Below, one piece after another: positions 1 through 64,000 of a stretch of DNA of 64,000 nucleotides. Below the pieces are notes generated by a model, which had not been told where the DNA came from, ran no database searches, and worked only from the letters and a program-made list of their open reading frames with translations. Location: the NCBI RefSeq assembly GCF_002884495.1, contig NZ_KZ614145.1:1502423-1566422 (forward strand), written 5' to 3'. The DNA is from Rummeliibacillus pycnus. GTDB taxonomy: Bacteria > Bacillota > Bacilli > Bacillales_A > Planococcaceae. Position 1 is the stretch's first letter, and each line of letters begins with the position of its first letter. The position numbers were made by a program, and so were the translations under genes.

Positions 1-681
1 TAAAAATGCAAAGTAATTTCTCTTTTCATCTCTTGGGAATACACTTTCAAAATGATACATGGACAGACCTACAATTACTCCAAATCCTACATCTATTCCT
101 GCTAAAGCTATAATCGTTGCATTGATAGATAGAAACTGAAATAACACAAAACTTACGACTAAAGCCACCAATACACCAATAGCAAAACCTCGTACAATAC
201 GTTTATAATCTTTTAATGCGGATAATAAAACGTTTTGAAGCCAAATAATGATTAACTCTATGAAAAACAGATACGAAACTAATTTATACCAAATACTTTC
301 TTGGATATCGTATAAAAACAACACTGCAAGTAGTCCGCCAATTGGAAGAACAATTATAAGAACGCCATAAAAAGAGGAAATAATCTGTTCATATTTTTTT
401 TGGAAAATTAAATCTGCTATAAATCTCGTAACAATCATTGAAAATCCAGATGTTAATATAATTGAAAAAACAAAGCAATAGACCATCGTCCCAACAAATA
501 ATTCATTATCCAAATAGGAACTATTTTTTGCCTTCAACATCATTTGTTCACCAAACAGTAAAATAAGACATAAAATCATCGGTCCAATTGTCGTCATTGA
601 AGAATAGACATATGCTTTGACATTTTGAACTATTCCATCTTCACGATATAACTTACGAAGTTCAAAACCTATTCCTGCCAT
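1..681 (-). CDS. pelG: PelG-like polysaccharide flippase, partial (C-terminus beyond window)
   Basis: Only the first 227 codons are present; the gene runs off the left edge. The start ATG at 679-681 follows an AGGAGGTGAG ribosome site inside the end of pelF. The protein opens MAGIGFELRKLYREDG, the typical start of PelG, the Wzx/MATE-like inner-membrane carrier thought to move the Pel polymer across the membrane. About six hydrophobic segments follow. As last gene of the visible pel operon it matches the D-E-A-F-G order known from Gram-positive Pel clusters. Family is clear; the C-terminal half cannot be judged. Confidence 0.9.
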   Translation of the reverse strand, partial: MAGIGFELRKLYREDGIVQNVKAYVYSSMTTIGPMILCLILLFGEQMMLKAKNSSYLDNELFVGTMVYCFVFSIILTSGFSMIVTRFIADLIFQKKYEQIISSFYGVLIIVLPIGGLLAVLFLYDIQESIWYKLVSYLFFIELIIIWLQNVLLSALKDYKRIVRGFAIGVLVALVVSFVLFQFLSINATIIALAGIDVGFGVIVGLSMYHFESVFPRDEKRNYFAFL

Positions 682-683
682 TC

Positions 684-2099
684 TTACTCACCTCCTAACA
701 ATTGATACAATTGACGATAGCTTGAAATAAATTCATTCCGCTTATAATTAACTTTTACTCTTTCAAAACCACTTTGACCAAATTGTTCTCTCAGTTTTTG
801 ATCTTTACAAAGCTTGAGGATATTATTTGCTATTTCTTCATAGTGCATAACAGGAGTGATAAAACCTGCTTGACCATACCGATCATCTGGTCCCCCCATA
901 AGAAGCTCTTTACATCCGCCAACATTTGTACAAACAAATGGCTTTGCGCAAGCTAAACCTTCCAATATCGCTAATGGTTGTCCTTCACTAATACTTGTTA
1001 AAAGGAAAAAATCTATTCTACCTAAATAATCTTTTATTTGAACCATGCCTGTAAAAATAATATGCTTGATACCCATTTCATCTACCATTCTCAAACATTC
1101 GTTATAATATGTAGGATCTTCTTCAACGGGCCCCATTATATAGAGTTCAACATTTGGAATCTCTTTTTCTACTAATGCAAAACTTTGAATCATTGTTTTA
1201 ATATCTTTAATCGGTACAACACGTACAATAGCACCAATTCGAATAACTCCATCATCAGGTATTGACTTAAGATCTTGATAATCAGTAATTTCTACACCAT
1301 TCGGAATAATTCGAATCTTTTCCTCAGGGCATCCTAATTCCACCTCTATCTCCTTATTTCGATTGAATAATGTGATAACTTGATCAGCTGCAGTATAAAT
1401 AGAGCCAGAAAGTGTATAAAAATAATTGATCCATAAATCTTTAAAATAACCCTTTACCCAATCCGCTTTAATAATTTCCTCTTCTCTCTCTCGAGAATAA
1501 ATACCGTGTTCGGTTAACAATAGCGGCTTATTATGCAAATGTTTTGCTAATGCTCCAATCACACCAGCATACCCTGTAGAAACAGCGTGATATATGTCTG
1601 CTTGCGGTATTTCATGCCGGATCGTCGACAACAGTGGTAATAACATGGAACTGATTGTCCAAAATAGCTCTGTAAACGGTACTTGTGAGTATTCATTTTT
1701 CCCCAAATGCTCTACTAGATCAAAGTAATCCTTGCTGGTTAAAAATTCTCCAACACTTGTAAACTCCTTACTTCGAATCAAGTCAAATAAATCATTCCAA
1801 TTGACAATGTGATTACTACTTAATAGTGATATTAAACTTTCTTTTTGTTGTGAAGAAAGATTGTACCTCTTTCCCCACTTCTTTTTTTCAAACAGATATT
1901 CATCTAAAAATATCTCTTTAATTTCTACTAAATTAGATGGTAAATCATATTTAAATTTTCCTTTTTGTTTTGTCTCCGCTCCTATGGCATAAATAATAAA
2001 TTCGTGTTCTTTCATCGATGACATGAGTCCATGTATCCAGCTCGAAACACCACCAGTGACATAAGGATAAGATCCTTCAGCAATCAAACATATGCGCAC
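684..2099 (-). CDS. pelF: PelF-like GT4 glycosyltransferase
   Basis: A 471-residue cytosolic glycosyltransferase that polymerises the Pel polysaccharide from UDP-sugars. The N-terminus reads VRICLIAEGSYPYVTGG, the PelF signature, and the C-terminal half has a GT-B/GT4 fold with a GQPLAILEGLACAKP nucleotide-sugar motif. I choose the GTG at 2099 because it lies one base after the pelA-like stop, has a GGGGGA site upstream and gives the usual family length. An in-frame ATG at 2147 would add 16 residues unlike the family. Translationally coupled on both sides. Confidence 0.93.
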   Translation of the reverse strand: MRICLIAEGSYPYVTGGVSSWIHGLMSSMKEHEFIIYAIGAETKQKGKFKYDLPSNLVEIKEIFLDEYLFEKKKWGKRYNLSSQQKESLISLLSSNHIVNWNDLFDLIRSKEFTSVGEFLTSKDYFDLVEHLGKNEYSQVPFTELFWTISSMLLPLLSTIRHEIPQADIYHAVSTGYAGVIGALAKHLHNKPLLLTEHGIYSREREEEIIKADWVKGYFKDLWINYFYTLSGSIYTAADQVITLFNRNKEIEVELGCPEEKIRIIPNGVEITDYQDLKSIPDDGVIRIGAIVRVVPIKDIKTMIQSFALVEKEIPNVELYIMGPVEEDPTYYNECLRMVDEMGIKHIIFTGMVQIKDYLGRIDFFLLTSISEGQPLAILEGLACAKPFVCTNVGGCKELLMGGPDDRYGQAGFITPVMHYEEIANNILKLCKDQKLREQFGQSGFERVKVNYKRNEFISSYRQLYQLLGGE

Positions 2100-2100
2100 T

Positions 2101-3942
2101 TTAGGATTCCCCCAAATCAATTTTAAATTTAGCTTCTTTTGCCTCAATTAAGTAAGTATTCGTATCAATTTTTGTTGCTTCACAATGATGCAATCTTTTA
2201 ATCTTTTTATCAGATCGAAGAACATAATATAAATTTGGAACATAGTTTGTAATATTTCCTTCAATACTATTTTCAGTATTTGACCAATTCACTTGTGAAT
2301 TTAGAGTTTTAGCCACATATAACGCGCCCTCTGTTGAAGTCATTGGACGTACCCATGGATATGTATTTTTCACTCTGGCCATAAAATTTTCATATTTCTC
2401 ATACATTTCCTTCCATCCAAGATTATTACTTCTATCGGCACTTATGATGTCGTCCGGATGTACAAAGTGAGAGAATAATCCTAATCCAGTCATTGTATTT
2501 GCTTCTGCCCAACGATCGAAGTCACGTTCAAAGTAACCAGATGTAATACGAGGCATTTCTATTACCCCATCTTGTGCAATTTCAAATTCTTGAATATACG
2601 ATAATCCTGTTATATCTTCTGCATAAAGTGAACTAATGACTGTTAAATCAGGCCAAGCTCCCTTCAATGCTTGTCTTCCTTCTTGCGACAGCACGTTAGA
2701 AGGTGGGATATAAGCTGTCACTTTGTAATTAGGAAATGCACTTTTCGAATAAGCAAGAAGCTCCTGAATCGATTTAGACATATCCCCCTCATTCCGCCAA
2801 GAGTTGTAGCCAAATGATTCTGATACGCGAGAGTCAAGCGTTAAAGATTGATGATTAAATCCATGGAATCCTATTTCTCCACCGCTTTTTAATAGTTCAC
2901 GGCCAAACCCAATTAAATAGTGTCGATCCTTATCTTCAGTATTACTAAAAGGTGGGGTTACATTGTCACTATAAGATTCAATGACTCCTCCGGTATATTT
3001 CAAATCGTACTTTTTAGCAATCTTAAGCATATTTGGCCACCAAATTTCACTAAAAAAAGTGGGAATATCCCGTTTATACTCTTTATAAATGAGAGCGTTC
3101 TTCCCTTTAGGAACCGGAGCCGGAAAATCGTCAATATAAAATAACTTTGCATTAAATACTGAGTATATAAAATTGGGTTCTAATAAACTTATCGCCCCTG
3201 TTATAATCCCCCTACTAATTTTTTCTTGTAAAATGGTTCCATTAAATAACATAAATGCACCATCACCATATTTATTTTTCCATAATAGAGGGGTTCCATC
3301 TACACTCTCGGCAAGCAAATCTGCATCATCATTAAGGTCCACACTTATTGAATCATTCGTTATAAAGTCATCGTTAATATGAAGTCCTTTTTCTCCTATT
3401 AAGACATTTGAAACTAGATGAATCCCTTTTGTATGCACATAATTACCAAATCCAGAAATCCCTAGCTTTCGATAAAGAATTTGATAGCTAGTATCTTCAT
3501 CAAGTGTTGACATTATAAAGATATAACCACCATGAAAAACATATTGTTCAATCTCCTCAACTGTTCCAATATCTTTTAAATGATCCGTTGTTAGGATTAT
3601 TGCTTTACAGTCACTAATAACACTTTTTTCTTTATTGATATTGATCTCAGTAACTTTTTTCTTCATATATTCAAGAGATTTCTGAGCATTTTCTCTTAAT
3701 TTGTTGCTGTAATCATCTTCTGCATTGTATAAAATACAATAGCTTTTTCCAGATGAGGCTGTTTCATTTAATTGACGATTTGTACTAGCTGTTAAAATGT
3801 CATCTCGTTGTTCAATTAAATGTTTATTTTCTTGAGATTTTAGGACAAATTGTGAGCGAGATATCTGTAGTATCAATCCACATAAAAATACAATGGAGAT
3901 AATGATATAAACTTTTTTATAATAATTCCCTTTTAGACGCAT
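2101..3942 (-). CDS. pelA: PelA-like membrane-anchored polysaccharide deacetylase (DUF2194-like)
   Basis: About 613 residues: one N-terminal membrane anchor (about 10-30), a Rossmann-like domain (about 65-170), then a polysaccharide-deacetylase-type domain with metal/active-site motifs YIDDFPAP (272-278), GFHGFNH (360-366) and SHFVHPDD. Numbering is from the first ATG at 3948; the third-codon ATG (3942) is better spaced from GGAGG. By family knowledge it partly de-N-acetylates Pel outside the membrane. No glycoside-hydrolase domain is present, unlike Gram-negative PelA and like the deacetylase-only PelA of Bacillus. It overlaps pelE by 26 bp. Confidence 0.85.
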   Translation of the reverse strand: MRLKGNYYKKVYIIISIVFLCGLILQISRSQFVLKSQENKHLIEQRDDILTASTNRQLNETASSGKSYCILYNAEDDYSNKLRENAQKSLEYMKKKVTEININKEKSVISDCKAIILTTDHLKDIGTVEEIEQYVFHGGYIFIMSTLDEDTSYQILYRKLGISGFGNYVHTKGIHLVSNVLIGEKGLHINDDFITNDSISVDLNDDADLLAESVDGTPLLWKNKYGDGAFMLFNGTILQEKISRGIITGAISLLEPNFIYSVFNAKLFYIDDFPAPVPKGKNALIYKEYKRDIPTFFSEIWWPNMLKIAKKYDLKYTGGVIESYSDNVTPPFSNTEDKDRHYLIGFGRELLKSGGEIGFHGFNHQSLTLDSRVSESFGYNSWRNEGDMSKSIQELLAYSKSAFPNYKVTAYIPPSNVLSQEGRQALKGAWPDLTVISSLYAEDITGLSYIQEFEIAQDGVIEMPRITSGYFERDFDRWAEANTMTGLGLFSHFVHPDDIISADRSNNLGWKEMYEKYENFMARVKNTYPWVRPMTSTEGALYVAKTLNSQVNWSNTENSIEGNITNYVPNLYYVLRSDKKIKRLHHCEATKIDTNTYLIEAKEAKFKIDLGES

Positions 3943-4834
3943 ATTCATTACCTCCCGTCCAATATCTAACTATTGTGAGAGCACGATTAGAAAATTTGAT
4001 AGTTGAACTCATTAATTCTTCTAAAATTTGTTCCATTTTTCTCTTAGACTTTGTCTCATAGTAAACATTCAATAAACTTATATACGAATTTTCTATGTTT
4101 GGGTACTTCTGTAAGTACTTCAAACCTGTTTCTTCAGCTGCATTGTATTCATGTAGTTCCAATTCAACTCTTATTTTTTCTTCAAATGTAAGTGGATCTC
4201 CATTATTACTGTCAATCATTTTCTTTAGGACGTGAATATATGTATATTTAAACTTTCTTAAGGTTAGTTCGTCCAAAAAACCGCTTCTCATATATTCTTT
4301 CAATACTTGTGCATAAGATTTTGCTATATCAAGGTCTTGTGGATTTTTTTCAAATTCTACTGAAAAAGTTTGCATCGATAAAGTTAACTTTCTTTTCACT
4401 TCTAACACTGCTGTTACTGCAAAGTGTGAAGTTTCAGTATCTTCATTCAAAACAGCCATTTTAATTACATCCATGTACTGTATTGCGTCTTTCTTTAATA
4501 CATCCAACATCGCTTTTCTTCTTGATGCGTAATCGCTGACAATTAATGCTTCCTCAATCGGAATAATATTTAATTCCTTTTCTCTTTCAATTTTTTCCTT
4601 CTTAGATAAAATCTCAATTGGAATATCTTCATTTTGTTTTTTCATATACTCCCCAAATTCTATCCCTCTATTCTTAAACATTTTTTTTGACCAAATTATA
4701 GGTAAAAACCAACCAATAATAGGAACAAAGGAAATAACCAACATTTTTAATAGCCATTCCTTTTTATTGTTTTGTGAGATGAAAACAAGAAGGGCAGCAG
4801 ACAATACCTCATATATGATGTAAAGAAATATCAT
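3917..4834 (-). CDS. pelE: PelE-like membrane TPR protein
   Basis: A 305-residue protein with two N-terminal membrane segments (about 2-19 and 29-48) and a helical, TPR-like C-terminal part (about 150-290). PelE is the scaffold of the inner-membrane Pel synthase, linking PelD, PelF and PelG. Sequence conservation in this family is low, so the call rests on size, two-TM plus TPR layout and its place between pelD and the deacetylase. The start ATG lies just after the galE-pelD stop with a GAAGGGGAG site. Confidence 0.75.
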   Translation of the reverse strand: MIFLYIIYEVLSAALLVFISQNNKKEWLLKMLVISFVPIIGWFLPIIWSKKMFKNRGIEFGEYMKKQNEDIPIEILSKKEKIEREKELNIIPIEEALIVSDYASRRKAMLDVLKKDAIQYMDVIKMAVLNEDTETSHFAVTAVLEVKRKLTLSMQTFSVEFEKNPQDLDIAKSYAQVLKEYMRSGFLDELTLRKFKYTYIHVLKKMIDSNNGDPLTFEEKIRVELELHEYNAAEETGLKYLQKYPNIENSYISLLNVYYETKSKRKMEQILEELMSSTIKFSNRALTIVRYWTGGNEYASKRELL

Positions 4835-4835
4835 T

Positions 4836-7019
4836 TTATATCTCCCCTTCTAGCAACTTCATGTGAATACCCACCTGATTAAATCTTGATACCACGATCT
4901 GAGCATCCTCTATTGTTGTATTTGATAGAAGCACAGCAATATGATTATTTTCCAACTGACCAATATAATCTGTTTCCCTTAATAGACTAAAAAGTTTACT
5001 CGAATAAGCCATTATCTGTTTTTCAACATAAGTTGTTTCAAGTATCACAAATGGCATATTGTGTTTTTCTTTTGCCTCTTTCTTACTATCTAAAATTACT
5101 TTAAATATCTCTTGCTTTAATATATTTGTGTTTGGAATAAAACGATTCCCTTCCGTCGCATCAATATAACTTAGTGCTTTGTCTAATGCTGCTCCAGCAA
5201 GATCTGTCGTAACTTTAAAGAGATTTTCGTGATACAGTGAAAACTTCTCAAATTCCAATTCATCTATCGTAATAACAGCAGAAATTTCGTTATTATGATA
5301 GACTGGGGCTGCCATTAAAGGCGAATTCGGCAATAATTCTTTATTCACAAACACTTTATCGTATTTAAGAATATATTGAACAAATTCAGATTGCTCTACT
5401 TTTATCGAGTTAATGATAGGTGTCTCTGTATAATTGGAATTGGCAACTAGTCTCAAAAATGACTGATGTTTATTGAATACATATATGGAAACGATTTTTG
5501 CACCCATTATTTCTTGTACAACATTCACCGTACTCGAAAAAACCTTTTCAGGTTCTAAGTCATCTAGTTTTTTTACAATGGAATATATTTTTCCAAAGCT
5601 ATCTTCACTATTTAGCAAACGTAATTGTAATTCATCTTTAACTTCTCTTATTTCCTTATGAATACCATCCAAAAATCCATAGCGTTGTTCAAGTTCTTCA
5701 ATTTTTTGGTGTTGTTCTTGAAGCTTATTCGATTTACGTTGAACTGAATACCCAACAACTAATCCTACTGATAGGAAAAGAGCTACTTGGAAAAAGAAGG
5801 AGGTATCATAAAGTAAAGAAACAAATTCACGCCCTTCTATCAATTTTTCTACAATTAACAATCCAATTGACAAACCTACTGACAAAATGGACTGTTTACT
5901 ACCGTAAATAACGCCCATAATCATAATATAAAAAACACTTATATCAATTGAATTTAATACGCTTAAATTATCTGATAATACGAGCCAAGCGATTATAAAA
6001 AAAATAAAGATATTTTCTATATATGCTTTGAATGGTTTAATCCAGTGAATAAAATCTGATGATTTCTTGACTTCTTCTGCAGCACTAGCAGCAACCTCTT
6101 GTTCTGCTTGGTATTCTAGTGCCCATTGATATGTAAGTTCTAACCCTTGTTTCATATCATACATTGGACTCCAGTCGAGTTCATTCTTTACTTTTGTATT
6201 GCATAGTACAGATTTATAAATATCCCCTTCTCTTTCTGAGAGATGTTGAAACTCGATCTCACCATGAATCATTTTAAGTATATTAACTAATTCATTGACA
6301 CTTGTTTCAGTATTTGTTGATAGATTAAACACCCCACTGATCGTCGAGTTTGATGCTCTATAAATCGCATCTGCTACATCAGCAACGAAGATAAAATCTC
6401 TCGTTTGCTCCCCATCTCCCAATATGTGAAGTGGCTTATTCTGTATTGTGTTGTTTGTAAATATAGAAACCACACCACCCTCACCTATACTATTTTGTCT
6501 AGGACCATACACATTAGCAAAACGGAAACATACACTATCAAACCCATACATTTCTCGCCACTTTTGACAATAAGATTCTCCTACCCATTTACTGATTCCA
6601 TATGGAGAAATAGGTGAACAAGTTTCATCTTCTTTTAAAGGTAAATGTTCATTCAATCCATAGACGGCAGCAGATGAGGCAAAAATAAACTTCTTGACCT
6701 TATATTTTTTAGAAAGAGTTAACATATTGACTAATCCAACCACATTGGATGATGTATCTGCTCTTGGATTAGCAAATGACTTTGTCACACTTACTTGTGC
6801 AGCCAGATGAACTACCACATCAAATTGAACGGCTTTAAATATTTCTTCGCACTTAGTATCTTCTACTGAAAGATTATAGCTTTTATGTTTAAATGAAATG
6901 TTATTCTTATTTCCAGTTAGTAAGTTATCAATGATAAAAACATCATAATCTTCTTTGTAAAATCGATCTGCAACATGCGAACCGATAAATCCATACCCAC
7001 CTGTTATTAATACCCGCAT
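4836..7019 (-). CDS. pelD: Fusion protein: UDP-sugar 4-epimerase (GalE-like) + PelD c-di-GMP receptor
   Basis: One uninterrupted 727-residue frame. Residues 1-305 form an extended SDR epimerase: GGYGFIG (7-13) for NAD, catalytic Y140 and K144 (YGISK). Residues 306-330 are a linker. Residues 335-425 hold about four membrane segments, followed by a short coiled coil (425-445), a GAF-like domain (about 480-615) and a degenerate GGDEF-like domain (about 630-725) with no GGDEF motif but an RETD sequence at 681-684. This fits the RxxD site by which PelD binds c-di-GMP; R712 could be the second arginine. The fusion would put precursor supply (UDP-GalNAc or UDP-Gal) at the synthase. It is the first gene of the pel operon. 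Confidence 0.88.
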   Translation of the reverse strand: MRVLITGGYGFIGSHVADRFYKEDYDVFIIDNLLTGNKNNISFKHKSYNLSVEDTKCEEIFKAVQFDVVVHLAAQVSVTKSFANPRADTSSNVVGLVNMLTLSKKYKVKKFIFASSAAVYGLNEHLPLKEDETCSPISPYGISKWVGESYCQKWREMYGFDSVCFRFANVYGPRQNSIGEGGVVSIFTNNTIQNKPLHILGDGEQTRDFIFVADVADAIYRASNSTISGVFNLSTNTETSVNELVNILKMIHGEIEFQHLSEREGDIYKSVLCNTKVKNELDWSPMYDMKQGLELTYQWALEYQAEQEVAASAAEEVKKSSDFIHWIKPFKAYIENIFIFFIIAWLVLSDNLSVLNSIDISVFYIMIMGVIYGSKQSILSVGLSIGLLIVEKLIEGREFVSLLYDTSFFFQVALFLSVGLVVGYSVQRKSNKLQEQHQKIEELEQRYGFLDGIHKEIREVKDELQLRLLNSEDSFGKIYSIVKKLDDLEPEKVFSSTVNVVQEIMGAKIVSIYVFNKHQSFLRLVANSNYTETPIINSIKVEQSEFVQYILKYDKVFVNKELLPNSPLMAAPVYHNNEISAVITIDELEFEKFSLYHENLFKVTTDLAGAALDKALSYIDATEGNRFIPNTNILKQEIFKVILDSKKEAKEKHNMPFVILETTYVEKQIMAYSSKLFSLLRETDYIGQLENNHIAVLLSNTTIEDAQIVVSRFNQVGIHMKLLEGEI

Positions 7020-7143
7020 TTTAAACCACCTTTCCTATTCAACCTGAATTTATTAATATATTTTTATAAAAATGTATAATTATAACAATTTTAGATAAGC
7101 AAATGTTAGATAATTTCCACATAAAATTGTTTCTATTAACAGT

Positions 7144-7185
7144 TATGATGGATATAGTTAAGTGAAATCACACATATCCATCATA
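7144..7185 (-). terminator. 12-bp perfect hairpin after the beta-helix gene
   Basis: TATGATGGATAT at 7144-7155 is perfectly complementary to 7174-7185, with an 18-nt loop, six bases after the beta-helix stop. There is no clear U-tract, so it may be a weak terminator or a processing or stability element that lets some transcription reach galE-pelD. Confidence 0.5.
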
Positions 7186-7190
7186 CAAAT

Positions 7191-8513
7191 TTAAGAATTA
7201 ATGTTTGGTTTAAACTCTGGCATAGTAAATATCTTAAAATAAACTTTGTTATTTTTAATTGTATTGCTTTTTTCTTTTTTGTTTATTGTCTGGATAAGAT
7301 TTGTTGTTTTATTAATATAAAATTTATTGTTCAAAAACTGATTCTCAGTGACGTGTTGTTGGAGGGTTATTTCTCCATACCCTTGAGATAATCGATCATT
7401 TAGTGTGAATTCATTTTCATTAATAATATTTTTATAAGCTCCTCCATTAGATACAGATGACCCTCCCATTATAATTCCAGCACCATTATTGTTAATAATC
7501 TTATTTTTTTCAACTGTTATATTACTTGTTGTTTTTCCCTGATTTTCACTGGCCAATTCAATTCCAAAATCATTTTTGTATACAAAGTTATTTTTTATCA
7601 AAATGTTAGTAGCGCCGTCTGCATAAATTCCTCCAGCAGCAAAACTTCCCTTATAAGCCGGATTCTTTTCAGAAGTATTATGATAAACTATGTTATTTGA
7701 GATGGTTCCATTTCTCGCTTGATCGATACAATCATCATTGCAAGCTTTATAAAAGCCCGCTACGTCAATCCCGATATTGTTATTATGATGAATTTTATTT
7801 TGGTTAATAAGGAATCCTTCAATATTACCGCTTAGCGTTAATGCTTCACTGCTACCTAAAGTTAAATGATGAATTTCATTATTTTGAATTGTAATATCAT
7901 GAATTGAATTAGAAGAATCCCCATAAAATTGGATTCCATGTGCATTTCCATTTATTGAATAATTTGATATATCATGAATATTATTATTTAGTATCTTTAT
8001 ATTACTACTACCTTCTCGTACAAGAATAGCTACAGGATACTGATTTGGATCATTTGTCGTAATATTCCTCATTTCAAAACCATTGATTACAATATAGTTT
8101 GAATTTTTCACATCAAAAAATGTACTATTTCCACTATCTCCTGCCATTTTTCCAGCATCAAGTATTGGATTTTCACCTGGATATGCTTTAAACGTAATAT
8201 CCCCTGCTTCTTTTGTTCCGGAGTTGTTAATTTTTACAAACTCTGAATAGATTCCTTCACGAACATATACCGTTTCACCAGCTTTTAGACTATTAGCCGC
8301 TTTCTGTATCGTTCTCCAAGGTGCATTAATTGTTCCTAAGTTTGAATCATCTCCATTTTCTGATACATAGAACAATTTAGAACTAGGACTATCAGCACTT
8401 GCTTCAGGATAACTAAACAAGAATAATAAAACACTCAATAACATGGCCTTTTTAAAAACATCTTCAAATAATCCATATCTTTTACAGGTAATAAAATTTT
8501 TTATTTTTTGCAT
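7191..8513 (-). CDS. Secreted right-handed parallel beta-helix protein
   Basis: About 440 residues. The start ATG at 8513 is chosen because AAGGAAGG lies five bases upstream; an upstream in-frame start would add eight residues. A long basic n-region precedes a hydrophobic segment (about 25-40) ending near ASA, so it is probably exported. The body has the pattern of a beta-helix: a DUF1565-type opening (LFYVSENGDDSNLGT), then repeated N-rich turns such as NNNIHDI, NNEIHHL and NNFVYKND. Such folds are common in polysaccharide lyases, epimerases and hydrolases. Directly upstream of the pel operon on the same strand, it could act on Pel; that is inference. No catalytic residues could be assigned. 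Confidence 0.8.
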   Translation of the reverse strand: MQKIKNFITCKRYGLFEDVFKKAMLLSVLLFLFSYPEASADSPSSKLFYVSENGDDSNLGTINAPWRTIQKAANSLKAGETVYVREGIYSEFVKINNSGTKEAGDITFKAYPGENPILDAGKMAGDSGNSTFFDVKNSNYIVINGFEMRNITTNDPNQYPVAILVREGSSNIKILNNNIHDISNYSINGNAHGIQFYGDSSNSIHDITIQNNEIHHLTLGSSEALTLSGNIEGFLINQNKIHHNNNIGIDVAGFYKACNDDCIDQARNGTISNNIVYHNTSEKNPAYKGSFAAGGIYADGATNILIKNNFVYKNDFGIELASENQGKTTSNITVEKNKIINNNGAGIIMGGSSVSNGGAYKNIINENEFTLNDRLSQGYGEITLQQHVTENQFLNNKFYINKTTNLIQTINKKEKSNTIKNNKVYFKIFTMPEFKPNINS

Positions 8514-8733
8514 TATAACCTTCCTTAGAAAACACAAGATAGTTATTTCTACTTAAACGGAAAATACAATCATTATATTTCATTAATTTATATGAAATTA
8601 GTTTGATTTTGTTCGCTTGATTAAATAATTTTACTCTTAATAAAGTACATAATTCCTTAAAAAATTACAAATAATTACTTAACAATTTTAATTTATCATT
8701 CTAAACAAATTCTGAACAATTTCCATATTCCCC

Positions 8734-9804
8734 TTATTTTTTATGAATTATCCGAAAGGACGTTTCTTCAAAATTCACAGTAGCAATCGAATATCCGTTA
8801 TTGAATGGAGATACTTTGTAATATTTATTTTTTAAAAGTGTAACTGCACCTCTTTTGTCGTATACTGCGTCAATTAATCTACCACTGTATATGCCGCCAA
8901 ATGCATAGCCTTCAGAAAACTCTTCAATTAAATTTTTTAGCTTAAAAAGGGTTTTTCTTGTTTTCAATGAAATATACCCCATGGAAATATGATTCTGTTC
9001 ATTTGTATATACATAAGGTGCTATCCCTTCATTTAAAGCTAAAACCTGATAATATTTTGTTTCAAGAATTTTTTTCCCTTTTGTATTAATCACACCATAA
9101 TAATAAGTAGTTCCTTTTTGAATAACCACTCTTGCAAAGTGATCTACAAAACTTTCTGCGTCGATATATGTATACGGAATAACCAGTTTACCAGACTTAT
9201 TAATGTAACCCCATTTCCCTTTATTTTTTACAGGTGCTAAGCCATTTTGGAACATGTACGCTTGCTCGAATTTTGCTGGAATAACTAATTTATTCTTACT
9301 ATTGACAAAGCCATATTGTTTACCAATTTTAACAGCTGTTAAACCTTCACCTACCGAATTTACTTCTTGATATTTTAACGGGATGACAACTTTCCCATTT
9401 TTATCAATAATACCCCATTTCCCTTTTTTTGCTACTTGCACATATCCATCGTGAAATGATGGAGCTACTTCATCGTATTGCGCACTAACTAGAAAGTCAC
9501 CATTTGTATTTATATAGCCCCATTTTCCATTATTTAAAACAGGTGCTAATCCTTCAGTAAAATTATGTGCTTCTTCAAAAATTGCTTTAATTGCCATATT
9601 TCCTTTCGAATCCATAAAGCCCCATTTTCCATTTACTTTCACAGCTACAAGTTTTGAGCCAAATGGTTGTACTACACAATCATATTCATCTACAGAATAA
9701 ATCTTACTTTCCGTTAATGTGAATGCATTTGCTGAAGTTACATCACAACTTATAATTGATAATATTAGAAAAAAAATAACTATAAATTTCCCAAGCAGTT
9801 TCAA
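8734..9804 (-). CDS. WG-repeat (KWGF/Y) surface protein, probable lipoprotein
   Basis: 356 residues from a TTG start with AGGAGGGG seven bases upstream. The N-terminus is a signal peptide with a possible lipobox ending in C20 (LSIISC). The rest is a series of WG repeats (GKWGFMDSKG, GKWGYINTNG, GKWGIIDKNG, KQYGFVNSKN, GKWGYINKSG and more divergent copies towards the C-terminus), each about 45-48 residues. WG-repeat proteins are usually surface or extracellular; their biochemical role is mostly unknown. It has a hairpin terminator upstream of it and appears to be its own unit. Confidence 0.85.
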   Translation of the reverse strand: MKLLGKFIVIFFLILSIISCDVTSANAFTLTESKIYSVDEYDCVVQPFGSKLVAVKVNGKWGFMDSKGNMAIKAIFEEAHNFTEGLAPVLNNGKWGYINTNGDFLVSAQYDEVAPSFHDGYVQVAKKGKWGIIDKNGKVVIPLKYQEVNSVGEGLTAVKIGKQYGFVNSKNKLVIPAKFEQAYMFQNGLAPVKNKGKWGYINKSGKLVIPYTYIDAESFVDHFARVVIQKGTTYYYGVINTKGKKILETKYYQVLALNEGIAPYVYTNEQNHISMGYISLKTRKTLFKLKNLIEEFSEGYAFGGIYSGRLIDAVYDKRGAVTLLKNKYYKVSPFNNGYSIATVNFEETSFRIIHKK

Positions 9805-9950
9805 AAATATCCCCTCCTATTCTTTTTAATATAATACAAATAATGTAATAATATAAGTCTAATAAATTTGTTTTGTGCACTTAAAACTCCTCATAATTCT
9901 ACCTATCCTATTTGAAATGAAGTTATTATTTATAACAAATCTAAAAGCAT

Positions 9951-9990
9951 AACACTCAGAGAGGAGTTATTTTATCTCCCTCTGAGTGTT
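9951..9990 (-). terminator. Intrinsic terminator of the sigO-rsoA-yvrJ operon
   Basis: AACACTCAGAG (9951-9961) pairs with 9980-9990 and the stem extends inward past a one-base bulge. On the minus strand it is followed by a moderate T-rich stretch, 25 bases after the yvrJ-like stop. Confidence 0.7.
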
Positions 9991-10014
9991 ATTTGAAACA
10001 ATCATAGTAGTATT

Positions 10015-10164
10015 TCACTCTTTATTTTTTGTTGATTCCATAATCACATCTTCCAATTTCTCAAACTTCTTTTCAAAACGAAGAAATAGATAAATAGTTA
10101 TCGCAATAGGGAATCCAAAATTACCCAGTAAACTTACCCAAAGTGGAAATTCTGTTGGCGTCAT
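10015..10164 (-). CDS. yvrJ: YvrJ-like small membrane protein
   Basis: A 49-codon ORF with ATG at 10164 preceded by AGGTGAG. The product starts MTPTEFPLWVSLLGNFGFPI, has one membrane segment (about 8-27) and a charged tail (FEKKFEKLED). Size and the NFGFPI membrane motif match the YvrJ family. In Bacillus subtilis yvrJ belongs to the SigO/RsoA regulon. Here it lies four bases after the rsoA-like gene, which supports both calls. Confidence 0.82.
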   Translation of the reverse strand: MTPTEFPLWVSLLGNFGFPIAITIYLFLRFEKKFEKLEDVIMESTKNKE

Positions 10165-10168
10165 TATC

Positions 10169-10432
10169 TCACCTCATCTCTTTGAATGATTGTTTAATAC
10201 GATTATTTTCTCTTTCGTAAAATCCCCAAAATCCATCGATTTGTTCTATATCATACATCTTTATGATATTTACTAATTTGAGTTGGAGTTCTTGTTCTAA
10301 ATCAGCTCTATTTTGAAAGTTTGTTTGCTGTAGGGTTTTTTTTATTTTGGGTTTGAAAGCTTTTAATACTTTTTCAATTGCTTCAGTGTCATTTTTTGAA
10401 TCAATTGTTAACTGATATAAAGTTTCAACCAT
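10169..10432 (-). CDS. rsoA: RsoA-like co-sigma factor (region 2 subunit)
   Basis: 87 residues, soluble and helical, containing FQNRADLEQELQLKLV and IDGFWGFYER, which resemble sigma region 2-type helices and the HTH_16-like small regulators. In B. subtilis the 79-residue RsoA supplies sigma region 2 and works with SigO, which supplies region 4. Gene size, order (sigO, rsoA, yvrJ) and tight spacing (23 bases after the sigO-like stop) agree. A good AAGAAGGGGG ribosome site precedes the ATG. The family call rests largely on context. Confidence 0.75.
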   Translation of the reverse strand: MVETLYQLTIDSKNDTEAIEKVLKAFKPKIKKTLQQTNFQNRADLEQELQLKLVNIIKMYDIEQIDGFWGFYERENNRIKQSFKEMR

Positions 10433-10455
10433 TAAAATCCCCCTTCTTTATAAGA

Positions 10456-11052
10456 TTAAAGAATACAATCTTCTGAAGATAACTTTAAGTCACTTCTAAT
10501 TTTCTTTATAGCTTTGTTTCGAGACTTTGAAACCGCTTGCTGTGACTTTTTCAAATAAACCCCAACTTCTGAATCTGTCCATCCCTTTATATAAACTAGA
10601 TATAAGATATTTCTTTGATTTGCTGTTAAGCTTTGTACTGCCTTAAATATATTTGCATCTGTTATATAGTCTAAAATGTTATCTGACTTTAATTCAAAAT
10701 CTTCGTGATAAACAGCAAATTCTTTAAGTGTCACTTCTGAGTCTTCTTTTATTGGTTGATCCAGTGTCACTGGAAAACAATAATTCATTCTACTAATTTT
10801 TTTATCTAAATTAATTGCGTGAAAATAAAGGGTGGAAGACACATACGCTGTAAATCGAATATTAAAGTAAAACCCTCGAAACGCTTGATCTAGCATTTCC
10901 TTATTCTGAAAAGTTGGATGGCAAATGGATTGTTTTAACAATTGATAATTCTCCTTATTGTATAAAAAGTCTTTAATCACAGGATTATTCAAAAACTCTG
11001 CATTATTTTGAATGAAATCTCGAAATTTACTACAATCTTTTTCAAGCACCAA
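10456..11052 (-). CDS. sigO: SigO-like sigma factor (region 4 subunit)
   Basis: 198 residues starting at TTG 11052 with AAGGGGG five bases upstream. The C-terminal part (about 132-190) is a sigma region 4 helix-turn-helix: SLTANQRNILYLVYIKGWTD, then a recognition helix around KKSQQAVSKSRNKAIKKIR. The N-terminal half lacks a normal region 2 with its -10 recognition and core-binding motifs. This is the arrangement of B. subtilis SigO (YvrI), which needs RsoA for region 2. It should direct RNA polymerase to a small regulon, possibly including yvrJ and itself, in response to envelope or acid stress; the trigger here is unknown. Confidence 0.8.
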   Translation of the reverse strand: MVLEKDCSKFRDFIQNNAEFLNNPVIKDFLYNKENYQLLKQSICHPTFQNKEMLDQAFRGFYFNIRFTAYVSSTLYFHAINLDKKISRMNYCFPVTLDQPIKEDSEVTLKEFAVYHEDFELKSDNILDYITDANIFKAVQSLTANQRNILYLVYIKGWTDSEVGVYLKKSQQAVSKSRNKAIKKIRSDLKLSSEDCIL

Positions 11053-11383
11053 CTTTACCCCCTTTTTAAAACCTCATTAATTCTAATAATTCGATAAAAT
11101 GAATATATTTTCCTAATATCATAAAATAATTAAATTAAACAACTATAATTCATTTGTATTACTTTGTTAATTATTTTTGTATTTTTATTAAATAAAAGAA
11201 GATTATGGAATAAAAATAACAACCTTTAACAAAATTTTCAAAACTTGTTTTAATAATATTTTAGTAGTTTTTTTCAAAAACATGCAAATTTATTAAAAAT
11301 ATTTTCACTTTAATTTATTGTTGTTTGTATAAATCTAGAAATAGCAACGATTTTGGACTTTTGAAACTAATATAAACAAAAAA
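11053..11383. other. Intergenic region upstream of sigO-like gene
   Basis: Very AT-rich; no open frame of note. It must carry the promoter of the sigO-like operon, but I cannot assign -35/-10 boxes with confidence because the sigma factor may transcribe itself from an unusual promoter. Confidence 0.5.
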
Positions 11384-11403
11384 ACCTCGTATCTCTACGA
11401 GGT
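11384..11403 (-). terminator. Intrinsic terminator of the LIV/acyl-CoA operon
   Basis: ACCTCGTA, four-base loop, TACGAGGT, followed on the minus strand by TTTTTTTG. The stem overlaps the last codons and stop of the acyl-CoA ligase gene. Confidence 0.92.
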
Positions 11404-12879
11404 CTCTTCGTCTTGAAATTCTTGAAGTTTCTTTTTATCAATTTTCCCAACATGGGTTTTAGGTAACTCTAATACGAAATATATACGTCGAGGAATTTTA
11501 TATCCACCAAGATAATCCCTACATAACGCTTGAATTTCTTCTACATTTTTAAATCCATCCTCAGCTACAATATATGCAGTCACGAGTTCTCCCCAATGAG
11601 GATCTGGCAGCCCCAATACTGCTACTTCTTTCACTTTAGGATGCGTGATGATGCATTGTTCTACTTCTTGAGGATAGACATTTTCTCCACCCGTGATAAT
11701 CATTTCTTTTACACGCCCAACGATAAAAAAATCTCCATCTGAGTCCATTTTTGCTAAATCTCCTGTACGAAGCCATCCATTCACAATCGATTTCGTTGTT
11801 TCATCTGGATTATTCCAATATCCACTGAACAAATGCTTTCCTTTAATATAGAGTTCCCCTACCTCACCATAATTACATTCTCGTCCACTTGTAGCTACAA
11901 TCTTAATCTGATTAAATTGCATACATTTCCCTACAGAACCTGGTTTTTTGACCGCTTCTTCTGGTTGAATAATAAAATTATTTGGACCCGCTTCCGTTAA
12001 ACCATAGCCTTGTTTAAATCTCAACCCTTTCTTTAAGAAGGCCTCATGAACCGTGATTGGGCATGGTGCTCCTCCAGACAAAAAAACTTTAATTGTAGGG
12101 AAAGAAGAATTTTTGAAAGTTTCTGTTTCTATCATAGCTTGATACATTGTAGGAACAAATAAGGAAATGGTTGTTTGATAAGTATTCAGTGCTTGAATCG
12201 CTTCATGAGCGTTAAATTTTCTTCCAATCACAACTGTCCCACCAGCCATTAAAATCGGAATCGATAAGGCATTTATTCCCCCAGTATGAAATAAGGGCAT
12301 ATAATTTAATGTGCAATCGTCACTTCCCAGATTCCAACTAATTATGGTATTAAGCGCATTCCAGTTTACTGCATCGTAAGATAAAACCACTCCTTTCGGT
12401 TTACCAGTGGTTCCGCCAGTGTAAATCAACAGCCATACATCATTTGCATTCCAGTCAACCGTTGGAAGATGATGATCTACTGTCTGTTCAAGATCTGTTG
12501 TAATTGGATATATTTTCATATTTAAATTGTTCTCTAAAAGTGTGATCAATTGCTCTTCATATAAAAGTAATGAGGGCCTACAATCTTGCAAAATATAACT
12601 AATTTCCTGCTTACTTAAACGCCAGTTTAGAGGAACATAAACATATCCCCCTATCCCACATGCAAAAAGAATAGCGAAAAGATCTATCCTATTTTCAGAA
12701 ATAACCGCAACCCTGTCTCCTTTTTGTAATCCCTTATTTTTTAGAAAAGTTGCCCATTTCTTTACCTCATCTGCCAATTGCTCATAGTTCCAGCTTCTTG
12801 CAGTTGCCATATCGATCATCGATGTTTTTCCGGGAGTAATGGAAGCCCTTTTTAATATCCAGGATTGCTCAATATGCAT
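11395..12879 (-). CDS. AMP-forming acyl-CoA ligase (class I adenylate-forming)
   Basis: 494 residues, full length for the ANL family. It activates a carboxylic acid to the acyl-AMP and then the CoA thioester. Visible motifs: P-loop TGGTTGKPKG (154-163), aromatic motif GYGLTEAGPN, hinge region with RTGDLA and GRVKEMIITGGENVYP, and the C-terminal catalytic lysine in THVGKIDKKKL. The substrate cannot be read from sequence; it is probably a medium-chain or aryl acid. Last gene of the LIV-ketosynthase operon; ATG preceded by AAGGGGG. Its stop lies inside the terminator stem. Confidence 0.9.
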   Translation of the reverse strand: MHIEQSWILKRASITPGKTSMIDMATARSWNYEQLADEVKKWATFLKNKGLQKGDRVAVISENRIDLFAILFACGIGGYVYVPLNWRLSKQEISYILQDCRPSLLLYEEQLITLLENNLNMKIYPITTDLEQTVDHHLPTVDWNANDVWLLIYTGGTTGKPKGVVLSYDAVNWNALNTIISWNLGSDDCTLNYMPLFHTGGINALSIPILMAGGTVVIGRKFNAHEAIQALNTYQTTISLFVPTMYQAMIETETFKNSSFPTIKVFLSGGAPCPITVHEAFLKKGLRFKQGYGLTEAGPNNFIIQPEEAVKKPGSVGKCMQFNQIKIVATSGRECNYGEVGELYIKGKHLFSGYWNNPDETTKSIVNGWLRTGDLAKMDSDGDFFIVGRVKEMIITGGENVYPQEVEQCIITHPKVKEVAVLGLPDPHWGELVTAYIVAEDGFKNVEEIQALCRDYLGGYKIPRRIYFVLELPKTHVGKIDKKKLQEFQDEETS

Positions 12880-12890
12880 GACTTACCCCC

Positions 12891-13631
12891 TTACATCATG
12901 ATTCCACCATCCACTTGTAATACATGACCTGTAATATAACTTGCTTCATCTGAGGCTAAAAATAGATAAGCATTTGCAATATCTTCTGGAACACCTAAAC
13001 GTTGCAATGTAACAATGGATTCCATTTTTTCTAATACTTTTTCAGGCATTTTCTCTACCATTGATGTTCTAGTAAAACCGGGTGCTACAGCATTGACATT
13101 GATTCCTTTTCTACCAAGTTCTTTTGCCCAAGTTTTGGTCATCCCGATAATTGCAGCTTTTGTGGCAGCATAATTGGTCTGACCTACATTTCCATAGACA
13201 CCGCTAACTGAAGAAGTATTTATAATTTTTCCATAGCCTTGAGCTATCATTGAAGGTATAACTGCTTGGGTACAATTGAACACTCCTTTTAAATTGACAT
13301 TGATTACTTGATCGAATTGCTCCGATGTCATTTTTGTTAGCATGGCATCATTCGTAATACCTGCATTATTTACTAAAATATCAATCTTCTTATATTCATT
13401 AAGAACATTAGAAATGACGTTATTGACACACTCTCTATCCGCTACATTCATTTGGTAAAAAGAAATATGATTGTATTTTTCAAGTAGTTCAGCTTGAATT
13501 TTATTTCCAGCTTCGAGATTATAATCCGCAATAATAACAGTTGCCCCTTCTTGTGCAAATCGTTTTACTGCTGCTAAGCCTATTCCACTTGCTCCCCCTG
13601 TAATGAGGGCTACCTTATTTCCCAATCTCAT
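12891..13631 (-). CDS. FabG-like short-chain dehydrogenase/reductase
   Basis: 246 residues, classical SDR. TGGASGIG (11-18) binds NAD(P), NNAG (88-91), catalytic S141, Y154 and K158 (YAATK), and a C-terminal ITGHVLQVDGG. Family members reduce 3-oxoacyl thioesters or oxidise 3-hydroxyacyl-CoA. Next to a CoA ligase and a ketosynthase-like enzyme, a 3-oxo/3-hydroxyacyl-CoA substrate is likely; direction is unknown. Confidence 0.9.
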   Translation of the reverse strand: MRLGNKVALITGGASGIGLAAVKRFAQEGATVIIADYNLEAGNKIQAELLEKYNHISFYQMNVADRECVNNVISNVLNEYKKIDILVNNAGITNDAMLTKMTSEQFDQVINVNLKGVFNCTQAVIPSMIAQGYGKIINTSSVSGVYGNVGQTNYAATKAAIIGMTKTWAKELGRKGINVNAVAPGFTRTSMVEKMPEKVLEKMESIVTLQRLGVPEDIANAYLFLASDEASYITGHVLQVDGGIMM

Positions 13632-13644
13632 CTAAAACACCCCT

Positions 13645-14535
13645 TTAAATAAATTGTTCAACTGCTTCCACTAATTGTGGAAGATCATCAATTAATGGTG
13701 AATGGCCACAATCCAATAGTTTTACAACTTTTGCTCGCCCCTCAAAATCATCAATAATCTCTTTCGTCATGCTTTCTGCTACAACATAATCACGTTCACC
13801 ATATAATATTAGTGTGGGTATTTGAATTTTTGCTACTTCGTTTTGACCAATGCTAACTTCGTTGTCTACGTTACTAATATTAAATGTATTCAACACATGA
13901 TAGACATCCGCAAGATTTTTTTGCGTCAGCATATCATCAATATAAGCCTCATATTGCTCTTCTGTTGGTTGATTATGTGTGTAAATTAGTGTATTCCATA
14001 ATAATTTTAAACCTTCTCGATTTTTTGAATCATATAAATTTTGCACAGCCAATGTTTTGGTTACATCTTTTTCTATTTCTTCTAAAGTAAGAAGTCTTTT
14101 TTTGGATGTACCATCTGTATTCAAGTCATAAAATGCGTAACCTCTTGTAGACGCTGACGCTAATAAAATGAGTTTGTTACATAAATCAGGATAATCTGCA
14201 CAAAATTGCATTGCAACCGCACCTCCAGTCGACCAGCCCATTAACGTAAAATCTTTTAACCCTAAAGTGTCTACCCATAACTTTAAATCATCACTAAAGT
14301 CACGAATATGCGATACCCGATTATTATAAGAAGATTGCCCGAATCCTCTTAGATCGGGTGCTAAAATAGTAAATTTTCCATCTAATGCATTCATCAATAC
14401 ATCCCAATGTTGTGATGAAGTCATATTACCATGTACGAGAATGAGAAGTTCATCGCCACCTACTCTTTCACGATATGCAAGTGTTTCACCATTTGATAAT
14501 TGAACTTTATTTACTACCTCTTGTTGATTCATCAT
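13645..14535 (-). CDS. Alpha/beta hydrolase
   Basis: 296 residues from the ATG at 14535, which overlaps the upstream stop in ATGA and has AGGAGG seven bases upstream. Oxyanion motif LVHGN (33-37), nucleophile elbow GWSTGG with S102, likely acid D249 (YGERD) and H278 (CGHSP). Overall similar to enol-lactonase and C-C hydrolase-type members. The serine nucleophile points to an ester, thioester or C-C bond hydrolase. Translational coupling to the ketosynthase suggests it handles that product or a CoA ester of the same pathway. Confidence 0.85.
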   Translation of the reverse strand: MMNQQEVVNKVQLSNGETLAYRERVGGDELLILVHGNMTSSQHWDVLMNALDGKFTILAPDLRGFGQSSYNNRVSHIRDFSDDLKLWVDTLGLKDFTLMGWSTGGAVAMQFCADYPDLCNKLILLASASTRGYAFYDLNTDGTSKKRLLTLEEIEKDVTKTLAVQNLYDSKNREGLKLLWNTLIYTHNQPTEEQYEAYIDDMLTQKNLADVYHVLNTFNISNVDNEVSIGQNEVAKIQIPTLILYGERDYVVAESMTKEIIDDFEGRAKVVKLLDCGHSPLIDDLPQLVEAVEQFI

Positions 14536-15557
14536 ATAATTGCCTCCTCTTGTTTTCCCCAATGAATTGTAACTGCTCCCCATGCATAACCAATTCCAGC
14601 GCTAACAAGCGTAACAATATCACCATTTTTCACCTTGCCAGCTTCTAAAGCGAGTTCAAGTGATAAGATTTGGTCAATCTGACCAATATGACCGTAATGT
14701 GAGAGGTAGATGGATTGCGATTCAGTTAATCCTAGCGAATGAAGGACATAATCATGCGCTGACTTTTTCATGTGAAGCATTGCAAGGTAGGATAATTTTG
14801 ATTCGTCATAGCCACTTTTCGCTAAAGATTGACGAATCACTTTTAGAAAGTTACTTAATGATTTTTGTTCAAGACGTGCTTTCATACCTTCTGGATCTAT
14901 TACATCTAATCGATATGCACCCGAACGCAATAACTCAGACGTTAATGGTTGCTTTGTACCACCTACTGGTACAACGACATCTTCTGAAAATGATCCATCG
15001 GTAATTAGATCACATTCCAATACAATATTTTCCTTTGCACCCTTTTGCATAATTATTGCTCCACCGCCAGCACCTAAGTTATACATGAAACGCGTACGGT
15101 CATTTGTATAATCTATGAAATCATGATTTCGATAACCACCAGCTAGCAAAACGGTATGAATATTGTTATCTGCAATCATCAAACTTTTTGCCAGTTTCAT
15201 CGCCAAAACAGTCGTTCCGCATCTAAGCTGTACATCAAAAGCCCAGGCTCCCAATGCCCCAATTTCTTCTTGGATTTTTATCGACGCTGTCCATAGTGGA
15301 TATTCCTTATGCTCCTCACCTATATATATAATGACATCAATTTCTCGTGGAGATATATTGGCTTTTTGCAATGCTCTTTTTGCAGCCCAGATTGCCATTT
15401 GCACTGTATGATCTTCTGTCCCTGCGATCGACTTTTCGATAATTCCTAGTTTCTTCTGCACTATATCAATTGGAATTTTTGATAGATCACTAATCTCTTG
15501 AGCTGTCATCCGTTTGTTAGGTAAATAGATTCCGGTACTAACGATTCCTACATTCAA
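14532..15557 (-). CDS. Ketoacyl-synthase III-like (thiolase-fold) enzyme with altered triad
   Basis: 341 residues, FabH-type thiolase fold. The acylated cysteine is C113 (QLRCGTT) and the first histidine is H262 (MLHMKK). Where FabH has Asn in a GNT motif, this protein has H290 in YGHIGQID, so the triad is C-H-H. It may therefore do acyl transfer or thiolysis rather than normal decarboxylative condensation (inference). The start is TTG at 15557, overlapping the livM stop as TTGA, with AAGGAG upstream. Part of an operon with a LIV transporter and a CoA ligase. Confidence 0.85.
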   Translation of the reverse strand: MNVGIVSTGIYLPNKRMTAQEISDLSKIPIDIVQKKLGIIEKSIAGTEDHTVQMAIWAAKRALQKANISPREIDVIIYIGEEHKEYPLWTASIKIQEEIGALGAWAFDVQLRCGTTVLAMKLAKSLMIADNNIHTVLLAGGYRNHDFIDYTNDRTRFMYNLGAGGGAIIMQKGAKENIVLECDLITDGSFSEDVVVPVGGTKQPLTSELLRSGAYRLDVIDPEGMKARLEQKSLSNFLKVIRQSLAKSGYDESKLSYLAMLHMKKSAHDYVLHSLGLTESQSIYLSHYGHIGQIDQILSLELALEAGKVKNGDIVTLVSAGIGYAWGAVTIHWGKQEEAII

Positions 15558-16585
15558 TCGAATCGCTCCTTATCATTTGCTATTGGAATAGTTGGTGATT
15601 GTTGCTTGGACGTTACTTTTTTTGACTTCCAAATCAAATATTTCGAATAAATAGAACCTACAATACCTCTTGGAAAGAAGATAACTGCAAGGATATAAAG
15701 TAATCCAAAGAATATGATCCATCGTTCAAAAATTGGATAGTCTTTTGCAAGTCCTGATAAATAATGTTGTGCGATTTCAATCACAAAACTTCCAATGATT
15801 GGACCAACTAAAGTACCAACACCTCCAATAATAGTCATTAGTAGCGCATCTAATGTTATATCCATGGACATTACGCTTGTATTGACAAAGCGGAGGGACA
15901 TCGCATAAAGAGAACCAGATAAACTAGCGATTACGCCTGCTACTATCGAAGCAAAGACTTTGTAGTACAGGGTTTTAAAACCTAATGATCTAGTTCGTTG
16001 CTCGTTTTCTCGAACAGCGATGAGTACTTTTCCAAGTGGCGATGAGACGAATCTTCGAAGCAAGAGAAATATCACAACGAGACAAGCTAAAACAAAGAAG
16101 TAAAAGAAAATACGGTCTCGAAATGCATCTGGTGCTCTAAATGTAAAACCATCATTTCCTTTTGTGACAGTACGCCATTTTTCAGCCACTACCAAGAATA
16201 ATCCTGAGATAGCTAAAGTTAGCATTGCAAAGAAATGGCTTTTTAAGCGTAAAGTCAGTAGCCCCACCAAAAAACTAACTATTCCAGCAAATAGCATTCC
16301 GACTAGTATCGAAACAAGAAAAATCGTCATCGTGTGATCATATTTACTAAGCATAATTGCTGTTGAATAGGCTCCCATTCCAAAAAACATTGCATGACCA
16401 AATGACACAATTCCAGTGTAGCCAAGTAAAATATCATAACTTATAGCCAATATACTAAAGACAAATATTTGGGTCATCAAGATGGTTAATGTTCTTGAAT
16501 CCACAATATAAGGAAAAAGGATAAGAACAATTACAATTATCAATAAAATTATATTTTTAAGAGAATAGAATTTTCCCTGTTTCAT
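15554..16585 (-). CDS. livM: LIV-type ABC transporter permease, LivM-like
   Basis: 343 residues, about ten hydrophobic segments and the conserved BPD_transp_2 motif region GYTGIVSFGHAMFFGMGAYS and GGVGTLVGPIIGS. Pairs with the LivH-like protein to form the membrane channel of a branched-chain-amino-acid-type importer. Members of this family also import aromatic and dicarboxylic acids, urea and amides. The ribosome site lies in the end of livH (AAGGAGGG). It overlaps the ketosynthase start. Confidence 0.92.
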   Translation of the reverse strand: MKQGKFYSLKNIILLIIVIVLILFPYIVDSRTLTILMTQIFVFSILAISYDILLGYTGIVSFGHAMFFGMGAYSTAIMLSKYDHTMTIFLVSILVGMLFAGIVSFLVGLLTLRLKSHFFAMLTLAISGLFLVVAEKWRTVTKGNDGFTFRAPDAFRDRIFFYFFVLACLVVIFLLLRRFVSSPLGKVLIAVRENEQRTRSLGFKTLYYKVFASIVAGVIASLSGSLYAMSLRFVNTSVMSMDITLDALLMTIIGGVGTLVGPIIGSFVIEIAQHYLSGLAKDYPIFERWIIFFGLLYILAVIFFPRGIVGSIYSKYLIWKSKKVTSKQQSPTIPIANDKERFD

Positions 16586-16587
16586 GA

Positions 16588-17454
16588 TTAACCCTCCTTC
16601 GCATTCGAGAATAAGCCCTGTGGACGGAAGATTAGGACAATCGCCATCAAAATCATATTGACTGCGAGTGACAAATACGGCACATAATACGCCATAAAAC
16701 TACCGGCAAGTCCTACCAAAATCGCTGCCATTAATGAGCCAGAGAAACTCCCCATTCCTCCTATTACTACAACGATAAAACCCAAAATAGCATATTCCAT
16801 TCCCATTTCTGAATAAATAACACCTGAGTAAGGTGCCATTAATACGCCCCCCAAAGCCGCTAGAGCTGATCCTGTCATAAATACGAATAAAAAAACTCGT
16901 TTGATATTAATGCCTAACACTTGGACCATCTCTTTATTCATAACACCAGCTCTTACGATTAAACCAACTTTTGTTCTTTTTAATGTATATTGGAATATTC
17001 CGAAAATAACAAACCCAATCAGAATTATAAATATTCGATATTTAATAACAATAACATCACCTAATTCCCAACTACCCGCTAAAGCTGGAGGTACTTCAAC
17101 AGGAATACCATTTGGACCAAATGTAACTTTTATGAATTCAGAAAGCACAAGCATATAACCTAGCGTAATTAAGATTTGTTGAACATGATTTCCATAAACC
17201 GGTGTAATTATAAGTTTCTCAGTAATCCATCCGAATACAAGGCCAGTGAGTATTGCACCAAGAATTCCTACAGTAAAACTTCCAGACCATGCATATACGA
17301 ATATGCCTGCATAGGCACCCCAAACAAACAATCCGCCATGTGCAAAATTAAGAACATCCATTAATCCAAAAATTAATGTTAATCCTGCTGCTAGTAAAAA
17401 GATGAGCATTCCGGTGGCCAAACCATTTATTAATAAATTAAAAAATAAATCCAT
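16588..17454 (-). CDS. livH: LIV-type ABC transporter permease, LivH-like
   Basis: 288 residues, eight or so membrane segments, with the family motifs LNFAHGGLFVWGAY and VIGGMGSFSGSLM. It forms the permease dimer with the LivM-like protein. The next gene starts three bases after its stop. Confidence 0.92.
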   Translation of the reverse strand: MDLFFNLLINGLATGMLIFLLAAGLTLIFGLMDVLNFAHGGLFVWGAYAGIFVYAWSGSFTVGILGAILTGLVFGWITEKLIITPVYGNHVQQILITLGYMLVLSEFIKVTFGPNGIPVEVPPALAGSWELGDVIVIKYRIFIILIGFVIFGIFQYTLKRTKVGLIVRAGVMNKEMVQVLGINIKRVFLFVFMTGSALAALGGVLMAPYSGVIYSEMGMEYAILGFIVVVIGGMGSFSGSLMAAILVGLAGSFMAYYVPYLSLAVNMILMAIVLIFRPQGLFSNAKEG

Positions 17455-17466
17455 ACTTGGTTCCTC

Positions 17467-18177
17467 CTAACCAATTCCTAAGTATTTCCGTTTCAATTCC
17501 TCATCTCCTATTAAATCAGTCATAAGCCCTGAATGAACGGTCTTGCCATCATCTATTAATGTGTAGGTATCTCCAATACGACTAGCCATGATAAAATTCT
17601 GCTCTACAAGAATAATCGTTGTCTTCTTTTTCATTTCGATGATTGCTTCCATTACCTTTTCGACTACAATAGGTGCTAACCCCTTGGAAGGTTCATCAAT
17701 TAACAAAAGCTTGCTATCATTTACAAATGCCCTTGCCATAGCTAGCATTTGCTTTTGACCGCCTGATAAGTGTCCCCCAGCTTTTTTCCAAAATTTTTCA
17801 AGATCTGGAAACAATTCGAGTACGTATGCTTGCTTTTCATAAATTTCATTGGTTTCTCTTCTCATCGCAACTTTCATATTCTCTTCTACTGTAAGTTCAC
17901 TAAAAATCCCTTGATCTTCTGGAACATAGCCAATTCCTAAATTTGCAATCTCGTATGTTTTTTCTTTTGTGATGTTTTTGTCTTCAAATTGAACACTTCC
18001 ATGCGAGGCAGGTGTTAAACCCATTATTGTTTTTAGAGTAGTCGTTTTACCCGCTCCATTTCTTCCAAGTAAAACGGATACTTCACCTTCTTTTGCTTCA
18101 AAATCAATTCCTTGCAAAATATGATACTGACCTATATGTGTTTGCAATTGCTCAAGTTTCAATAAGCTGTTCATCAT
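17467..18177 (-). CDS. livF: LIV-type ABC transporter ATPase, LivF-like
   Basis: 236 residues. Walker A GRNGAGKTT, signature LSGGQKQML, Walker B LLLIDEPSKGL, switch VEQN. A LivF-type short ATPase that powers import with LivG. The ATG at 18177 has AGGAGG six bases upstream inside the end of livG; the two genes overlap by 26 bp. Confidence 0.93.
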   Translation of the reverse strand: MMNSLLKLEQLQTHIGQYHILQGIDFEAKEGEVSVLLGRNGAGKTTTLKTIMGLTPASHGSVQFEDKNITKEKTYEIANLGIGYVPEDQGIFSELTVEENMKVAMRRETNEIYEKQAYVLELFPDLEKFWKKAGGHLSGGQKQMLAMARAFVNDSKLLLIDEPSKGLAPIVVEKVMEAIIEMKKKTTIILVEQNFIMASRIGDTYTLIDDGKTVHSGLMTDLIGDEELKRKYLGIG

Positions 18178-18931
18178 AAAGTCCTCCTAAATAGGCTTCT
18201 TGAACGATTTTATTGTTCATAATTTCTGAGGGTGTGCCGTCTGCTAAAAGCTTTCCATTAAATAGCACCATAATTGAATCTGATAAATCTAATATCATAT
18301 CCATTTTATGTTCAATTAATAGAATAGTTTTGTCTCCCTTTTCTTTAATGGATCGAATGACATCTAAAATAGCTGGGACTTCTTCTAAAGACATTCCCGC
18401 AGTCGGCTCATCTAGTAGTAAGATTTCAGTTTTTAAGGCTAACAACATCGCAATTTCTAGTTTTCGCTTTTCGCCATGTGAAAGTTGACTAGCATTGACA
18501 TTTACTTTATTACCAAGTAACATTTGGTCTAATATGTTGATGGTTTCGTTATTAATCTCCTTGTATTTCAAATAATTTTTGAAAAAATTGAATCGAATTC
18601 TTTCACGAGACTGAACAGCAAGACGAACATTTTCAAAGACCGTTAAATTAGGAAAGACATTGGTAATTTGAAAGGAACGTCCAAGTCCTTTTCGCGTTCT
18701 GTCGATAGGAGACTCATTTGCTAAGGAATTTCCTCGTAAAAAGATTTCACCTTTTGTTGGCTTCAATTCCCCACTTAACAGATTGAAAAAAGTTGTCTTC
18801 CCTGCCCCATTTGGTCCAATTATCGATTTAAAATGATTTGCTGGCATTTCAAAATCCACACTATCTACAGCTAGATGTCCACCAAACTGAATACTTAAAT
18901 TTTCTGTTCGAATAATGGGTTCCACTGTCAT
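18152..18931 (-). CDS. livG: LIV-type ABC transporter ATPase, LivG-like
   Basis: 259 residues. Walker A GPNGAGKTT, signature LSHGEKRKLE (family variant), Walker B ILLLDEPTAGM, switch IEHKMD. The ATG at 18931 is only one base from GGGAGG; a GTG two codons in (18925) has normal spacing and may be the true start. A 16-bp hairpin ends just upstream of the ribosome site. Confidence 0.92.
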   Translation of the reverse strand: MTVEPIIRTENLSIQFGGHLAVDSVDFEMPANHFKSIIGPNGAGKTTFFNLLSGELKPTKGEIFLRGNSLANESPIDRTRKGLGRSFQITNVFPNLTVFENVRLAVQSRERIRFNFFKNYLKYKEINNETINILDQMLLGNKVNVNASQLSHGEKRKLEIAMLLALKTEILLLDEPTAGMSLEEVPAILDVIRSIKEKGDKTILLIEHKMDMILDLSDSIMVLFNGKLLADGTPSEIMNNKIVQEAYLGGLYDEQLIET

Positions 18932-18945
18932 TCCTCCCTTGTCTC

Positions 18946-19013
18946 GCTCTCTTCAAATCTTCTTTAAGCAAAAAGATTTGAAGAGAGCTAGACCTTTGAT
19001 TTGGTCTATAGCT
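18946..19013 (-). promoter_or_regulatory. Paired hairpins between binding-protein gene and livG
   Basis: A 16-bp perfect inverted repeat, GCTCTCTTCAAATCTT (18946-18961) with 18973-18988, is adjacent to a second imperfect one, AGCTAGACC (18986-18994) with 19003-19013. They share bases 18986-18988. On the transcript they sit between the binding-protein stop and the livG ribosome site, with no U-tract. Likely a processing or stability element that keeps binding-protein mRNA in excess. Confidence 0.65.
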
Positions 19014-19179
19014 CTAGCTCTCAATAATTTATCTTTAATTTACGAAAAAGGTATTCACCTCCAATCTTATTAATACATTCAGAAAACTTCTGCATTCGTT
19101 TGAATAGAATAGAAAGTTTGTTCACTTATTATTGAGTCAAAATCATGACATTGTTTTGAACTTTAAATATAGTTCTATT

Positions 19180-20394
19180 TTATTTTTTATTGAGTATCGG
19201 TGGTGCAGTCTCATCTGGTGTTAGTTCTCGAATTAATACTGGTACAGGGTAGTCGACACCTTTTTTTGTTTCTAATTTGATAGAATACATTGTTTGTAAT
19301 GCTTGATGATCTTCTTTTCGGAATGTCATGGTGCCTTTAGGTGTTTCGAATGACATCCCTTCCATTAATGGTATAAGTTTATTACCATCCGCATCTCCTT
19401 CAGATTTCTTTAATGCTTCTACAATTGCTACAGCAGCTGAAAATCCACCAGGTGTAAATAAATCAGGTACTGTATTATTAAATCTTTTTTTATGTTCTTC
19501 TACTAACCAATCATTTACTTTGTTATTTGGAAGAGTGTGGTAATACACAGAGAATCCTTCCATACCAACTAGTGGTTTCATCAATTTAAGAGCAGTAATA
19601 TCTGGTGCACCTGTTGAAATTTTAATGCCCTTTTCTGTTAATTTAAGATCTGCAATTTGATTCCAAGGAGAATTTGCACCTGCCCACACAACAAATAGAT
19701 AATCAGGTTTTGCTTTGATTATTTTTTGTAGATTGGAAGTAAAATCCGTTGCAGCTGGATCAGCATACTCTTCTAAAACTACTTTTGCACCTAATTTTTC
19801 AGCAGCTGTTTTAAAAGCCTTTACTCCATCCCAACCAAAAGCATAATCTGGTGCAAATGTAGCAATTTTTGTTCCTTTTTTCGCAATTGCTGCTGCAGCA
19901 GCATAAGCGTCCTGTGATGAATTTCTTGCTGTACGGAATATAAATGGATTGAACTCCGATCCTGTAATACTATCCGCTACCGCTGGCTCCACAACCATAA
20001 TTTTCTCGTATTCTTCTGCTAGTGGAAGGACCGCTAATGTATCTCCACTGCTAGATGATCCAACTAAGAAATCTACTTTGTCATTTTCGAGTAATTTTGT
20101 TGCTTTTTGAACTGCAACTTCAGGCTTGGTTTCCGTATCTTCCCACACCACTTTGATTTTCTTCCCAGCAACTTCCATCTTGCCATCTGTTGCATAATCA
20201 AGGCCAAGTTCAAAACCCTGTTTGGTCTGTCTACCATACGATTCCAATGCTCCTGTTAAAGAGGCCAATACCCCAACTTTGATTGTTCCTCCTTCTTTCT
20301 CATTAGAAGCAGAATCACTGGATTTTTTGTCACTTCCACATGCGGCAAGTAAAAACATTACTGCAACTGCTAAAAAGAGCAACCACTTTTTCAT
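19180..20394 (-). CDS. LIV-type ABC transporter substrate-binding lipoprotein
   Basis: 404 residues. A lipoprotein signal ends in LLAAC with C19, then a low-complexity S/D/E/K linker and a type I periplasmic-binding fold (VGVLASLTGALESYGRQTKQG...). It captures the solute outside the membrane for the LivGFHM importer. LIV-BP-like proteins bind amino acids, amides, or aromatic and fatty acid-derived ligands; the neighbouring CoA ligase suggests a carboxylic acid. First gene of the operon, with its own promoter region carrying direct repeats and a cre-like site. Confidence 0.92.
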   Translation of the reverse strand: MKKWLLFLAVAVMFLLAACGSDKKSSDSASNEKEGGTIKVGVLASLTGALESYGRQTKQGFELGLDYATDGKMEVAGKKIKVVWEDTETKPEVAVQKATKLLENDKVDFLVGSSSSGDTLAVLPLAEEYEKIMVVEPAVADSITGSEFNPFIFRTARNSSQDAYAAAAAIAKKGTKIATFAPDYAFGWDGVKAFKTAAEKLGAKVVLEEYADPAATDFTSNLQKIIKAKPDYLFVVWAGANSPWNQIADLKLTEKGIKISTGAPDITALKLMKPLVGMEGFSVYYHTLPNNKVNDWLVEEHKKRFNNTVPDLFTPGGFSAAVAIVEALKKSEGDADGNKLIPLMEGMSFETPKGTMTFRKEDHQALQTMYSIKLETKKGVDYPVPVLIRELTPDETAPPILNKK

Positions 20395-20414
20395 TTATTT
20401 ACCCCCTCTTATTT

Positions 20415-20428
20415 TTAAAGCGCTTACA
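20415..20428 (-). promoter_or_regulatory. cre-like CcpA site in the leader
   Basis: On the minus strand TGTAAGCGCTTTAA matches the B. subtilis cre consensus TGWAANCGNTNWCA at 13 of 14 positions. It lies downstream of the proposed -10 and just upstream of the ribosome site, where CcpA would act as a roadblock. Confidence 0.6.
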
Positions 20429-20446
20429 TTCTTGCTGTGTAGTTGA

Positions 20447-20481
20447 ATCATAACTTCTGTTAGTTACAAATTAGTTACAAA
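20447..20481 (-). promoter_or_regulatory. SARP/BTAD-style promoter: 11-bp tandem repeat plus -10
   Basis: TTAGTTACAAA occurs twice in perfect tandem (20460-20470 and 20471-20481 on the plus strand). Seven bases downstream in the minus direction is TATGAT (20447-20452), a good -10 box. No good -35 box exists; the repeat takes its place. BTAD-type regulators bind repeats with 11-bp period about 8 bp from the -10, and such a regulator is encoded immediately upstream. Confidence 0.6.
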
Positions 20482-20484
20482 AAA

Positions 20485-20508
20485 GACCTAACGTTTTCAC
20501 GCTAGGTC
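20485..20508 (-). terminator. Intrinsic terminator of the BTAD regulator gene
   Basis: On the minus strand GACCTAGCG, six-base loop, CGTTAGGTC (one G-U pair), then TTTTTTG. The stem overlaps the stop codon. It separates the regulator transcript from the LIV operon. Confidence 0.9.
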
Positions 20509-23500
20509 ACCTTAAAATCATGTCAAACATCTGAATGGTTGTTTCCATCGGTTCAATATTCAATTCTTGCTTTAAGACTTTCTCACATTTTTCAAACCAT
20601 TTTACTGCCTGTGCCCTATTCTGCAATTGATAATAGCCATACATAATCAGTCGATAAGCTTCTTCCCAAGTTTCATCTTGTTTTAATAGTTGCTCAGCCC
20701 AATAAATCGTTTGCTTAAAATCTTTTAATCGAATAAAATTCTGTGCCAATCGTTCAATTGCTTGCATATAAAGATTCTTAATATCTGTTCGAAGATCTTG
20801 GAGCCATTCTAATTGGAGCTTATCCCCTATGATTTCTCCTTTATATAATTCTATACATCTTAATAGCCACTCATTCGAAAGAAGTGGGTTCTTTTCCTGT
20901 AAACCATTTGTTATAAATTTTTTAAATAATTCTAAATCACTTGTTATACAATGATTTGTCATTAATTTGTACATTGAGTGTTTTCGAATGACATAGGCAC
21001 TTTCTGTACGTGGTTGACGACTTGGCTCAAGCACTTTTAATAAGGCATTATATGCGACTTTAAAATCTCTTAAACTTGTTGCTTCTGTTGCTTCTGGCCA
21101 TAAAGCATTCATCAACTCTTCCTTAGATACAAATCTTGCTTGATTTATATAGAGATAGATTAATATTTCTTTCGCCTTTTCCCTTTGCCAAGATTTTTCT
21201 ACAATTTCTTCACCATCTCTATACACAATCATATTTCCAAATAATTGAATTTTATAAGAGTACATTGGAACAGGTTGTTCAATATCCACTTCTAGTAACG
21301 TACAAATACTTGAAACGTACGGATGCAATTCTTTTTGTAAAGCCGTCCATTTTCGCATCATTTTCCACCATAAAATACTCTCCGATGGTCCAAAAAGATG
21401 TTTTTTTCGAATAAAAAAGTGATAGTTTTTCTCTAATATTGTAGATAGACAGTGTTTAAACTTTGAAACAAATACCTTATCGTCTTTTTGAATAAAGGCA
21501 ATATAAGCCAGCCAAAAATGCACAATCATCAATCCAAATGTGTCATTTGCCATTTCAAATTTACGATAAGCATTTTCAAGTGATTCTTTTGCTTCTTTAT
21601 AAATTTCATGTTCCATATAAATAATTGATAGTGATACGTAAAGCAAGGCTGAGACCCAGTGATCATGTACTCTTTCAGTTTCTTTTAATCCTAATTGTGC
21701 ATACTTAATAGCTTGATCCAGTTGATGCTGCCTACTTTTTACAATGGCTAACCCCATATAGGATTCAGCTTTTGCACGATTTACTTGAATATTATCCATA
21801 ATTTCAATGGTCTTATAATAACATTGCTCCGCTTCAGCTATACTAGAGGGGTTTAGAACAAGCAAAGAGTGTCCTTTTCGAAGATGTGCAACGGCTAATA
21901 TATATTGTGCATGTGTATTCATATTTTTTACGATACTTTTATTAGCTATTTCTAACGCTAAATCATTTTCTCCTTGCAATATTAAAATAAACGCATATAA
22001 TACATCTGTTTCACGGTAAGCATCTGAAACTAAACTACTTGTATTCAATCGATTCTCTAGGAGGTTTTTTGCTTGATGAATTTTGCCTTGTCGTAATAAT
22101 ATTCTTACATCTAAATTTCCTTGGATCAGTATTTCTTTTGATAGCCCCACATCCAAAACCCATTTTTCAGCTTCAAATGGCTTCCCGAGGTTCACTAAGT
22201 TTTCGGCATATTGCTTCTGAAAAAACTGAAGATCTATATCATCTAGGTATAATCTTTCTACTAAATCTAGAGCTTCTTGTAAATAATTTTCTGCAAGTGC
22301 TGGTTGAATCGTATCTAAATATATATGTGCAATACCAACCTTTGCTTTAAACATCACATCATAAGCTTTGGATTCTTCAGCAAGCATAATACATATTTCA
22401 TAAGCTTTTTTCGCTTTTTCATATTGAGCTCGAAAACGTTGGCACTCTCCTTCAAAATAGTAAAGTTTAAAATGTTTTCTCATTGATACTTCAGATAATT
22501 CTCGAACCCGCTCTATAAACCAATCAAATTTCCCTTCCTCAATAAATTGTTTGGCAAAACAGATTAAGATAGAAGCAATCAAATCTTCATCTTTCGTTTT
22601 CATCGCATGAAAAACAGATTGAATCGCATTTTTCTTTTGAGCAAAATACTTAGCAGCTTTTAAATGTAATGCCATATACTCCTCAATTTTCTGTTCCATC
22701 ATTTTGACTTCTAAAAATCTCTTAAATAATACATGATATCGAAATTCTGAATGCCCACTTAGTGGTTGGATGAAGACATGTTTATGCACAAGATTTTGAA
22801 GGAGGTTTGAAAAAGTTTCACCATAAAATGATTCGATTATTTCAGTGGAAAATGTTTCGAATATACTAAATTTCATAATTGCATCCTTTTCAATATCATC
22901 CAGAGATTCAAACACTTCGTCTGATAAATAATGAAAAAAGTCATTTGTAGAAGGACTTTGTAATTTTTCTATTGATTTCATCAAATCAATTGTTTGAGTT
23001 GCAAGAAATAATATAGCAATTGCCCATCCTTCGGTAATATGGAGAATACTCTGCACTTGTTCTTCTGTAATGGGACGGTCAAAATAATCTTCAAAGAAAA
23101 CTTGTATTTCATCTGCTGAGAAAACAAAATCCTCTTCCATACATTCAACTAATTGAGACTTAAGACGAAGATTTCGTATACATCCAAAAGAAGGGTACGT
23201 TCTCGTTGAAATGATTAGATGAACATTTGATGGGATATGCATAATTAACTTTTCCATGATGTAATGGATATGAAAAATATGCTCTACAAGATAATAATCA
23301 TCTAGGACTACAAAAAAAGGTTCTTTTATCTGGCAAAAAGCATTTACAAACAAAGTAAAAATTTTGTTTAACTCCTCGACTTTTGGGAACATTGATAACT
23401 GATCCCATCCATCCATATTCTCCCCAAAAGTAGGATAAACGCGCCTTACACTATAAAACATGTGACGTAAAAAAGGCAAAATATCATCATCATCTTCCGT

Positions 23501-23704
23501 CACTTGATACCATGAAAAATCAATATCTTGATCTGCTAAAAACTGTGCTAATGCTGAACTTTTCCCAAACCCTGCTCCACTATGCAATACAGTGAGCTTA
23601 GCTTGATGGCTATTTGCTAATTTTTTCGTTACTTTAGATCGTCGCATGTAATGTATAGCAGGCTCTGGCGGAATAAGTTTAGATAACAATAGATTGTCTT
23701 CCAT
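20507..23704 (-). CDS. Large ATPase/TPR regulator with winged-helix and BTAD domains
   Basis: 1065 residues. The N-terminal third is a MalT-like STAND ATPase: Walker A GAGFGKSS (43-50), Walker B FFVVLDDYYLVE. The middle (about 380-800) is TPR-like helical repeats. From about 817 an OmpR-type winged helix (IQLFGNMIVYRDGEE ... SKEELMNALWP) is followed by a BTAD domain to the end. The STAND ATPase should close on a small inducer with ATP and multimerise, then activate transcription. It is directly upstream of, and codirectional with, the LIV/ketosynthase operon, which it probably controls (inference). C-terminal DNA binding differs from MalT, which ends in a LuxR-type domain. Confidence 0.88.
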   Translation of the reverse strand: MEDNLLLSKLIPPEPAIHYMRRSKVTKKLANSHQAKLTVLHSGAGFGKSSALAQFLADQDIDFSWYQVTEDDDDILPFLRHMFYSVRRVYPTFGENMDGWDQLSMFPKVEELNKIFTLFVNAFCQIKEPFFVVLDDYYLVEHIFHIHYIMEKLIMHIPSNVHLIISTRTYPSFGCIRNLRLKSQLVECMEEDFVFSADEIQVFFEDYFDRPITEEQVQSILHITEGWAIAILFLATQTIDLMKSIEKLQSPSTNDFFHYLSDEVFESLDDIEKDAIMKFSIFETFSTEIIESFYGETFSNLLQNLVHKHVFIQPLSGHSEFRYHVLFKRFLEVKMMEQKIEEYMALHLKAAKYFAQKKNAIQSVFHAMKTKDEDLIASILICFAKQFIEEGKFDWFIERVRELSEVSMRKHFKLYYFEGECQRFRAQYEKAKKAYEICIMLAEESKAYDVMFKAKVGIAHIYLDTIQPALAENYLQEALDLVERLYLDDIDLQFFQKQYAENLVNLGKPFEAEKWVLDVGLSKEILIQGNLDVRILLRQGKIHQAKNLLENRLNTSSLVSDAYRETDVLYAFILILQGENDLALEIANKSIVKNMNTHAQYILAVAHLRKGHSLLVLNPSSIAEAEQCYYKTIEIMDNIQVNRAKAESYMGLAIVKSRQHQLDQAIKYAQLGLKETERVHDHWVSALLYVSLSIIYMEHEIYKEAKESLENAYRKFEMANDTFGLMIVHFWLAYIAFIQKDDKVFVSKFKHCLSTILEKNYHFFIRKKHLFGPSESILWWKMMRKWTALQKELHPYVSSICTLLEVDIEQPVPMYSYKIQLFGNMIVYRDGEEIVEKSWQREKAKEILIYLYINQARFVSKEELMNALWPEATEATSLRDFKVAYNALLKVLEPSRQPRTESAYVIRKHSMYKLMTNHCITSDLELFKKFITNGLQEKNPLLSNEWLLRCIELYKGEIIGDKLQLEWLQDLRTDIKNLYMQAIERLAQNFIRLKDFKQTIYWAEQLLKQDETWEEAYRLIMYGYYQLQNRAQAVKWFEKCEKVLKQELNIEPMETTIQMFDMILR

Positions 23705-24004
23705 ATCGCCCCACCCTTCACATTCCTATGTAAGTGATATTTTAACATATAAGTATAAAATTATACTTTAATGAAAAATTTATATTAATCCTTACTCTAA
23801 TAATATTCATATATTTATTTAATTAGAAGAACATGTTCTTCAAGAAAAACGAGTAGAACTATATAAAGAAGCTCAGCTGTTTTTCCATTAAGCCCCCAAT
23901 GGGTACCAATAGCACACACCTTTAGTTGAAATAAAAAAATGTAAAATTATTCGAATTCCACCCTATATAAAATGATTTAGCAAAAGTTACAATTGAATAA
24001 TAAA
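23705..24004. other. Intergenic region upstream of the BTAD regulator
   Basis: AT-rich, must hold the regulator promoter near its ATG. A stretch near 23825-23970 reads as protein-like on the plus strand but with two internal stops; I could not assign it to a family. Confidence 0.35.
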
Positions 24005-24053
24005 CAAAAAAGCAATTACGATTTTGCCTTAATGACAATCGTAATCGCTTTTC
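24005..24053 (-). terminator. Intrinsic terminator of the histidine kinase gene
   Basis: AAGC-ATTACGATT pairs with AATCGTAAT-GCTT around a 14-base loop; on the minus strand TTTTTTG follows. It lies about 60 bases after the kinase stop. Confidence 0.85.
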
Positions 24054-24110
24054 GGTTATCGAGTTAAACTGCTAACTTTTTTCTTTTCAAAAAGAAGATA
24101 TAAATATGAT

Positions 24111-25343
24111 TTAAACAGGAAATACAATGATAAATGTAGTCCCTCTTCCTTTTTTACTTTCTACTTCTATAGTTCCCCCTGCCTTATGGATTGCATTATA
24201 AACCATTACCATTCCAAGTCCAGTCCCTTGCTTCTTTGTTGAATAGTATGGCTTGCCTAATGTAGAAATTTGCTCTTCAGTCATTCCAATACCTGAATCT
24301 TTTATTTTTACCACAATATTTTTCTTTTGTTCAGATACTTCAATTACTAGTGTTCCGCCCTTTTCTTTCATTGCCTCTATACCATTTTTATATAAGTTTA
24401 TGAAACATTGTTGAATCTGACTTTTATCGAAACTTTTATGTAGAGAATTATGAAAATTAATTTTTATGTCTACTTTATGCATATTTGCATATGGTATCAA
24501 AATATTTTTGGCATACTCTGTTTCTACTTTTAAATCAGAATCTGCCATATTTTCATATTGAGGCTTAGAAAAAGTAAGGAAATCACTAACAATTTTTTCA
24601 GCGCGTATTAACTCTTGTAACGAGTAATGAACGTAACTTTTTTCTTTTGATGGAATTGCCTTTGATTGACTTAATAATTGTAGAAAGCCATGAGTTGCGG
24701 TAAGTGGATTCCTTATTTCATGTGCTACACTTGCTGATAATTCACTTATTATCTGGAAACGATCTGATTGCATAATTAATTTGTGTGCTCTCATATTAGC
24801 GATCAGACGCTCAATCATACTAACCATGATGATCATCATAAAGAAATGTGTTCCAGTAGCATTAATAGCTAGAACCCAAAATTCATGATTTAATGGTATT
24901 TGGAAGCTTAGTGTCAATAGATAAAAAACCATTGTTAAAAGGGACACCATTCCCGCAAATGGAATACGATACTTAATATCTAAAGAAAGAAACTTGCTAC
25001 TGCATAATGAGGCAGCTACTAAAATAACTGTTGAAAAAAGAAATGATTGTATCATTCCATTTCCACCAATGATTACTCGAAATACATTGAGTGCAAAATA
25101 AGGGATCAGTGCATTTTTAAATCCCCAATAAAGAGCAATGATAACAAAAGATATATATCGTAAATCAAAGATAAAACCGTTATGTAAATGAATCGGAAAT
25201 GACATACAAAAAATTACAGAAATTGTAGCCATAACAGAAAAGATTATATTAAAATGAGGGTAATCATTTTCATCGAAAAATGCAAAATAACCTATAAAAG
25301 GTATAAGTAAAAACAAAAAGTTTATGAGTAATATTTCAAACAA
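24111..25343 (-). CDS. Membrane sensor histidine kinase, KinB-like
   Basis: About 410 residues from a TTG at 25343, which has AGGAAGGAAG eight bases upstream; an ATG at 25391 would add 16 residues but has no ribosome site. Six membrane segments (5TM-LYT/KinB style), a HisKA helix with SVAHEIRNPL (phosphorylated H208 in this numbering), and an HATPase with NLYKNGIEAM, KDSGIGM and GTGLGM. The layout is that of sporulation kinase KinB. No response regulator is adjacent, as is usual for phosphorelay kinases. It is monocistronic with its own terminator. Confidence 0.85.
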   Translation of the reverse strand: MFEILLINFLFLLIPFIGYFAFFDENDYPHFNIIFSVMATISVIFCMSFPIHLHNGFIFDLRYISFVIIALYWGFKNALIPYFALNVFRVIIGGNGMIQSFLFSTVILVAASLCSSKFLSLDIKYRIPFAGMVSLLTMVFYLLTLSFQIPLNHEFWVLAINATGTHFFMMIIMVSMIERLIANMRAHKLIMQSDRFQIISELSASVAHEIRNPLTATHGFLQLLSQSKAIPSKEKSYVHYSLQELIRAEKIVSDFLTFSKPQYENMADSDLKVETEYAKNILIPYANMHKVDIKINFHNSLHKSFDKSQIQQCFINLYKNGIEAMKEKGGTLVIEVSEQKKNIVVKIKDSGIGMTEEQISTLGKPYYSTKKQGTGLGMVMVYNAIHKAGGTIEVESKKGRGTTFIIVFPV

Positions 25344-25659
25344 AATTGTAGCTTCCTTCCTAAAGTTTGATGCATACTCTATTTTTACCATAGCATTATC
25401 TATAATGATAGGTAAAACCTTGAATTTATCCTTTTTATAAATATTCCGAATTATTCTTAATTATCCAAATCAATTTCATAAATATATTTTTGTTTTATAA
25501 AAAACATTTAAACTTAAATTTATGGTAGATTTTAATCTTATTAATATTTATTTAATCATTTGATTGAAGAATTCTCAGAAATAACGATATAAAAAAGCTG
25601 TAATATACAAACCCGAAATTGTACACTACAACTTTTAATGAAGTTATTTTATTTTCATC
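25344..25659. other. Intergenic region, kinase promoter side
   Basis: AT-rich spacer upstream of the kinase and downstream of the aspartic-protease gene. A weak CodY-like stretch (11 of 15) at 25568-25582 was seen but not accepted. No other structure stands out. Confidence 0.4.
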
Positions 25660-26067
25660 TTAGAAACTTGTATTGCTAGAATACGTAGTTTTTAAAGTAT
25701 AAAAATCCAAACTAATTCCGGTATGAATCATAAAATCTATGCCAATGATTCCATCAAATCCATACATATCGTGGACCATACCAAGTTGTATGTCAAAATC
25801 ATCTAATAACTGATCGTCAATCCTCAAATTATTTACTTTCTGCTGGTTGCAGATTTCTCCCTTCCCACCAACACCATACATAGCTGTAGGAATTCCGTTT
25901 ACAAAATCAATGATTACACCGATTTCAGCCATTAAATCTGTATCAAAAATTGTAACAGTACAGCCTGTATCAATAAGAACATTAGAAAGTAGTATTCTAT
26001 TACCACAATAGGCTAATTCAACAGTAGCGATTGGCAACCCATTTTCAATACGCATGATCATACACAA
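25660..26067 (-). CDS. Retropepsin-like aspartyl protease family protein
   Basis: About 131-135 residues, soluble. LIDTGCTVTIFD gives the aspartic-protease DTG (D33-T34-G35) and a later GFDGIIGIDFM resembles the flap and second conserved strand. One DTG per chain means it would need to dimerise to form an active site. The start is uncertain: TTG 26067 has AGGA seven bases upstream, ATGs at 26061 and 26055 are alternatives. It overlaps the end of the preceding small gene, so the two are translationally coupled. Substrate unknown. Confidence 0.75.
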   Translation of the reverse strand: MCMIMRIENGLPIATVELAYCGNRILLSNVLIDTGCTVTIFDTDLMAEIGVIIDFVNGIPTAMYGVGGKGEICNQQKVNNLRIDDQLLDDFDIQLGMVHDMYGFDGIIGIDFMIHTGISLDFYTLKTTYSSNTSF

Positions 26068-26317
26068 TTTCTAATCCTAACAAAAAATGTTCTTTCACTT
26101 CAGCTTTTTCTTTCGAAGTATGAAAAATATAAAGCTCTCTATCGGGACTATTTTTATGCAACTTCTTATACTCATGCCAAGCCTCAAGATCTTCATTAAA
26201 TTCAGCTATAATGGACATATCTTCAATTGTTCTGATGTTATTTATTGATGTTGACTCTAACGCCTCTACTAGAACAATTCGATCGGGGTAATGTTCACAA
26301 ACTTCCATCCACTTCAT
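26045..26317 (-). CDS. Hypothetical protein coupled to the retropepsin-like gene
   Basis: 90 residues, acidic and soluble, no membrane segment and no family I recognise. The ATG at 26317 is seven bases from GGAGG; the ATG two codons earlier is too close. It shares 11 to 23 bp with the next gene depending on that start. A partner or substrate of the aspartyl protease is possible but unsupported beyond gene order. Confidence 0.7.
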   Translation of the reverse strand: MKWMEVCEHYPDRIVLVEALESTSINNIRTIEDMSIIAEFNEDLEAWHEYKKLHKNSPDRELYIFHTSKEKAEVKEHFLLGLEIVYDHAY

Positions 26318-26413
26318 AAGCATACCTCCAAGGATTATTCTTTTTTTCTATTCTATCAAAAATTTTGCTACCTTAATAATTTCGAACCTTAAAATTTTGG
26401 ACACATGTATTTT

Positions 26414-26854
26414 TTATGGATGAAACAATTTTTTTTGAAGAATTTCTAAAGCTTGTCTAATCTCTTCTAAATCCTTTTCAGAAGTATTTTGTATTCTATC
26501 AAGAAATCGAGACTTTATGATTTCGAATGCCTCATCCATCATAGCTTCCCCTTCTTCTGAAAGATAAATAGATTGTTTTCTTCGATCTTCAGAAATACTT
26601 ATCTTTTTAATTAAGTTCTTTTCCTTTAATTTCTTTATTTCTCTGCTTGTATTTGGCATAGAAATATGCTGACATTCGCTAATATCGCTAAGGGTTACCG
26701 GTTGACTTACCTTTATATACTCAAGAATTTTGTATTGAAGCGTAGTAAGTGAATGAGATTTGATATTGTATGTTAAGTCATGCGTTACTCGATGTACTGA
26801 TGTTGTAAATACTATTACTTTGTTAAATAATTCGTTCTTATTAATAATTCTCAC
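26414..26854 (-). CDS. MarR-family transcriptional regulator
   Basis: About 146 residues from GTG 26854 (a longer frame begins at 26908 but its extra residues fall in operator DNA). Winged-helix features: VTLSDISECQHISMPNTSREIKKLKEKNLI as the HTH (quoted in part), then the wing around SEDRRKQSIYLSEEG. It should repress itself and the divergent oxidoreductase through the TATCA/TGATA sites between them. The usual ligands are phenolics or oxidants, fitting a quinone-type reductase. Start codon is uncertain because the strong AAAGGGGTGAG site lies at the GTG. Confidence 0.85.
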   Translation of the reverse strand: MRIINKNELFNKVIVFTTSVHRVTHDLTYNIKSHSLTTLQYKILEYIKVSQPVTLSDISECQHISMPNTSREIKKLKEKNLIKKISISEDRRKQSIYLSEEGEAMMDEAFEIIKSRFLDRIQNTSEKDLEEIRQALEILQKKLFHP

Positions 26855-26860
26855 CCCTTT

Positions 26861-26955
26861 TTGATAAGATATCAAAATAGTTATCAAAAAACAATTATCA
26901 TTTGACAAATAAATTTTATAAGTAGTACCATTTAGTTATCAAATGATAAGTATCA
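26861..26955. promoter_or_regulatory. MarR operator array between divergent genes
   Basis: At least three palindromes built on TATCA/TGATA: TTGATA-AGA-TATCAA (26861-26875), TTATCA-AA-TGATAA (26936-26949) and TGATA-AG-TATCA (26944-26955). Further single TTATCA half-sites start near 26881 and 26895. TTGACA at 26902-26907 is a likely -35 of the oxidoreductase gene. Confidence 0.65.
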
Positions 26956-26966
26956 AGGGGGATGTT

Positions 26967-27554
26967 ATGAAAACTTTAATTATCTACACTTACCCTAATC
27001 ACAACAGTTTAAATCATTCATTCTTACAAAAAATCATCAAAGGTTGCAACGAAAATCCGATTATCCAAGAAGTAAAAGTGTTAGATTTATATGCAGAGAA
27101 TTTTAATCCGATTTTAGAATTTAATGAACAAAAGCGTAGAAGGGATATGTACCTAGATCCTGACTTGGAGATGTATAGGCGGCAAATTACTTGGGCTGAC
27201 AAGTTGATTTTTATCTATCCTATATGGTGGGGACGGCCCCCTGCTATGCTTTTAGGATATATTGATCGATTATTTGCCTCCAACTTTGCTTACCGAGATA
27301 AAAAAGGACTTTTACCTGATGGTCTTTTGAAAGGAAAGTCTGTAGTATGTGTATCAACTATGAAAGGCCCCACAAAATATCCACTTATTTGGTTGAATAA
27401 TGCCCATAAAATTCTAATGAAAAAAGCTGTCTTTGGTTTTGTAGGAATTAAAAATGTAAAATTTTTTGAATTTGGGAATATGGAAAGTAAAAAAGGACAC
27501 CAAACACGAAAATTAGCAAAAGTATATCGTTATTTTAAAACTATAAAAGATTAA
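26967..27554 (+). CDS. NAD(P)H-dependent oxidoreductase, flavodoxin_2 family
   Basis: 195 residues from ATG 26967 with AAGGGGGAT upstream; an in-frame ATG at 26943 lies within the operator and has no ribosome site. Flavodoxin-like fold with YTYPNHNSLNHSF for the FMN phosphate and YPIWWGRPPAMLLGYIDRLF, typical of YwrO/MdaB-type quinone reductases. Two-electron reduction of quinones or nitro compounds, probably induced when the MarR protein senses them. Confidence 0.88.
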   Translation: MKTLIIYTYPNHNSLNHSFLQKIIKGCNENPIIQEVKVLDLYAENFNPILEFNEQKRRRDMYLDPDLEMYRRQITWADKLIFIYPIWWGRPPAMLLGYIDRLFASNFAYRDKKGLLPDGLLKGKSVVCVSTMKGPTKYPLIWLNNAHKILMKKAVFGFVGIKNVKFFEFGNMESKKGHQTRKLAKVYRYFKTIKD

Positions 27555-27618
27555 TGAAAAAGAAATCAGGCCTCAAACAAAATAGAAAGATTCACTCATG
27601 CTTAGATTGTTAAAATAG

Positions 27619-27673
27619 TTCAAGGTTAATTGGAACAGAGCCTAGCTACACCTTGAATACTTTCGCTGTTCCA
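27619..27673 (+). ncRNA. Candidate H-type pseudoknot in a 5' leader
   Basis: Two perfect 8-bp helices are interleaved: TTCAAGGT (27619-27626) with ACCTTGAA (27650-27657), and TGGAACAG (27631-27638) with CTGTTCCA (27666-27673). The order a-b-a'-b' is a pseudoknot, not nested hairpins. It lies 65 bases before a small membrane-protein gene and matches no riboswitch class I know. Confidence 0.4.
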
Positions 27674-27737
27674 TGTGATCATCATTTTCATCTATAGGTG
27701 AAACAATTGTTTACCATAAAATAAAAAGGAGAATGGG

Positions 27738-28013
27738 ATGAAACCGTTTCTAATCATTAGTCAAACCTTATATGCGATTTGTATCGTTCCTTGGATTGTC
27801 ATTTTCGGCATGTCGTTTTTGAGTTTCGATGCAGGTTTTAACTTTTACAACATTGCATTTGTCTCAGTGATTGGACTGTATCCGATTGCGGTAGTTGTTT
27901 GTTCTATTATTAGTTGGATTTTACGATTACGTAAAAAGCATATTGCTATAATGATTAACTTAATACCTATGCTTTGGATTTTATTTATCGGCTTTATAGT
28001 TTTAGTATATTAG
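27738..28013 (+). CDS. Small membrane protein, unknown function
   Basis: 91 residues with about three membrane segments (5-27, 35-60, 68-90) and a basic loop RLRKKH. ATG preceded by AAAAGGAG. Unrecognised family. Followed by its own terminator, so it is a single-gene unit with a structured leader. Confidence 0.7.
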   Translation: MKPFLIISQTLYAICIVPWIVIFGMSFLSFDAGFNFYNIAFVSVIGLYPIAVVVCSIISWILRLRKKHIAIMINLIPMLWILFIGFIVLVY

Positions 28014-28050
28014 TATATTTCAAAGCTGATTGCTACCTAACTTTAACAGG

Positions 28051-28077
28051 TCACTCATTCATTGAGTGGCTTTTTTT
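28051..28077 (+). terminator. Intrinsic terminator
   Basis: CACTCA, loop TTCAT, TGAGTG, GC, then seven T, about 40 bases after the small membrane protein gene. Confidence 0.8.
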
Positions 28078-28183
28078 ATTTCTAAATGATTAATAAAAAT
28101 TCTATACTTACCATTTCTTTTACAATTCCATTCTTTTATGTCTAATTTTTCTCTATAAACGATACTATTTAAATTTATTTTAT

Positions 28184-28198
28184 AATTTTCGGAAAATA
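28184..28198 (+). promoter_or_regulatory. CodY-like box upstream of the amino-acid ABC/luxS operon
   Basis: AATTTTCGGAAAATA matches the CodY consensus AATTTTCWGAAAATT at 13 of 15 positions. It lies 82 bases before the first ATG, where it could repress in rich amino-acid supply. Confidence 0.55.
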
Positions 28199-28238
28199 TT
28201 GATTGTTTTTTAGTTTCTAAAAGTTTATTATATTTACA

Positions 28239-28251
28239 ATCCTAATAGGAT
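28239..28251 (+). promoter_or_regulatory. Palindromic operator candidate
   Basis: ATCCTA-A-TAGGAT, a 6-1-6 perfect palindrome just before the ribosome site and after a TATATT that could be the -10. The cognate protein is unknown; a cysteine-metabolism repressor would fit the gene content but is only a guess. Confidence 0.4.
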
Positions 28252-28279
28252 AACTAAGAATTATATAGGGGGATTAGTT

Positions 28280-29086
28280 ATGAAAAAATTTTTTACTGCT
28301 ATTATTTTACTAGTTGTATTAGCTTCATTATCGGCTTGTGGTAAAAGTGCTGAAGACAGTGCTGCTAATGGCCAGAAATTAAACAAATTAGAACAAATTC
28401 AAAAAGATGGTGTTATTAACATTGGTCTAGAAGGAACATTTCCACCGTTTAGTTATCATGATTCAAAAGGTAAATTAACCGGATTCGAATTTGAAATTGC
28501 AGATCAAATTGCCAAGGATTTAGATGTTAAACCAAACTATGTTGAAACAAAATGGGATTCACTAATAGCGGGTCTAGATACAAACAAATATGATTTTGTC
28601 ATCAATAATATCTCCATTACGGATGAACGAAAACAAAAATATGATTATACGATTCCATATATGGTTTCAAATGCAGTGTTAGCAGTAAGAAAAGATAATA
28701 CAAAAATTAAATCTCTTAAGGACTATAAAGGAAAGAAAAGTGCTCAAACCGTTACTTCTAACTTCGCACAAGATGCAAAGAAATTAGGCGCTGAAATTGT
28801 TCCAAATGAAAATTTAACACAATCTCTTGACTTAGTAACTCAAAATCGCGCTGATGGTACCATCCATGATGAAGTAACTTTCCTTACGTATTTAAAGGAA
28901 CATCCAGATGCAAATTTACGAATTGTTGATGGGAAAGTAAGTTCTACAGATATAGCGCTTATCCTTAACAAAAATGAAAATGAGTTCCGCGAAAAATTAA
29001 ATGAAATTATTCAAAAAAGACTCGATGATGGCACTTTCTCAAAAATCTCAGAAAAATACTTCAATAAAGATATTATGAACAAATAA
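28280..29086 (+). CDS. Amino-acid ABC transporter substrate-binding lipoprotein
   Basis: 268 residues, lipobox LSAC with C20. SBP_bac_3 fold (IQKDGVINIGLEGTFPPFSY ... GFEFEIADQIAKDL), the polar amino-acid/cystine-binding family. Ligand not readable; the presence of luxS in the operon favours a sulphur amino acid such as cystine or a homocysteine derivative (inference). Confidence 0.9.
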   Translation: MKKFFTAIILLVVLASLSACGKSAEDSAANGQKLNKLEQIQKDGVINIGLEGTFPPFSYHDSKGKLTGFEFEIADQIAKDLDVKPNYVETKWDSLIAGLDTNKYDFVINNISITDERKQKYDYTIPYMVSNAVLAVRKDNTKIKSLKDYKGKKSAQTVTSNFAQDAKKLGAEIVPNENLTQSLDLVTQNRADGTIHDEVTFLTYLKEHPDANLRIVDGKVSSTDIALILNKNENEFREKLNEIIQKRLDDGTFSKISEKYFNKDIMNK

Positions 29087-29090
29087 TTAA

Positions 29091-29117
29091 TAGAGATTGC
29101 TATTCTTGCAATCTCTA
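29091..29117 (+). promoter_or_regulatory. Hairpin between binding-protein and permease genes
   Basis: TAGAGATTGC (29091-29100), seven-base loop, GCAATCTCTA (29108-29117), without a U-tract. Probably sets the ratio of binding protein to permease by mRNA processing or 3'-end protection. Confidence 0.55.
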
Positions 29118-29140
29118 AAGTCACCAAAGGAGGTCGTGTA

Positions 29141-29800
29141 ATGGAACGTTCACTTGAAGTCGCAATGGATGCATTTTGGCCAGTATTAAAAGCCGGTCTT
29201 ACTATCACTATTCCATTATCTCTTATTTCATTTGCCATTGCTCTCATCATAGCTGTCGTAACAGCATTAGTTAAACTTTCACACTTCAAGCTATTAAAAG
29301 CGATCTTCAGTATTTATGTATGGATTTTCAGAGGAACACCATTACTTGTTGAGCTATTTATAGCATTTTATGGTCTACCTCATGCTGGAATCGAACTCGA
29401 TCCTTGGACAGCGGCCATTATTACATTTGCTTTGAATACTGGTGCGTATTCTTCGGAGTCCATTCGGTCATCCATCCTAGCAATCCCAAAAGGACAGTGG
29501 GAAGCAGCAGAATCACTTGGTATGAGCTACGGACAAGTACTACGTCGGGTCATTGCACCACAAACTTTCCGTATTTCACTCCCCCCAATTACAAATGATT
29601 TTATCGATTTAGTGAAAGGAACTTCTCTTGCGGCAAGTATTACGATTGCTGAAATGACCATGATTGGACAACAGATTACTGCCGTTACATATGAGCCTCT
29701 TGCAATCTATTCGTTGGTTGCGCTGATTTATCTAGCTTTCTGTTCAATTTTAACTTACATGCAAGGTCGTTTAGAAAAAGCTGCTTCCAAATATGTTTAA
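29141..29800 (+). CDS. Amino-acid ABC transporter permease (HisM type)
   Basis: 219 residues, about five membrane segments, and the EAA loop EAAESLGMSYGQVLRRVIAPQ that contacts the ATPase. Family TIGR-type polar amino-acid permease. AAAGGAGG precedes the ATG. Functions as a homodimer with the flanking ATPase and binding protein. Confidence 0.92.
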   Translation: MERSLEVAMDAFWPVLKAGLTITIPLSLISFAIALIIAVVTALVKLSHFKLLKAIFSIYVWIFRGTPLLVELFIAFYGLPHAGIELDPWTAAIITFALNTGAYSSESIRSSILAIPKGQWEAAESLGMSYGQVLRRVIAPQTFRISLPPITNDFIDLVKGTSLAASITIAEMTMIGQQITAVTYEPLAIYSLVALIYLAFCSILTYMQGRLEKAASKYV

Positions 29801-29815
29801 GGAGGGAACGTCCAA

Positions 29816-30553
29816 ATGGTTCAATTTAAAAATATCACGAAAACATTTGGCGATCATACCGCACTAAAAAATATATCAATCCAATTTCATGAAGGTGAAA
29901 CAACTGTAATTCTTGGCCCTTCTGGCTCTGGAAAATCAACTTTACTTCGATGCATTAACTTGCTAGAATTACCAGATAGAGGGATGCTTTCGATTTCTCC
30001 TACAACCATTACTTTTGATCAACCAATTACAAAGAACGATAAAATGACCATTCGAAAGAATACTGCGATGGTGTTCCAAAGCTTTAACCTATTCCCACAT
30101 CGAACAGTTATTGAAAACGTAATTGAAGGACCAGTAACAGTTCTAAAGCAAGAAAAACAGCAATCGCTTGAAAATGCAAAAGAATTACTTGCAAAAGTAG
30201 GAATGTCCCAACGAGAAAATTATTATCCTTCCCAACTTTCTGGTGGTCAGCAACAACGTGTAGCTATTGCTCGTGCGCTTGCTATGAATCCAAAATTCTT
30301 GTTATTTGATGAACCAACAAGTGCACTAGATCCCGAACTTGAAGGTGAAGTTTTAAAGGTATTGCAAAAGTTATCTGATGAAGGAAAATCGATGATTATT
30401 GTTACCCATAATTTAAACTTTGCTCGTAAGGTTGCTGATAGAATTCTATTCCTTGAAAATGGCGAACTATTATTTGAAGGATTAACTGAACAATTTTTCA
30501 ATAATTCAAATGAACGTATTCAAGCGTTCATTCAATCTATGGAATTTATTTAA
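29816..30553 (+). CDS. Amino-acid ABC transporter ATPase (GlnQ type)
   Basis: 245 residues. Walker [11 protein letters not shown]-loop FQSFNLFPH, signature LSGGQQQR, Walker [12 protein letters not shown], switch VTHN. It powers the importer. Stop is 13 bases before luxS. Confidence 0.93.
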
Positions 30554-30566
30554 AGGAGACGATCAT

Positions 30567-31037
30567 ATGTCAAAAGACAAAACAAATGTAGAAAGCTTCG
30601 ATTTAGATCATACAAAAGTGGTTGCACCTTATGTAAGATTAGCAGGTGTAAAGGAAGGACAAAAAGGCGATGTTGTTCACAAATATGATATTCGCTTTAA
30701 ACAACCAAACAAAGATCATATGGAAATGCCAGCTCTTCACTCTCTTGAACATTTAATGGCTGATCGTATTCGTAATCATTCAGACAAAGTGATTGATCTT
30801 TCACCTATGGGATGCCAAACTGGATTTTATGTATCATTCATCAATCATGATGATTATGAAGATGTCCTAAACATTCTTGAACTTACTTTACAAGATGTAC
30901 TTGCTGCAAAATCTGTACCTGCATGCAACGAAGTCCAATGTGGATGGGCAGCAAGTCACAGCCTTGAAGGTGCTCAGGCATTAGCAAAAGAATTCTTAGC
31001 AAAACGTAATGAATGGCATCAAGTTTTTGGTGAGTAG
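30567..31037 (+). CDS. luxS: S-ribosylhomocysteine lyase LuxS
   Basis: 156 residues from ATG 30567 with AAAGGAGA upstream; the frame is open further upstream into the ATPase gene but family length supports this start. Metal ligands H58 and H62 (HSLEH) and C125 (QCGW); catalytic C83 in MGCQTGFY and E61. Splits S-ribosylhomocysteine into homocysteine and the AI-2 precursor DPD as part of the activated methyl cycle. It is the last gene of an amino-acid importer operon, unlike the monocistronic luxS of B. subtilis. Confidence 0.96.
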
Positions 31038-31073
31038 TTATTAGTCAGAAATATGTATCTATAAATTCCGAAA

Positions 31074-31113
31074 AAGGGGTTATCTTGCTCTTATTATTAG
31101 CAAGAAACCCCTT
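31074..31113 (+). terminator. Hairpin terminator after luxS
   Basis: AAGGGGTT-TCTTGCT pairs with AGCAAGA-AACCCCTT with a one-base bulge and nine-base loop, 37 bases after luxS. The downstream T-tract is weak. Confidence 0.7.
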
Positions 31114-31130
31114 AAATAATTTTATAATCT

Positions 31131-31475
31131 AGATGACAAAGTCCTAAATTTCTTGAAGTGTTGTTTTAGTAACTGGTCTTTTAACAACAAATGTTTTTGG
31201 TTTTTCACCTTCATAAGATTAGCAATACCCATCGGAACAGGGGATTCTATTGCTTCATGTTATATAACCAATTGTCGTGGATAAATATTGTACCCATTGT
31301 ATTTCAACCTATCCCTTTTTCAATCCACAATGCTAATAAGTCCTTGAACAGCATCGCCTGAACCATAGCCAGTCACTTAATAAATGTTCTCTTGTGGTAT
31401 CTGGATTATTTCATCAACCAATCGCTACTTGTGGCCCTTTAATCAAGAGTTCTCCTGGTTGCCCTTATGAAACGG
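31131..31475 (-). pseudogene. Decayed acyl-CoA synthetase C-terminal remnant
   Basis: On the minus strand, in changing frames and with several stops, one reads GELLIKGPQVAIG, then two stops in place of the usual WW, NNPDTTREHLLSDWLW, TGYGSGDAVQGLISIVD, KRDRLKYNGYNIYPRQLV, and finally GEKPKTFVVKRPVTKTTLQEI before DFVI. These are the ordered C-terminal motifs of an AMP-forming acyl-CoA synthetase (GEL..KG, TGD, DR.KD..K..G.NI.P, and a degenerate C-terminal end). The N-terminal two thirds are gone, replaced by or lost at the chemoreceptor-like gene. Clearly non-functional. Confidence 0.8.
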
Positions 31476-31508
31476 CAACATCACTATATCTGTTTATCTC
31501 AGATTACT

Positions 31509-32417
31509 CTAAATGATTTCTAAAAATGTACGTGATCGTTTTTCTATTTCTTCCGATGAAGATGATATGTTCTTAAAATCCTCCATCGTGACATTAATTT
31601 TGTCATTTGTTTTCTCTACATTTTCTGAAACACGATTTATACTTTCTGTTACTTTGTCTATTTCTTTTGCGATTCCTTCAATATTTTCTTTAACTTCTGT
31701 AATTGATTTTTCAACTTTAATAGAAAGTTTTCTTACTTCTTTTGCTACAACATCAAACCCCCGACCATATTCCCCTGCATGAGCAGCTTCAATTGCTGCA
31801 TTGATCGCTAATAAATTTGTTTGCGATGCAATTTCACGTATTGTTTTAACAATTCCTTTAATCGAATCTGCCTCATTATGTAGGTCAACTAAATTTTGAG
31901 CATTTTCTTTAGAATCATTTGTTATCTGATTGATCATTTGAAGTAGATCTTCACTTCTTGTTATTCCTTCTTCTGAACGATGAAATAATTGTTCTGACAT
32001 TTCCTTCAAACCATCCGCTACATGAATAATCTTTTTTTGTCGTTCTGTTATATTGGATGCAATTTTTAATACCCCAGTAACCTTGTGACTATTAGGAGCA
32101 AATATTGGCATATAGGTAGCTTCTAGCCAGACGGAATTTCCTGATGCATCCATTCTTTCAACCTTATCTTGAAAGCTCTTCCCTGATAATAAGTTTCTCC
32201 AAAATTGTTTATACTCTAAACTATGTACAAATGAAGGAAAACAAAATTCTTGATGACTTTTCCCATACATTTCATCCACTTTGTATCCTAAGGTATTAGC
32301 AAAAAGCTCATTCACATATTCTACTTTCCGATTTACATTAAATAAAATCATTGCCACATTATTTTGAATGGTACTTAGTAAAGACTCTGTATTCATTTGA
32401 TGATCTGCTATCAACAT
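31509..32417 (-). CDS. Soluble PAS-containing methyl-accepting chemotaxis-like protein
   Basis: 302 residues with no membrane segment. A PAS domain (about 12-125; MILFNVNRKVEYVNELFANTLGY) is followed by a short MCP signalling hairpin whose tip IREIASQTNLLAINAAIEAAHAGEYGRGF is diagnostic (quoted in part). Would talk to CheA/CheW from the cytoplasm. PAS could hold a flavin or haem. Divergent from a MerR/B12-type regulator, with tandem repeats in the shared region, so possibly light- or redox-controlled (inference). Confidence 0.88.
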   Translation of the reverse strand: MLIADHQMNTESLLSTIQNNVAMILFNVNRKVEYVNELFANTLGYKVDEMYGKSHQEFCFPSFVHSLEYKQFWRNLLSGKSFQDKVERMDASGNSVWLEATYMPIFAPNSHKVTGVLKIASNITERQKKIIHVADGLKEMSEQLFHRSEEGITRSEDLLQMINQITNDSKENAQNLVDLHNEADSIKGIVKTIREIASQTNLLAINAAIEAAHAGEYGRGFDVVAKEVRKLSIKVEKSITEVKENIEGIAKEIDKVTESINRVSENVEKTNDKINVTMEDFKNISSSSEEIEKRSRTFLEII

Positions 32418-32501
32418 ATTATTCTCTCCTTAAACAGTTTAAATGGACTATATTCAAAATTACTAGTAAAAAATCATCACTTTATTAGTTCTTTTATAAC
32501 A

Positions 32502-32523
32502 TTGTACAAACATTATACAAATA
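32502..32523 (-). promoter_or_regulatory. 11-bp tandem repeat upstream of the chemoreceptor gene
   Basis: TTGTACAAACA followed directly by TTATACAAATA, 9 of 11 identical. Tandem repeats of this period fit operators of the CarH/LitR type; the divergent gene encodes such a protein. Confidence 0.5.
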
Positions 32524-32664
32524 ACATGCTATTTATTCAATGATTTCAACTTTGCTCAAAGTAATATCGTTATTTTGGAATGTTGTAGAAATAACCGTAA
32601 AATAATATTACAATAATTGTTAAAGTTATATATTGTGGTAAAATGGTTTATATCATATATCATT

Positions 32665-32686
32665 TTGTACAACATATGTATAATGT
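32665..32686 (+). promoter_or_regulatory. Related repeat overlapping the -10 of the MerR/B12 gene
   Basis: TTGTACAACAT then ATGTATAATGT (7 of 11). It overlaps TATAAT at 32679-32684, a perfect -10 box, 19 bases before the ATG. Suggests autorepression. Confidence 0.5.
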
Positions 32687-32702
32687 TTAAGGATGAGAAA
32701 CA

Positions 32703-33617
32703 ATGAATAAAATCAATCCAAATTCGACATATACCATTCAACAGGTATCCGAACTAACAAATTTATCTAAGCAAGTCATACGAAAGTGGGAAACTCGTTA
32801 TAATATTATTCACCCTAAAAGATTAGAGAATGGATATCGAATCTATTCTTATCAAGAAGTTTGCATATTATTACAAATTGTAAATTTGATAAAGTCAGGA
32901 AAAACGTTAAAACAGGCCATGCATCAAATAAAAGCTGAAACTTCATTTCAACAATCTATGCTTTTGCCCCAAGGTACAAATGAAAAGAAAAGAAAGGAAT
33001 ATATTGAAGAACTCTTAGAACGTCTTATTTCGAATGGTGAAATTGGAAACGACACGAATATCTTACACATTCTTCAACAAGCACATCATACATTAGACTT
33101 GACCACATTCCTTGATGAGCTAATTATTCCTTATTTAAGAAAAGTGGGAGAGCTTTGGTTTGCTGGAGAATGGGGAGAGTATCAGGAAGCTCTTTCTAGC
33201 CAAGTAATACATGATTTTCTTGTTACTTTACGCCGTGAACTTCAGGTAAATGTAGATGCACCATTAGTTTTAGGATCTTGCTTACCTAATGAGCGGCACG
33301 ATATTCCCATGCAGATCATATTATTAAAGGCCATGTTACTCGGTTTTCGTACAACAATGTTAGGTGCATCTCCAGCACCTACTGCGATACAATCTACTGT
33401 AAAGCTACTACATCCCCAAAAAGTGATTTTATCAGGGATGACTGCAAAACCTTTCGAAGACAACTTCTATGTTCTAAAGAAATTAGATCAATTTGCAGGT
33501 TTACATCCAAAAATACAATTCTACTTGGGTGGACCAGGTGCTATTCAAGCACTCAAAACAGAAAAACTTCAGCATATTATTTTGATTAAAGAAATAAATT
33601 CAATCTTTAAAACTTGA
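32703..33617 (+). CDS. MerR-family regulator with cobalamin-binding domain (CarH/LitR-like)
   Basis: 304 residues. N-terminal MerR helix-turn-helix (about 10-75, VSELTNLSKQVIRKWETRY), then a helical B12-binding-2 domain and a Rossmann-like B12-binding domain. The Wx9EH motif of CarH appears as W152...E162-A163, so the His is lost and the residue after Trp is Phe. The lower-ligand motif ExHxxG appears as E197-R-H199-D-I-P. It may bind B12 differently from CarH, or not at all. Classical members are light-sensing repressors that release DNA when adenosylcobalamin is photolysed. Confidence 0.82.
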   Translation: MNKINPNSTYTIQQVSELTNLSKQVIRKWETRYNIIHPKRLENGYRIYSYQEVCILLQIVNLIKSGKTLKQAMHQIKAETSFQQSMLLPQGTNEKKRKEYIEELLERLISNGEIGNDTNILHILQQAHHTLDLTTFLDELIIPYLRKVGELWFAGEWGEYQEALSSQVIHDFLVTLRRELQVNVDAPLVLGSCLPNERHDIPMQIILLKAMLLGFRTTMLGASPAPTAIQSTVKLLHPQKVILSGMTAKPFEDNFYVLKKLDQFAGLHPKIQFYLGGPGAIQALKTEKLQHIILIKEINSIFKT

Positions 33618-33625
33618 TCAGAAGT

Positions 33626-33664
33626 AAGAAGTCATCCATGATGATAGATGACTTCTTATTTTTT
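33626..33664 (+). terminator. Intrinsic terminator
   Basis: AAGAAGTCATC (33626-33636), ten-base loop, GATGACTTCTT (33647-33657), then ATTTTTTA. Nine bases after the MerR/B12 gene. Confidence 0.88.
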
Positions 33665-33751
33665 ATACTATATCGCGAATTTACTTTAAACTTGAAAATT
33701 TATCCTTATATTATAAAATTGAACTAATGATATTGTAGGGAGGTTGATCTT

Positions 33752-34783
33752 ATAGTTGCGCTAAATTCAAAGAGATTTTTATGGCTAGTCTTTGGACTTC
33801 TCATCATTTCTTCAAATTTTGTTTTATATCGTACATCATTCGGTACATCTAATTTACCTGAAAATACAAATGGTGTTGTCCTAGGGTCGCTAGTAGACTT
33901 AACCATAATGGTTCCCTTAACACTTCTAATGTATCAGAAAAAATTTACAGTAAAGAAATTAGTTCTTCTTTCTGCTACAGGATGCATTGCAGCTCGTTTT
34001 ATCATTCCAATCGAACATCTGAGGCCTTTCGTTGCCTTTACATGGGTAGGGGGTGCTATTGAAGTTGCACTTTTTTTACTTGAAATTTCTTTCTTACTTT
34101 CACTTACAATCTATATGCCGAAAATTATTCGTTCAACAAAAGAAAGTCAATATCCAACTGTCTTTGCATTTCCACAATCCGTTGATCAACATGTGAAATC
34201 GCATAGACTCGTTCATATCATATGTTCAGAAGCATTGATGTTTTACTATGCTCTCTTTAGTTGGCGAAAAAAAGAACGTGATGGATTAACGCTTTATAAA
34301 AATTCAAGTTATATTGCTTTTCAAATCATGATGATTCACGCAATTATCATTGAAACTCTCGGAATTCATTGGTGGCTTCACGATAAATCCATTATCCTAT
34401 CAATTGGATTGCTTATTTTCAATATCTATTCTGTTTTCTTCTTCTTAGGTGATTTGCAAGCAATGAGGTTAAATCCTGTGACCTTCCATCAAAAATCATT
34501 GCTAATTTCTGCAGGCATTTTAAAACGTACCGAGATTCCTTATGAATTGATAGAAAATATTATTGTAGATGAATCTATTCTAAAACAGAAAACCTCAAAA
34601 GATACCCTTGAATTTATAGTCCGTGATTTTGAAAAAGTATACCCAAATGTGTTGCTAACACTTAAAAAGCCAGTTGAAGGAATCTTCTATTTAGGCATTC
34701 ATAGAAAATATAATCATGTTGCACTACGAATTGATCAACCAGCTGAATTTGTAGCACTACTAAAAAATCAAACAGATTTGTAA
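33752..34783 (+). CDS. Multi-pass membrane protein, apparent ATA start
   Basis: The frame is open from 33752 with a strong AGGGAGG eight bases upstream, but the codon there is ATA; the first in-frame ATG (33908) lies 52 codons later, has no ribosome site and would cut off a first membrane segment (RFLWLVFGLLIISSNFVLY). The 343-residue product has about seven membrane segments and a cytosolic C-terminal domain (about 240-340) of mixed strands. Similar Bacillus proteins have been labelled beta-carotene monooxygenase, but I see no iron-ligand pattern of that enzyme. Function unknown. Confidence 0.65.
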   Translation: MVALNSKRFLWLVFGLLIISSNFVLYRTSFGTSNLPENTNGVVLGSLVDLTIMVPLTLLMYQKKFTVKKLVLLSATGCIAARFIIPIEHLRPFVAFTWVGGAIEVALFLLEISFLLSLTIYMPKIIRSTKESQYPTVFAFPQSVDQHVKSHRLVHIICSEALMFYYALFSWRKKERDGLTLYKNSSYIAFQIMMIHAIIIETLGIHWWLHDKSIILSIGLLIFNIYSVFFFLGDLQAMRLNPVTFHQKSLLISAGILKRTEIPYELIENIIVDESILKQKTSKDTLEFIVRDFEKVYPNVLLTLKKPVEGIFYLGIHRKYNHVALRIDQPAEFVALLKNQTDL

Positions 34784-35086
34784 ATTAATATTAGCTATAG
34801 GAGTTCTAAGATTAAGGAACTTTCATTAGTGGGGTTCTTTATCCACCACTGATGATTAGTTGAACCAATTATACTTTTTCGGGCAGTAATCCCGAACCTC
34901 ACCTATCTTCTTTGTTTCTCTTAATTTGAATGTGGGGTACTGTCCTTTACTAGGAACAAAATATTTACACTATACACATCCCCTATAAGATAAACTTGAG
35001 TAAAAAATGACCTCCTAGGGTACTTAGGTTTTATGAAAAAAATTGCAGTAATACACTTAAAATAGCTCTTACTTATACTTTGGTCA
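34784..35086. other. Intergenic region with two hairpins, no gene
   Basis: TCAT-AGTGG/CCACT-ATGA near 34825-34852 (one mismatch) and TTCGGG/CCCGAA at 34878-34896. Neither has a T-tract. No reading frame with family features was found; this lies between convergent genes and should hold their terminators. Confidence 0.4.
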
Positions 35087-35689
35087 TTAATCTACTATCA
35101 TTTTCGCTGATCTTAACAACATCAAATCTTCTAATTTACTCTTTACCATTGGCCAATCCTCACTCGTCACACTATACATTACTGTATTTCTTACCGTGCC
35201 ATCTTTTCGAATCATATGATTACGAAGAATTCCTTCTTTTTGTGCACCAATTCGTTCAATTGCTTTTTGAGATTGTTTATTTTCATGATCTGTTTTGATT
35301 TGAACACGATTCAAGTTAAGAACTTCAAAACAATATTGCAGTAATAAGTATTTACAATTTGTATTTACGGGTGTACGCCAATAAGCTGGTGTTAACCAAG
35401 TAAAGCCAATTTCTAATCGCTTATGTTTTACATCAATATCCATATATTTTGTTGAACCAATAATAGCATTTGTTGCTGGGTTAATAATTACAAACGGAAA
35501 TTCCACGCCTTTTTCTTTATTTGCAAGTGATGTTGTTACATAATTTTTTGTGTCTTCTATAGATGCAATTGTTATCGATAAATACCACCAAATTTCTGGA
35601 TAAACTGCAACTTCATATATTCCTTTTATATCACTATCCTCCATCGGTTTTAAAATCACTTTTTCATTATGTAATGTTGTAAATTCCAT
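35087..35689 (-). CDS. GNAT acetyltransferase, RimJ/RimL type
   Basis: 200 residues from ATG 35689 (GTG two codons upstream is an alternative; AAAAGGAG precedes both). N-terminal VILKPMEDSDIKGIYEV, acetyl-CoA region IGFTWLTPAYWRTPVNTNCKY and the C-terminal NLNRVQIKTDHENKQSQKAIERIGAQKEGILR typical of RimJ/L-like enzymes (quoted in part). Probably acetylates an alpha-amino group of a protein or small molecule. Single gene. Confidence 0.88.
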   Translation of the reverse strand: MEFTTLHNEKVILKPMEDSDIKGIYEVAVYPEIWWYLSITIASIEDTKNYVTTSLANKEKGVEFPFVIINPATNAIIGSTKYMDIDVKHKRLEIGFTWLTPAYWRTPVNTNCKYLLLQYCFEVLNLNRVQIKTDHENKQSQKAIERIGAQKEGILRNHMIRKDGTVRNTVMYSVTSEDWPMVKSKLEDLMLLRSAKMIVD

Positions 35690-35775
35690 ATGCACTTCAC
35701 TCCTTTTCTTTAAAATAGCTTACTTTTGGGATGAGCAACATAACCAAATTCATTAAAATGAACCATACCAAAATA

Positions 35776-35803
35776 AGCATATGCAACAATTCATGCATAT
35801 GCT
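35776..35803 (-). terminator. Hairpin downstream of the 134-residue gene
   Basis: AGCATATGCA (35776-35785), eight-base loop, TGCATATGCT (35794-35803), perfect; on the minus strand followed by TATTTTGG. Confidence 0.55.
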
Positions 35804-35941
35804 CTTATCTATTAAAATGTTTACCAAGTCTATTGAAAATCTTTAGGGTAAAATTGTATACTTTTTTGAGATTAATAGTTAATGATTGTACTAAACCAAA
35901 TAAACAATCATAGCAGCTCTGTAATTATATTCTTTAATGAA

Positions 35942-36346
35942 CTATTCATCATTTGGAAAATTAACCGTCGTATTAAATAACCCTAATTTATTTTCCTTTG
36001 CCACTTCTTCAACAATCCGTGTAATTTCCTTAGTTGCTTTTTCTTGATCATTCATTTCTGATCTTACAACAACTTCTAATTCCTTATGATCTTCTGAATA
36101 AATGGATAGTATAAATCCCACTTGATATCCCTTTCTTTTTAACTTTTCTCTAGTTTTCTCGATGAATTTTGATTGATTAATTTTTTCTTTAATTGTAGTA
36201 TTTTCTTGTTTTTGTTGATCTTTTTCCATTACTTTCATAGATGGTGTTGCATCAGTATTTGTTACATAATGACCTATAGACGTACAAATGAGTAGTCCAG
36301 CTAATAATGTTCCATGAAATACAACCTTGCCATTTGAATTCACCAT
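35942..36346 (-). CDS. Hypothetical membrane-anchored extracellular protein
   Basis: 134 residues. One N-terminal membrane segment (about 7-27), a K/Q/E-rich linker and a C-terminal domain (about 70-134) of alternating strands and helices. Family unrecognised. ATG preceded by GAGGGTGAG. Expected outside the membrane or in the forespore space; no further evidence. Confidence 0.65.
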   Translation of the reverse strand: MVNSNGKVVFHGTLLAGLLICTSIGHYVTNTDATPSMKVMEKDQQKQENTTIKEKINQSKFIEKTREKLKRKGYQVGFILSIYSEDHKELEVVVRSEMNDQEKATKEITRIVEEVAKENKLGLFNTTVNFPNDE

Positions 36347-36361
36347 CTCTCACCCTCTCGA

Positions 36362-36376
36362 TTACTAAGCTAGTAA
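36362..36376 (-). promoter_or_regulatory. Palindrome upstream of the 134-residue gene
   Basis: TTACTA-AGC-TAGTAA, 6-3-6, about 15 bases before the start codon region. Could be an operator; the regulator is unknown. Confidence 0.35.
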
Positions 36377-36629
36377 ACACTATGTCAAACATCTTTAAAA
36401 TATTTATTCTTTTTAAGATTTAATAGTTATTTAATGTAGAAGACGAGATAACTTTCTCAAGCACAAAATATATTTAGTTTAAAATTGTTGTTAAATTTCT
36501 CCAGAAAGGCAAAATCAACTATAAGGCACCTATTTCAAATCACGTACAGTAGCATTTGTAGTAGAACTTATAGTATGGTTGTTATACTAAAATAGAAAAT
36601 AAATTAAAAATTTCATTGAGGTGAAAACA

Positions 36630-37163
36630 ATGAGTAATAAACGTAAACTGAAATTATTTATTGCTACGAGTTTAGATGGATATATTGCAACTGAAGATGA
36701 ATCACTCGAATGGTTATTTAATGTTGAAGGTGAGGGAGACAACGGCTATTCAGAATTTTTTGGGACAGTGGATACTGTATTGATGGGGAGAAAAACCTAT
36801 GATTGGCTTTTGGAAAATACTGCTGGAGAATACCCTTATAAAAATGAAGAATGTTATGTATTTACCCGATCTCGGATTGAAGATACTGAAAATGTAAAAT
36901 TTATCAATGATCCTGTAGTCCATTTTACGAAAGAGTTACAGAAACAAAATGGAAAAGACATTTGGCTTGTTGGTGGAGGAGAGCTTATACACTCTTTTAT
37001 CAAGGAAACATTAATTGACGAACTCATCATAACTGTAGCTCCAATTATTTTAGGTAACGGCATTCCACTGTTTAAAAAAAGTGATATTCAAACTAACCTG
37101 TCCTTAATTAGAACTAGAACCTTCCATCAATTTGTTGAGCTGCATTATCAAGTAAATAAATAA
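36630..37163 (+). CDS. Dihydrofolate-reductase-like (RibD C-terminal family) protein
   Basis: 177 residues from ATG 36630 with GAGGTG six bases upstream. Motifs: FIATSLDGYIA, LMGRKTYDW, YVFTRS, DIWLVGGGEL and the C-terminal LIITVAPIILGNGIPLF. This is the YyaP/YwjB group, NADPH-dependent reductases of unproven substrate, related to riboflavin reductase rather than true DHFR. Single gene. Confidence 0.88.
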   Translation: MSNKRKLKLFIATSLDGYIATEDESLEWLFNVEGEGDNGYSEFFGTVDTVLMGRKTYDWLLENTAGEYPYKNEECYVFTRSRIEDTENVKFINDPVVHFTKELQKQNGKDIWLVGGGELIHSFIKETLIDELIITVAPIILGNGIPLFKKSDIQTNLSLIRTRTFHQFVELHYQVNK

Positions 37164-37255
37164 ACGATCATTTTACTGCATTTGATGTATTTTAAAAAAT
37201 TAGGCTGCATAAATATTTAATGAAAATAAAACTTTAAGAATGTCTCCTATTTTAG

Positions 37256-37293
37256 CCTATTCGCAACGATCACTCATTTTATTTGCGGATAGG
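37256..37293 (-). terminator. Hairpin after the 47-residue ORF
   Basis: CCTATTCGCAA (37256-37266) and TTGCGGATAGG (37283-37293) pair with one mismatch. It lies eight bases past the stop of the small minus-strand ORF. No strong T-tract. Confidence 0.4.
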
Positions 37294-37300
37294 TTATGTT

Positions 37301-37444
37301 TTATCCTATATACTGATCTATTGCAATTATAATACCAACAATGATCATGATTATGATCATTTCAACAAAGATAATTTCCTGCTCTTTCTTTTCTTGTATC
37401 CGCTTTCGATAAATTCTCTGAATATGTTTCTTATTCGTCTTCAT
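37301..37444 (-). CDS. Possible 47-residue basic/membrane protein
   Basis: ATG at 37444; the first half is strongly basic (MKTNKKHIQRIYRKRIQEKK) and the second half is one membrane segment (about 28-43, MIIIMIIVGIIIAI). This positive-inside layout is protein-like. The ribosome site is weak (GTGGTG), so translation is uncertain. Confidence 0.35.
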   Translation of the reverse strand: MKTNKKHIQRIYRKRIQEKKEQEIIFVEMIIIMIIVGIIIAIDQYIG

Positions 37445-37689
37445 GAATGACACCACACTTTCATATTTACTCTATGGTATTGAAATTAGATATTTCTTAC
37501 ATTATTATAAAAGAAATTATATTCAAATTTTACAATAAATACAAATAAATATTATGTAGATCATTCATGTCCTTTTTAATAAAAAATGAAATTTTCTGTA
37601 TTCTCCATACGTATAATTATGAAAGAAATTATTTTTCTTTAGACTTTTTTGTTTTGTGTTTAGGACTTTCCTTACTAAAGGAGATGAAT

Positions 37690-38166
37690 TTGATTAGAAA
37701 ATATTTATCTAGAAAACCGTTTATCAAATTAGTTATTACGGTTATTTTCTTTTTGTTATTCACATCTTCAGTTAACGCTTTGAAATGGGCGTATCCTTTT
37801 GTTTCTTGGGATGGAGATGTATATCAGGTTTTAAATGAAACTATTCCTGAAGAAAAAGTTGGTAAAGTAATCGGTGAAGTCGATACAATACCAGATGATA
37901 TTGGTGATTTTAATGGTAATGCTTCAAATAAGTACGAGATCGGTACAAAGTATTATCAAATTATCGGAGAAAAGCCAGGAAAAGCAATTGCTGTAAGGGA
38001 TGGAGATGAGTTTCTAAAGGCAGCGATTGAATATAAACAAGCCTTTTCTTTATCATTCTTTTTAAAAGAACATTCAAAAATGCTTAAAATGATTGGTTTT
38101 TCTATTTTCTTCATCCTTATATTTATACTACTTCGAAATTTAACTCGAAAAAACGTTAAAACATAG
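37690..38166 (+). CDS. Hypothetical two-TM extracellular-domain protein
   Basis: 158 residues from TTG 37690, six bases after AAAGGAG; an ATG two codons earlier touches the ribosome site and is less likely. N-terminal membrane segment (about 13-31), an extracellular domain rich in Asp/Gly/Glu (WDGDVYQVLNETIPEEKVGK) and a C-terminal membrane segment with a basic tail. Resembles small Bacillus envelope proteins but no named family. Cotranscribed with the next gene, nine bases away. Confidence 0.7.
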   Translation: MIRKYLSRKPFIKLVITVIFFLLFTSSVNALKWAYPFVSWDGDVYQVLNETIPEEKVGKVIGEVDTIPDDIGDFNGNASNKYEIGTKYYQIIGEKPGKAIAVRDGDEFLKAAIEYKQAFSLSFFLKEHSKMLKMIGFSIFFILIFILLRNLTRKNVKT

Positions 38167-38175
38167 GAGGTTTCT

Positions 38176-38592
38176 GTGAAAACAAATAAAGGCATAACCA
38201 TAAGTACAATCTTCTCTGCAATATTATTTTGTGTATTAATTGTCGTAATTTCATTATCTCCATTATCACAATTAGGAAAACATGCAAATCAATTCAATTC
38301 TCCTGGCATGTGGTTAGCAATAATAAATATCCTTTCAATTTATGCGATACCATTATTTCTATACCTTATAGGGCTAGAATGGATGAAATTCATCATGACA
38401 TTTCTATGTGCTTTAGGCATCTTAATTTTTACTTTCCTGTTACTAATTGTTTTAGTCATTGGATATTCAATGCATACCATTTCAGACCTATATAGTGTGA
38501 TATTTGTTTGTAGTTTAGCTATTATCACCAATGTAATATGGTTCTTTGTAGCATTTAATTCTAAAAAAAATAACTCTCCTTCTATTGCTTAG
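38176..38592 (+). CDS. Hypothetical four-TM membrane protein
   Basis: 138 residues, GTG start five bases after AGGAGG. Four membrane segments (about 8-28, 42-62, 67-95, 105-127), short loops. Unrecognised. Likely partner of the preceding two-TM protein since they share one transcript ending in a strong terminator. Confidence 0.7.
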   Translation: MKTNKGITISTIFSAILFCVLIVVISLSPLSQLGKHANQFNSPGMWLAIINILSIYAIPLFLYLIGLEWMKFIMTFLCALGILIFTFLLLIVLVIGYSMHTISDLYSVIFVCSLAIITNVIWFFVAFNSKKNNSPSIA

Positions 38593-38611
38593 AAAGATTT
38601 TCTGAAATACA

Positions 38612-38644
38612 AAAGTGTCTCTTCATTATGAGAAGAGACACTTT
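38612..38644 (+). terminator. Strong intrinsic terminator
   Basis: AAAGTGTCTCTTC, seven-base loop, GAAGAGACACTTT, then GTTTTAATTT, 20 bases after the four-TM gene. Confidence 0.92.
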
Positions 38645-38656
38645 GTTTTAATTTGC

Positions 38657-38902
38657 TTATCTTTCGCAAGCAATTCCGTCATTATCACGATCTAAATCAG
38701 GATTATTTTTCATCGCTTTATGATAGATTGTAGAAGAAACTTTTGTACCACTTGAAAATGGTTTATATGTAACTTTTCCTGTTTTTCTGCTGATCACTTT
38801 ATTTTTTGTATGGGCAGATTTTGCAACACCTTTTGGATAAACATGATGAAAAGCAGTACAACTACAGTAATATGGTTTTTCACTATATTTATATAAATAA
38901 CG
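38657..38902 (-). pseudogene. 5'-truncated Excalibur calcium-binding domain remnant
   Basis: An 81-codon open frame ending in DLDRDNDGIACER, the Excalibur (extracellular calcium-binding) signature, preceded by CTAFHHVYPKGVAK. No ATG, GTG or TTG occurs in frame between the upstream stop (38903) and the domain, and no signal peptide remains. It looks like the C-terminal end of a secreted protein whose front has been lost. Confidence 0.7.
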
Positions 38903-38918
38903 TTATTTCAAGAAAAAA

Positions 38919-38958
38919 ATAGAACTGTTCTACAATACTATGTAGAATCAGCTCTATT
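38919..38958 (-). terminator. Hairpin after the GNAT gene
   Basis: AATAGAACTG-TTCTACA and TGTAGAA-TCAGCTCTATT form an imperfect stem; on the minus strand a T-rich run follows. About 35 bases after the acetyltransferase stop. Confidence 0.6.
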
Positions 38959-38993
38959 AATAGTTGAAGCATCCAAACTTTGAAATGAAACTG

Positions 38994-39404
38994 TTAATTG
39001 ATTTTAGCAAAAGCAACTAAAGAACCTTGATCACAAGATTGGAAACCATTTTTTTCATAAAAATGTCTGACGTTTTCTCCCTCTTCTGTCAAAAGAACTT
39101 TTTGGCGAACATAATCATATTTAGTCAATACCTGTTGCATTAACCGAGTTGCAATCCCCTGTTTTTGATATACATTCATAACTAAGATATCCTGAATGTA
39201 AATAATGGATAATCCATCACCAATGATACGTACTAATCCAACTAATTGTTCTCCATCCCAAGCTGAAATTACTTCTAAAGAATTTCTTAATGCTTGCTGA
39301 AGAAGTTCCATATTTTTTGTATATGCAGTCCATTGAACATCATTATATAATTTTTCTAGTTGATCTTTATCAATATTTTTACTATTTTTAAATACGATCC
39401 TCAT
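38994..39404 (-). CDS. GNAT acetyltransferase
   Basis: 136 residues from ATG 39404 with GAGGAGGAAG upstream. Acetyl-CoA motif VYQKQGIATRLMQQVL and C-terminal HFYEKNGFQSCDQG. Small GNAT enzyme of the YhbS/ElaA-like kind; substrate unknown. A 10-codon GTG ORF with an excellent AAAGGAGG lies just upstream (39424-39456). Confidence 0.88.
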   Translation of the reverse strand: MRIVFKNSKNIDKDQLEKLYNDVQWTAYTKNMELLQQALRNSLEVISAWDGEQLVGLVRIIGDGLSIIYIQDILVMNVYQKQGIATRLMQQVLTKYDYVRQKVLLTEEGENVRHFYEKNGFQSCDQGSLVAFAKIN

Positions 39405-39667
39405 TATCTTCCTCCTCAAAATTTTATTTTGAAGGGTTATTGCGCAATTTAACCACTGTCTTATACCTCCTTTCGATAAATTATTTATCGTTAATTAAAA
39501 ATTCTACAAATATTCCTAAAACCCTTTTATTTTCCAAATTACTTTTTGAACTCTTTATTTTGATTACGTTAATTTCATCTGCGAAATTCATTAAAATTCT
39601 CTTTCCTTTTGATATCATTATATGTATACATATTTTAAAAAATTGAACAGATCAGAGGTGAATTCGT

Positions 39668-41038
39668 TTGGAAATTTCAATCAATCTGCAAAGTGATTCT
39701 CCAATGTATAGTCAAATATATGAACAGATTAAAAAGACCATTATTACGAAAAAAATAGCATCCCACAGTAAGTTACCTTCAAAGCGGAATCTGGCCCTTG
39801 ATCTTAACGTTAGTGTTCATACGGTGAAAGAAGCATATGAACAATTAAATGCGGAGGGGTTTATCTATAGTAAAGAGCGTGCCGGTTATTTTGTCGCACC
39901 CTTTGAATTTGAATGGCAGCCACCTATAAAAGTAGCTCCACTCTCAACTACAGTAGAAATCAAACATCCGAAAGTGGATATTGATTTTCAAAATGGCCAT
40001 ATAGATACTACTTCTTTTCCTTATGCTATTTGGCGAAAGTTATACAACAAACATTTTCGACCGGAAAATTTGATAAATAACACAGGGCAAGGAGAGCCCT
40101 CTCTACGCTTTGCAATCGCGGACTATGTTCAGCGTTCTCGAGGTGTTCAGTGCGAGCCTTCTCAAGTTTTTATCTATGGTGGAACACAACATCAACTACA
40201 AGCTCTTTGTTACTTTTTTGGTCCGTCCATCAGTGTAGGCATAGAAGAACCTGGATTTAAACGTGCTCGAGCCATTTTTTCACAAAGCTGTCTTCATACA
40301 TATGGAATTGAAGTTGATGAATTTGGTGTGAAAATCCCAACTAAAAAACTAAATCTTCTCTATACAACACCAGCACATCAATTTCCCTTAGGTATGGTTA
40401 TGTCTGTAAAACGTCGAGCCTCCTTATTAAAATGGGCTTCAGCAGAAAATGCATATATTATAGAAGATGATTACGATTCAGAATATCGTTTCAAAGGACT
40501 GCCTATTCCTTCTTTGGCACAAATGGATCAGCTACAACATGTTATATATTTTGGTACTTTTTCAAAGACACTAGTACCTTCGATTCGAATTAGCTATATG
40601 ATTTTACCTTCAAAACTCGTGAGTTCTTTTTCAAATTTTTATCAAGAACAAAAAACAGTGGTTTCAAAAATAGATCAATTACTTCTTGCAGATTTTATCT
40701 CTCAAGGATTATTTGACAAGCACTTATCAAAAATGCGTACACTTTATCGTAAAAAACAACAGGCTTTAATTGCAGCTATTAAAACTCATCTATCAGATAA
40801 ATTTGAAATAATTGGTGAAAAGGCTGGCCTTCATATTATATTGAAGCTACCAGATTATATAAGTGAAGAGGAAGCAATTGAAAAAGCAATTTCTGTTGGG
40901 GTACAAATTTATCCAAGCTCCAATTCTTATGTTGGTCCTCCCACTCAGCAAATGGTGATCATAGGATATGGTGGATTAACCTTCGAGGAAATTGAGGAGG
41001 GTATTCTTCGATTAAAAAAAGTATGGTGTCAATTTTGA
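39668..41038 (+). CDS. MocR/PdxR-type GntR regulator with aminotransferase domain
   Basis: 456 residues, TTG start with AGAGGTG nine bases upstream. GntR winged helix (about 10-75; LPSKRNLALDLNVSVHTVKEAYEQL, quoted in part), then a fold-type I aminotransferase domain with YDSEYR and the PLP lysine in FGTFSKTLVP. MocR proteins sense PLP or an amino acid and control neighbouring metabolism, such as PLP synthesis or GABA use. No obvious target gene is adjacent or divergent within 250 bases except the GNAT enzyme. Confidence 0.9.
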   Translation: MEISINLQSDSPMYSQIYEQIKKTIITKKIASHSKLPSKRNLALDLNVSVHTVKEAYEQLNAEGFIYSKERAGYFVAPFEFEWQPPIKVAPLSTTVEIKHPKVDIDFQNGHIDTTSFPYAIWRKLYNKHFRPENLINNTGQGEPSLRFAIADYVQRSRGVQCEPSQVFIYGGTQHQLQALCYFFGPSISVGIEEPGFKRARAIFSQSCLHTYGIEVDEFGVKIPTKKLNLLYTTPAHQFPLGMVMSVKRRASLLKWASAENAYIIEDDYDSEYRFKGLPIPSLAQMDQLQHVIYFGTFSKTLVPSIRISYMILPSKLVSSFSNFYQEQKTVVSKIDQLLLADFISQGLFDKHLSKMRTLYRKKQQALIAAIKTHLSDKFEIIGEKAGLHIILKLPDYISEEEAIEKAISVGVQIYPSSNSYVGPPTQQMVIIGYGGLTFEEIEEGILRLKKVWCQF

Positions 41039-41086
41039 AGATTAATATTTTGAATAAGTTCAAAAATATTGAATACTAAACACATC

Positions 41087-41112
41087 AAAGGGGCTTATCC
41101 GTTAGCCCCTTT
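41087..41112. terminator. Bidirectional terminator
   Basis: AAAGGGGCT, eight-base loop, AGCCCCTTT between the convergent MocR and DinB-like genes. Confidence 0.85.
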
Positions 41113-41130
41113 CTATGAAATTCCCTATTA

Positions 41131-41661
41131 TTACTTGTTCTTTTTAAGTAAAGTTTGTAAATATTCTTCGGATTTTCCCAAAGGAATACTAAGGCTTCCC
41201 CATTCTTTTCCTTTTATTGTTTTTGCAATATATACAATTTGCCCAATATGATAGGAAGTATGAGCTATTTGCCTTTCGATTGCCTCTATAACTGTATGTT
41301 CTTCTCCACGAATAGAAACAGATTTTCCTAAATCTCCATATTGCAAAGAATTCAATGTTTCAAAAACTTGATTCCATCCTTTCTCCCAAGCTACAGTTAA
41401 TTGTTCTACTGACGTAATTGTATCTTCAAACTCTTGATCTCTGTGTCTATTAGGCTTTTCACCATCTGTTGTCAAAAAGTCTGTCCATCTTGAAATCATA
41501 TTTCCGGATAAATGCTTCACAATAATGGCGATATTGTTTGATTCATCATTTGGTTGCCAATGAATATCAGAATCTGATAACCTGACTAACGTATCATCAC
41601 CTAATTTTTTTGTATCCTCAAATCTCCCTTTTACTGCTTTTAAGTAAAATTCTTCAAACAA
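41131..41661 (-). CDS. DinB-like / DUF1572 protein
   Basis: 176 residues, TTG start six bases after GGAGGA. Four-helix DinB-like fold with the metal-binding histidine pattern VKHLSGN and HTSYHIGQI. In characterised relatives (mycothiol- or bacillithiol-dependent transferases, YfiT) three His bind a divalent metal. Possibly a bacillithiol S-transferase; function not shown by context. Confidence 0.85.
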   Translation of the reverse strand: MFEEFYLKAVKGRFEDTKKLGDDTLVRLSDSDIHWQPNDESNNIAIIVKHLSGNMISRWTDFLTTDGEKPNRHRDQEFEDTITSVEQLTVAWEKGWNQVFETLNSLQYGDLGKSVSIRGEEHTVIEAIERQIAHTSYHIGQIVYIAKTIKGKEWGSLSIPLGKSEEYLQTLLKKNK

Positions 41662-41944
41662 ACGAATCCTCCTCCCCCTTCTCCATCTAATATTCTATTA
41701 CATTACAAATTATTCCTTTATTGTTTCATTTTTTAGTTTTTAACCGTAATGATAGAAATATTAAAATTACCTATATTGTTTCCACTTAATTCATTGATTG
41801 ATATTATGTCGATAACACCGAGACTTCTGTGATTTGAAGTGACTAAAAGTTAACTAAGTGAGTGAGAATACTTTCAAGTTCGTTCGCTATAATCCAGAAA
41901 TTTCTAACCAAGTTGCTAGACAAACTTCTTTTATACGAAAAAAT
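41662..41944. other. Intergenic region between two minus-strand genes
   Basis: Promoter region for the DinB-like gene; no ORF or strong structure until the MFS terminator. Confidence 0.4.
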
Positions 41945-41979
41945 GGCGAACAAATCCGATTCTATTCGATTTGTTCGCC
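41945..41979 (-). terminator. Intrinsic terminator of the MFS gene
   Basis: GGCGAACAAATC, 11-base loop, GATTTGTTCGCC (12 bp perfect), then ATTTTTTCG on the minus strand. Confidence 0.93.
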
Positions 41980-42014
41980 TATCCTATTAATCGTTATGTT
42001 TTAAATTTCCATTC

Positions 42015-43193
42015 TCAAACTATTTCCTTCTTTATGAAAGCTAATCGATAAAATACTAAACTGGATAAGAAAATTACAGCCATGACAATATACAATTCAG
42101 ATGAAAAATGAATGAGTAACCATCCACCAAAGATCGGACCAATAAATCCGCCTAAATTTTTAAACTGAGAGGCGCCAAGATACGTTGCTTTCTGTGTTGC
42201 TGGTGCAATTTCTTCGATAAGAGCATTCATCATCGGAAATGCAAAAATTTCACCAACTGTGAAAATAATCATACCTACTATGAATAACCATGGTGTATTC
42301 GCAAAATTGAAGATAATAAATCCTGCAGCAAAGAATAGAACCCCAATGATTAGACTTTTCATCATAGAAATTCTTTCAGTATAAATCCCAATTGGTAATT
42401 GCAAAGTTAATACAACAATCGCGTTTAACGTAATCAAAACAGAATACAGCTTAACGCCATTTTCAATATTTAAATTTATGTATTGAGGTAATGTCGAGTC
42501 AAATTGAGAATAGCATAGACTTACAAGAATTCCACCTGCAAGTAAATATAAAAGTTTTTGATCTGAAAGAACAACTTTGAACATCTGTAAAATCGTTTGT
42601 TTTTGTGCTTGTTTTTGAGGTGTTACTACATATTTATTGAACGTAAAAATCAAAAATACTCCGTAGACTGCGTACATAGATGCGGTAATGAAAAAAGGAA
42701 TTTTCGCATTGGACATGCTAGAAATCCACACACCACATAGTGGACCAATCACTCCAGCAATATTAATCGCTGTATAGCGGAAAGAAAACAACCTTCTTCT
42801 CTTCTTTTCTTCTGTAAAGTCAATCATTAATGCTTGTGTAGCAGGCTCAAAAAAAGATCGACATAATCCATTGATAGCATTTAACACGATAAACAACCCA
42901 ACTACTCTAACCGTTGCAAATCCTACAAATACGGCACTCCAAATAAAAATGGTTGTAAGAATGATAAATTTCCTTCCAAATTGATCCGTTAAATAACCAC
43001 CAATAAACCCTCCGAGTGTTGCACAAAGTTGTGCTATCCCTAATGTTGCACCAATCATTAATGGCGATGCATGTAATTCATTTTGCAAATAAATTGCTAA
43101 AAAGGGTATTGTCATAAAGCTTGCAATACGTGTAAAAATAGTCCCATTCAAAATAATCCATACAATTGGATGGAAATAGGATATAAATTGCAT
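42015..43193 (-). CDS. MFS drug/metabolite efflux transporter
   Basis: 392 residues, twelve membrane segments. Motif A GGYLTDQFGRKFI between TM2 and TM3, and FRYTAINIAGVIGPLCG (motif C-like) in TM5, typical of drug:H+ antiporters such as MdtG/YttB. ATG at 43193 with AAGGAG eight bases upstream. Single gene; substrate unknown. Confidence 0.9.
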   Translation of the reverse strand: MQFISYFHPIVWIILNGTIFTRIASFMTIPFLAIYLQNELHASPLMIGATLGIAQLCATLGGFIGGYLTDQFGRKFIILTTIFIWSAVFVGFATVRVVGLFIVLNAINGLCRSFFEPATQALMIDFTEEKKRRRLFSFRYTAINIAGVIGPLCGVWISSMSNAKIPFFITASMYAVYGVFLIFTFNKYVVTPQKQAQKQTILQMFKVVLSDQKLLYLLAGGILVSLCYSQFDSTLPQYINLNIENGVKLYSVLITLNAIVVLTLQLPIGIYTERISMMKSLIIGVLFFAAGFIIFNFANTPWLFIVGMIIFTVGEIFAFPMMNALIEEIAPATQKATYLGASQFKNLGGFIGPIFGGWLLIHFSSELYIVMAVIFLSSLVFYRLAFIKKEIV

Positions 43194-43296
43194 CAATCAA
43201 ACTCCTTATAAGTAATGACACTACTTTATCTTAAACTCCTAGAATTTACAATACGGATTTTTCATGAGATTTATAAATAAATATGTATATTAAACA

Positions 43297-43344
43297 AAAA
43301 AGTACATTCAGCAAAAGATCAGATCCTTTGCTAAATGTACTTTT
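43297..43344 (-). terminator. Intrinsic terminator of the pyrimidine degradation operon
   Basis: AAAAGTACATT-AGCAAA-GATC pairs over more than 18 bases with the facing arm and ends in TTTTTTG on the minus strand, about 25 bases after the last ORF. Confidence 0.9.
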
Positions 43345-43366
43345 AGAGGGCAATTTTGTAAATCGA

Positions 43367-43588
43367 TTATATAAAGGTTTTATATACCTGTTCAAACACT
43401 TTTACTGAGGCATATTTTCGTGCATCTGCTGTGCCAATATGAAGTTCTTGAATTTCTGGATGATTGAACTTCTTAAATTCAATTAATGCACCTTCTAGAT
43501 TTTCAGTGATTTTCTTCATTTGATATTGTTGAAGTAGTAATTCATCAATTTTATTGATTTCTGAGACTGCCTGTAAGAAATCAGACAT
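43367..43588 (-). CDS. Small protein of the pyrimidine operon, unknown function
   Basis: 73 residues from ATG 43588 with AAAGGAG nine bases upstream. Soluble, helical N-terminal half (FLQAVSEINKIDELLLQQYQ) and a C-terminal part with HIGTADARKYASVKVFEQVY. No family recognised. Last gene of the operon, 14 bases after the permease, so it may serve pyrimidine uptake or breakdown. Confidence 0.75.
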   Translation of the reverse strand: MSDFLQAVSEINKIDELLLQQYQMKKITENLEGALIEFKKFNHPEIQELHIGTADARKYASVKVFEQVYKTFI

Positions 43589-43602
43589 GCGGATCAACTC
43601 CT

Positions 43603-45093
43603 TTATTTTACTGTTTTGGCACTTAGATTTGGCGAAAGCTCTGGTGATACTGTGACTGGTTTTTCATAGGGAGAGATAACCCAATCCCTACCTGCTGTAA
43701 TCCCTAAATATTCGCTATCATTTGGATCTGTAATCTCTTTTTGAGGATATTTCCTAAACCACCAATATTTTGCAAGTATAAAATATAGTAGTGCACCTAC
43801 AGCAAATCCTACTAATGAAGAATATGTCGGTAACAGATTTGCTACAATTCCACCAATTATCCAAGAAATTAGACCGGCAAGATTGAATCCATTCATATAT
43901 TTGTATTGCCCAGTTGTTTCATAAAGATCACTCACATTTAAGCGACGTTTACGAAGCAAATAGTAGTCGGCGAACATGATGCCTACTATCGCAGTTAAAA
44001 TTCCGCCGATTATAAGTAATACAGAATTCAAAATGTCGAACAGACTCCAGGGTTGTGATAATGTTCCAATGACACCAGCGATAACAACCCCTACCCAGAA
44101 AGGTACTTTGGGTCCGCCAATATTAGAGAATATTGTTGCTGCTGGGATAACATTTGCTGAAGTATTTGTTGACCATTGCGCTAAAACAATCATCAATAAA
44201 AGAATGGCTAAGATAAATCCATTAGCAGATTGTTGTAATGCTGCAACTGGGTCACCAGATGAAACAGCCATATAACAAACTGCACCTATTACAATCATAA
44301 ATGTATTAACAATAGGCATGACAATAAGAGATCCTATTAACTGCGTTTTATTGCGTTTGAACCAATTCTTTTCATGTTTAGGAGCTTTGAAGAATCGTGA
44401 TAATGAAGGCATATCTGCTGCCAGTGTTGCCCAGAAACCCATATTTGCCATGACAACAATCATAAATGCTGTAAAAGTAGCCATGCCTGTTGTTGGTGAT
44501 TCAACCCAAGTCCACACATTCTTTCCTGAAGCTGTTGCTTGATCCGCAAGTGTTACATACATCCAACAAGAAATTAGTATAATAATCGGTGCAGCTAAAT
44601 CAGCAAAACGTTCAATAGATTTAATACCTAATGAAGTATTTAATAATTGGAATCCAGCAAAGAATAAAAAGCAAACAAACCAATTATCGAAATCAAATAG
44701 AATATTTAATATCCCGTTGATAGCAAGTGCACCAAAATAAGTATTAATACCAAACCAACAAGATGCCGTTATACCTCGAATCAGGGAAGGAAGATGCGTA
44801 CCAATTGTTCCAAAAGGTGCTCGCATATAAACAGGGAAGGATAAGCCATGTTCAACTCCAATATCTCCGATCATTACCATAAAAACACCGATAGTCAAGG
44901 AACCAACTAATGTTGCCAGAATCAATATTGGCATAGATAGGTGAATAATCCCCGCAGCACCTATTGCAAAAGCAGCAAGTACAATGGCCATCCCAACCCA
45001 AATGACTGAAAAACCGAGAGCTCCAATATTTCGATCTTTATACGAAATAGGCAATAAATCTGGGGATTTCAAATAATCATTTCTTTGTGCCAT
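43603..45093 (-). CDS. NCS1 nucleobase:cation symporter
   Basis: 496 residues, twelve membrane segments. Starts MAQRNDYLKSPDLLPISY and contains TM1 motif ALGFSVIWVGMAI and the NCS1 pattern around YMRAPFGTIGTHLPSLIRG. NCS1 carriers bring in uracil, hydantoins, allantoin or cytosine. In this operon uracil, thymine or dihydropyrimidines are the likely cargo. ATG 45093 is nine bases from GGAG. Confidence 0.92.
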   Translation of the reverse strand: MAQRNDYLKSPDLLPISYKDRNIGALGFSVIWVGMAIVLAAFAIGAAGIIHLSMPILILATLVGSLTIGVFMVMIGDIGVEHGLSFPVYMRAPFGTIGTHLPSLIRGITASCWFGINTYFGALAINGILNILFDFDNWFVCFLFFAGFQLLNTSLGIKSIERFADLAAPIIILISCWMYVTLADQATASGKNVWTWVESPTTGMATFTAFMIVVMANMGFWATLAADMPSLSRFFKAPKHEKNWFKRNKTQLIGSLIVMPIVNTFMIVIGAVCYMAVSSGDPVAALQQSANGFILAILLLMIVLAQWSTNTSANVIPAATIFSNIGGPKVPFWVGVVIAGVIGTLSQPWSLFDILNSVLLIIGGILTAIVGIMFADYYLLRKRRLNVSDLYETTGQYKYMNGFNLAGLISWIIGGIVANLLPTYSSLVGFAVGALLYFILAKYWWFRKYPQKEITDPNDSEYLGITAGRDWVISPYEKPVTVSPELSPNLSAKTVK

Positions 45094-45139
45094 AAACATA
45101 CACTCCTAATTCAGAATATTCAATCTTTTTAAGATAAAA

Positions 45140-46426
45140 CTACTTTTGAACAATCTCTGTCGCTTCAGTGAAATTTTGTAGTATTGCTTGACGTTGGTTC
45201 CAAGACATAATTGGTAGTGTATTTTCCACTTCTCTCATAGTTATTGCGCCTTCTTCAGGGCAAACGATCGAACATAAATTACACCCTACGCAATTTTCTT
45301 CAATTACTTTTAACTGTGAAAGTCCATTAGCATCATGATATAAATCAATTGCTTGATGAGATGTATCTTCACATGCAATATGACATTTGTTACAGTGAAT
45401 GCATTTATTATTATCAATTTGTGCGACTACTTTATAGTTTAAGTTTAGATCTCCCCAGTTAGAGTATTTCGGAACGGATTTTCCAACTATATCCATTACA
45501 GATACGATACCTTTATCATCTAAGTAATTGTTCAATCCTTCAATCATGTCTTCTACAATACGGAAGCCATGATGCATCGCAGCAGTACAAACTTGAACAC
45601 CTGTAGCACCCATTAACAAGAATTCAGTTGCATCTTGCCAATTTGAAATTCCACCTATTCCTGAAATTGGTACATTTATATAACTGTTTCTTGCACATTC
45701 AGCTACCATATTTAACGCAATTGGTTTAACAGCTGGTCCACAATAACCTCCATGTGCTCCTTTTCCAGCTACATGAGGAATCGTATTCCAAGTATCTAAG
45801 TCTACTCCAGCTAAACTATTAATTGTATTAATCATACTAATTGCATCTGCGCCACCATTAACAGCTGCTTCTGCTGTAACTGTAATATCCGTAATATTCG
45901 GAGTAAGCTTTACAATGACAGGTGTTTTTGCAACTTCTTTTACCCAATAGGTTTGTTTTTCAACAAGTTCAGGTACTTGTCCGGATGCAGCGCCCATTCC
46001 TCGTTCTGCCATACCATGTGGACAGCCAAAATTTAATTCCAAACCATCTACACCAACATCTTCTACACGTTTTACAATTTCGTGCCATCTTTCTTGCTTT
46101 GGTTCAACCATCAAGGACGCAATAATGGCATGATTCGGATAACGCTTCTTTGTTTCATAAATTTCTTTTAAATTTACTGCTAATGGACGATCCGTAATAA
46201 GTTCTATATTGTTAAAACCTGCAACCCTTTGCCCATTAAAACTTACAGCTGCAAACCTTGATGACACATTTAATATTGGATCACCTAACGTTTTCCAAAC
46301 TGCTCCTCCCCATCCAGCCTCAAATGCACGCTGCACTTGGTAGCCTGAATTTGTAGGTGGTGCAGAAGCCAACCAAAATGGATTAGGTGATTTAATACCC
46401 GCTAAGTTGATTCGTAAATCAGCCAT
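45140..46426 (-). CDS. preA: NAD-dependent dihydropyrimidine dehydrogenase, PreA subunit
   Basis: 428 residues. A dihydroorotate-dehydrogenase-like FMN barrel (LAGIKSPNPFWLASAPPT; ELNFGCPHGMAERGMGAA, catalytic Cys region) followed by two 4Fe-4S motifs, CIHCNKCHIAC and CVGCNLCSIVCP. It reduces uracil or thymine to the 5,6-dihydro form with electrons from PreT. 13 bases after preT. Matches E. coli PreA in length. Confidence 0.95.
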   Translation of the reverse strand: MADLRINLAGIKSPNPFWLASAPPTNSGYQVQRAFEAGWGGAVWKTLGDPILNVSSRFAAVSFNGQRVAGFNNIELITDRPLAVNLKEIYETKKRYPNHAIIASLMVEPKQERWHEIVKRVEDVGVDGLELNFGCPHGMAERGMGAASGQVPELVEKQTYWVKEVAKTPVIVKLTPNITDITVTAEAAVNGGADAISMINTINSLAGVDLDTWNTIPHVAGKGAHGGYCGPAVKPIALNMVAECARNSYINVPISGIGGISNWQDATEFLLMGATGVQVCTAAMHHGFRIVEDMIEGLNNYLDDKGIVSVMDIVGKSVPKYSNWGDLNLNYKVVAQIDNNKCIHCNKCHIACEDTSHQAIDLYHDANGLSQLKVIEENCVGCNLCSIVCPEEGAITMREVENTLPIMSWNQRQAILQNFTEATEIVQK

Positions 46427-46439
46427 ATAATCCCCCCTC

Positions 46440-47789
46440 TTAGTGTGAAGTAATTACAGATGCTTGCTGTAATGCTCGATGAAGTGCATAAGCACATTCT
46501 TTGCCTTGCTGGACAGCTGAAACGACTGTCGCTTCCCCATAGCCAGCGCCATATATCACATCTCCACATGCATAAATAACTGGATTGGATGTTCGGAGAG
46601 TGGAAGGTTCAACTGAAATTATGCCGTTATGATGTTCTAATTTCAGTTCATCAATCAACTCAAGATGACGCATTTGTCCGATTGCACGAATCACTATATC
46701 GGCTTCTATTTTAAAAGTAGAATTCTCAACTTCCAATAGCGTATCTTGATTGGCATAACAATCAATTAATTTCATTTGAACGCATTCTAGTGCAGCTACT
46801 TTCCCCTCATCGTCTCCAATAATTTTCTTTGGTATTGTTAGCCACTGAAATTCGACTCCCTCTTGCTTTGCAAATTCAAATTCAAAGGGATAAGCTGTCA
46901 TTTCATTTTCAGTGCGGCGATATAAAATTTTAACGTTGGATGCTCCTAAACGAAGTGCACATGTTGCCGCATCGATTGCGGTATTCCCTGCACCAATTAC
47001 AATAACTTTCTTACCAACTACACGCTTAGGTAATGGTTTTTGTTTAGTCGCTTTGACAAATTCAATTGCATCATAAACACCGTCTAACATTTCCCCTTCA
47101 ATTTTTAACCACGGAACTTTACTCATACCAATCGCCATGATAATTCGATCATACGTTGCCAATAACTCATCGCTAGTAACATCAACTCCAACCTTCTTCC
47201 CTGTTAAAATTGTCGCACCTAATTGACGAACTTGTTCCACTTCCCACTGCACAACATCTTGTGGCAATCGGAATGATATAATTCCATATTGATTTAGTCC
47301 TCCAGCCTGTTTTTCAGCTTCAAAAATTGTTACACTATAACCCAATAGACACAATTCACGTGCAGCAGATAAACCTGCGGGGCCACTCCCAATAATAGCG
47401 ATTTTCTTACCATTTGCTACTCCCGGTTTAAAGATTGATAAATTTCCTTCTTTTAGCCAATCAGTAGCATATCGTTGAAGCGCTCCAATTTTAATGGGCT
47501 TTTGATCTTTTTGTAATACACAAGCACCTTCACATAGCTCTTCAGTTGGACAAACCCTAGCACAACTTGCTCCCATCGGATTGGCCTCTAAAATTACTTT
47601 TGCAGATCCTCTCATATTAGAAGTAGCAATTTTTTTTATAAAACTAGGTACATTAATACTGGTTGGACATGCTTTCATACATGGTGCGTCATAGCAATAT
47701 AAACATCGATTTGCCTCTTCAATCGCACTTCCTTTTGAAAATCCCAGAGATACTTCTTCAAAATTTCTATCTACTGCATCTTTGACCAT
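46440..47789 (-). CDS. preT: NAD-dependent dihydropyrimidine dehydrogenase, PreT subunit
   Basis: 449 residues from ATG 47789 with AGGAGG seven bases upstream; a longer frame would overlap the dihydropyrimidinase gene. N-terminal Fe-S cluster cysteines (CLYCYDAPCMKACP, CARVCPTEELCEGAC), an FAD motif IIGSGPAGLSAA and an NAD(P) motif VIGAGNTAIDAA. The GltD-like subunit passes electrons from NAD(P)H to PreA. Confidence 0.95.
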   Translation of the reverse strand: MVKDAVDRNFEEVSLGFSKGSAIEEANRCLYCYDAPCMKACPTSINVPSFIKKIATSNMRGSAKVILEANPMGASCARVCPTEELCEGACVLQKDQKPIKIGALQRYATDWLKEGNLSIFKPGVANGKKIAIIGSGPAGLSAARELCLLGYSVTIFEAEKQAGGLNQYGIISFRLPQDVVQWEVEQVRQLGATILTGKKVGVDVTSDELLATYDRIIMAIGMSKVPWLKIEGEMLDGVYDAIEFVKATKQKPLPKRVVGKKVIVIGAGNTAIDAATCALRLGASNVKILYRRTENEMTAYPFEFEFAKQEGVEFQWLTIPKKIIGDDEGKVAALECVQMKLIDCYANQDTLLEVENSTFKIEADIVIRAIGQMRHLELIDELKLEHHNGIISVEPSTLRTSNPVIYACGDVIYGAGYGEATVVSAVQQGKECAYALHRALQQASVITSH

Positions 47790-47805
47790 TGAATCGCCTC
47801 CTACT

Positions 47806-49212
47806 TTAATTGGTAACGGCTTCTTTAAATTCTCCTTTTTTAACTTTTCGTTTAATATATTGCCCTCGTCCAAATTCTCCGACAAATTCTTTATCTTTTA
47901 CAACGAATTCTCCACGACTTAAAACACTCACTGGTTCACCTTTTACAGTTAATCCTTCAAATGCACTGTAATCGACATTCATGTGATGCGTGTCAGCTGA
48001 GATAACTCGCTCCTTATTTGGATCGAACAAAACGATATCTGCATCAGAACCGACTGCAATTGTTCCTTTTTGTGGAAATAGCCCAAAAATCTTAGCTGCA
48101 TTCGTTGAAATCATATCAACAAACTCATTAATTGTGATTTTTCCTTTTGCAACACCTTCTGAATAAAGGATACTAAAACGATCTTCAATAAAAGGTCCGC
48201 CATTTGGAATTTTTGAAAAGTCATCAATTCCTAAGCGCTTTTTCCCATTAAAATTAAACGAACATTGATCAGAACCAATTGTTTGAAGCTGTTTTGCTTT
48301 AAGTGCATTCCACAGAACTTGTTGATGTTCTTTTGGTCGTAATGGTGGTGACCATACATATTTGGCCCCTTCGAAATTCGGTTTTGCAAGAGCTGTTTGA
48401 TCTAAGACTAAATATGGTGGACAAGTTTCTCCATAAACTTTGTATCCTTTTTTACGGGCAGAGATAATTTCATCTACTGCTTCTTTACATGTCACATGAA
48501 CTACATATAGTTCTGCATCTGCAAGATGAGCTAATTCAATCGCACGTTTTGTTGCTTCACCTTCTAATTGCGGTGGACGAGTCAATGCATGGTAAATTGG
48601 TTCTGTGTGTCCTAATGCTTTCGCTTCCTCTACTAACTCATCGATTACTGAGCCATTTTCGCAATGTACCATGACAACGGCGCCCATTTCTTTCCCCACC
48701 TTAAAGGCTTGATATAAAGTGCGGTCTGTTGCCTGAAATTCTTTAGCATAAGCAAGAAAAACTTTAATAGAAGAAATCCCTTCCTGTTGTAATACTTGTG
48801 GTAATTCTGCCAATGTGTTTTCATTTAAATCTCCTATCATTAGATGGAAACCATAATCAATTACAGCTTTATTTTTTGCTTTTTCATGCCACTTTTCTAC
48901 TGCATCTATTAGTTTTACTTCGCCAGCTGTTAAGCAAAAATCGAGAATAGTTGTTGTTCCACCAAACGCTGCGGCAATTGTTCCGGTTTTCCAATCATCA
49001 TCTGTAACTGTATTATTAAATGGCATATCTAAATGCGTATGCGGATCTATTCCACCAGGAAATACATATTGTCCAGTGGCATCAATTATTTCAGCTTCAG
49101 TATCCATTAACTCTTTACCAATCTTCGAAATTTTACCATCTTCAATTAATACATCTGCTTGATAAGTTTCTGTTGCCGTCACAATTGTTCCACCAGTAAC
49201 GATCTTTTTCAT
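47806..49212 (-). CDS. pydB: Dihydropyrimidinase (D-hydantoinase)
   Basis: 468 residues from ATG 49212, overlapping the ureidopropionase stop in ATGA with AAGAAGGAA upstream. Amidohydrolase fold: metal motif DPHTHLD, carboxylated lysine in SIKVFLAY, HCENG, HVTCKEA and the catalytic D in GSDQCSF. Opens dihydrouracil to N-carbamoyl-beta-alanine. Also known as HydA. Confidence 0.95.
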   Translation of the reverse strand: MKKIVTGGTIVTATETYQADVLIEDGKISKIGKELMDTEAEIIDATGQYVFPGGIDPHTHLDMPFNNTVTDDDWKTGTIAAAFGGTTTILDFCLTAGEVKLIDAVEKWHEKAKNKAVIDYGFHLMIGDLNENTLAELPQVLQQEGISSIKVFLAYAKEFQATDRTLYQAFKVGKEMGAVVMVHCENGSVIDELVEEAKALGHTEPIYHALTRPPQLEGEATKRAIELAHLADAELYVVHVTCKEAVDEIISARKKGYKVYGETCPPYLVLDQTALAKPNFEGAKYVWSPPLRPKEHQQVLWNALKAKQLQTIGSDQCSFNFNGKKRLGIDDFSKIPNGGPFIEDRFSILYSEGVAKGKITINEFVDMISTNAAKIFGLFPQKGTIAVGSDADIVLFDPNKERVISADTHHMNVDYSAFEGLTVKGEPVSVLSRGEFVVKDKEFVGEFGRGQYIKRKVKKGEFKEAVTN

Positions 49213-50468
49213 AATATTCCTTCTTTCTCTAAAGTAATTGATTCGTTTTTTACTAGTTTTTGCTGAAGAGTAAGTACTGTTTGAAGCATGATATTTGCTC
49301 CTTTTAAGCAATCCTCAAAACTTGTAAGTTCCTCTTCACAATGACTTTTCCCGTTCACACTTGGTACAAATATCATTGCTGAAGGAATATAACTTGCTAT
49401 AAATTGCGCATCATGACCTGCTCCACTGAACATTCGATGGGATGAATATCGGTATTTCTGACATGCATCTTCGATGATTTGGCAAATACTACCGTCAAAT
49501 ACTACCGTATCTCTACTCCATAGCTTTTCAAAAGAAAGATGGCAACCTACAATTTCAGACGGTAACTGGTGAATCATTTCTTCCACCATTGAAATTTTCG
49601 CTGGATCTTGGTGTCTAGCTTCTAAAGTGAAAATTACTTTGTTAGGAATGACCGTATGAATATTTGGTGTAACATTTACTCGCCCTATTGTATAAACTAA
49701 TTCTTCATCTACTTTACTTAGTTGTTGTCGTAACATTGTCATCACATCAGTTGCTACAAATAAAGGATCTTTTCTCATTGACATAGGTGTTGTACCCGCA
49801 TGGTCTGATTCACCTTTAATAGTAAATTCGTAGCACACCATGCCTAGTACTCCTTCCACTACCCCTATATCAATTTCTTTACTCTCAAGTACAGGACCTT
49901 GTTCAATATGAAGTTCTAAATAGGCAATTGCCTCTTTCAATCGATTTTTTTGTTCTCCTTTATAACCACTTTGTTCTAATGCATCTACAAATGAAATCCC
50001 GTTTTTATCTTTTGAATATAGCATTTTCTCTTTAAAAAATTTACCTGCAAGTACACCAGAGCTCATCATTGCTGGATCGAATCTAGCGCCCTCTTCATTG
50101 GTAAAATTCACAATAACAATTGGTGCATCCAATTCAACATTATCATCACGCAATGTTCTGACTACTTCAAGTGCAGTCAAAACACCTAATACACCATCAA
50201 ATCGACCTCCCTTTTCAACAGAGTCTAAATGCGATCCCATAACAATAGGTGGAAGATCTTTTTTTCCGGGTAATGTTGCATAAATGTTTGCCATGTCATC
50301 AAAAGTGACATCCATCCCAAGTTCTTTACAACATTCACAAAAATATTTTCTTGCAGCAAGATCTTCAGGAGATAAGGATAACCTTGTTACACCGCCATTT
50401 TTGGTTTGACCAAATTTACTAAATGTTCGAATTGTATGTTCTAAACGTATTCCATCACATAAACGCAT
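49209..50468 (-). CDS. pydC: Beta-ureidopropionase / N-carbamoyl amino acid hydrolase (M20 type)
   Basis: 419 residues from ATG 50468, seven bases after AGGGAGG; upstream in-frame starts add an unlikely leader. Dinuclear metal hydrolase of the hydantoinase/carbamoylase family: GSHLDSVEKGGRFDG, NEEGARF, HIEQGP, GAGHDAQF. Removes the carbamoyl group of N-carbamoyl-beta-alanine to give beta-alanine, CO2 and ammonia. First gene of the minus operon. Confidence 0.93.
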   Translation of the reverse strand: MRLCDGIRLEHTIRTFSKFGQTKNGGVTRLSLSPEDLAARKYFCECCKELGMDVTFDDMANIYATLPGKKDLPPIVMGSHLDSVEKGGRFDGVLGVLTALEVVRTLRDDNVELDAPIVIVNFTNEEGARFDPAMMSSGVLAGKFFKEKMLYSKDKNGISFVDALEQSGYKGEQKNRLKEAIAYLELHIEQGPVLESKEIDIGVVEGVLGMVCYEFTIKGESDHAGTTPMSMRKDPLFVATDVMTMLRQQLSKVDEELVYTIGRVNVTPNIHTVIPNKVIFTLEARHQDPAKISMVEEMIHQLPSEIVGCHLSFEKLWSRDTVVFDGSICQIIEDACQKYRYSSHRMFSGAGHDAQFIASYIPSAMIFVPSVNGKSHCEEELTSFEDCLKGANIMLQTVLTLQQKLVKNESITLEKEGIL

Positions 50469-50487
50469 CAAATTACCTCCCTCTGTT

Positions 50488-50506
50488 ATGTTATTTTTTA
50501 TAACAT
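50488..50506. promoter_or_regulatory. Inverted repeat in the pydC leader
   Basis: ATGTTAT, five T, ATAACAT. It lies just upstream of the pydC ribosome site; may be an operator or a leader hairpin. Confidence 0.35.
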
Positions 50507-50572
50507 CTACTAACAATTTCAATTTTAATGTATTATAATTTTATGGTATATAGTCAATTCACTAAAAAAATT

Positions 50573-50586
50573 TGTGCAGATGCACA
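50573..50586. promoter_or_regulatory. Candidate PucR operator (divergent promoter)
   Basis: TGTGCA-GA-TGCACA, a perfect 6-2-6 palindrome between pydC and pucR. A close copy (13 of 16 over TTGTGCANATGCA context) lies before pydD. Confidence 0.65.
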
Positions 50587-50641
50587 GATAGATTGAATAG
50601 GTTTTACTTTTCTACAATAGAAAATACAGAGGGGGCTCTAT

Positions 50642-51805
50642 ATGATTACATTCCATCATCTTTTAGAATCACCACTTTTTCAAATGCTGACATTAAAAGG
50701 AGGTAAAGAAGGATTAAATCATGAGATTTCGGGAATTAACTTGATTGAAAGTGTAGACATTTCGAAATTTTGTCGTACAAATGAAATCATTGTTTCTACA
50801 GGAATCCATTTAAATGGAGATACAGAGGCACTTTTAGAACTTATCATAGAGCTTGTCAATAAACGAACAGCAGGACTAATTATTAATATCGGGCCTTACA
50901 TACCAAAAGTACCTGATGAAGCAATTACACTTGCAAATGAATTCCATTTTCCAATTTTCCAAATGGAATGGCGTTATCGAATTGCAGATTTACTAAAAGT
51001 AACATTTCAGTTTTTAAACACGCATCAAGATAGAAAAATAGAGCATGAAGATCTTATGCGTCAAATATTATTCACAGAATTTCAAGATACCTCTCTCGAT
51101 CAAGCCCTAGAACAAGTTGGTTTTACTAAAGAAGATGAAATGAGCATCATCTTATGTTCACCATACTCAAAAGAAATAGATTTACGTCCTTATATGAATA
51201 CCATTCAACAAGAATTTTCCGTTCGTTATAAGCTTTTTTTACGACTCGTTGATCAACATCACCTTATCTATTTGATAAGTCGCACACATGTATTGACACC
51301 TAATATTCCTTTTTCCAAAACAGTTAATGCAATCTATGAAAAGTTAATGGAAACTTTCAATAACGTTCCTTTATCTATTGGGATGGGGAACTTTTATAGA
51401 GAGGCAAAGCATCTGAAAAAAAGTTTAGAAGAAGCTCGAACAGTGACCAAGCTATCTCAACAGCACGGTAATCCTAACTTATATAAATATAAAGAAATCG
51501 GTGCCTATAAAATAATAATGGGTGTTGAAAATAAACAGCTAATTCAAAGATTTCATCGAGACATGCTTGGATCTTTAGAGAAATATGATCAAATTCATCA
51601 TACAAATCTAAAAAGCTTTTTACGTATTTTTATAGAAGAGGATGGTAGTACATCGAAAATCAGTCAAAGAGAATTTATACATCGTAATACGGTTCTCTAT
51701 AAAATAAAAAAAATCGAATCTTTGCTTGATACAGATCTAAATTCACCTTTTGCTAAAACAAATTTATCTATAGCATTTATGATTGAGGATATTTTATCAG
51801 TATAA
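50642..51805 (+). CDS. pucR: PucR-family transcriptional regulator
   Basis: 387 residues. N-terminal PucR domain (about 1-125; SVDISKFCRTNEIIVSTGI), a central GGDEF-like degenerate region and a C-terminal PucR-type HTH (ISQREFIHRNTVLYKIKKIE). Members activate purine or pyrimidine catabolism on binding a pathway metabolite. Divergent from the pyd operon and upstream of pydD/pydE, it likely controls both. Confidence 0.92.
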   Translation: MITFHHLLESPLFQMLTLKGGKEGLNHEISGINLIESVDISKFCRTNEIIVSTGIHLNGDTEALLELIIELVNKRTAGLIINIGPYIPKVPDEAITLANEFHFPIFQMEWRYRIADLLKVTFQFLNTHQDRKIEHEDLMRQILFTEFQDTSLDQALEQVGFTKEDEMSIILCSPYSKEIDLRPYMNTIQQEFSVRYKLFLRLVDQHHLIYLISRTHVLTPNIPFSKTVNAIYEKLMETFNNVPLSIGMGNFYREAKHLKKSLEEARTVTKLSQQHGNPNLYKYKEIGAYKIIMGVENKQLIQRFHRDMLGSLEKYDQIHHTNLKSFLRIFIEEDGSTSKISQREFIHRNTVLYKIKKIESLLDTDLNSPFAKTNLSIAFMIEDILSV

Positions 51806-51810
51806 TATTA

Positions 51811-51826
51811 TTATGCATTTGCACAA
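51811..51826. promoter_or_regulatory. Candidate PucR operator upstream of pydD
   Basis: On the minus strand TTGTGCAAATGCATAA. The 14-bp core TGTGCA-AA-TGCATA differs from the perfect palindrome at 50573 in two positions, one of them in the spacer. Confidence 0.6.
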
Positions 51827-51921
51827 CAATATTTGTCTGAATATTCATTGTTTTGTATTTATCCAATTGTTATGCTCTTAATGTTAGATTAAATAACATC
51901 AAATATATTGGAGTGATTATA

Positions 51922-53295
51922 TTGGAAAAATATTCAACAGAAACGATTCAAAAAAATCATCAACAATATGTCTTAACATCTTGGTCAAAGCAATCTGGAT
52001 TACTTCCAAAAGTAATGTCAAAAGCACATGGTGTTTATTTTTGGGATGAACAGGATAAACGTTATTTTGATATGAGTTCACAACTTGTTTATACCAATGT
52101 AGGGCACCAACATCCTAAATTACTTGAAGCATTTAAACATATTGGTGACATTCCTCTTTCAGCCCCTGGATTTGCAAGTGCATCTAAATCTGCATTAGCT
52201 CGTAAAATAACTGAATATGCACCAAGTAATATGAAGAAAGTCTTTTTTACATGTGGTGGCGCGGAATCGAATGAGCACGCCATTAAAATGGCACGTATGG
52301 TAACTGGACGATATAAAATTTTCTCTCGTTACCGTTCTTACCATGGTGCTACATTTGGTGCTGGTAATTTAACGGGAGAAAACAGACGATTATCAGTTGA
52401 ACCTGGAATTCCTGGTTTTGTAAAATTTGATATTCCTTATTTATACCGAGAAGTGATTGATTTCAATAATGAGGAACAAGCTACTGAATTTTATTTAAAA
52501 CGACTACGTCAACAAATTCTATATGAGGGACCAAATACAATTGCGGCAGTTTTTATAGAACCTATTCCAGGTAGTAACGGTGTTATTATTCCACCTAAAG
52601 GTTATTTAGAAGGTATTCGTGCACTATGTGATGAATTCGGTATTTTAATGGTTTGCGATGAAGTCATGTCTGGTTTTGGACGGACAGGCAAAATGTTTGC
52701 CGTTGACCATTATGATTTTGAACCAGATATGATTACTTTTGCTAAGGGAGTAACATCTGGCTATGCACCACTAGGTGGCGTTATTGTTAGTAATCAAGTA
52801 GCATCATACTTTGATGATCATGTACTGATGACTGGTTTAACGTATAGTGGCCATACGATGTGTACACAAATTGGACTCGAAACGCTAAAAATTTATGAAA
52901 AAGAAAAAATTATAGAAAATACAAGTCACGTTGGGCAAACATTAGCACAACGATTGGATCAATTAATGTGCTATTCTATAGTTGGACAAGTAAGACATAT
53001 AGGTTTATTTGCAGCAGTAGAACTTGTAAAAGATAAGAAGACTCGAGAACCTTTAATTCAGTATGGCCTAGACTATGGACAAGATCCTGTACGATTAATG
53101 AATAAATTTGTATCCATGTTACTAGAAAAAGGGTTTTACACTTATTCTCATGAATCGAGTGTCATCATCGCACCACCACTTGTCATTAAGGAAGATGAGT
53201 TAAACGAAGCAATGGATTTATTTGAGGCAGTTATACAGGAATTTGAAAAAGAAGTAACTGGAATTGAACATTCAACGATTCTTCCAGTTAAATAA
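51922..53295 (+). CDS. pydD: Class III aminotransferase, beta-alanine transaminase (PydD-like)
   Basis: 457 residues from TTG 51922, six bases after GGAGTG; a longer frame adds residues unlike the family. PLP fold type I motifs: CGGAESNEHAIKMAR, DEVMSGFGRTGKM and the Schiff-base lysine in TFAKGVTSGYAP. In this locus it should move the amino group of beta-alanine to 2-oxoglutarate or pyruvate, giving malonic semialdehyde. A PydD/PydE extension of the pyrimidine pathway is known from Lysinibacillus-type bacteria. Confidence 0.9.
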   Translation: MEKYSTETIQKNHQQYVLTSWSKQSGLLPKVMSKAHGVYFWDEQDKRYFDMSSQLVYTNVGHQHPKLLEAFKHIGDIPLSAPGFASASKSALARKITEYAPSNMKKVFFTCGGAESNEHAIKMARMVTGRYKIFSRYRSYHGATFGAGNLTGENRRLSVEPGIPGFVKFDIPYLYREVIDFNNEEQATEFYLKRLRQQILYEGPNTIAAVFIEPIPGSNGVIIPPKGYLEGIRALCDEFGILMVCDEVMSGFGRTGKMFAVDHYDFEPDMITFAKGVTSGYAPLGGVIVSNQVASYFDDHVLMTGLTYSGHTMCTQIGLETLKIYEKEKIIENTSHVGQTLAQRLDQLMCYSIVGQVRHIGLFAAVELVKDKKTREPLIQYGLDYGQDPVRLMNKFVSMLLEKGFYTYSHESSVIIAPPLVIKEDELNEAMDLFEAVIQEFEKEVTGIEHSTILPVK

Positions 53296-53306
53296 GGAGG
53301 AATTTG

Positions 53307-54446
53307 ATGGAAAACTTCTATTATGAACAACCTGTACCAATTGACTTTGGTGTAGGTAAAATAAAGGAACTACCTTCTATTTTAGAAAAATTTAAAGCCC
53401 AAAACATATTACTTATAAGTGCTCCATCCATGGTTCGAAATGGCATGGCTCAAAAGATTATGGATGCTGCAAAAGGTAAAATTAAAGCCATTTTTTCTGA
53501 TATTCAACCGAATCCAACTGTACAAAATACAGATCAATGCGTGAAAGTATTACGTGAACACAATTGTGATTTTGCTGTTGCACTCGGTGGCGGAAGTATT
53601 TTAGACTGTGCAAAAGTTGCTTGTTTCGTTGCATCAACTACAAATATGACAGAAGTCTATTTTACCAAACAACAACTTATTTCTCAAAAAGGTATTCCGT
53701 TCATTGCTATCCCAACTACTTCTGGAACAGCAAGCGAAATCACAAACGTTTCCGTTCTAACAGATACCGTTCATGATATAAAAGCACCACTTGCAAGTGA
53801 TTTTTTATATCCTATTTATGCTTTAATTGATCCTACTTTGACAGTAAGCTGTCCTCAAAAAGTAACTGCTTCAAGTGGTTTAGATGTAATTGCTCATTCC
53901 CTAGAAGCTTTTTATGGAAAGAAACACCAACCCTATACCGACATGGCTGCAGAGTATGCTGCTAAGTTAGCTTTTGAAAATTTATTAATAGCCTACCACG
54001 AACCAGATAACTTGGAAGCACGTACTAAAATGAGCTTAGCCTCGGTAACTGCTGGTATGGCATTTAACCTAACACAAACAGCTGCTGCACATGCTTGTTC
54101 CTATCCACTAACACAAAATTTTGGCGTTCCACATGGCGAAGCTTGCGCATTAACTTTACCAATTTTTTGGATTCTTAATAGCACTGGCCCTGAAGGGAAA
54201 CGACTTGAAGAATTCAGTCGTCGACTAGGCTTTGAAGATGCCAAAGACTTAGCCAATCGTATTGATGAAATGAAAAAAGAAATGCGTATGCGTATGACAA
54301 TTGAAGAAGCTGGTGTAACAACTTCAGAAGACTTAGAGCTTCTTGTAGCGAATAGCTTTGCACCTAATATGAAAAATAACCCAGTAGAAATTACTCCAGA
54401 TTTACTAGAAAAACTATATAAATCTATTTCTAGTATACATTCTTAA
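53307..54446 (+). CDS. pydE: Iron-type alcohol dehydrogenase, malonic semialdehyde reductase (PydE-like)
   Basis: 379 residues, ATG 53307 six bases after AAGGAGG. Group III Fe-ADH: GGGSILDCAK binds NAD(P), metal ligands in DVIAHSLEAFYG and PHGEACAL. Next to pydD it should reduce malonic semialdehyde to 3-hydroxypropionate, which removes the toxic aldehyde and reoxidises cofactor. Eleven bases after pydD. Confidence 0.88.
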   Translation: MENFYYEQPVPIDFGVGKIKELPSILEKFKAQNILLISAPSMVRNGMAQKIMDAAKGKIKAIFSDIQPNPTVQNTDQCVKVLREHNCDFAVALGGGSILDCAKVACFVASTTNMTEVYFTKQQLISQKGIPFIAIPTTSGTASEITNVSVLTDTVHDIKAPLASDFLYPIYALIDPTLTVSCPQKVTASSGLDVIAHSLEAFYGKKHQPYTDMAAEYAAKLAFENLLIAYHEPDNLEARTKMSLASVTAGMAFNLTQTAAAHACSYPLTQNFGVPHGEACALTLPIFWILNSTGPEGKRLEEFSRRLGFEDAKDLANRIDEMKKEMRMRMTIEEAGVTTSEDLELLVANSFAPNMKNNPVEITPDLLEKLYKSISSIHS

Positions 54447-54453
54447 AAGTCCA

Positions 54454-54494
54454 AACCCGATTTTTCTTATCAATGAAAAATTGGGTTTTTTTTT
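54454..54494 (+). terminator. Intrinsic terminator of pydDE
   Basis: AACCCGATTTTTC, eight-base loop, GAAAAATTGGGTT (one G-U or mismatch), then a run of T. Confidence 0.9.
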
Positions 54495-54791
54495 ATGTAA
54501 AATCAATTTCATTATACTAAATTTTTTTGCCCTGTTAATTTACAAATCGAAGAATTGCGGTTTTATAAAATTTATAAGATATTTAATTTCCTGGGTAATA
54601 CTCTGATTATTCCGATTCATTATGTTCTAATTTATTTTTCTACTATCTGATTGCTCTATTTAAGAGAGTTAGAGGTAATGTTATCCATAAGAAACTTTTT
54701 AAAATAGCACCCGTCACTAATAACATGTTAGAATATAATTATATGAATATATTGGAAGGAGGAAGGTTTTCAATCATTAAGCCGCAAATCT
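54495..54791. other. Intergenic region upstream of the glucosaminidase
   Basis: AT-rich promoter region. The best ribosome site, GGAAGGAGGAAGG, lies about 20 bases before the ATG, unusually far; no closer in-frame start exists. Confidence 0.4.
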
Positions 54792-55538
54792 ATGAAAAAG
54801 ACTTTACTAGTAACACTTTTTACAACGATATTATTTGCTACCTCTGTTTTTATCATTATTCAACAATTATCTGAAACTGCTAAAGGACCATCAGAAAAAT
54901 ACATAGAAGATCAAAGTGTGGAAAGCTTTATCGGCTCCATTGCTGAAAATGCACGAGATATTGCTTCTAAACACGATCTGTATGCTTCTGTTATGATTGC
55001 TCAGGCAGTATTAGAGAGCAATGGAGGAACAAGCGACCTCGGCTCACCACCTAATAATAACCTTTTCGGTATCAAAGGTTCATATAAAAACCAGTCTGTA
55101 ACATTCCAAACTTCAGAAGATAACGGCACTGGGAAAATGCATCAAATCTATGCCAAATTTAGAAAATATCCGAATTATAGAGCTTCATTAGAAGATTATG
55201 CTGAATTACTTCAAAAAGGCGTATCTTGGAATACAAAATATTATCAAAAAACATTTAAAAGTAAAACAAAATCATATAAAGAAGCAACAAAATACTTAAC
55301 AGGCACATACGCTACTGATACAAACTATCATCAAAAATTAAATACCATAATCAAACAATACCATTTAACGGAATACGATCATCCAGCTAAAGCCAAGAAA
55401 CAAGTGGTCGTTAAAAGTGGTGAAACACTTCACTCTCTATCAAACAAATACGGGGTATCCGTTACCTCCATAAAACAATGGAATCGATTAAATAAAAATG
55501 CCGTAGAGAATGGCCAAAGACTTTTAATTTATCAATAA
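54792..55538 (+). CDS. Cell-wall glucosaminidase (GH73) with LysM domain
   Basis: 248 residues. N-terminal signal anchor (about 4-24), a GH73/FlgJ-like domain (about 45-195) with catalytic Glu in AQAVLESNGGTS and the NNLFGIKG motif, then one LysM (about 206-248; VVKSGETLHSLSNKYGVS). Cuts the glycan strand of peptidoglycan. Single gene facing lrgB. Confidence 0.92.
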   Translation: MKKTLLVTLFTTILFATSVFIIIQQLSETAKGPSEKYIEDQSVESFIGSIAENARDIASKHDLYASVMIAQAVLESNGGTSDLGSPPNNNLFGIKGSYKNQSVTFQTSEDNGTGKMHQIYAKFRKYPNYRASLEDYAELLQKGVSWNTKYYQKTFKSKTKSYKEATKYLTGTYATDTNYHQKLNTIIKQYHLTEYDHPAKAKKQVVVKSGETLHSLSNKYGVSVTSIKQWNRLNKNAVENGQRLLIYQ

Positions 55539-55543
55539 CGTAA

Positions 55544-55583
55544 AAAAACCCACTTTCAAGTATAAACTTAAAAGTGGGTTTTT
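55544..55583. terminator. Bidirectional terminator
   Basis: AAAAACCCACTTT paired with AAAGTGGGTTTTT between the convergent glucosaminidase and lrgB-like genes. Confidence 0.92.
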
Positions 55584-55604
55584 CATTTCTAGAAATATTA
55601 GAAT

Positions 55605-56303
55605 CTATCCAACTAAATAATGTTGTAGAACCGGGAAGAAAGTATCGGATAATACAATACTTATAAGTGCTGCTACAATCATGGCAAGACTGGAATAAGT
55701 TCCTTCTAACTCTCCTAGTTCAAACGCTTTCGATGTACCACACCCATGAGCTCCCATACCAAGAAGTAATCCTTTTGCCGCTGATGTACGAATACGAATT
55801 GATTTAATAACAAGTGGTCCAATGATACTACCAGTTAATCCTGTGACAATGACAAAAACAGCAGTCATTGTTGGTTGCCCACCAATTATTTCTGAAATAT
55901 CCATTGCAATTGGTGTTGTAATGGAACGTGGCACTAAACTATTAATCATATCATTGGATAAGCCAATCCACATTGCAAATAAGAATGATGAAACAATCGC
56001 AACAGCTGAACCTGTTACAAGGCTTGCTCCTATTGCTTTCGCATGTTTTTTTAATAAAGCAAAGTTTTTATAAATAGGTACTGCAAATGCAACAGTTGCT
56101 GGTCCCAAAAGGTTCGATAACCAAGTAGCTCCAGTATTATAATCTGAGTAAGAAGTATGAGTAAGGAGCAATACTACTATTATGATTAATGGACAAATCA
56201 ATAATGGTGATAAAATAATCCAATTCATTTTTTGATAGACTTTTTTACTTAATAGAAAAATTCCAATTGTCCCCAAAAAACTAATGATACCTATTAGACT
56301 CAT
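55605..56303 (-). CDS. lrgB: LrgB/CidB-family membrane protein
   Basis: 232 residues, about seven membrane segments, with WLSNLLGPATVAFAVPIYKN and GMGAHGCGTSKAFELGELEG, hallmark sequences of the family. With the LrgA-like protein it is linked to autolysis control and pyruvate uptake. It overlaps lrgA by 4 bp (ATGA). Confidence 0.93.
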   Translation of the reverse strand: MSLIGIISFLGTIGIFLLSKKVYQKMNWIILSPLLICPLIIIVVLLLTHTSYSDYNTGATWLSNLLGPATVAFAVPIYKNFALLKKHAKAIGASLVTGSAVAIVSSFLFAMWIGLSNDMINSLVPRSITTPIAMDISEIIGGQPTMTAVFVIVTGLTGSIIGPLVIKSIRIRTSAAKGLLLGMGAHGCGTSKAFELGELEGTYSSLAMIVAALISIVLSDTFFPVLQHYLVG

Positions 56304-56665
56304 ACTTTCTTCACCCCTCTTTTTTGCATATAATCAGCAACTAAACCAGTACATGCCATCACAACAATTGTACTTAGGATGATCACCGTAACAAGTTTAA
56401 TGCCAATTACACCCACAATTTGACCATATTGTACTACCCCTACAGCTGAAGGAACAAAGAATAATAATAACTCACCTGTTAATAATCCTGCTCCTAAATC
56501 TACCCATTCAAGTTTCACAATATGTAACTGTAGTGCTACGAATAACAGTACAAGCCCAATAATACTACCTGGAATTGGTAAATGGCATACTTTTGCAATT
56601 TCTTCACCTAAAAGTAAAATACTATATAGGAAAATAATTTGAACAATTATTTTTAGTATCTTCAT
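56300..56665 (-). CDS. lrgA: LrgA/CidA-family holin-like protein
   Basis: 121 residues, four membrane segments, LPIPGSIIGLVLLF and LLTGELLLFFVPSAVGVVQY are diagnostic. ATG 56665 with AAGGTGTGAG upstream. Works with the LrgB-like protein; control by the adjacent LysR regulator mirrors cidR-cidAB. Confidence 0.93.
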   Translation of the reverse strand: MKILKIIVQIIFLYSILLLGEEIAKVCHLPIPGSIIGLVLLFVALQLHIVKLEWVDLGAGLLTGELLLFFVPSAVGVVQYGQIVGVIGIKLVTVIILSTIVVMACTGLVADYMQKRGVKKV

Positions 56666-56692
56666 CAAAACTCACACCTTTATTTTGTATAG

Positions 56693-56757
56693 AAAAAACC
56701 GTGCGATTTAGTTTAGAGGGTATTCGCGGTAACCATCTAACTTTCGTACGATTTTTT
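56693..56757 (-). terminator. Long-stem terminator/attenuator between lysR and lrgA
   Basis: On the minus strand AAAAAATCGTACGA pairs with TCGCACGGTTTTTT with one mismatch and one wobble, and ends in T6. It lies between the LysR gene and lrgA, which are codirectional. Confidence 0.7.
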
Positions 56758-56822
56758 CAATACATATACTTTACTCTAAAATGCGCCATTCGTTAAATAT
56801 ATATTTTTTATATTTTGTATGC

Positions 56823-57707
56823 CTAAATGGCATAGTTTGGTGCGATATATTTGATAAACCCTTTTGTTGCATGAGATACATAATGATCTTTCTTTACTAT
56901 CAATACAATTTCCCAAGGAATAGTTGGATTGACAATCGGTATTGCCTTTACTGCTTTTGGATTAACTTTCTCAGCAATCGCTTTTGGAAACATTGCAATA
57001 CCGAGATTATGTTCTACCATTTGACTTATAAAATCCCATTGAGAACTTTCATAAGCAATATGTGGAGTGAATCCTGCTTGCTCACATTCTTGCAAAATCC
57101 GATCATGTAAAGTGAAATCTTGACTAAAAAGTAGCATTGGCTCATTTTTTAAATCTTTCATCATTACTGTTTCTTTGTTTGCTAAGGGATTGGATTGATT
57201 TACTATTAACATGAGCTGTTGAGAAGTATAAGGAATTACATGAAATTCTTCCGTATTTGCAGGTAACATGACAAAACCAACATCTATTTCACCTGCTGCT
57301 ACTAAATCTTTAATAACATTAGCTCCACGTTCATCAATTTCAATCGTAATATTTGGATACTTTTCTTGAAACCCTTTAATCATTTTCGGAAAAAACAAAA
57401 TACCAATTAAAGGAGGCATTCCAATCCTAATTTTCCCCTTTTGTAAATGAGTGACATCTTCTAAAACAACATCCAATTCATCAACTAGGCTTAAAATTTT
57501 AATCGCTTGTCCATATACGACTTCTCCTACATCTGTAAGTTCACTTTTTCTTGCAGAACGATGAAATAGTGTAACATCCAACTGCTTCTCTAATGACTTC
57601 ACAACTTTACTAAGTGTTGGTTGCGTAACATGTAGTACTTCAGAAGCTTTCGTAAAACTTTTGTATTTTGCAACTGTCACAAAATAATTTAACTCTCTTA
57701 TTTCCAT
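56823..57707 (-). CDS. LysR-family regulator, CidR-like
   Basis: 294 residues from ATG 57707 (MEIRELNYFVTVAKYKSFTK). N-terminal HTH_1 domain with VTQPTLSKVVKSLEKQL, then a LysR substrate domain. In Bacillus and Staphylococcus CidR activates cidAB in response to acetate or pyruvate overflow. Upstream of, and codirectional with, lrgAB here; likely their regulator. Ligand not visible. Confidence 0.9.
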   Translation of the reverse strand: MEIRELNYFVTVAKYKSFTKASEVLHVTQPTLSKVVKSLEKQLDVTLFHRSARKSELTDVGEVVYGQAIKILSLVDELDVVLEDVTHLQKGKIRIGMPPLIGILFFPKMIKGFQEKYPNITIEIDERGANVIKDLVAAGEIDVGFVMLPANTEEFHVIPYTSQQLMLIVNQSNPLANKETVMMKDLKNEPMLLFSQDFTLHDRILQECEQAGFTPHIAYESSQWDFISQMVEHNLGIAMFPKAIAEKVNPKAVKAIPIVNPTIPWEIVLIVKKDHYVSHATKGFIKYIAPNYAI

Positions 57708-58079
57708 TCGAGTACAACCACCTTCATCCAAAAACAATTGCACAATTAAATTTAATTAAAAGTACATATTTTATCATTTCATTGCATATTTTTAGTATTT
57801 TCTTCAATGAATAACCCTTATTTATCTTCATTATAACAGTGCCCCTTGTCTTTACCATGATTACTGTTAAAAATTCAGCAAAATTCATAGATTAACTGAT
57901 TAATTGTCGCATTAAAAAGGTACAACTTATAACAGATGTTAAACAAATTGAACATTCCTATATAATTCCGATCATTAAACTATCCATCCATGCATTACTA
58001 TTCATAATTCTCTCAATAAATACAAATAAATTCTGCTATATGTTAAAATATACTTAGTTCTGTAATATGGAGGAGTTAT
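57708..58079. other. Divergent promoter region, LysR gene and MBL gene
   Basis: 372 bases, AT-rich, no ORF with features of a gene. Expected to hold both promoters; a TTAAAAT near 58040 may be the -10 of the MBL gene. Confidence 0.4.
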
Positions 58080-59039
58080 ATGGCAAAGTTTGAGAAAATT
58101 AGAGATCATTTATTTTGTATTGATGCGTATGATTTAGGATTACCCAATCGGACAAGCTCTTATTTGATTAAAGATGACAAAATTGCTTTGATTGAAACAT
58201 CTGCAAGTCCTTCTGTTCCCTATATTTTAAAAGCTTTAGAGGAATTACATATTTCTCCGGAGGAAATTGATTATTTAATTTTGACACATATCCATCTAGA
58301 TCATGCAGGTGGTGCTGGAGTATTTATGCAACTATGCCCCAATGCAAAAGTTTATGTGCATCCAAAAGGAGTACGCCATTTAGTTGATCCGAGCCGATTA
58401 ATAACTAGTGCGAAATCAGTTTATGGGGAAAAATTTGATGCTATTTTTGGTGAAATTTTACCGATTGCTGAAGAGAAATTTCATGCAGTTGACCATGAAG
58501 AATCCTTAAATCTTGGATCTTCTATTCTTACTTTCTACCATACAAAAGGACACGCTAATCACCATATTTCTATTTATGATTCCTTATCAAATGGCATGTT
58601 TGTTGGCGATACGACTGGCGTATTTTATCCTGATATGATCAAAGAACATTTTGATGTGATTTTGCCTTCTACTTCACCAAATCAATTTGATCCAGATTTG
58701 ATGGAAGAATCTATTCAACTTTATGAAAAAATCAGACCTGGGATCATTTACTTCGGTCATTATGGTGCCTACTCTAATCCAGAATTTGCATATGAAGAGG
58801 TAAGACGATATTTACCTATTTTCGTTCAGGCTGGCCGCCAAGCGATGCAAGAAGAAAATGATTTTACAAAGCAAGTAAATCGTACAGAGCAACTATTGAC
58901 TGACAACCTATTTAATGAGCTTCAGTTAAAAGGATTACCAGAAGACCACCCAGTATTTAAAGTAATTCCTCTCGATCTAGCAGTAAGTGCAATGGGAATC
59001 ATCGACTATTTAACAAAAGCTGAGCAAAACACAAAGTAG
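58080..59039 (+). CDS. MBL-fold metallo-hydrolase
   Basis: 319 residues. Zinc motif THIHLDHAGG (H70, H72, D74, H75), then HTKGHANHH and VGDTTG, and late FGHYG. Belongs to the glyoxalase-II/YtnP/lactonase-like group; a thioester or lactone could be cut but the substrate is not readable. ATGGAGGAG precedes the ATG. Single gene ending at a bidirectional terminator. Confidence 0.9.
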   Translation: MAKFEKIRDHLFCIDAYDLGLPNRTSSYLIKDDKIALIETSASPSVPYILKALEELHISPEEIDYLILTHIHLDHAGGAGVFMQLCPNAKVYVHPKGVRHLVDPSRLITSAKSVYGEKFDAIFGEILPIAEEKFHAVDHEESLNLGSSILTFYHTKGHANHHISIYDSLSNGMFVGDTTGVFYPDMIKEHFDVILPSTSPNQFDPDLMEESIQLYEKIRPGIIYFGHYGAYSNPEFAYEEVRRYLPIFVQAGRQAMQEENDFTKQVNRTEQLLTDNLFNELQLKGLPEDHPVFKVIPLDLAVSAMGIIDYLTKAEQNTK

Positions 59040-59057
59040 TTGGAATAGTGCGAAAAT

Positions 59058-59091
59058 AAAAGAGTGATGTTCACTTTCCCATCACTCTTTT
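59058..59091. terminator. Bidirectional terminator
   Basis: AAAAGAGTGATG, ten-base loop, CATCACTCTTTT between the convergent MBL and leuA genes. Confidence 0.93.
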
Positions 59092-59100
59092 GCACACTTC

Positions 59101-60666
59101 TTATACTGGAAGAAGTGTCTCTACAATAATACTATTGACTGCATTTAAATAAGCAAGAGCACTTGCTTTGATCACATCTGTATCAGTTGCTTTGGCAATG
59201 TATTTTTCACCATTGTACTCAACTTGAAGCTTTACTTTACCTAGTGCTTCTTTACCTCGTGAAATACTTGAAATTTTGTATTCAAGGAGTTTAATATCCA
59301 TGTCAATAATTTCTTTCATAGCAGAGTAGAGAGCATCAATAGGCCCTGTTCCTACAGTACTTGAACTAAAAACTTCCTCACCTTTTTTAACCTTGATGCT
59401 TGCAGATGGGAAAGTTGTATTACTAATTACTTGTAGATCAACCAGTTCATAGAATTCATCACTATAATGTTCAATCTTTTCGGCCATTTGATGACGGACA
59501 AAATATTTCTCTACAAGAATGTATAAATCATGGTTGTATACTTCTTTCTTCGCGTCAGCAAGATTAAGGAAATCGGCAAAAATTTCTTCGAATTGTTCAT
59601 CTGTAATGGTACCTATTGATAATTTTTCTAATGCATTTTTCACAGCATGACGGCCAGAACGCGCTGTTAGTACAAGTTCCATATCATCTAGGCCAACTTC
59701 TGTTGGGTGGATAATTTCGTAAGCATCTCGAGATTTCAGAAGTCCATCTTGGTGAATACCTGAAGAATGGGCAAACGCATTTTCACCTGTAATCGCTTTG
59801 TTAACTTGTACGTCTAATCCCATTAAGCTACTGACGAGTTTCGATGTATTCATAATTTCCTTAGTATTAATTTTTGTTGCCACATCACCAAAGTAATTGC
59901 CACGTGTATGTAATGCCATGACAACTTCTTCAAGCGAAGCATTTCCTGCACGTTCACCAATGCCGTTAATCGTACATTCTACTTTATCCGCACCATTTTT
60001 AATTGCTGCAAGTGTATTGGCTGTTGCCATCCCAAGGTCATTATGGCAATGAACACTTAGTAATACTTGGTCATTTAAATTTTTGATACGATCATTTAAT
60101 TTATAAACCATTTCACCGAATTCTTCTGGAACTGCATAGCCAACTGTATCAGGTACATTAATCATTGTTGCACCTGCCTTAATGACAGCTTCAATTGTCT
60201 TCCAAAGATATTCAAAATCTGAACGAGACGCATCTTCTGTAGAATATTGAACTTGTGGTAAAAGTGACTTTGCATATTTTACGGCTTCTACACCAATGTC
60301 TAAAATTTGATCTTTGGATTTACCAAATTTCTTTTCAACATGGATATCAGAAGTACCAAGTACCATATGAATCATTGGATTTTCTGCATGTTTAACGCTG
60401 TGATATACCGCATCGATGTCAGCTTTAACAGCACGAGCTAATGCTGTGATCATAATATCGTCAGTATTACCAACTTTCATTGCCACTTCTTTTACCGCAT
60501 TAAAATCACCTGTTGAAGAGGCTGGAAATCCTGCTTCAATAATGTCGACTTGCAATTTCTTTAGCTGTTTTGCTACTTCTAGTTTTTCATAAATATTAAG
60601 TTTTGCACCTGGAACTTGTTCCCCATCACGTAATGTTGTATCAAATACCCAAATCTTTCTAGTCAT
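59101..60666 (-). CDS. leuA: 2-isopropylmalate synthase
   Basis: 521 residues from ATG 60666 with AGGAG eight bases upstream. DRE-TIM motif [16 protein letters not shown], metal site [14 protein letters not shown], and a C-terminal leucine-feedback (LeuA dimer) domain. Condenses acetyl-CoA with 2-oxoisovalerate in leucine synthesis. Citramalate synthase is an alternative of the same family, but the Leu-type T-box supports leuA. It stands alone; leuBCD are not adjacent. Confidence 0.9.
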
Positions 60667-60694
60667 AGTCAACACTCCTCTTTTTTAATAAAAT

Positions 60695-60964
60695 AAAAAA
60701 TCTCGTCTCTATAAAACTATAGAGACGAGATTATACTCGCGGTACCACTCTAATTGAACAATTTAATATTGCCCCACTCATTCGATAGCTATCACTATCT
60801 ATCCTGATAACGGTAGGATTCCGAACTCCATTACTATACTTTTCACGGAGTAGCTCATGGACGAGTTCAAAAGTATATGACGACCGATTCACACCACCCA
60901 TCGGCTCTCTTTGCGCTCACATCACTTTTTACTATTTCCAATCTTTGCTTTAATTTATCTGATT
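60695..60964 (-). ncRNA. T-box leader (probable leucine specifier) of leuA
   Basis: On the minus strand the T-box core AGAGTGGTACCGCG lies at 60738-60751. Downstream is a 14-bp terminator stem, ATCTCGTCTCTATA (plus 60700-60713) with 60719-60732, ending in T6. In stem I the sequence GAACTCG contains CUC (plus 60863-60865), the Leu specifier also used by the B. subtilis ilv-leu leader. Uncharged tRNA-Leu should favour antitermination. Confidence 0.93.
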
Positions 60965-60970
60965 GATAGG

Positions 60971-61018
60971 ATTGTAACGCAGAATGTTATCTATTGTCAA
61001 CAGAATTTTTAGAAAATT
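60971..61018 (-). promoter_or_regulatory. leuA promoter and CodY box
   Basis: TTGACA (plus 60995-61000), 18-base spacer, TACAAT (plus 60971-60976). Three bases upstream of the -35 lies AATTTTTAGAAAATT (61004-61018), 14 of 15 to the CodY consensus. Confidence 0.8.
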
Positions 61019-61021
61019 TTA

Positions 61022-61798
61022 TTATTTCAGAACTAATAATGGCCGGTCATTTCGCCATATACACTCAACAGGCGTTTCAAAAAAAGCACTTAAATTTTCG
61101 CTTGTTAACAGATCTTTTGTCAAACCTTTTGCAAATACTTCTCCTTTTTTTAGAAGTAACGTATTTTTAAATATAGGCAGAATTTCTTCAACATGATGAG
61201 TTACATAAATAATTGTTGGTCCATTTTCCATACTAGAAATCTCTGAAACTGTTTTTAATAAAGCTTCTCTAGCAATAAAATCAAATCCAGTTGCAGGTTC
61301 ATCAAGAATAAGTAACTCAGGGTCTCCCATTAGCGCACGCCCTATTAAAATACGTTGTTTTTCTCCTTGTGACAAGGTGTCATAATCTCGATCTGCATAT
61401 TCAATCGATCCAAGCTGATGTAATAATTGAATTGCTTTTGCTCTGATTTCTGGAGTGGGTTTTTCATATAAACCAATTGATGCATAGGCACCACTTAACA
61501 CAATTTCAAATGCAGTGTCTTCTGGATTAAGTTTTTCTTGAAAGCCAGCTGAAACAATACCTATTTTACGTCGTAATTGATCACCTAGAACCGATTTTCC
61601 AAAAGTTTTTCCAACAACTTCAATTTGACCACTTGTAGGAAAATAATATGCACACAGCATATTTAATAATGCGGTTTTTCCGGCTCCATTCAATCCATAC
61701 AGAACCCAATGCTCTCCTTTTTGAATCTCCCAATCGACATGATGTAAAATCCATGATTCATCTCTTCTTAAAGATACGTCTTGTAAAGTTAAAACCAT
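61022..61798 (-). CDS. ylmA: ABC transporter ATPase, YlmA-like
   Basis: 258 residues. Walker A GLNGAGKTA, signature LSQGEKQR, Walker B LLILDEPATGFD, switch VTHH. Matches YlmA, a stand-alone ATPase related to ModF-type proteins; no permease is adjacent, so its role in transport is unproven. Stop is three bases from the CodY box of leuA. Confidence 0.85.
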   Translation of the reverse strand: MVLTLQDVSLRRDESWILHHVDWEIQKGEHWVLYGLNGAGKTALLNMLCAYYFPTSGQIEVVGKTFGKSVLGDQLRRKIGIVSAGFQEKLNPEDTAFEIVLSGAYASIGLYEKPTPEIRAKAIQLLHQLGSIEYADRDYDTLSQGEKQRILIGRALMGDPELLILDEPATGFDFIAREALLKTVSEISSMENGPTIIYVTHHVEEILPIFKNTLLLKKGEVFAKGLTKDLLTSENLSAFFETPVECIWRNDRPLLVLK

Positions 61799-61864
61799 TT
61801 GTTCATCTTCCCTTTATCATTTTTATCACTCTTTAATTATTTCCATATAATATATGCTAGCTAT

Positions 61865-62491
61865 CTAATTTTTCTCTACTGCTAATTTAATCCCAAATCC
61901 GACTAAAGCTGTTCCTGTAATACCTTCAATTGCGAATTGAGTACGCGGCTTCATCATAAAGGTACGAATGGCATTTAAAAGAAGGATATATATAACAAAC
62001 CAAATAGCTGTTAAAGCAACATATGTTAACCCCATCCAAACGAATGGCAAAAATAATTGATTATGCGGGTTCACAAATTGAGGTAAAAAAGTCAAAAAGA
62101 ATACGGCTACTTTTGGATTTAATAGATTTGTTAAAAACCCTTGTTTAAAACAAGAATGATGATGATATTTTACTCCATCTTCTTTCGTAATCTCCATATT
62201 GTGTTTTTGTTGTTTCATAGATATAAATGATTTTACACCTAGATAAATTAAATATGCTCCACCAACATATTTGAAAATGGTGAATACAAATGCTGATTTT
62301 GCAATGATTGCAGACAAGCCTAAAACTGCCGCCAATGTATGAATGAACAAAGCGCAACAAGTACCAAATACAGTTTTTAGTCCACCTTTTTTCCCTAAAG
62401 TTAACGTATTTTTGGTTGCAATTGCTGTATCAGGTCCAGGCAAGAGGATGAGCAAAATACACATAGTTACAAACAACCAGTAATGTTCCAA
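61865..62491 (-). CDS. LysE/RhtB-family amino-acid exporter
   Basis: 208 residues from TTG 62491, six bases after AGAGGTG (an ATG two codons upstream touches the ribosome site). Six membrane segments; PGPDTAIATKNTLTLGKKGG is the family signature, and NLLNPKVAVFFLTFLPQF the second conserved block. Probably exports excess amino acids or homoserine lactone-like compounds; a CodY-like site lies upstream. Confidence 0.9.
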   Translation of the reverse strand: MEHYWLFVTMCILLILLPGPDTAIATKNTLTLGKKGGLKTVFGTCCALFIHTLAAVLGLSAIIAKSAFVFTIFKYVGGAYLIYLGVKSFISMKQQKHNMEITKEDGVKYHHHSCFKQGFLTNLLNPKVAVFFLTFLPQFVNPHNQLFLPFVWMGLTYVALTAIWFVIYILLLNAIRTFMMKPRTQFAIEGITGTALVGFGIKLAVEKN

Positions 62492-62521
62492 TTTCATCAC
62501 CTCTTTCTTTTATAAATATCA

Positions 62522-62536
62522 TTTTATCAGAAAATT
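62522..62536 (-). promoter_or_regulatory. Partial CodY-like box
   Basis: The right half CAGAAAATT is perfect (9 of 9), the left half matches 3 of 6, total 12 of 15. Located about 30 bases upstream of the exporter start. Confidence 0.35.
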
Positions 62537-62558
62537 TAGAATTAAAATAACTAATTTA

Positions 62559-62600
62559 AATTTTTATAATCTATTTCTACTTAAATAGATTATAAAAATT
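62559..62600. repeat. 18-bp perfect inverted repeat in a divergent promoter region
   Basis: AATTTTTATAATCTATTT (62559-62576), loop CTACTT, then the exact complement (62583-62600). It lies between divergent genes, so it is not the terminator of either. Confidence 0.6.
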
Positions 62601-62780
62601 CGATTATATTCATCTCATATTGACATTGACACTCCACGTAATATTTTCTTATAATTCTGAATATATTAAATATTATAAATATAGGGATTTTTTGGTTTAA
62701 AAGTCTGTAATCATCTTTTATACAAAGGCGTGGATGATCTGCATTCTATTAAATAGATAGATGAATAAGGGGGATTTAAT

Positions 62781-63617
62781 ATGAAAAAGTTTTTTTTCGC
62801 ATTTATGGTAATTTTATCAGTGATTTTAACTGCATGTGGAGGTTCTGGGACAGATAATAGGGGTTCTGATAGCGGTACATCCACAATTGAAAAAGTTAAG
62901 AAAAACAAAAAAATCGTTATTGGCACAGCACCTGGCTATGCTCCATTTGAAATGACAGATTTGAAAGGAAACTACGTTGGTTATGATATCGATACAGCAA
63001 AGGCTATTGGAAAAGCTCTAGGTGTAAAAGTAGAGTTTAAAGAATATTCCTTTGATGGGTTAATCGCTGCCTTACAAGTTGGAGAAATTGATATGATTAT
63101 TTCTGGTATGACGATCACTGGACCACGCGCTTTATCAGTAAGCTTTGCAAATCCTTATTATAAAACAAAACAAGTTGCACTTGTACCAAGTTCAGATACA
63201 ACTACTAAAGAATGGACTGACTTAGATAAAAAAGGAAATAAGATTGCAACAGTTATAGGAACAACAGGTCAACTAATTACCAAAAACACATTTAAGCATG
63301 CAGAAATTAAAGATTATAAAGAAATGCCAGCTGCTGCGCTTGCAATGATTTCTGGCCAAATCGATGGTGTAGTTTATGACGAGTCTGCTGTTCGTATTTG
63401 GAGTAAAGAAAATGGTAAGTCAAGAGTCATTGACAATCAAATTTCGGCAGAAAATTTGGGTATTGCAGTTAAACATAATGATTTGAAAACCGTTCAATGG
63501 TTAAATTCAATCTTATATAGTTATATTGATGGACCAGATGAATTAAAATCTAGAAAATATTGGTTTGAAAGTGATGAATGGTACAACAACATTAACAATA
63601 AAGTAGAAGCCGAATAA
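62781..63617 (+). CDS. Amino-acid ABC transporter substrate-binding lipoprotein
   Basis: 278 residues, lipobox ILTAC with C19. SBP_bac_3 fold (GTAPGYAPFEMTDLKGNYVGYDID), of the arginine/glutamine/cystine-binding kind. First gene of a second polar amino-acid importer. Ligand not readable. Confidence 0.92.
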   Translation: MKKFFFAFMVILSVILTACGGSGTDNRGSDSGTSTIEKVKKNKKIVIGTAPGYAPFEMTDLKGNYVGYDIDTAKAIGKALGVKVEFKEYSFDGLIAALQVGEIDMIISGMTITGPRALSVSFANPYYKTKQVALVPSSDTTTKEWTDLDKKGNKIATVIGTTGQLITKNTFKHAEIKDYKEMPAAALAMISGQIDGVVYDESAVRIWSKENGKSRVIDNQISAENLGIAVKHNDLKTVQWLNSILYSYIDGPDELKSRKYWFESDEWYNNINNKVEAE

Positions 63618-63624
63618 TGAGTAT

Positions 63625-63665
63625 GGAAGAAAGTATCGTAGATCATCCTTACTTTCTTCCTTTTT
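63625..63665 (+). promoter_or_regulatory. Terminator-like hairpin between binding-protein and permease genes
   Basis: GGAAGAAAGTA (63625-63635), 14-base loop, TACTTTCTTCC (63650-63660), followed by TTTTTG. A partial terminator would keep binding protein in excess over permease. Confidence 0.75.
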
Positions 63666-63706
63666 GTTTTATGATTTTATTTTTTTAAAAAAGGAGGTAG
63701 AAATTT

Positions 63707-64000
63707 ATGATTTATCAACCAGACTGGAGTATTATTACTGATAATCTAGATATTTTTTGGCAAGGATTGCTGTTAACGCTTAGAATTTCAGCGCTTTCTT
63801 TGCTCTTAGCTATTCCAATCGGCATCCTAGTTGGTATGGGGCGAATATCTAAAAATCGTATCGTGCAATTTCTTGCTTCTGCTTATGTAGAAATCATGCG
63901 AGGTATACCACTAATTGTAATACTTATTTGGATTTATTTTGTATTAGGACAATTTTTAAAACTAGGCTCATTTTGGGGTTCAATCCTCTCTTTAGCTATT
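63707..64000 (+). CDS. Amino-acid ABC transporter permease, partial
   Basis: 98 codons, cut by the right edge. ATG 63707 has AAGGAGGTAG upstream. Opens with MIYQPDWSIITDNLDIFWQG and then membrane segments with LLLAIPIGILVGMGR and the EIMRGIPLIV motif of HisM/GlnP permeases. The ATPase gene should follow outside the window. Confidence 0.92.
   Translation, partial: MIYQPDWSIITDNLDIFWQGLLLTLRISALSLLLAIPIGILVGMGRISKNRIVQFLASAYVEIMRGIPLIVILIWIYFVLGQFLKLGSFWGSILSLAI

Follow-up and report, generated by a model that had tools for sequence, protein, structure and literature searches.

Whitfield et al. (2020; PMC7112168) report that PelD resembles its P. aeruginosa counterpart in most of the bacilli they surveyed, that all Brevibacillus PelDs carry an extra N-terminal SDR, perhaps a functional epimerase, and that the SDR is altered in all other extended PelDs, those of streptococci, clostridia and actinobacteria. 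The same article reports PelD and GalE as separate genes in B. cereus. An article on S. intermedius (2025; PMC12345266), following a 2021 review, sorts PelDs into four groups by GGDEF, SDR and degenerate SDR. In P. protegens, PelX is reported to be a UDP-GlcNAc C4-epimerase that supplies UDP-GalNAc for Pel (2022; PMC9135694), and it follows from this article, together with the species and activity given in their titles, that PDB entries 6wjb and 6wj9 are PelX. With respect to c-di-GMP, R363, D366 and R395 of B. cereus PelD are each described as required for binding of the nucleotide and for biofilm.

The window analysed here, a stretch of 64,000 nucleotides from Rummeliibacillus pycnus, contains the pelD gene of a Gram-positive Pel operon, and this gene belongs to the known class of pelD whose product starts with an epimerase domain. 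As shown in Table 1, pelD, pelE, pelA(DA), pelF and pelG are contiguous and co-directional, as in pelDEA(DA)FG. The original prediction that a single 727-codon frame joins an epimerase to PelD was borne out by ORF analysis, the frame being open from an ATG start, and the motif GGYGFIG, Y140/K144 and RETD at 681-684 were confirmed at their predicted positions. It had also assumed that Gram-positive Pel clusters carry the two parts as separate genes, which is true for B. cereus and wrong in general (PMC7112168). The idea of a fusion not yet described fails for related genera, whose extended PelDs are in that article, and stands for Rummeliibacillus insofar as its main text makes no mention of the genus. 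A novel fusion was therefore rejected, since an N-terminal epimerase in PelD is described in both PMC7112168 and PMC12345266; the epimerase-PelD fusion is widespread and has been on record for related bacteria since 2020.

Table 1. Features of the pel locus in the R. pycnus window (coordinates are window positions)
Feature	Coordinates	Strand	Basis
pelD with fused N-terminal epimerase, 727 aa	4836..7019	-	ORF, Pfam, AlphaFold2 model
SDR/GalE-type epimerase domain, residues 1-305	6105..7019	-	G7/G10/G13, S116, Y140, K144, gatekeeper S270
Four transmembrane segments, within residues 330-430	5730..6032	-	Hydropathy and model helices
GAF domain, residues 489-613	5181..5555	-	Pfam GAF_3 E 1.2e-6; C-terminal model matches GAF folds and PelD
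Degenerate GGDEF, about residues 639-727, I-site R681xxD684 and R712	4839..5105	-	Weak Pfam GGDEF, residue conservation, fold match to P. aeruginosa PelD
pelE, 305 aa	3917..4834	-	Own profile
pelA(DA), deacetylase-like DUF2194, 615 aa	2101..3948	-	Pfam DUF2194 E 1.4e-155
pelF, GT4 glycosyltransferase, 487 aa	684..2147	-	NCBIfam PelF 378 bits, cut-off 100
pelG start, first 227 of 1037 aa	1..681	-	Whole gene L163:9991-13104 (-)
Beta-helix protein before pelD, probable pel-linked accessory gene	7191..8537	-	Pfam Beta_helix

The R. pycnus protein has the NAD-binding and catalytic residues of a Gram-positive PelD with an intact SDR, followed by four transmembrane segments, GAF and degenerate GGDEF, the last with the I-site RxxD and second Arg (R681, D684, R712). 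This order had been predicted, and Pfam, hydropathy and the structural model support it. Pfam places Epimerase at residues 3-225 (E 3e-57), and its GGDEF match at 667-715 is weak and under the cut-off (E 0.15), as expected because the domain is degenerate. Hydropathy peaks at 337-355, 353-371, 378-396 and 400-426 fit the helices of an AlphaFold2 model (289-348, 354-372, 374-394 and 406-470). This model, built from 36 sequences (the window and loci), has a mean pLDDT of 84.1 but a pTM of 0.49, so that it can be trusted for single domains but not for how these are arranged relative to one another. Scans gave 13 promoter matches against a shuffle mean of 16.0 (sd 3.7) and one terminator match against 0.7 (sd 0.9), with no excess in either case, and an Rfam search over window positions 6500-9000 returned no family.

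Uninterrupted fusions were also found in R. suwonensis and R. stabekisii, with 71% and 65% identity to the R. pycnus PelD. Thus, three of the four Rummeliibacillus genomes searched carry the fusion, R. pycnus included, and the fourth (G001) gave no match to the PelD half. In the whole order, the PelD half matched in 26 of 261 genomes, and in 24 of them, R. pycnus counted, the two parts form one frame that measures 719-744 aa when read from the first start codon; the other two matches were weak. All 24 fused frames keep the glycine motif and YxxxK. One of these genomes (G171) has a second, unfused PelD of 413 aa at L053, 21% identical, and the order-level PelD of L036 has Asp at the position of R681. 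A hidden stop and restart near codons 305-335, which had been raised as a concern, was not present; there is no frameshift and relatives keep the same continuous frame. The fusion recurs far beyond chance, and we rejected a sequencing error or a chance joining on the grounds of the continuous frame in three Rummeliibacillus and 24 of the 261 order genomes.

In order to compare PelD architectures, a census of 145 sequences was assembled from 80 named PelF loci, which as the best 80 among 403 are biased toward relatives of the window, from 64 further chosen stretches and from the window; it shares 12 loci with the order-level set of 25. No PelD was found in four sequences and seven PelDs were split or truncated (L130, L149, L156, L157, L228, L262, L264), which left 134 usable PelDs, 129 of them distinct. 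In L130, L149, L156 and L262 the epimerase-side and PelD-side parts lie in overlapping or adjacent frames, through frameshift, draft error or real fission. PelDs were called intact when G7/G10/G13, S or T116, Y140 and K144 were all kept, and degenerate when these residues were altered but the N-terminal region had at least 200 residues, a definition under which length says nothing alone. Searching PelD homologues for an N-terminal epimerase, as had been suggested, found it intact in 86 of the 129 distinct PelDs, degenerate in 24 and absent in 18, one PelD being cut by a contig end. These shares are not natural frequencies, as the sample leans to the relatives of the window: intact domains made up 69/80 of the named loci versus 21/64 of the further stretches. 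The 38 stretches from a class-wide search gave 19 intact, 15 without the domain and 4 degenerate, and the 26 clostridial and other stretches gave 2 intact, 17 degenerate, 5 without the domain and 2 in which none was found. The epimerase-domain profile recognises 20 of the 24 degenerate PelDs, 8 of which score over 140 bits; L243, L252, L257 and L265 are degenerate by length alone, without a profile match. A linked stand-alone epimerase occurs in 1/86 loci beside intact domains (2/91 in a motif-free count) versus 7/42 beside degenerate or absent ones (Fisher p 0.0017), the remaining 35 of these 42 having none; the contrast comes down to just 3 pairs that are independent and lie on supported branches, and a sign test is not significant. 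For that reason, we do not claim that a linked galE replaces a lost epimerase.

Among solved structures, those nearest to the N-terminal half by sequence and fold are the UDP-glucose 4-epimerases 4zrm and 7ys8. Residues 1-303 of the model superpose on T. maritima GalE (4zrm) with Z 44.4, rmsd 1.3 and 42% identity, and on 6wjb, the UDP-GlcNAc C4-epimerase of P. protegens, with Z 41.8, rmsd 1.4 and 34% identity; the epimerase model matches P. aeruginosa UDP-GlcNAc 4-epimerase (1sb9) with Z 40.2. The domain is thus like PelX (6wjb, 6wj9), a Pel precursor enzyme, in fold, catalytic residues and this 34% identity, and unlike it in that PelX is a separate enzyme. In NCBIfam it is GalE-like and not filed as GalE, scoring 187.7 bits against galE TIGR01179 (cut-off 262.3), whereas an unlinked GalE of R. 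pycnus reaches 481.5 bits against the same cut-off and has Cys at the gatekeeper position. Since this second enzyme exists in the genome, the fused one need not be the sole source of UDP-GalNAc, and redundancy is possible. A small gatekeeper residue admits the N-acetyl group of UDP-HexNAc. Tyr299 of E. coli GalE (index checked) aligns with S270 of the fused epimerase, and PDB entry 1lrk is, by its title, the complex of E. coli GalE Y299C with UDP-GlcNAc. The gatekeeper is Ser in 88, Ala in 2 and Met in 1 of the 91 rows with an intact epimerase. The R. pycnus domain has the catalytic S/T, Y and K and the small gatekeeper of a PelX-like 4-epimerase (S116, Y140, K144, S270).

Fold match, likeness to PelX and the small S270 together make epimerisation between UDP-GlcNAc and UDP-GalNAc the likeliest activity. 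We infer that the fused domain most likely interconverts these two sugars with a preference for UDP-HexNAc, and the role in precursor supply that the original prediction gave it is supported, at the level of a prediction, by fold, catalytic residues and gatekeeper S270. By analogy, the precursor step most likely would correspond to that of the separate enzymes PelX in P. protegens or, presumably, GalE BCE_5588 in B. cereus. Across 11 pairs of relatives, none of which includes the window sequence, the median dN/dS was 0.093 over the epimerase part and 0.119 over the remainder of the protein, values that indicate purifying selection on both halves of epimerase-PelD in these relatives.

In the C-terminal half, R681, D684 and R712 match R363, D366 and R395 of B. 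cereus PelD by motif and spacing. They are retained in 119 of the 129 distinct census PelDs, plus one cut PelD, and the full I-site is found in 79/86 intact-epimerase, 22/24 degenerate and 18/18 unfused PelDs (distinct); in the 35-row site alignment, invariance is partly by choice, the rows having been selected for a GGDEF with the site. PelD and GalE BCE_5588 of B. cereus ATCC 10987 are like the R. pycnus fusion as parts of the pathway, including the RxxD and second Arg that are described as binding c-di-GMP, and unlike it in being separate genes (PMC7112168). Foldseek with the C-terminal model returned P. aeruginosa PelD as 6 of the best 8 matches, diguanylate cyclase 4zmu being first; over both domains the superposition on PelD has an rmsd of 14-15.4 and a TM of 0.32-0.38, and domain placement is not matched. 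Against PDB sequences, phmmer with the C-terminal half found nothing up to E 1, and a profile of this half from 35 relatives gave weak GGDEF, GAF and chance matches. The R. pycnus genome has 15 further GGDEF-domain matches, so that a c-di-GMP signal can exist, and we predict from its residues that the R. pycnus PelD binds c-di-GMP.

Seven of the 86 intact-epimerase PelDs have lost the c-di-GMP function, the GGDEF domain being gone in 4 and the I-site residues in 3. The former are from Neobacillus (L139), Bacillus infantis (L145), Lederbergia (L147) and a MAG (L155), with intact epimerase residues, no GGDEF and 634-638 aa, and in L139, L145 and L147 pelE overlaps the end of pelD. The combination of an intact epimerase without GGDEF is not named in the four-group scheme as described in PMC12345266. 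The latter, L146, L151 and L154 from Jeotgalibacillus, keep the epimerase residues and a tail of GGDEF length, in which Glu/Glu/Leu replaces the I-site Arg/Asp/Arg. Streptococcal, clostridial and actinobacterial PelDs, as described in PMC7112168 and, for S. intermedius, in PMC12345266, have the same kind of N-terminal domain as R. pycnus, but their catalytic residues are altered and the streptococcal PelDs are without GGDEF, whereas R. pycnus has both intact. Catalysis and the c-di-GMP site have thus been lost independently of each other, which argues against an obligatory coupling, although the two may be coupled in R. pycnus.

The rest of the operon was compared across the census. A pelE profile picked one ORF each in 143 of the 146 sequences scanned, window included. 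PelG, of 1037 aa, combines Pfam PelG (1-454) and a CotH kinase domain (601-917) in one chain and is followed, beyond the window, by a VTC-domain gene and then a DUF4956 gene; in streptococci and clostridia, CotH, polyphosphate polymerase and DUF4956 are reported to be contiguous, downstream of pelDEA(DA)FG (Whitfield et al. 2020, PMC7112168). The R. pycnus system is like that of Brevibacillus in having on PelD an N-terminal SDR/epimerase whose cofactor and catalytic residues are intact, and a pelDEA(DA)FG operon, as described in PMC7112168, and unlike it in the CotH fused to PelG: of the three census loci from Brevibacillus, L120 and L124 have CotH as a separate protein, and in L141 none was found. 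The PelG-CotH fusion was found in 48 of the 86 distinct loci with an intact epimerase, to which the window adds a 49th, its pelG having been completed from L163, and in none of the 24 degenerate and 18 unfused PelD loci. CotH and PelG are treated as separate proteins in PMC7112168 and PMC12345266, which were the only articles found on CotH, PelG and polysaccharide; the comparison covers their main texts and is no claim that the PelG-CotH fusion or the beta-helix gene is absent from print. Homologues of the beta-helix protein (404-966 aa) occur in 27 census sequences, window included, all 27 in the PelG-CotH group (the window via L163). In 26 of them pelD follows at a distance of up to about 0.5 kb, and in R. 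stabekisii (L108) the gene is located beyond pelG. Among PDB sequences, the protein matched only a xylosidase, and that in part, and a rhamnogalacturonan lyase, the latter weakly, and we regard it as a candidate Pel-active enzyme; the term beta-helix is absent from the main texts of PMC7112168 and PMC12345266. A WG-repeat protein (window 8734-9804, minus strand, 6 matched stretches) adjoins the cluster, and elsewhere in the census this gene is found in R. suwonensis L144 only.

The history of the N-terminal domain was followed on a PelF tree, computed with a quick method and SH-aLRT only from 89 of 132 thinned rows, on which change counts cannot separate gain from loss. Presence or absence of the domain requires two changes, one of them being the single row L269, the only row inside the fused part of the tree in which the domain is missing. 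The PelG-CotH fusion is one change, with the window set as fused by hand from L163. The label 'degenerate' requires 8 changes, of which no fewer than 5 fall on starred branches; since regain of a lost catalytic triad is unlikely, we read the 8 changes as repeated decay. The domain often persists after catalytic loss, which hints that it probably has a structural role in the complex besides catalysis, although strongly altered domains are hard to align. The PelFs of Rummeliibacillus, Psychrobacillus, Solibacillus and Sporosarcina are nested inside Paenibacillus PelF, and Ureibacillus PelF lies in another Paenibacillus branch. From this nesting, transfer of the cluster between families is possible.

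The direct observations on the fusion are that the gene is continuous and conserved and keeps its catalytic and c-di-GMP residues, together with the fold, the operon and, in relatives, purifying selection on both halves. Our main reading, to which we give a probability of about 0.75, is that an N-terminal UDP-GlcNAc/UDP-GalNAc epimerase sits beside PelF and the c-di-GMP-sensing TM-GAF-GGDEF switch of PelDEFG. The cytoplasmic N-terminal domain would interconvert UDP-GlcNAc and UDP-GalNAc and, in the placement that we propose, would make the precursor available at the membrane right beside the glycosyltransferase PelF; c-di-GMP would be sensed by the TM-GAF-GGDEF part via R681/D684/R712, and c-di-GMP-bound PelD would switch the PelDEFG complex on.

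It is unlikely that the domain is instead mainly structural or a docking device, with marginal catalysis and the unlinked GalE supplying UDP-GalNAc. That GalE is present in the R. pycnus genome, 20 of the 24 PelDs with altered catalytic residues still match the epimerase profile (8 of them over 140 bits), and the degenerate label has at least 5 starred-branch changes against 2 changes in all for presence or absence of the N-terminal region. However, the catalytic and Rossmann residues are all kept in R. pycnus and in 86 of the 129 distinct PelDs, the epimerase part is under purifying selection in relatives, and the length of degenerate domains is set by the class definition, 4 of the 24 (L243, L252, L257, L265) having no profile match. 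Somewhat less probable again is the allosteric control of both epimerase and polymerase by c-di-GMP that the original prediction had proposed. Both domains are on one chain and the full I-site accompanies 79 of the 86 distinct intact epimerases, but it is also kept in 22 of the 24 degenerate ones, while 4 of the 86 intact PelDs have no GGDEF at all and 3, from Jeotgalibacillus, no I-site residues; four membrane segments also separate the epimerase from the c-di-GMP part in the sequence.

An epimerase for UDP-Glc/UDP-Gal or another UDP-hexose, with a polymer that is not plain GalNAc/GalN, is improbable: the nearest structures by sequence and fold are indeed UDP-glucose 4-epimerases (4zrm, 7ys8), but the gatekeeper S270 is small, the UDP-GlcNAc C4-epimerase of P. 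protegens comes close behind (Z 41.8 versus 44.4), and the operon genes read include no glycosyltransferase other than PelF. As for two genes fused by a sequencing or assembly error, the parts do lie in two overlapping or adjacent frames in L130, L149 and L156 of the census, but nothing of this kind is seen in the window, and the continuous frame in three Rummeliibacillus genomes and 24 of the 261 genomes of the order makes such an error negligibly probable.

As the fusion is already in print, the find itself is modest. Besides the main reading of a precursor enzyme beside PelF, we tentatively put forward a wider view of the Bacillota Pel systems with a fused epimerase, which may or may not hold and is rather doubtful at present: the domain could be a lasting structural part of the synthase that outlives catalysis, and one clade, including R. 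pycnus, could have gained a second covalent tether, in PelG-CotH, and a linked beta-helix protein. If true, precursor supply, c-di-GMP sensing, polymerisation, export and surface phosphorylation or remodelling would be joined in few chains. The census amounts to a natural experiment, in which active-looking, altered and absent epimerases, with and without GGDEF, occur within one gene family, and environmental relatives, for instance of Paenibacillus or Rummeliibacillus, are possible test strains. It lets one ask whether the synthase depends on carrying its precursor enzyme or just on the form of that domain.
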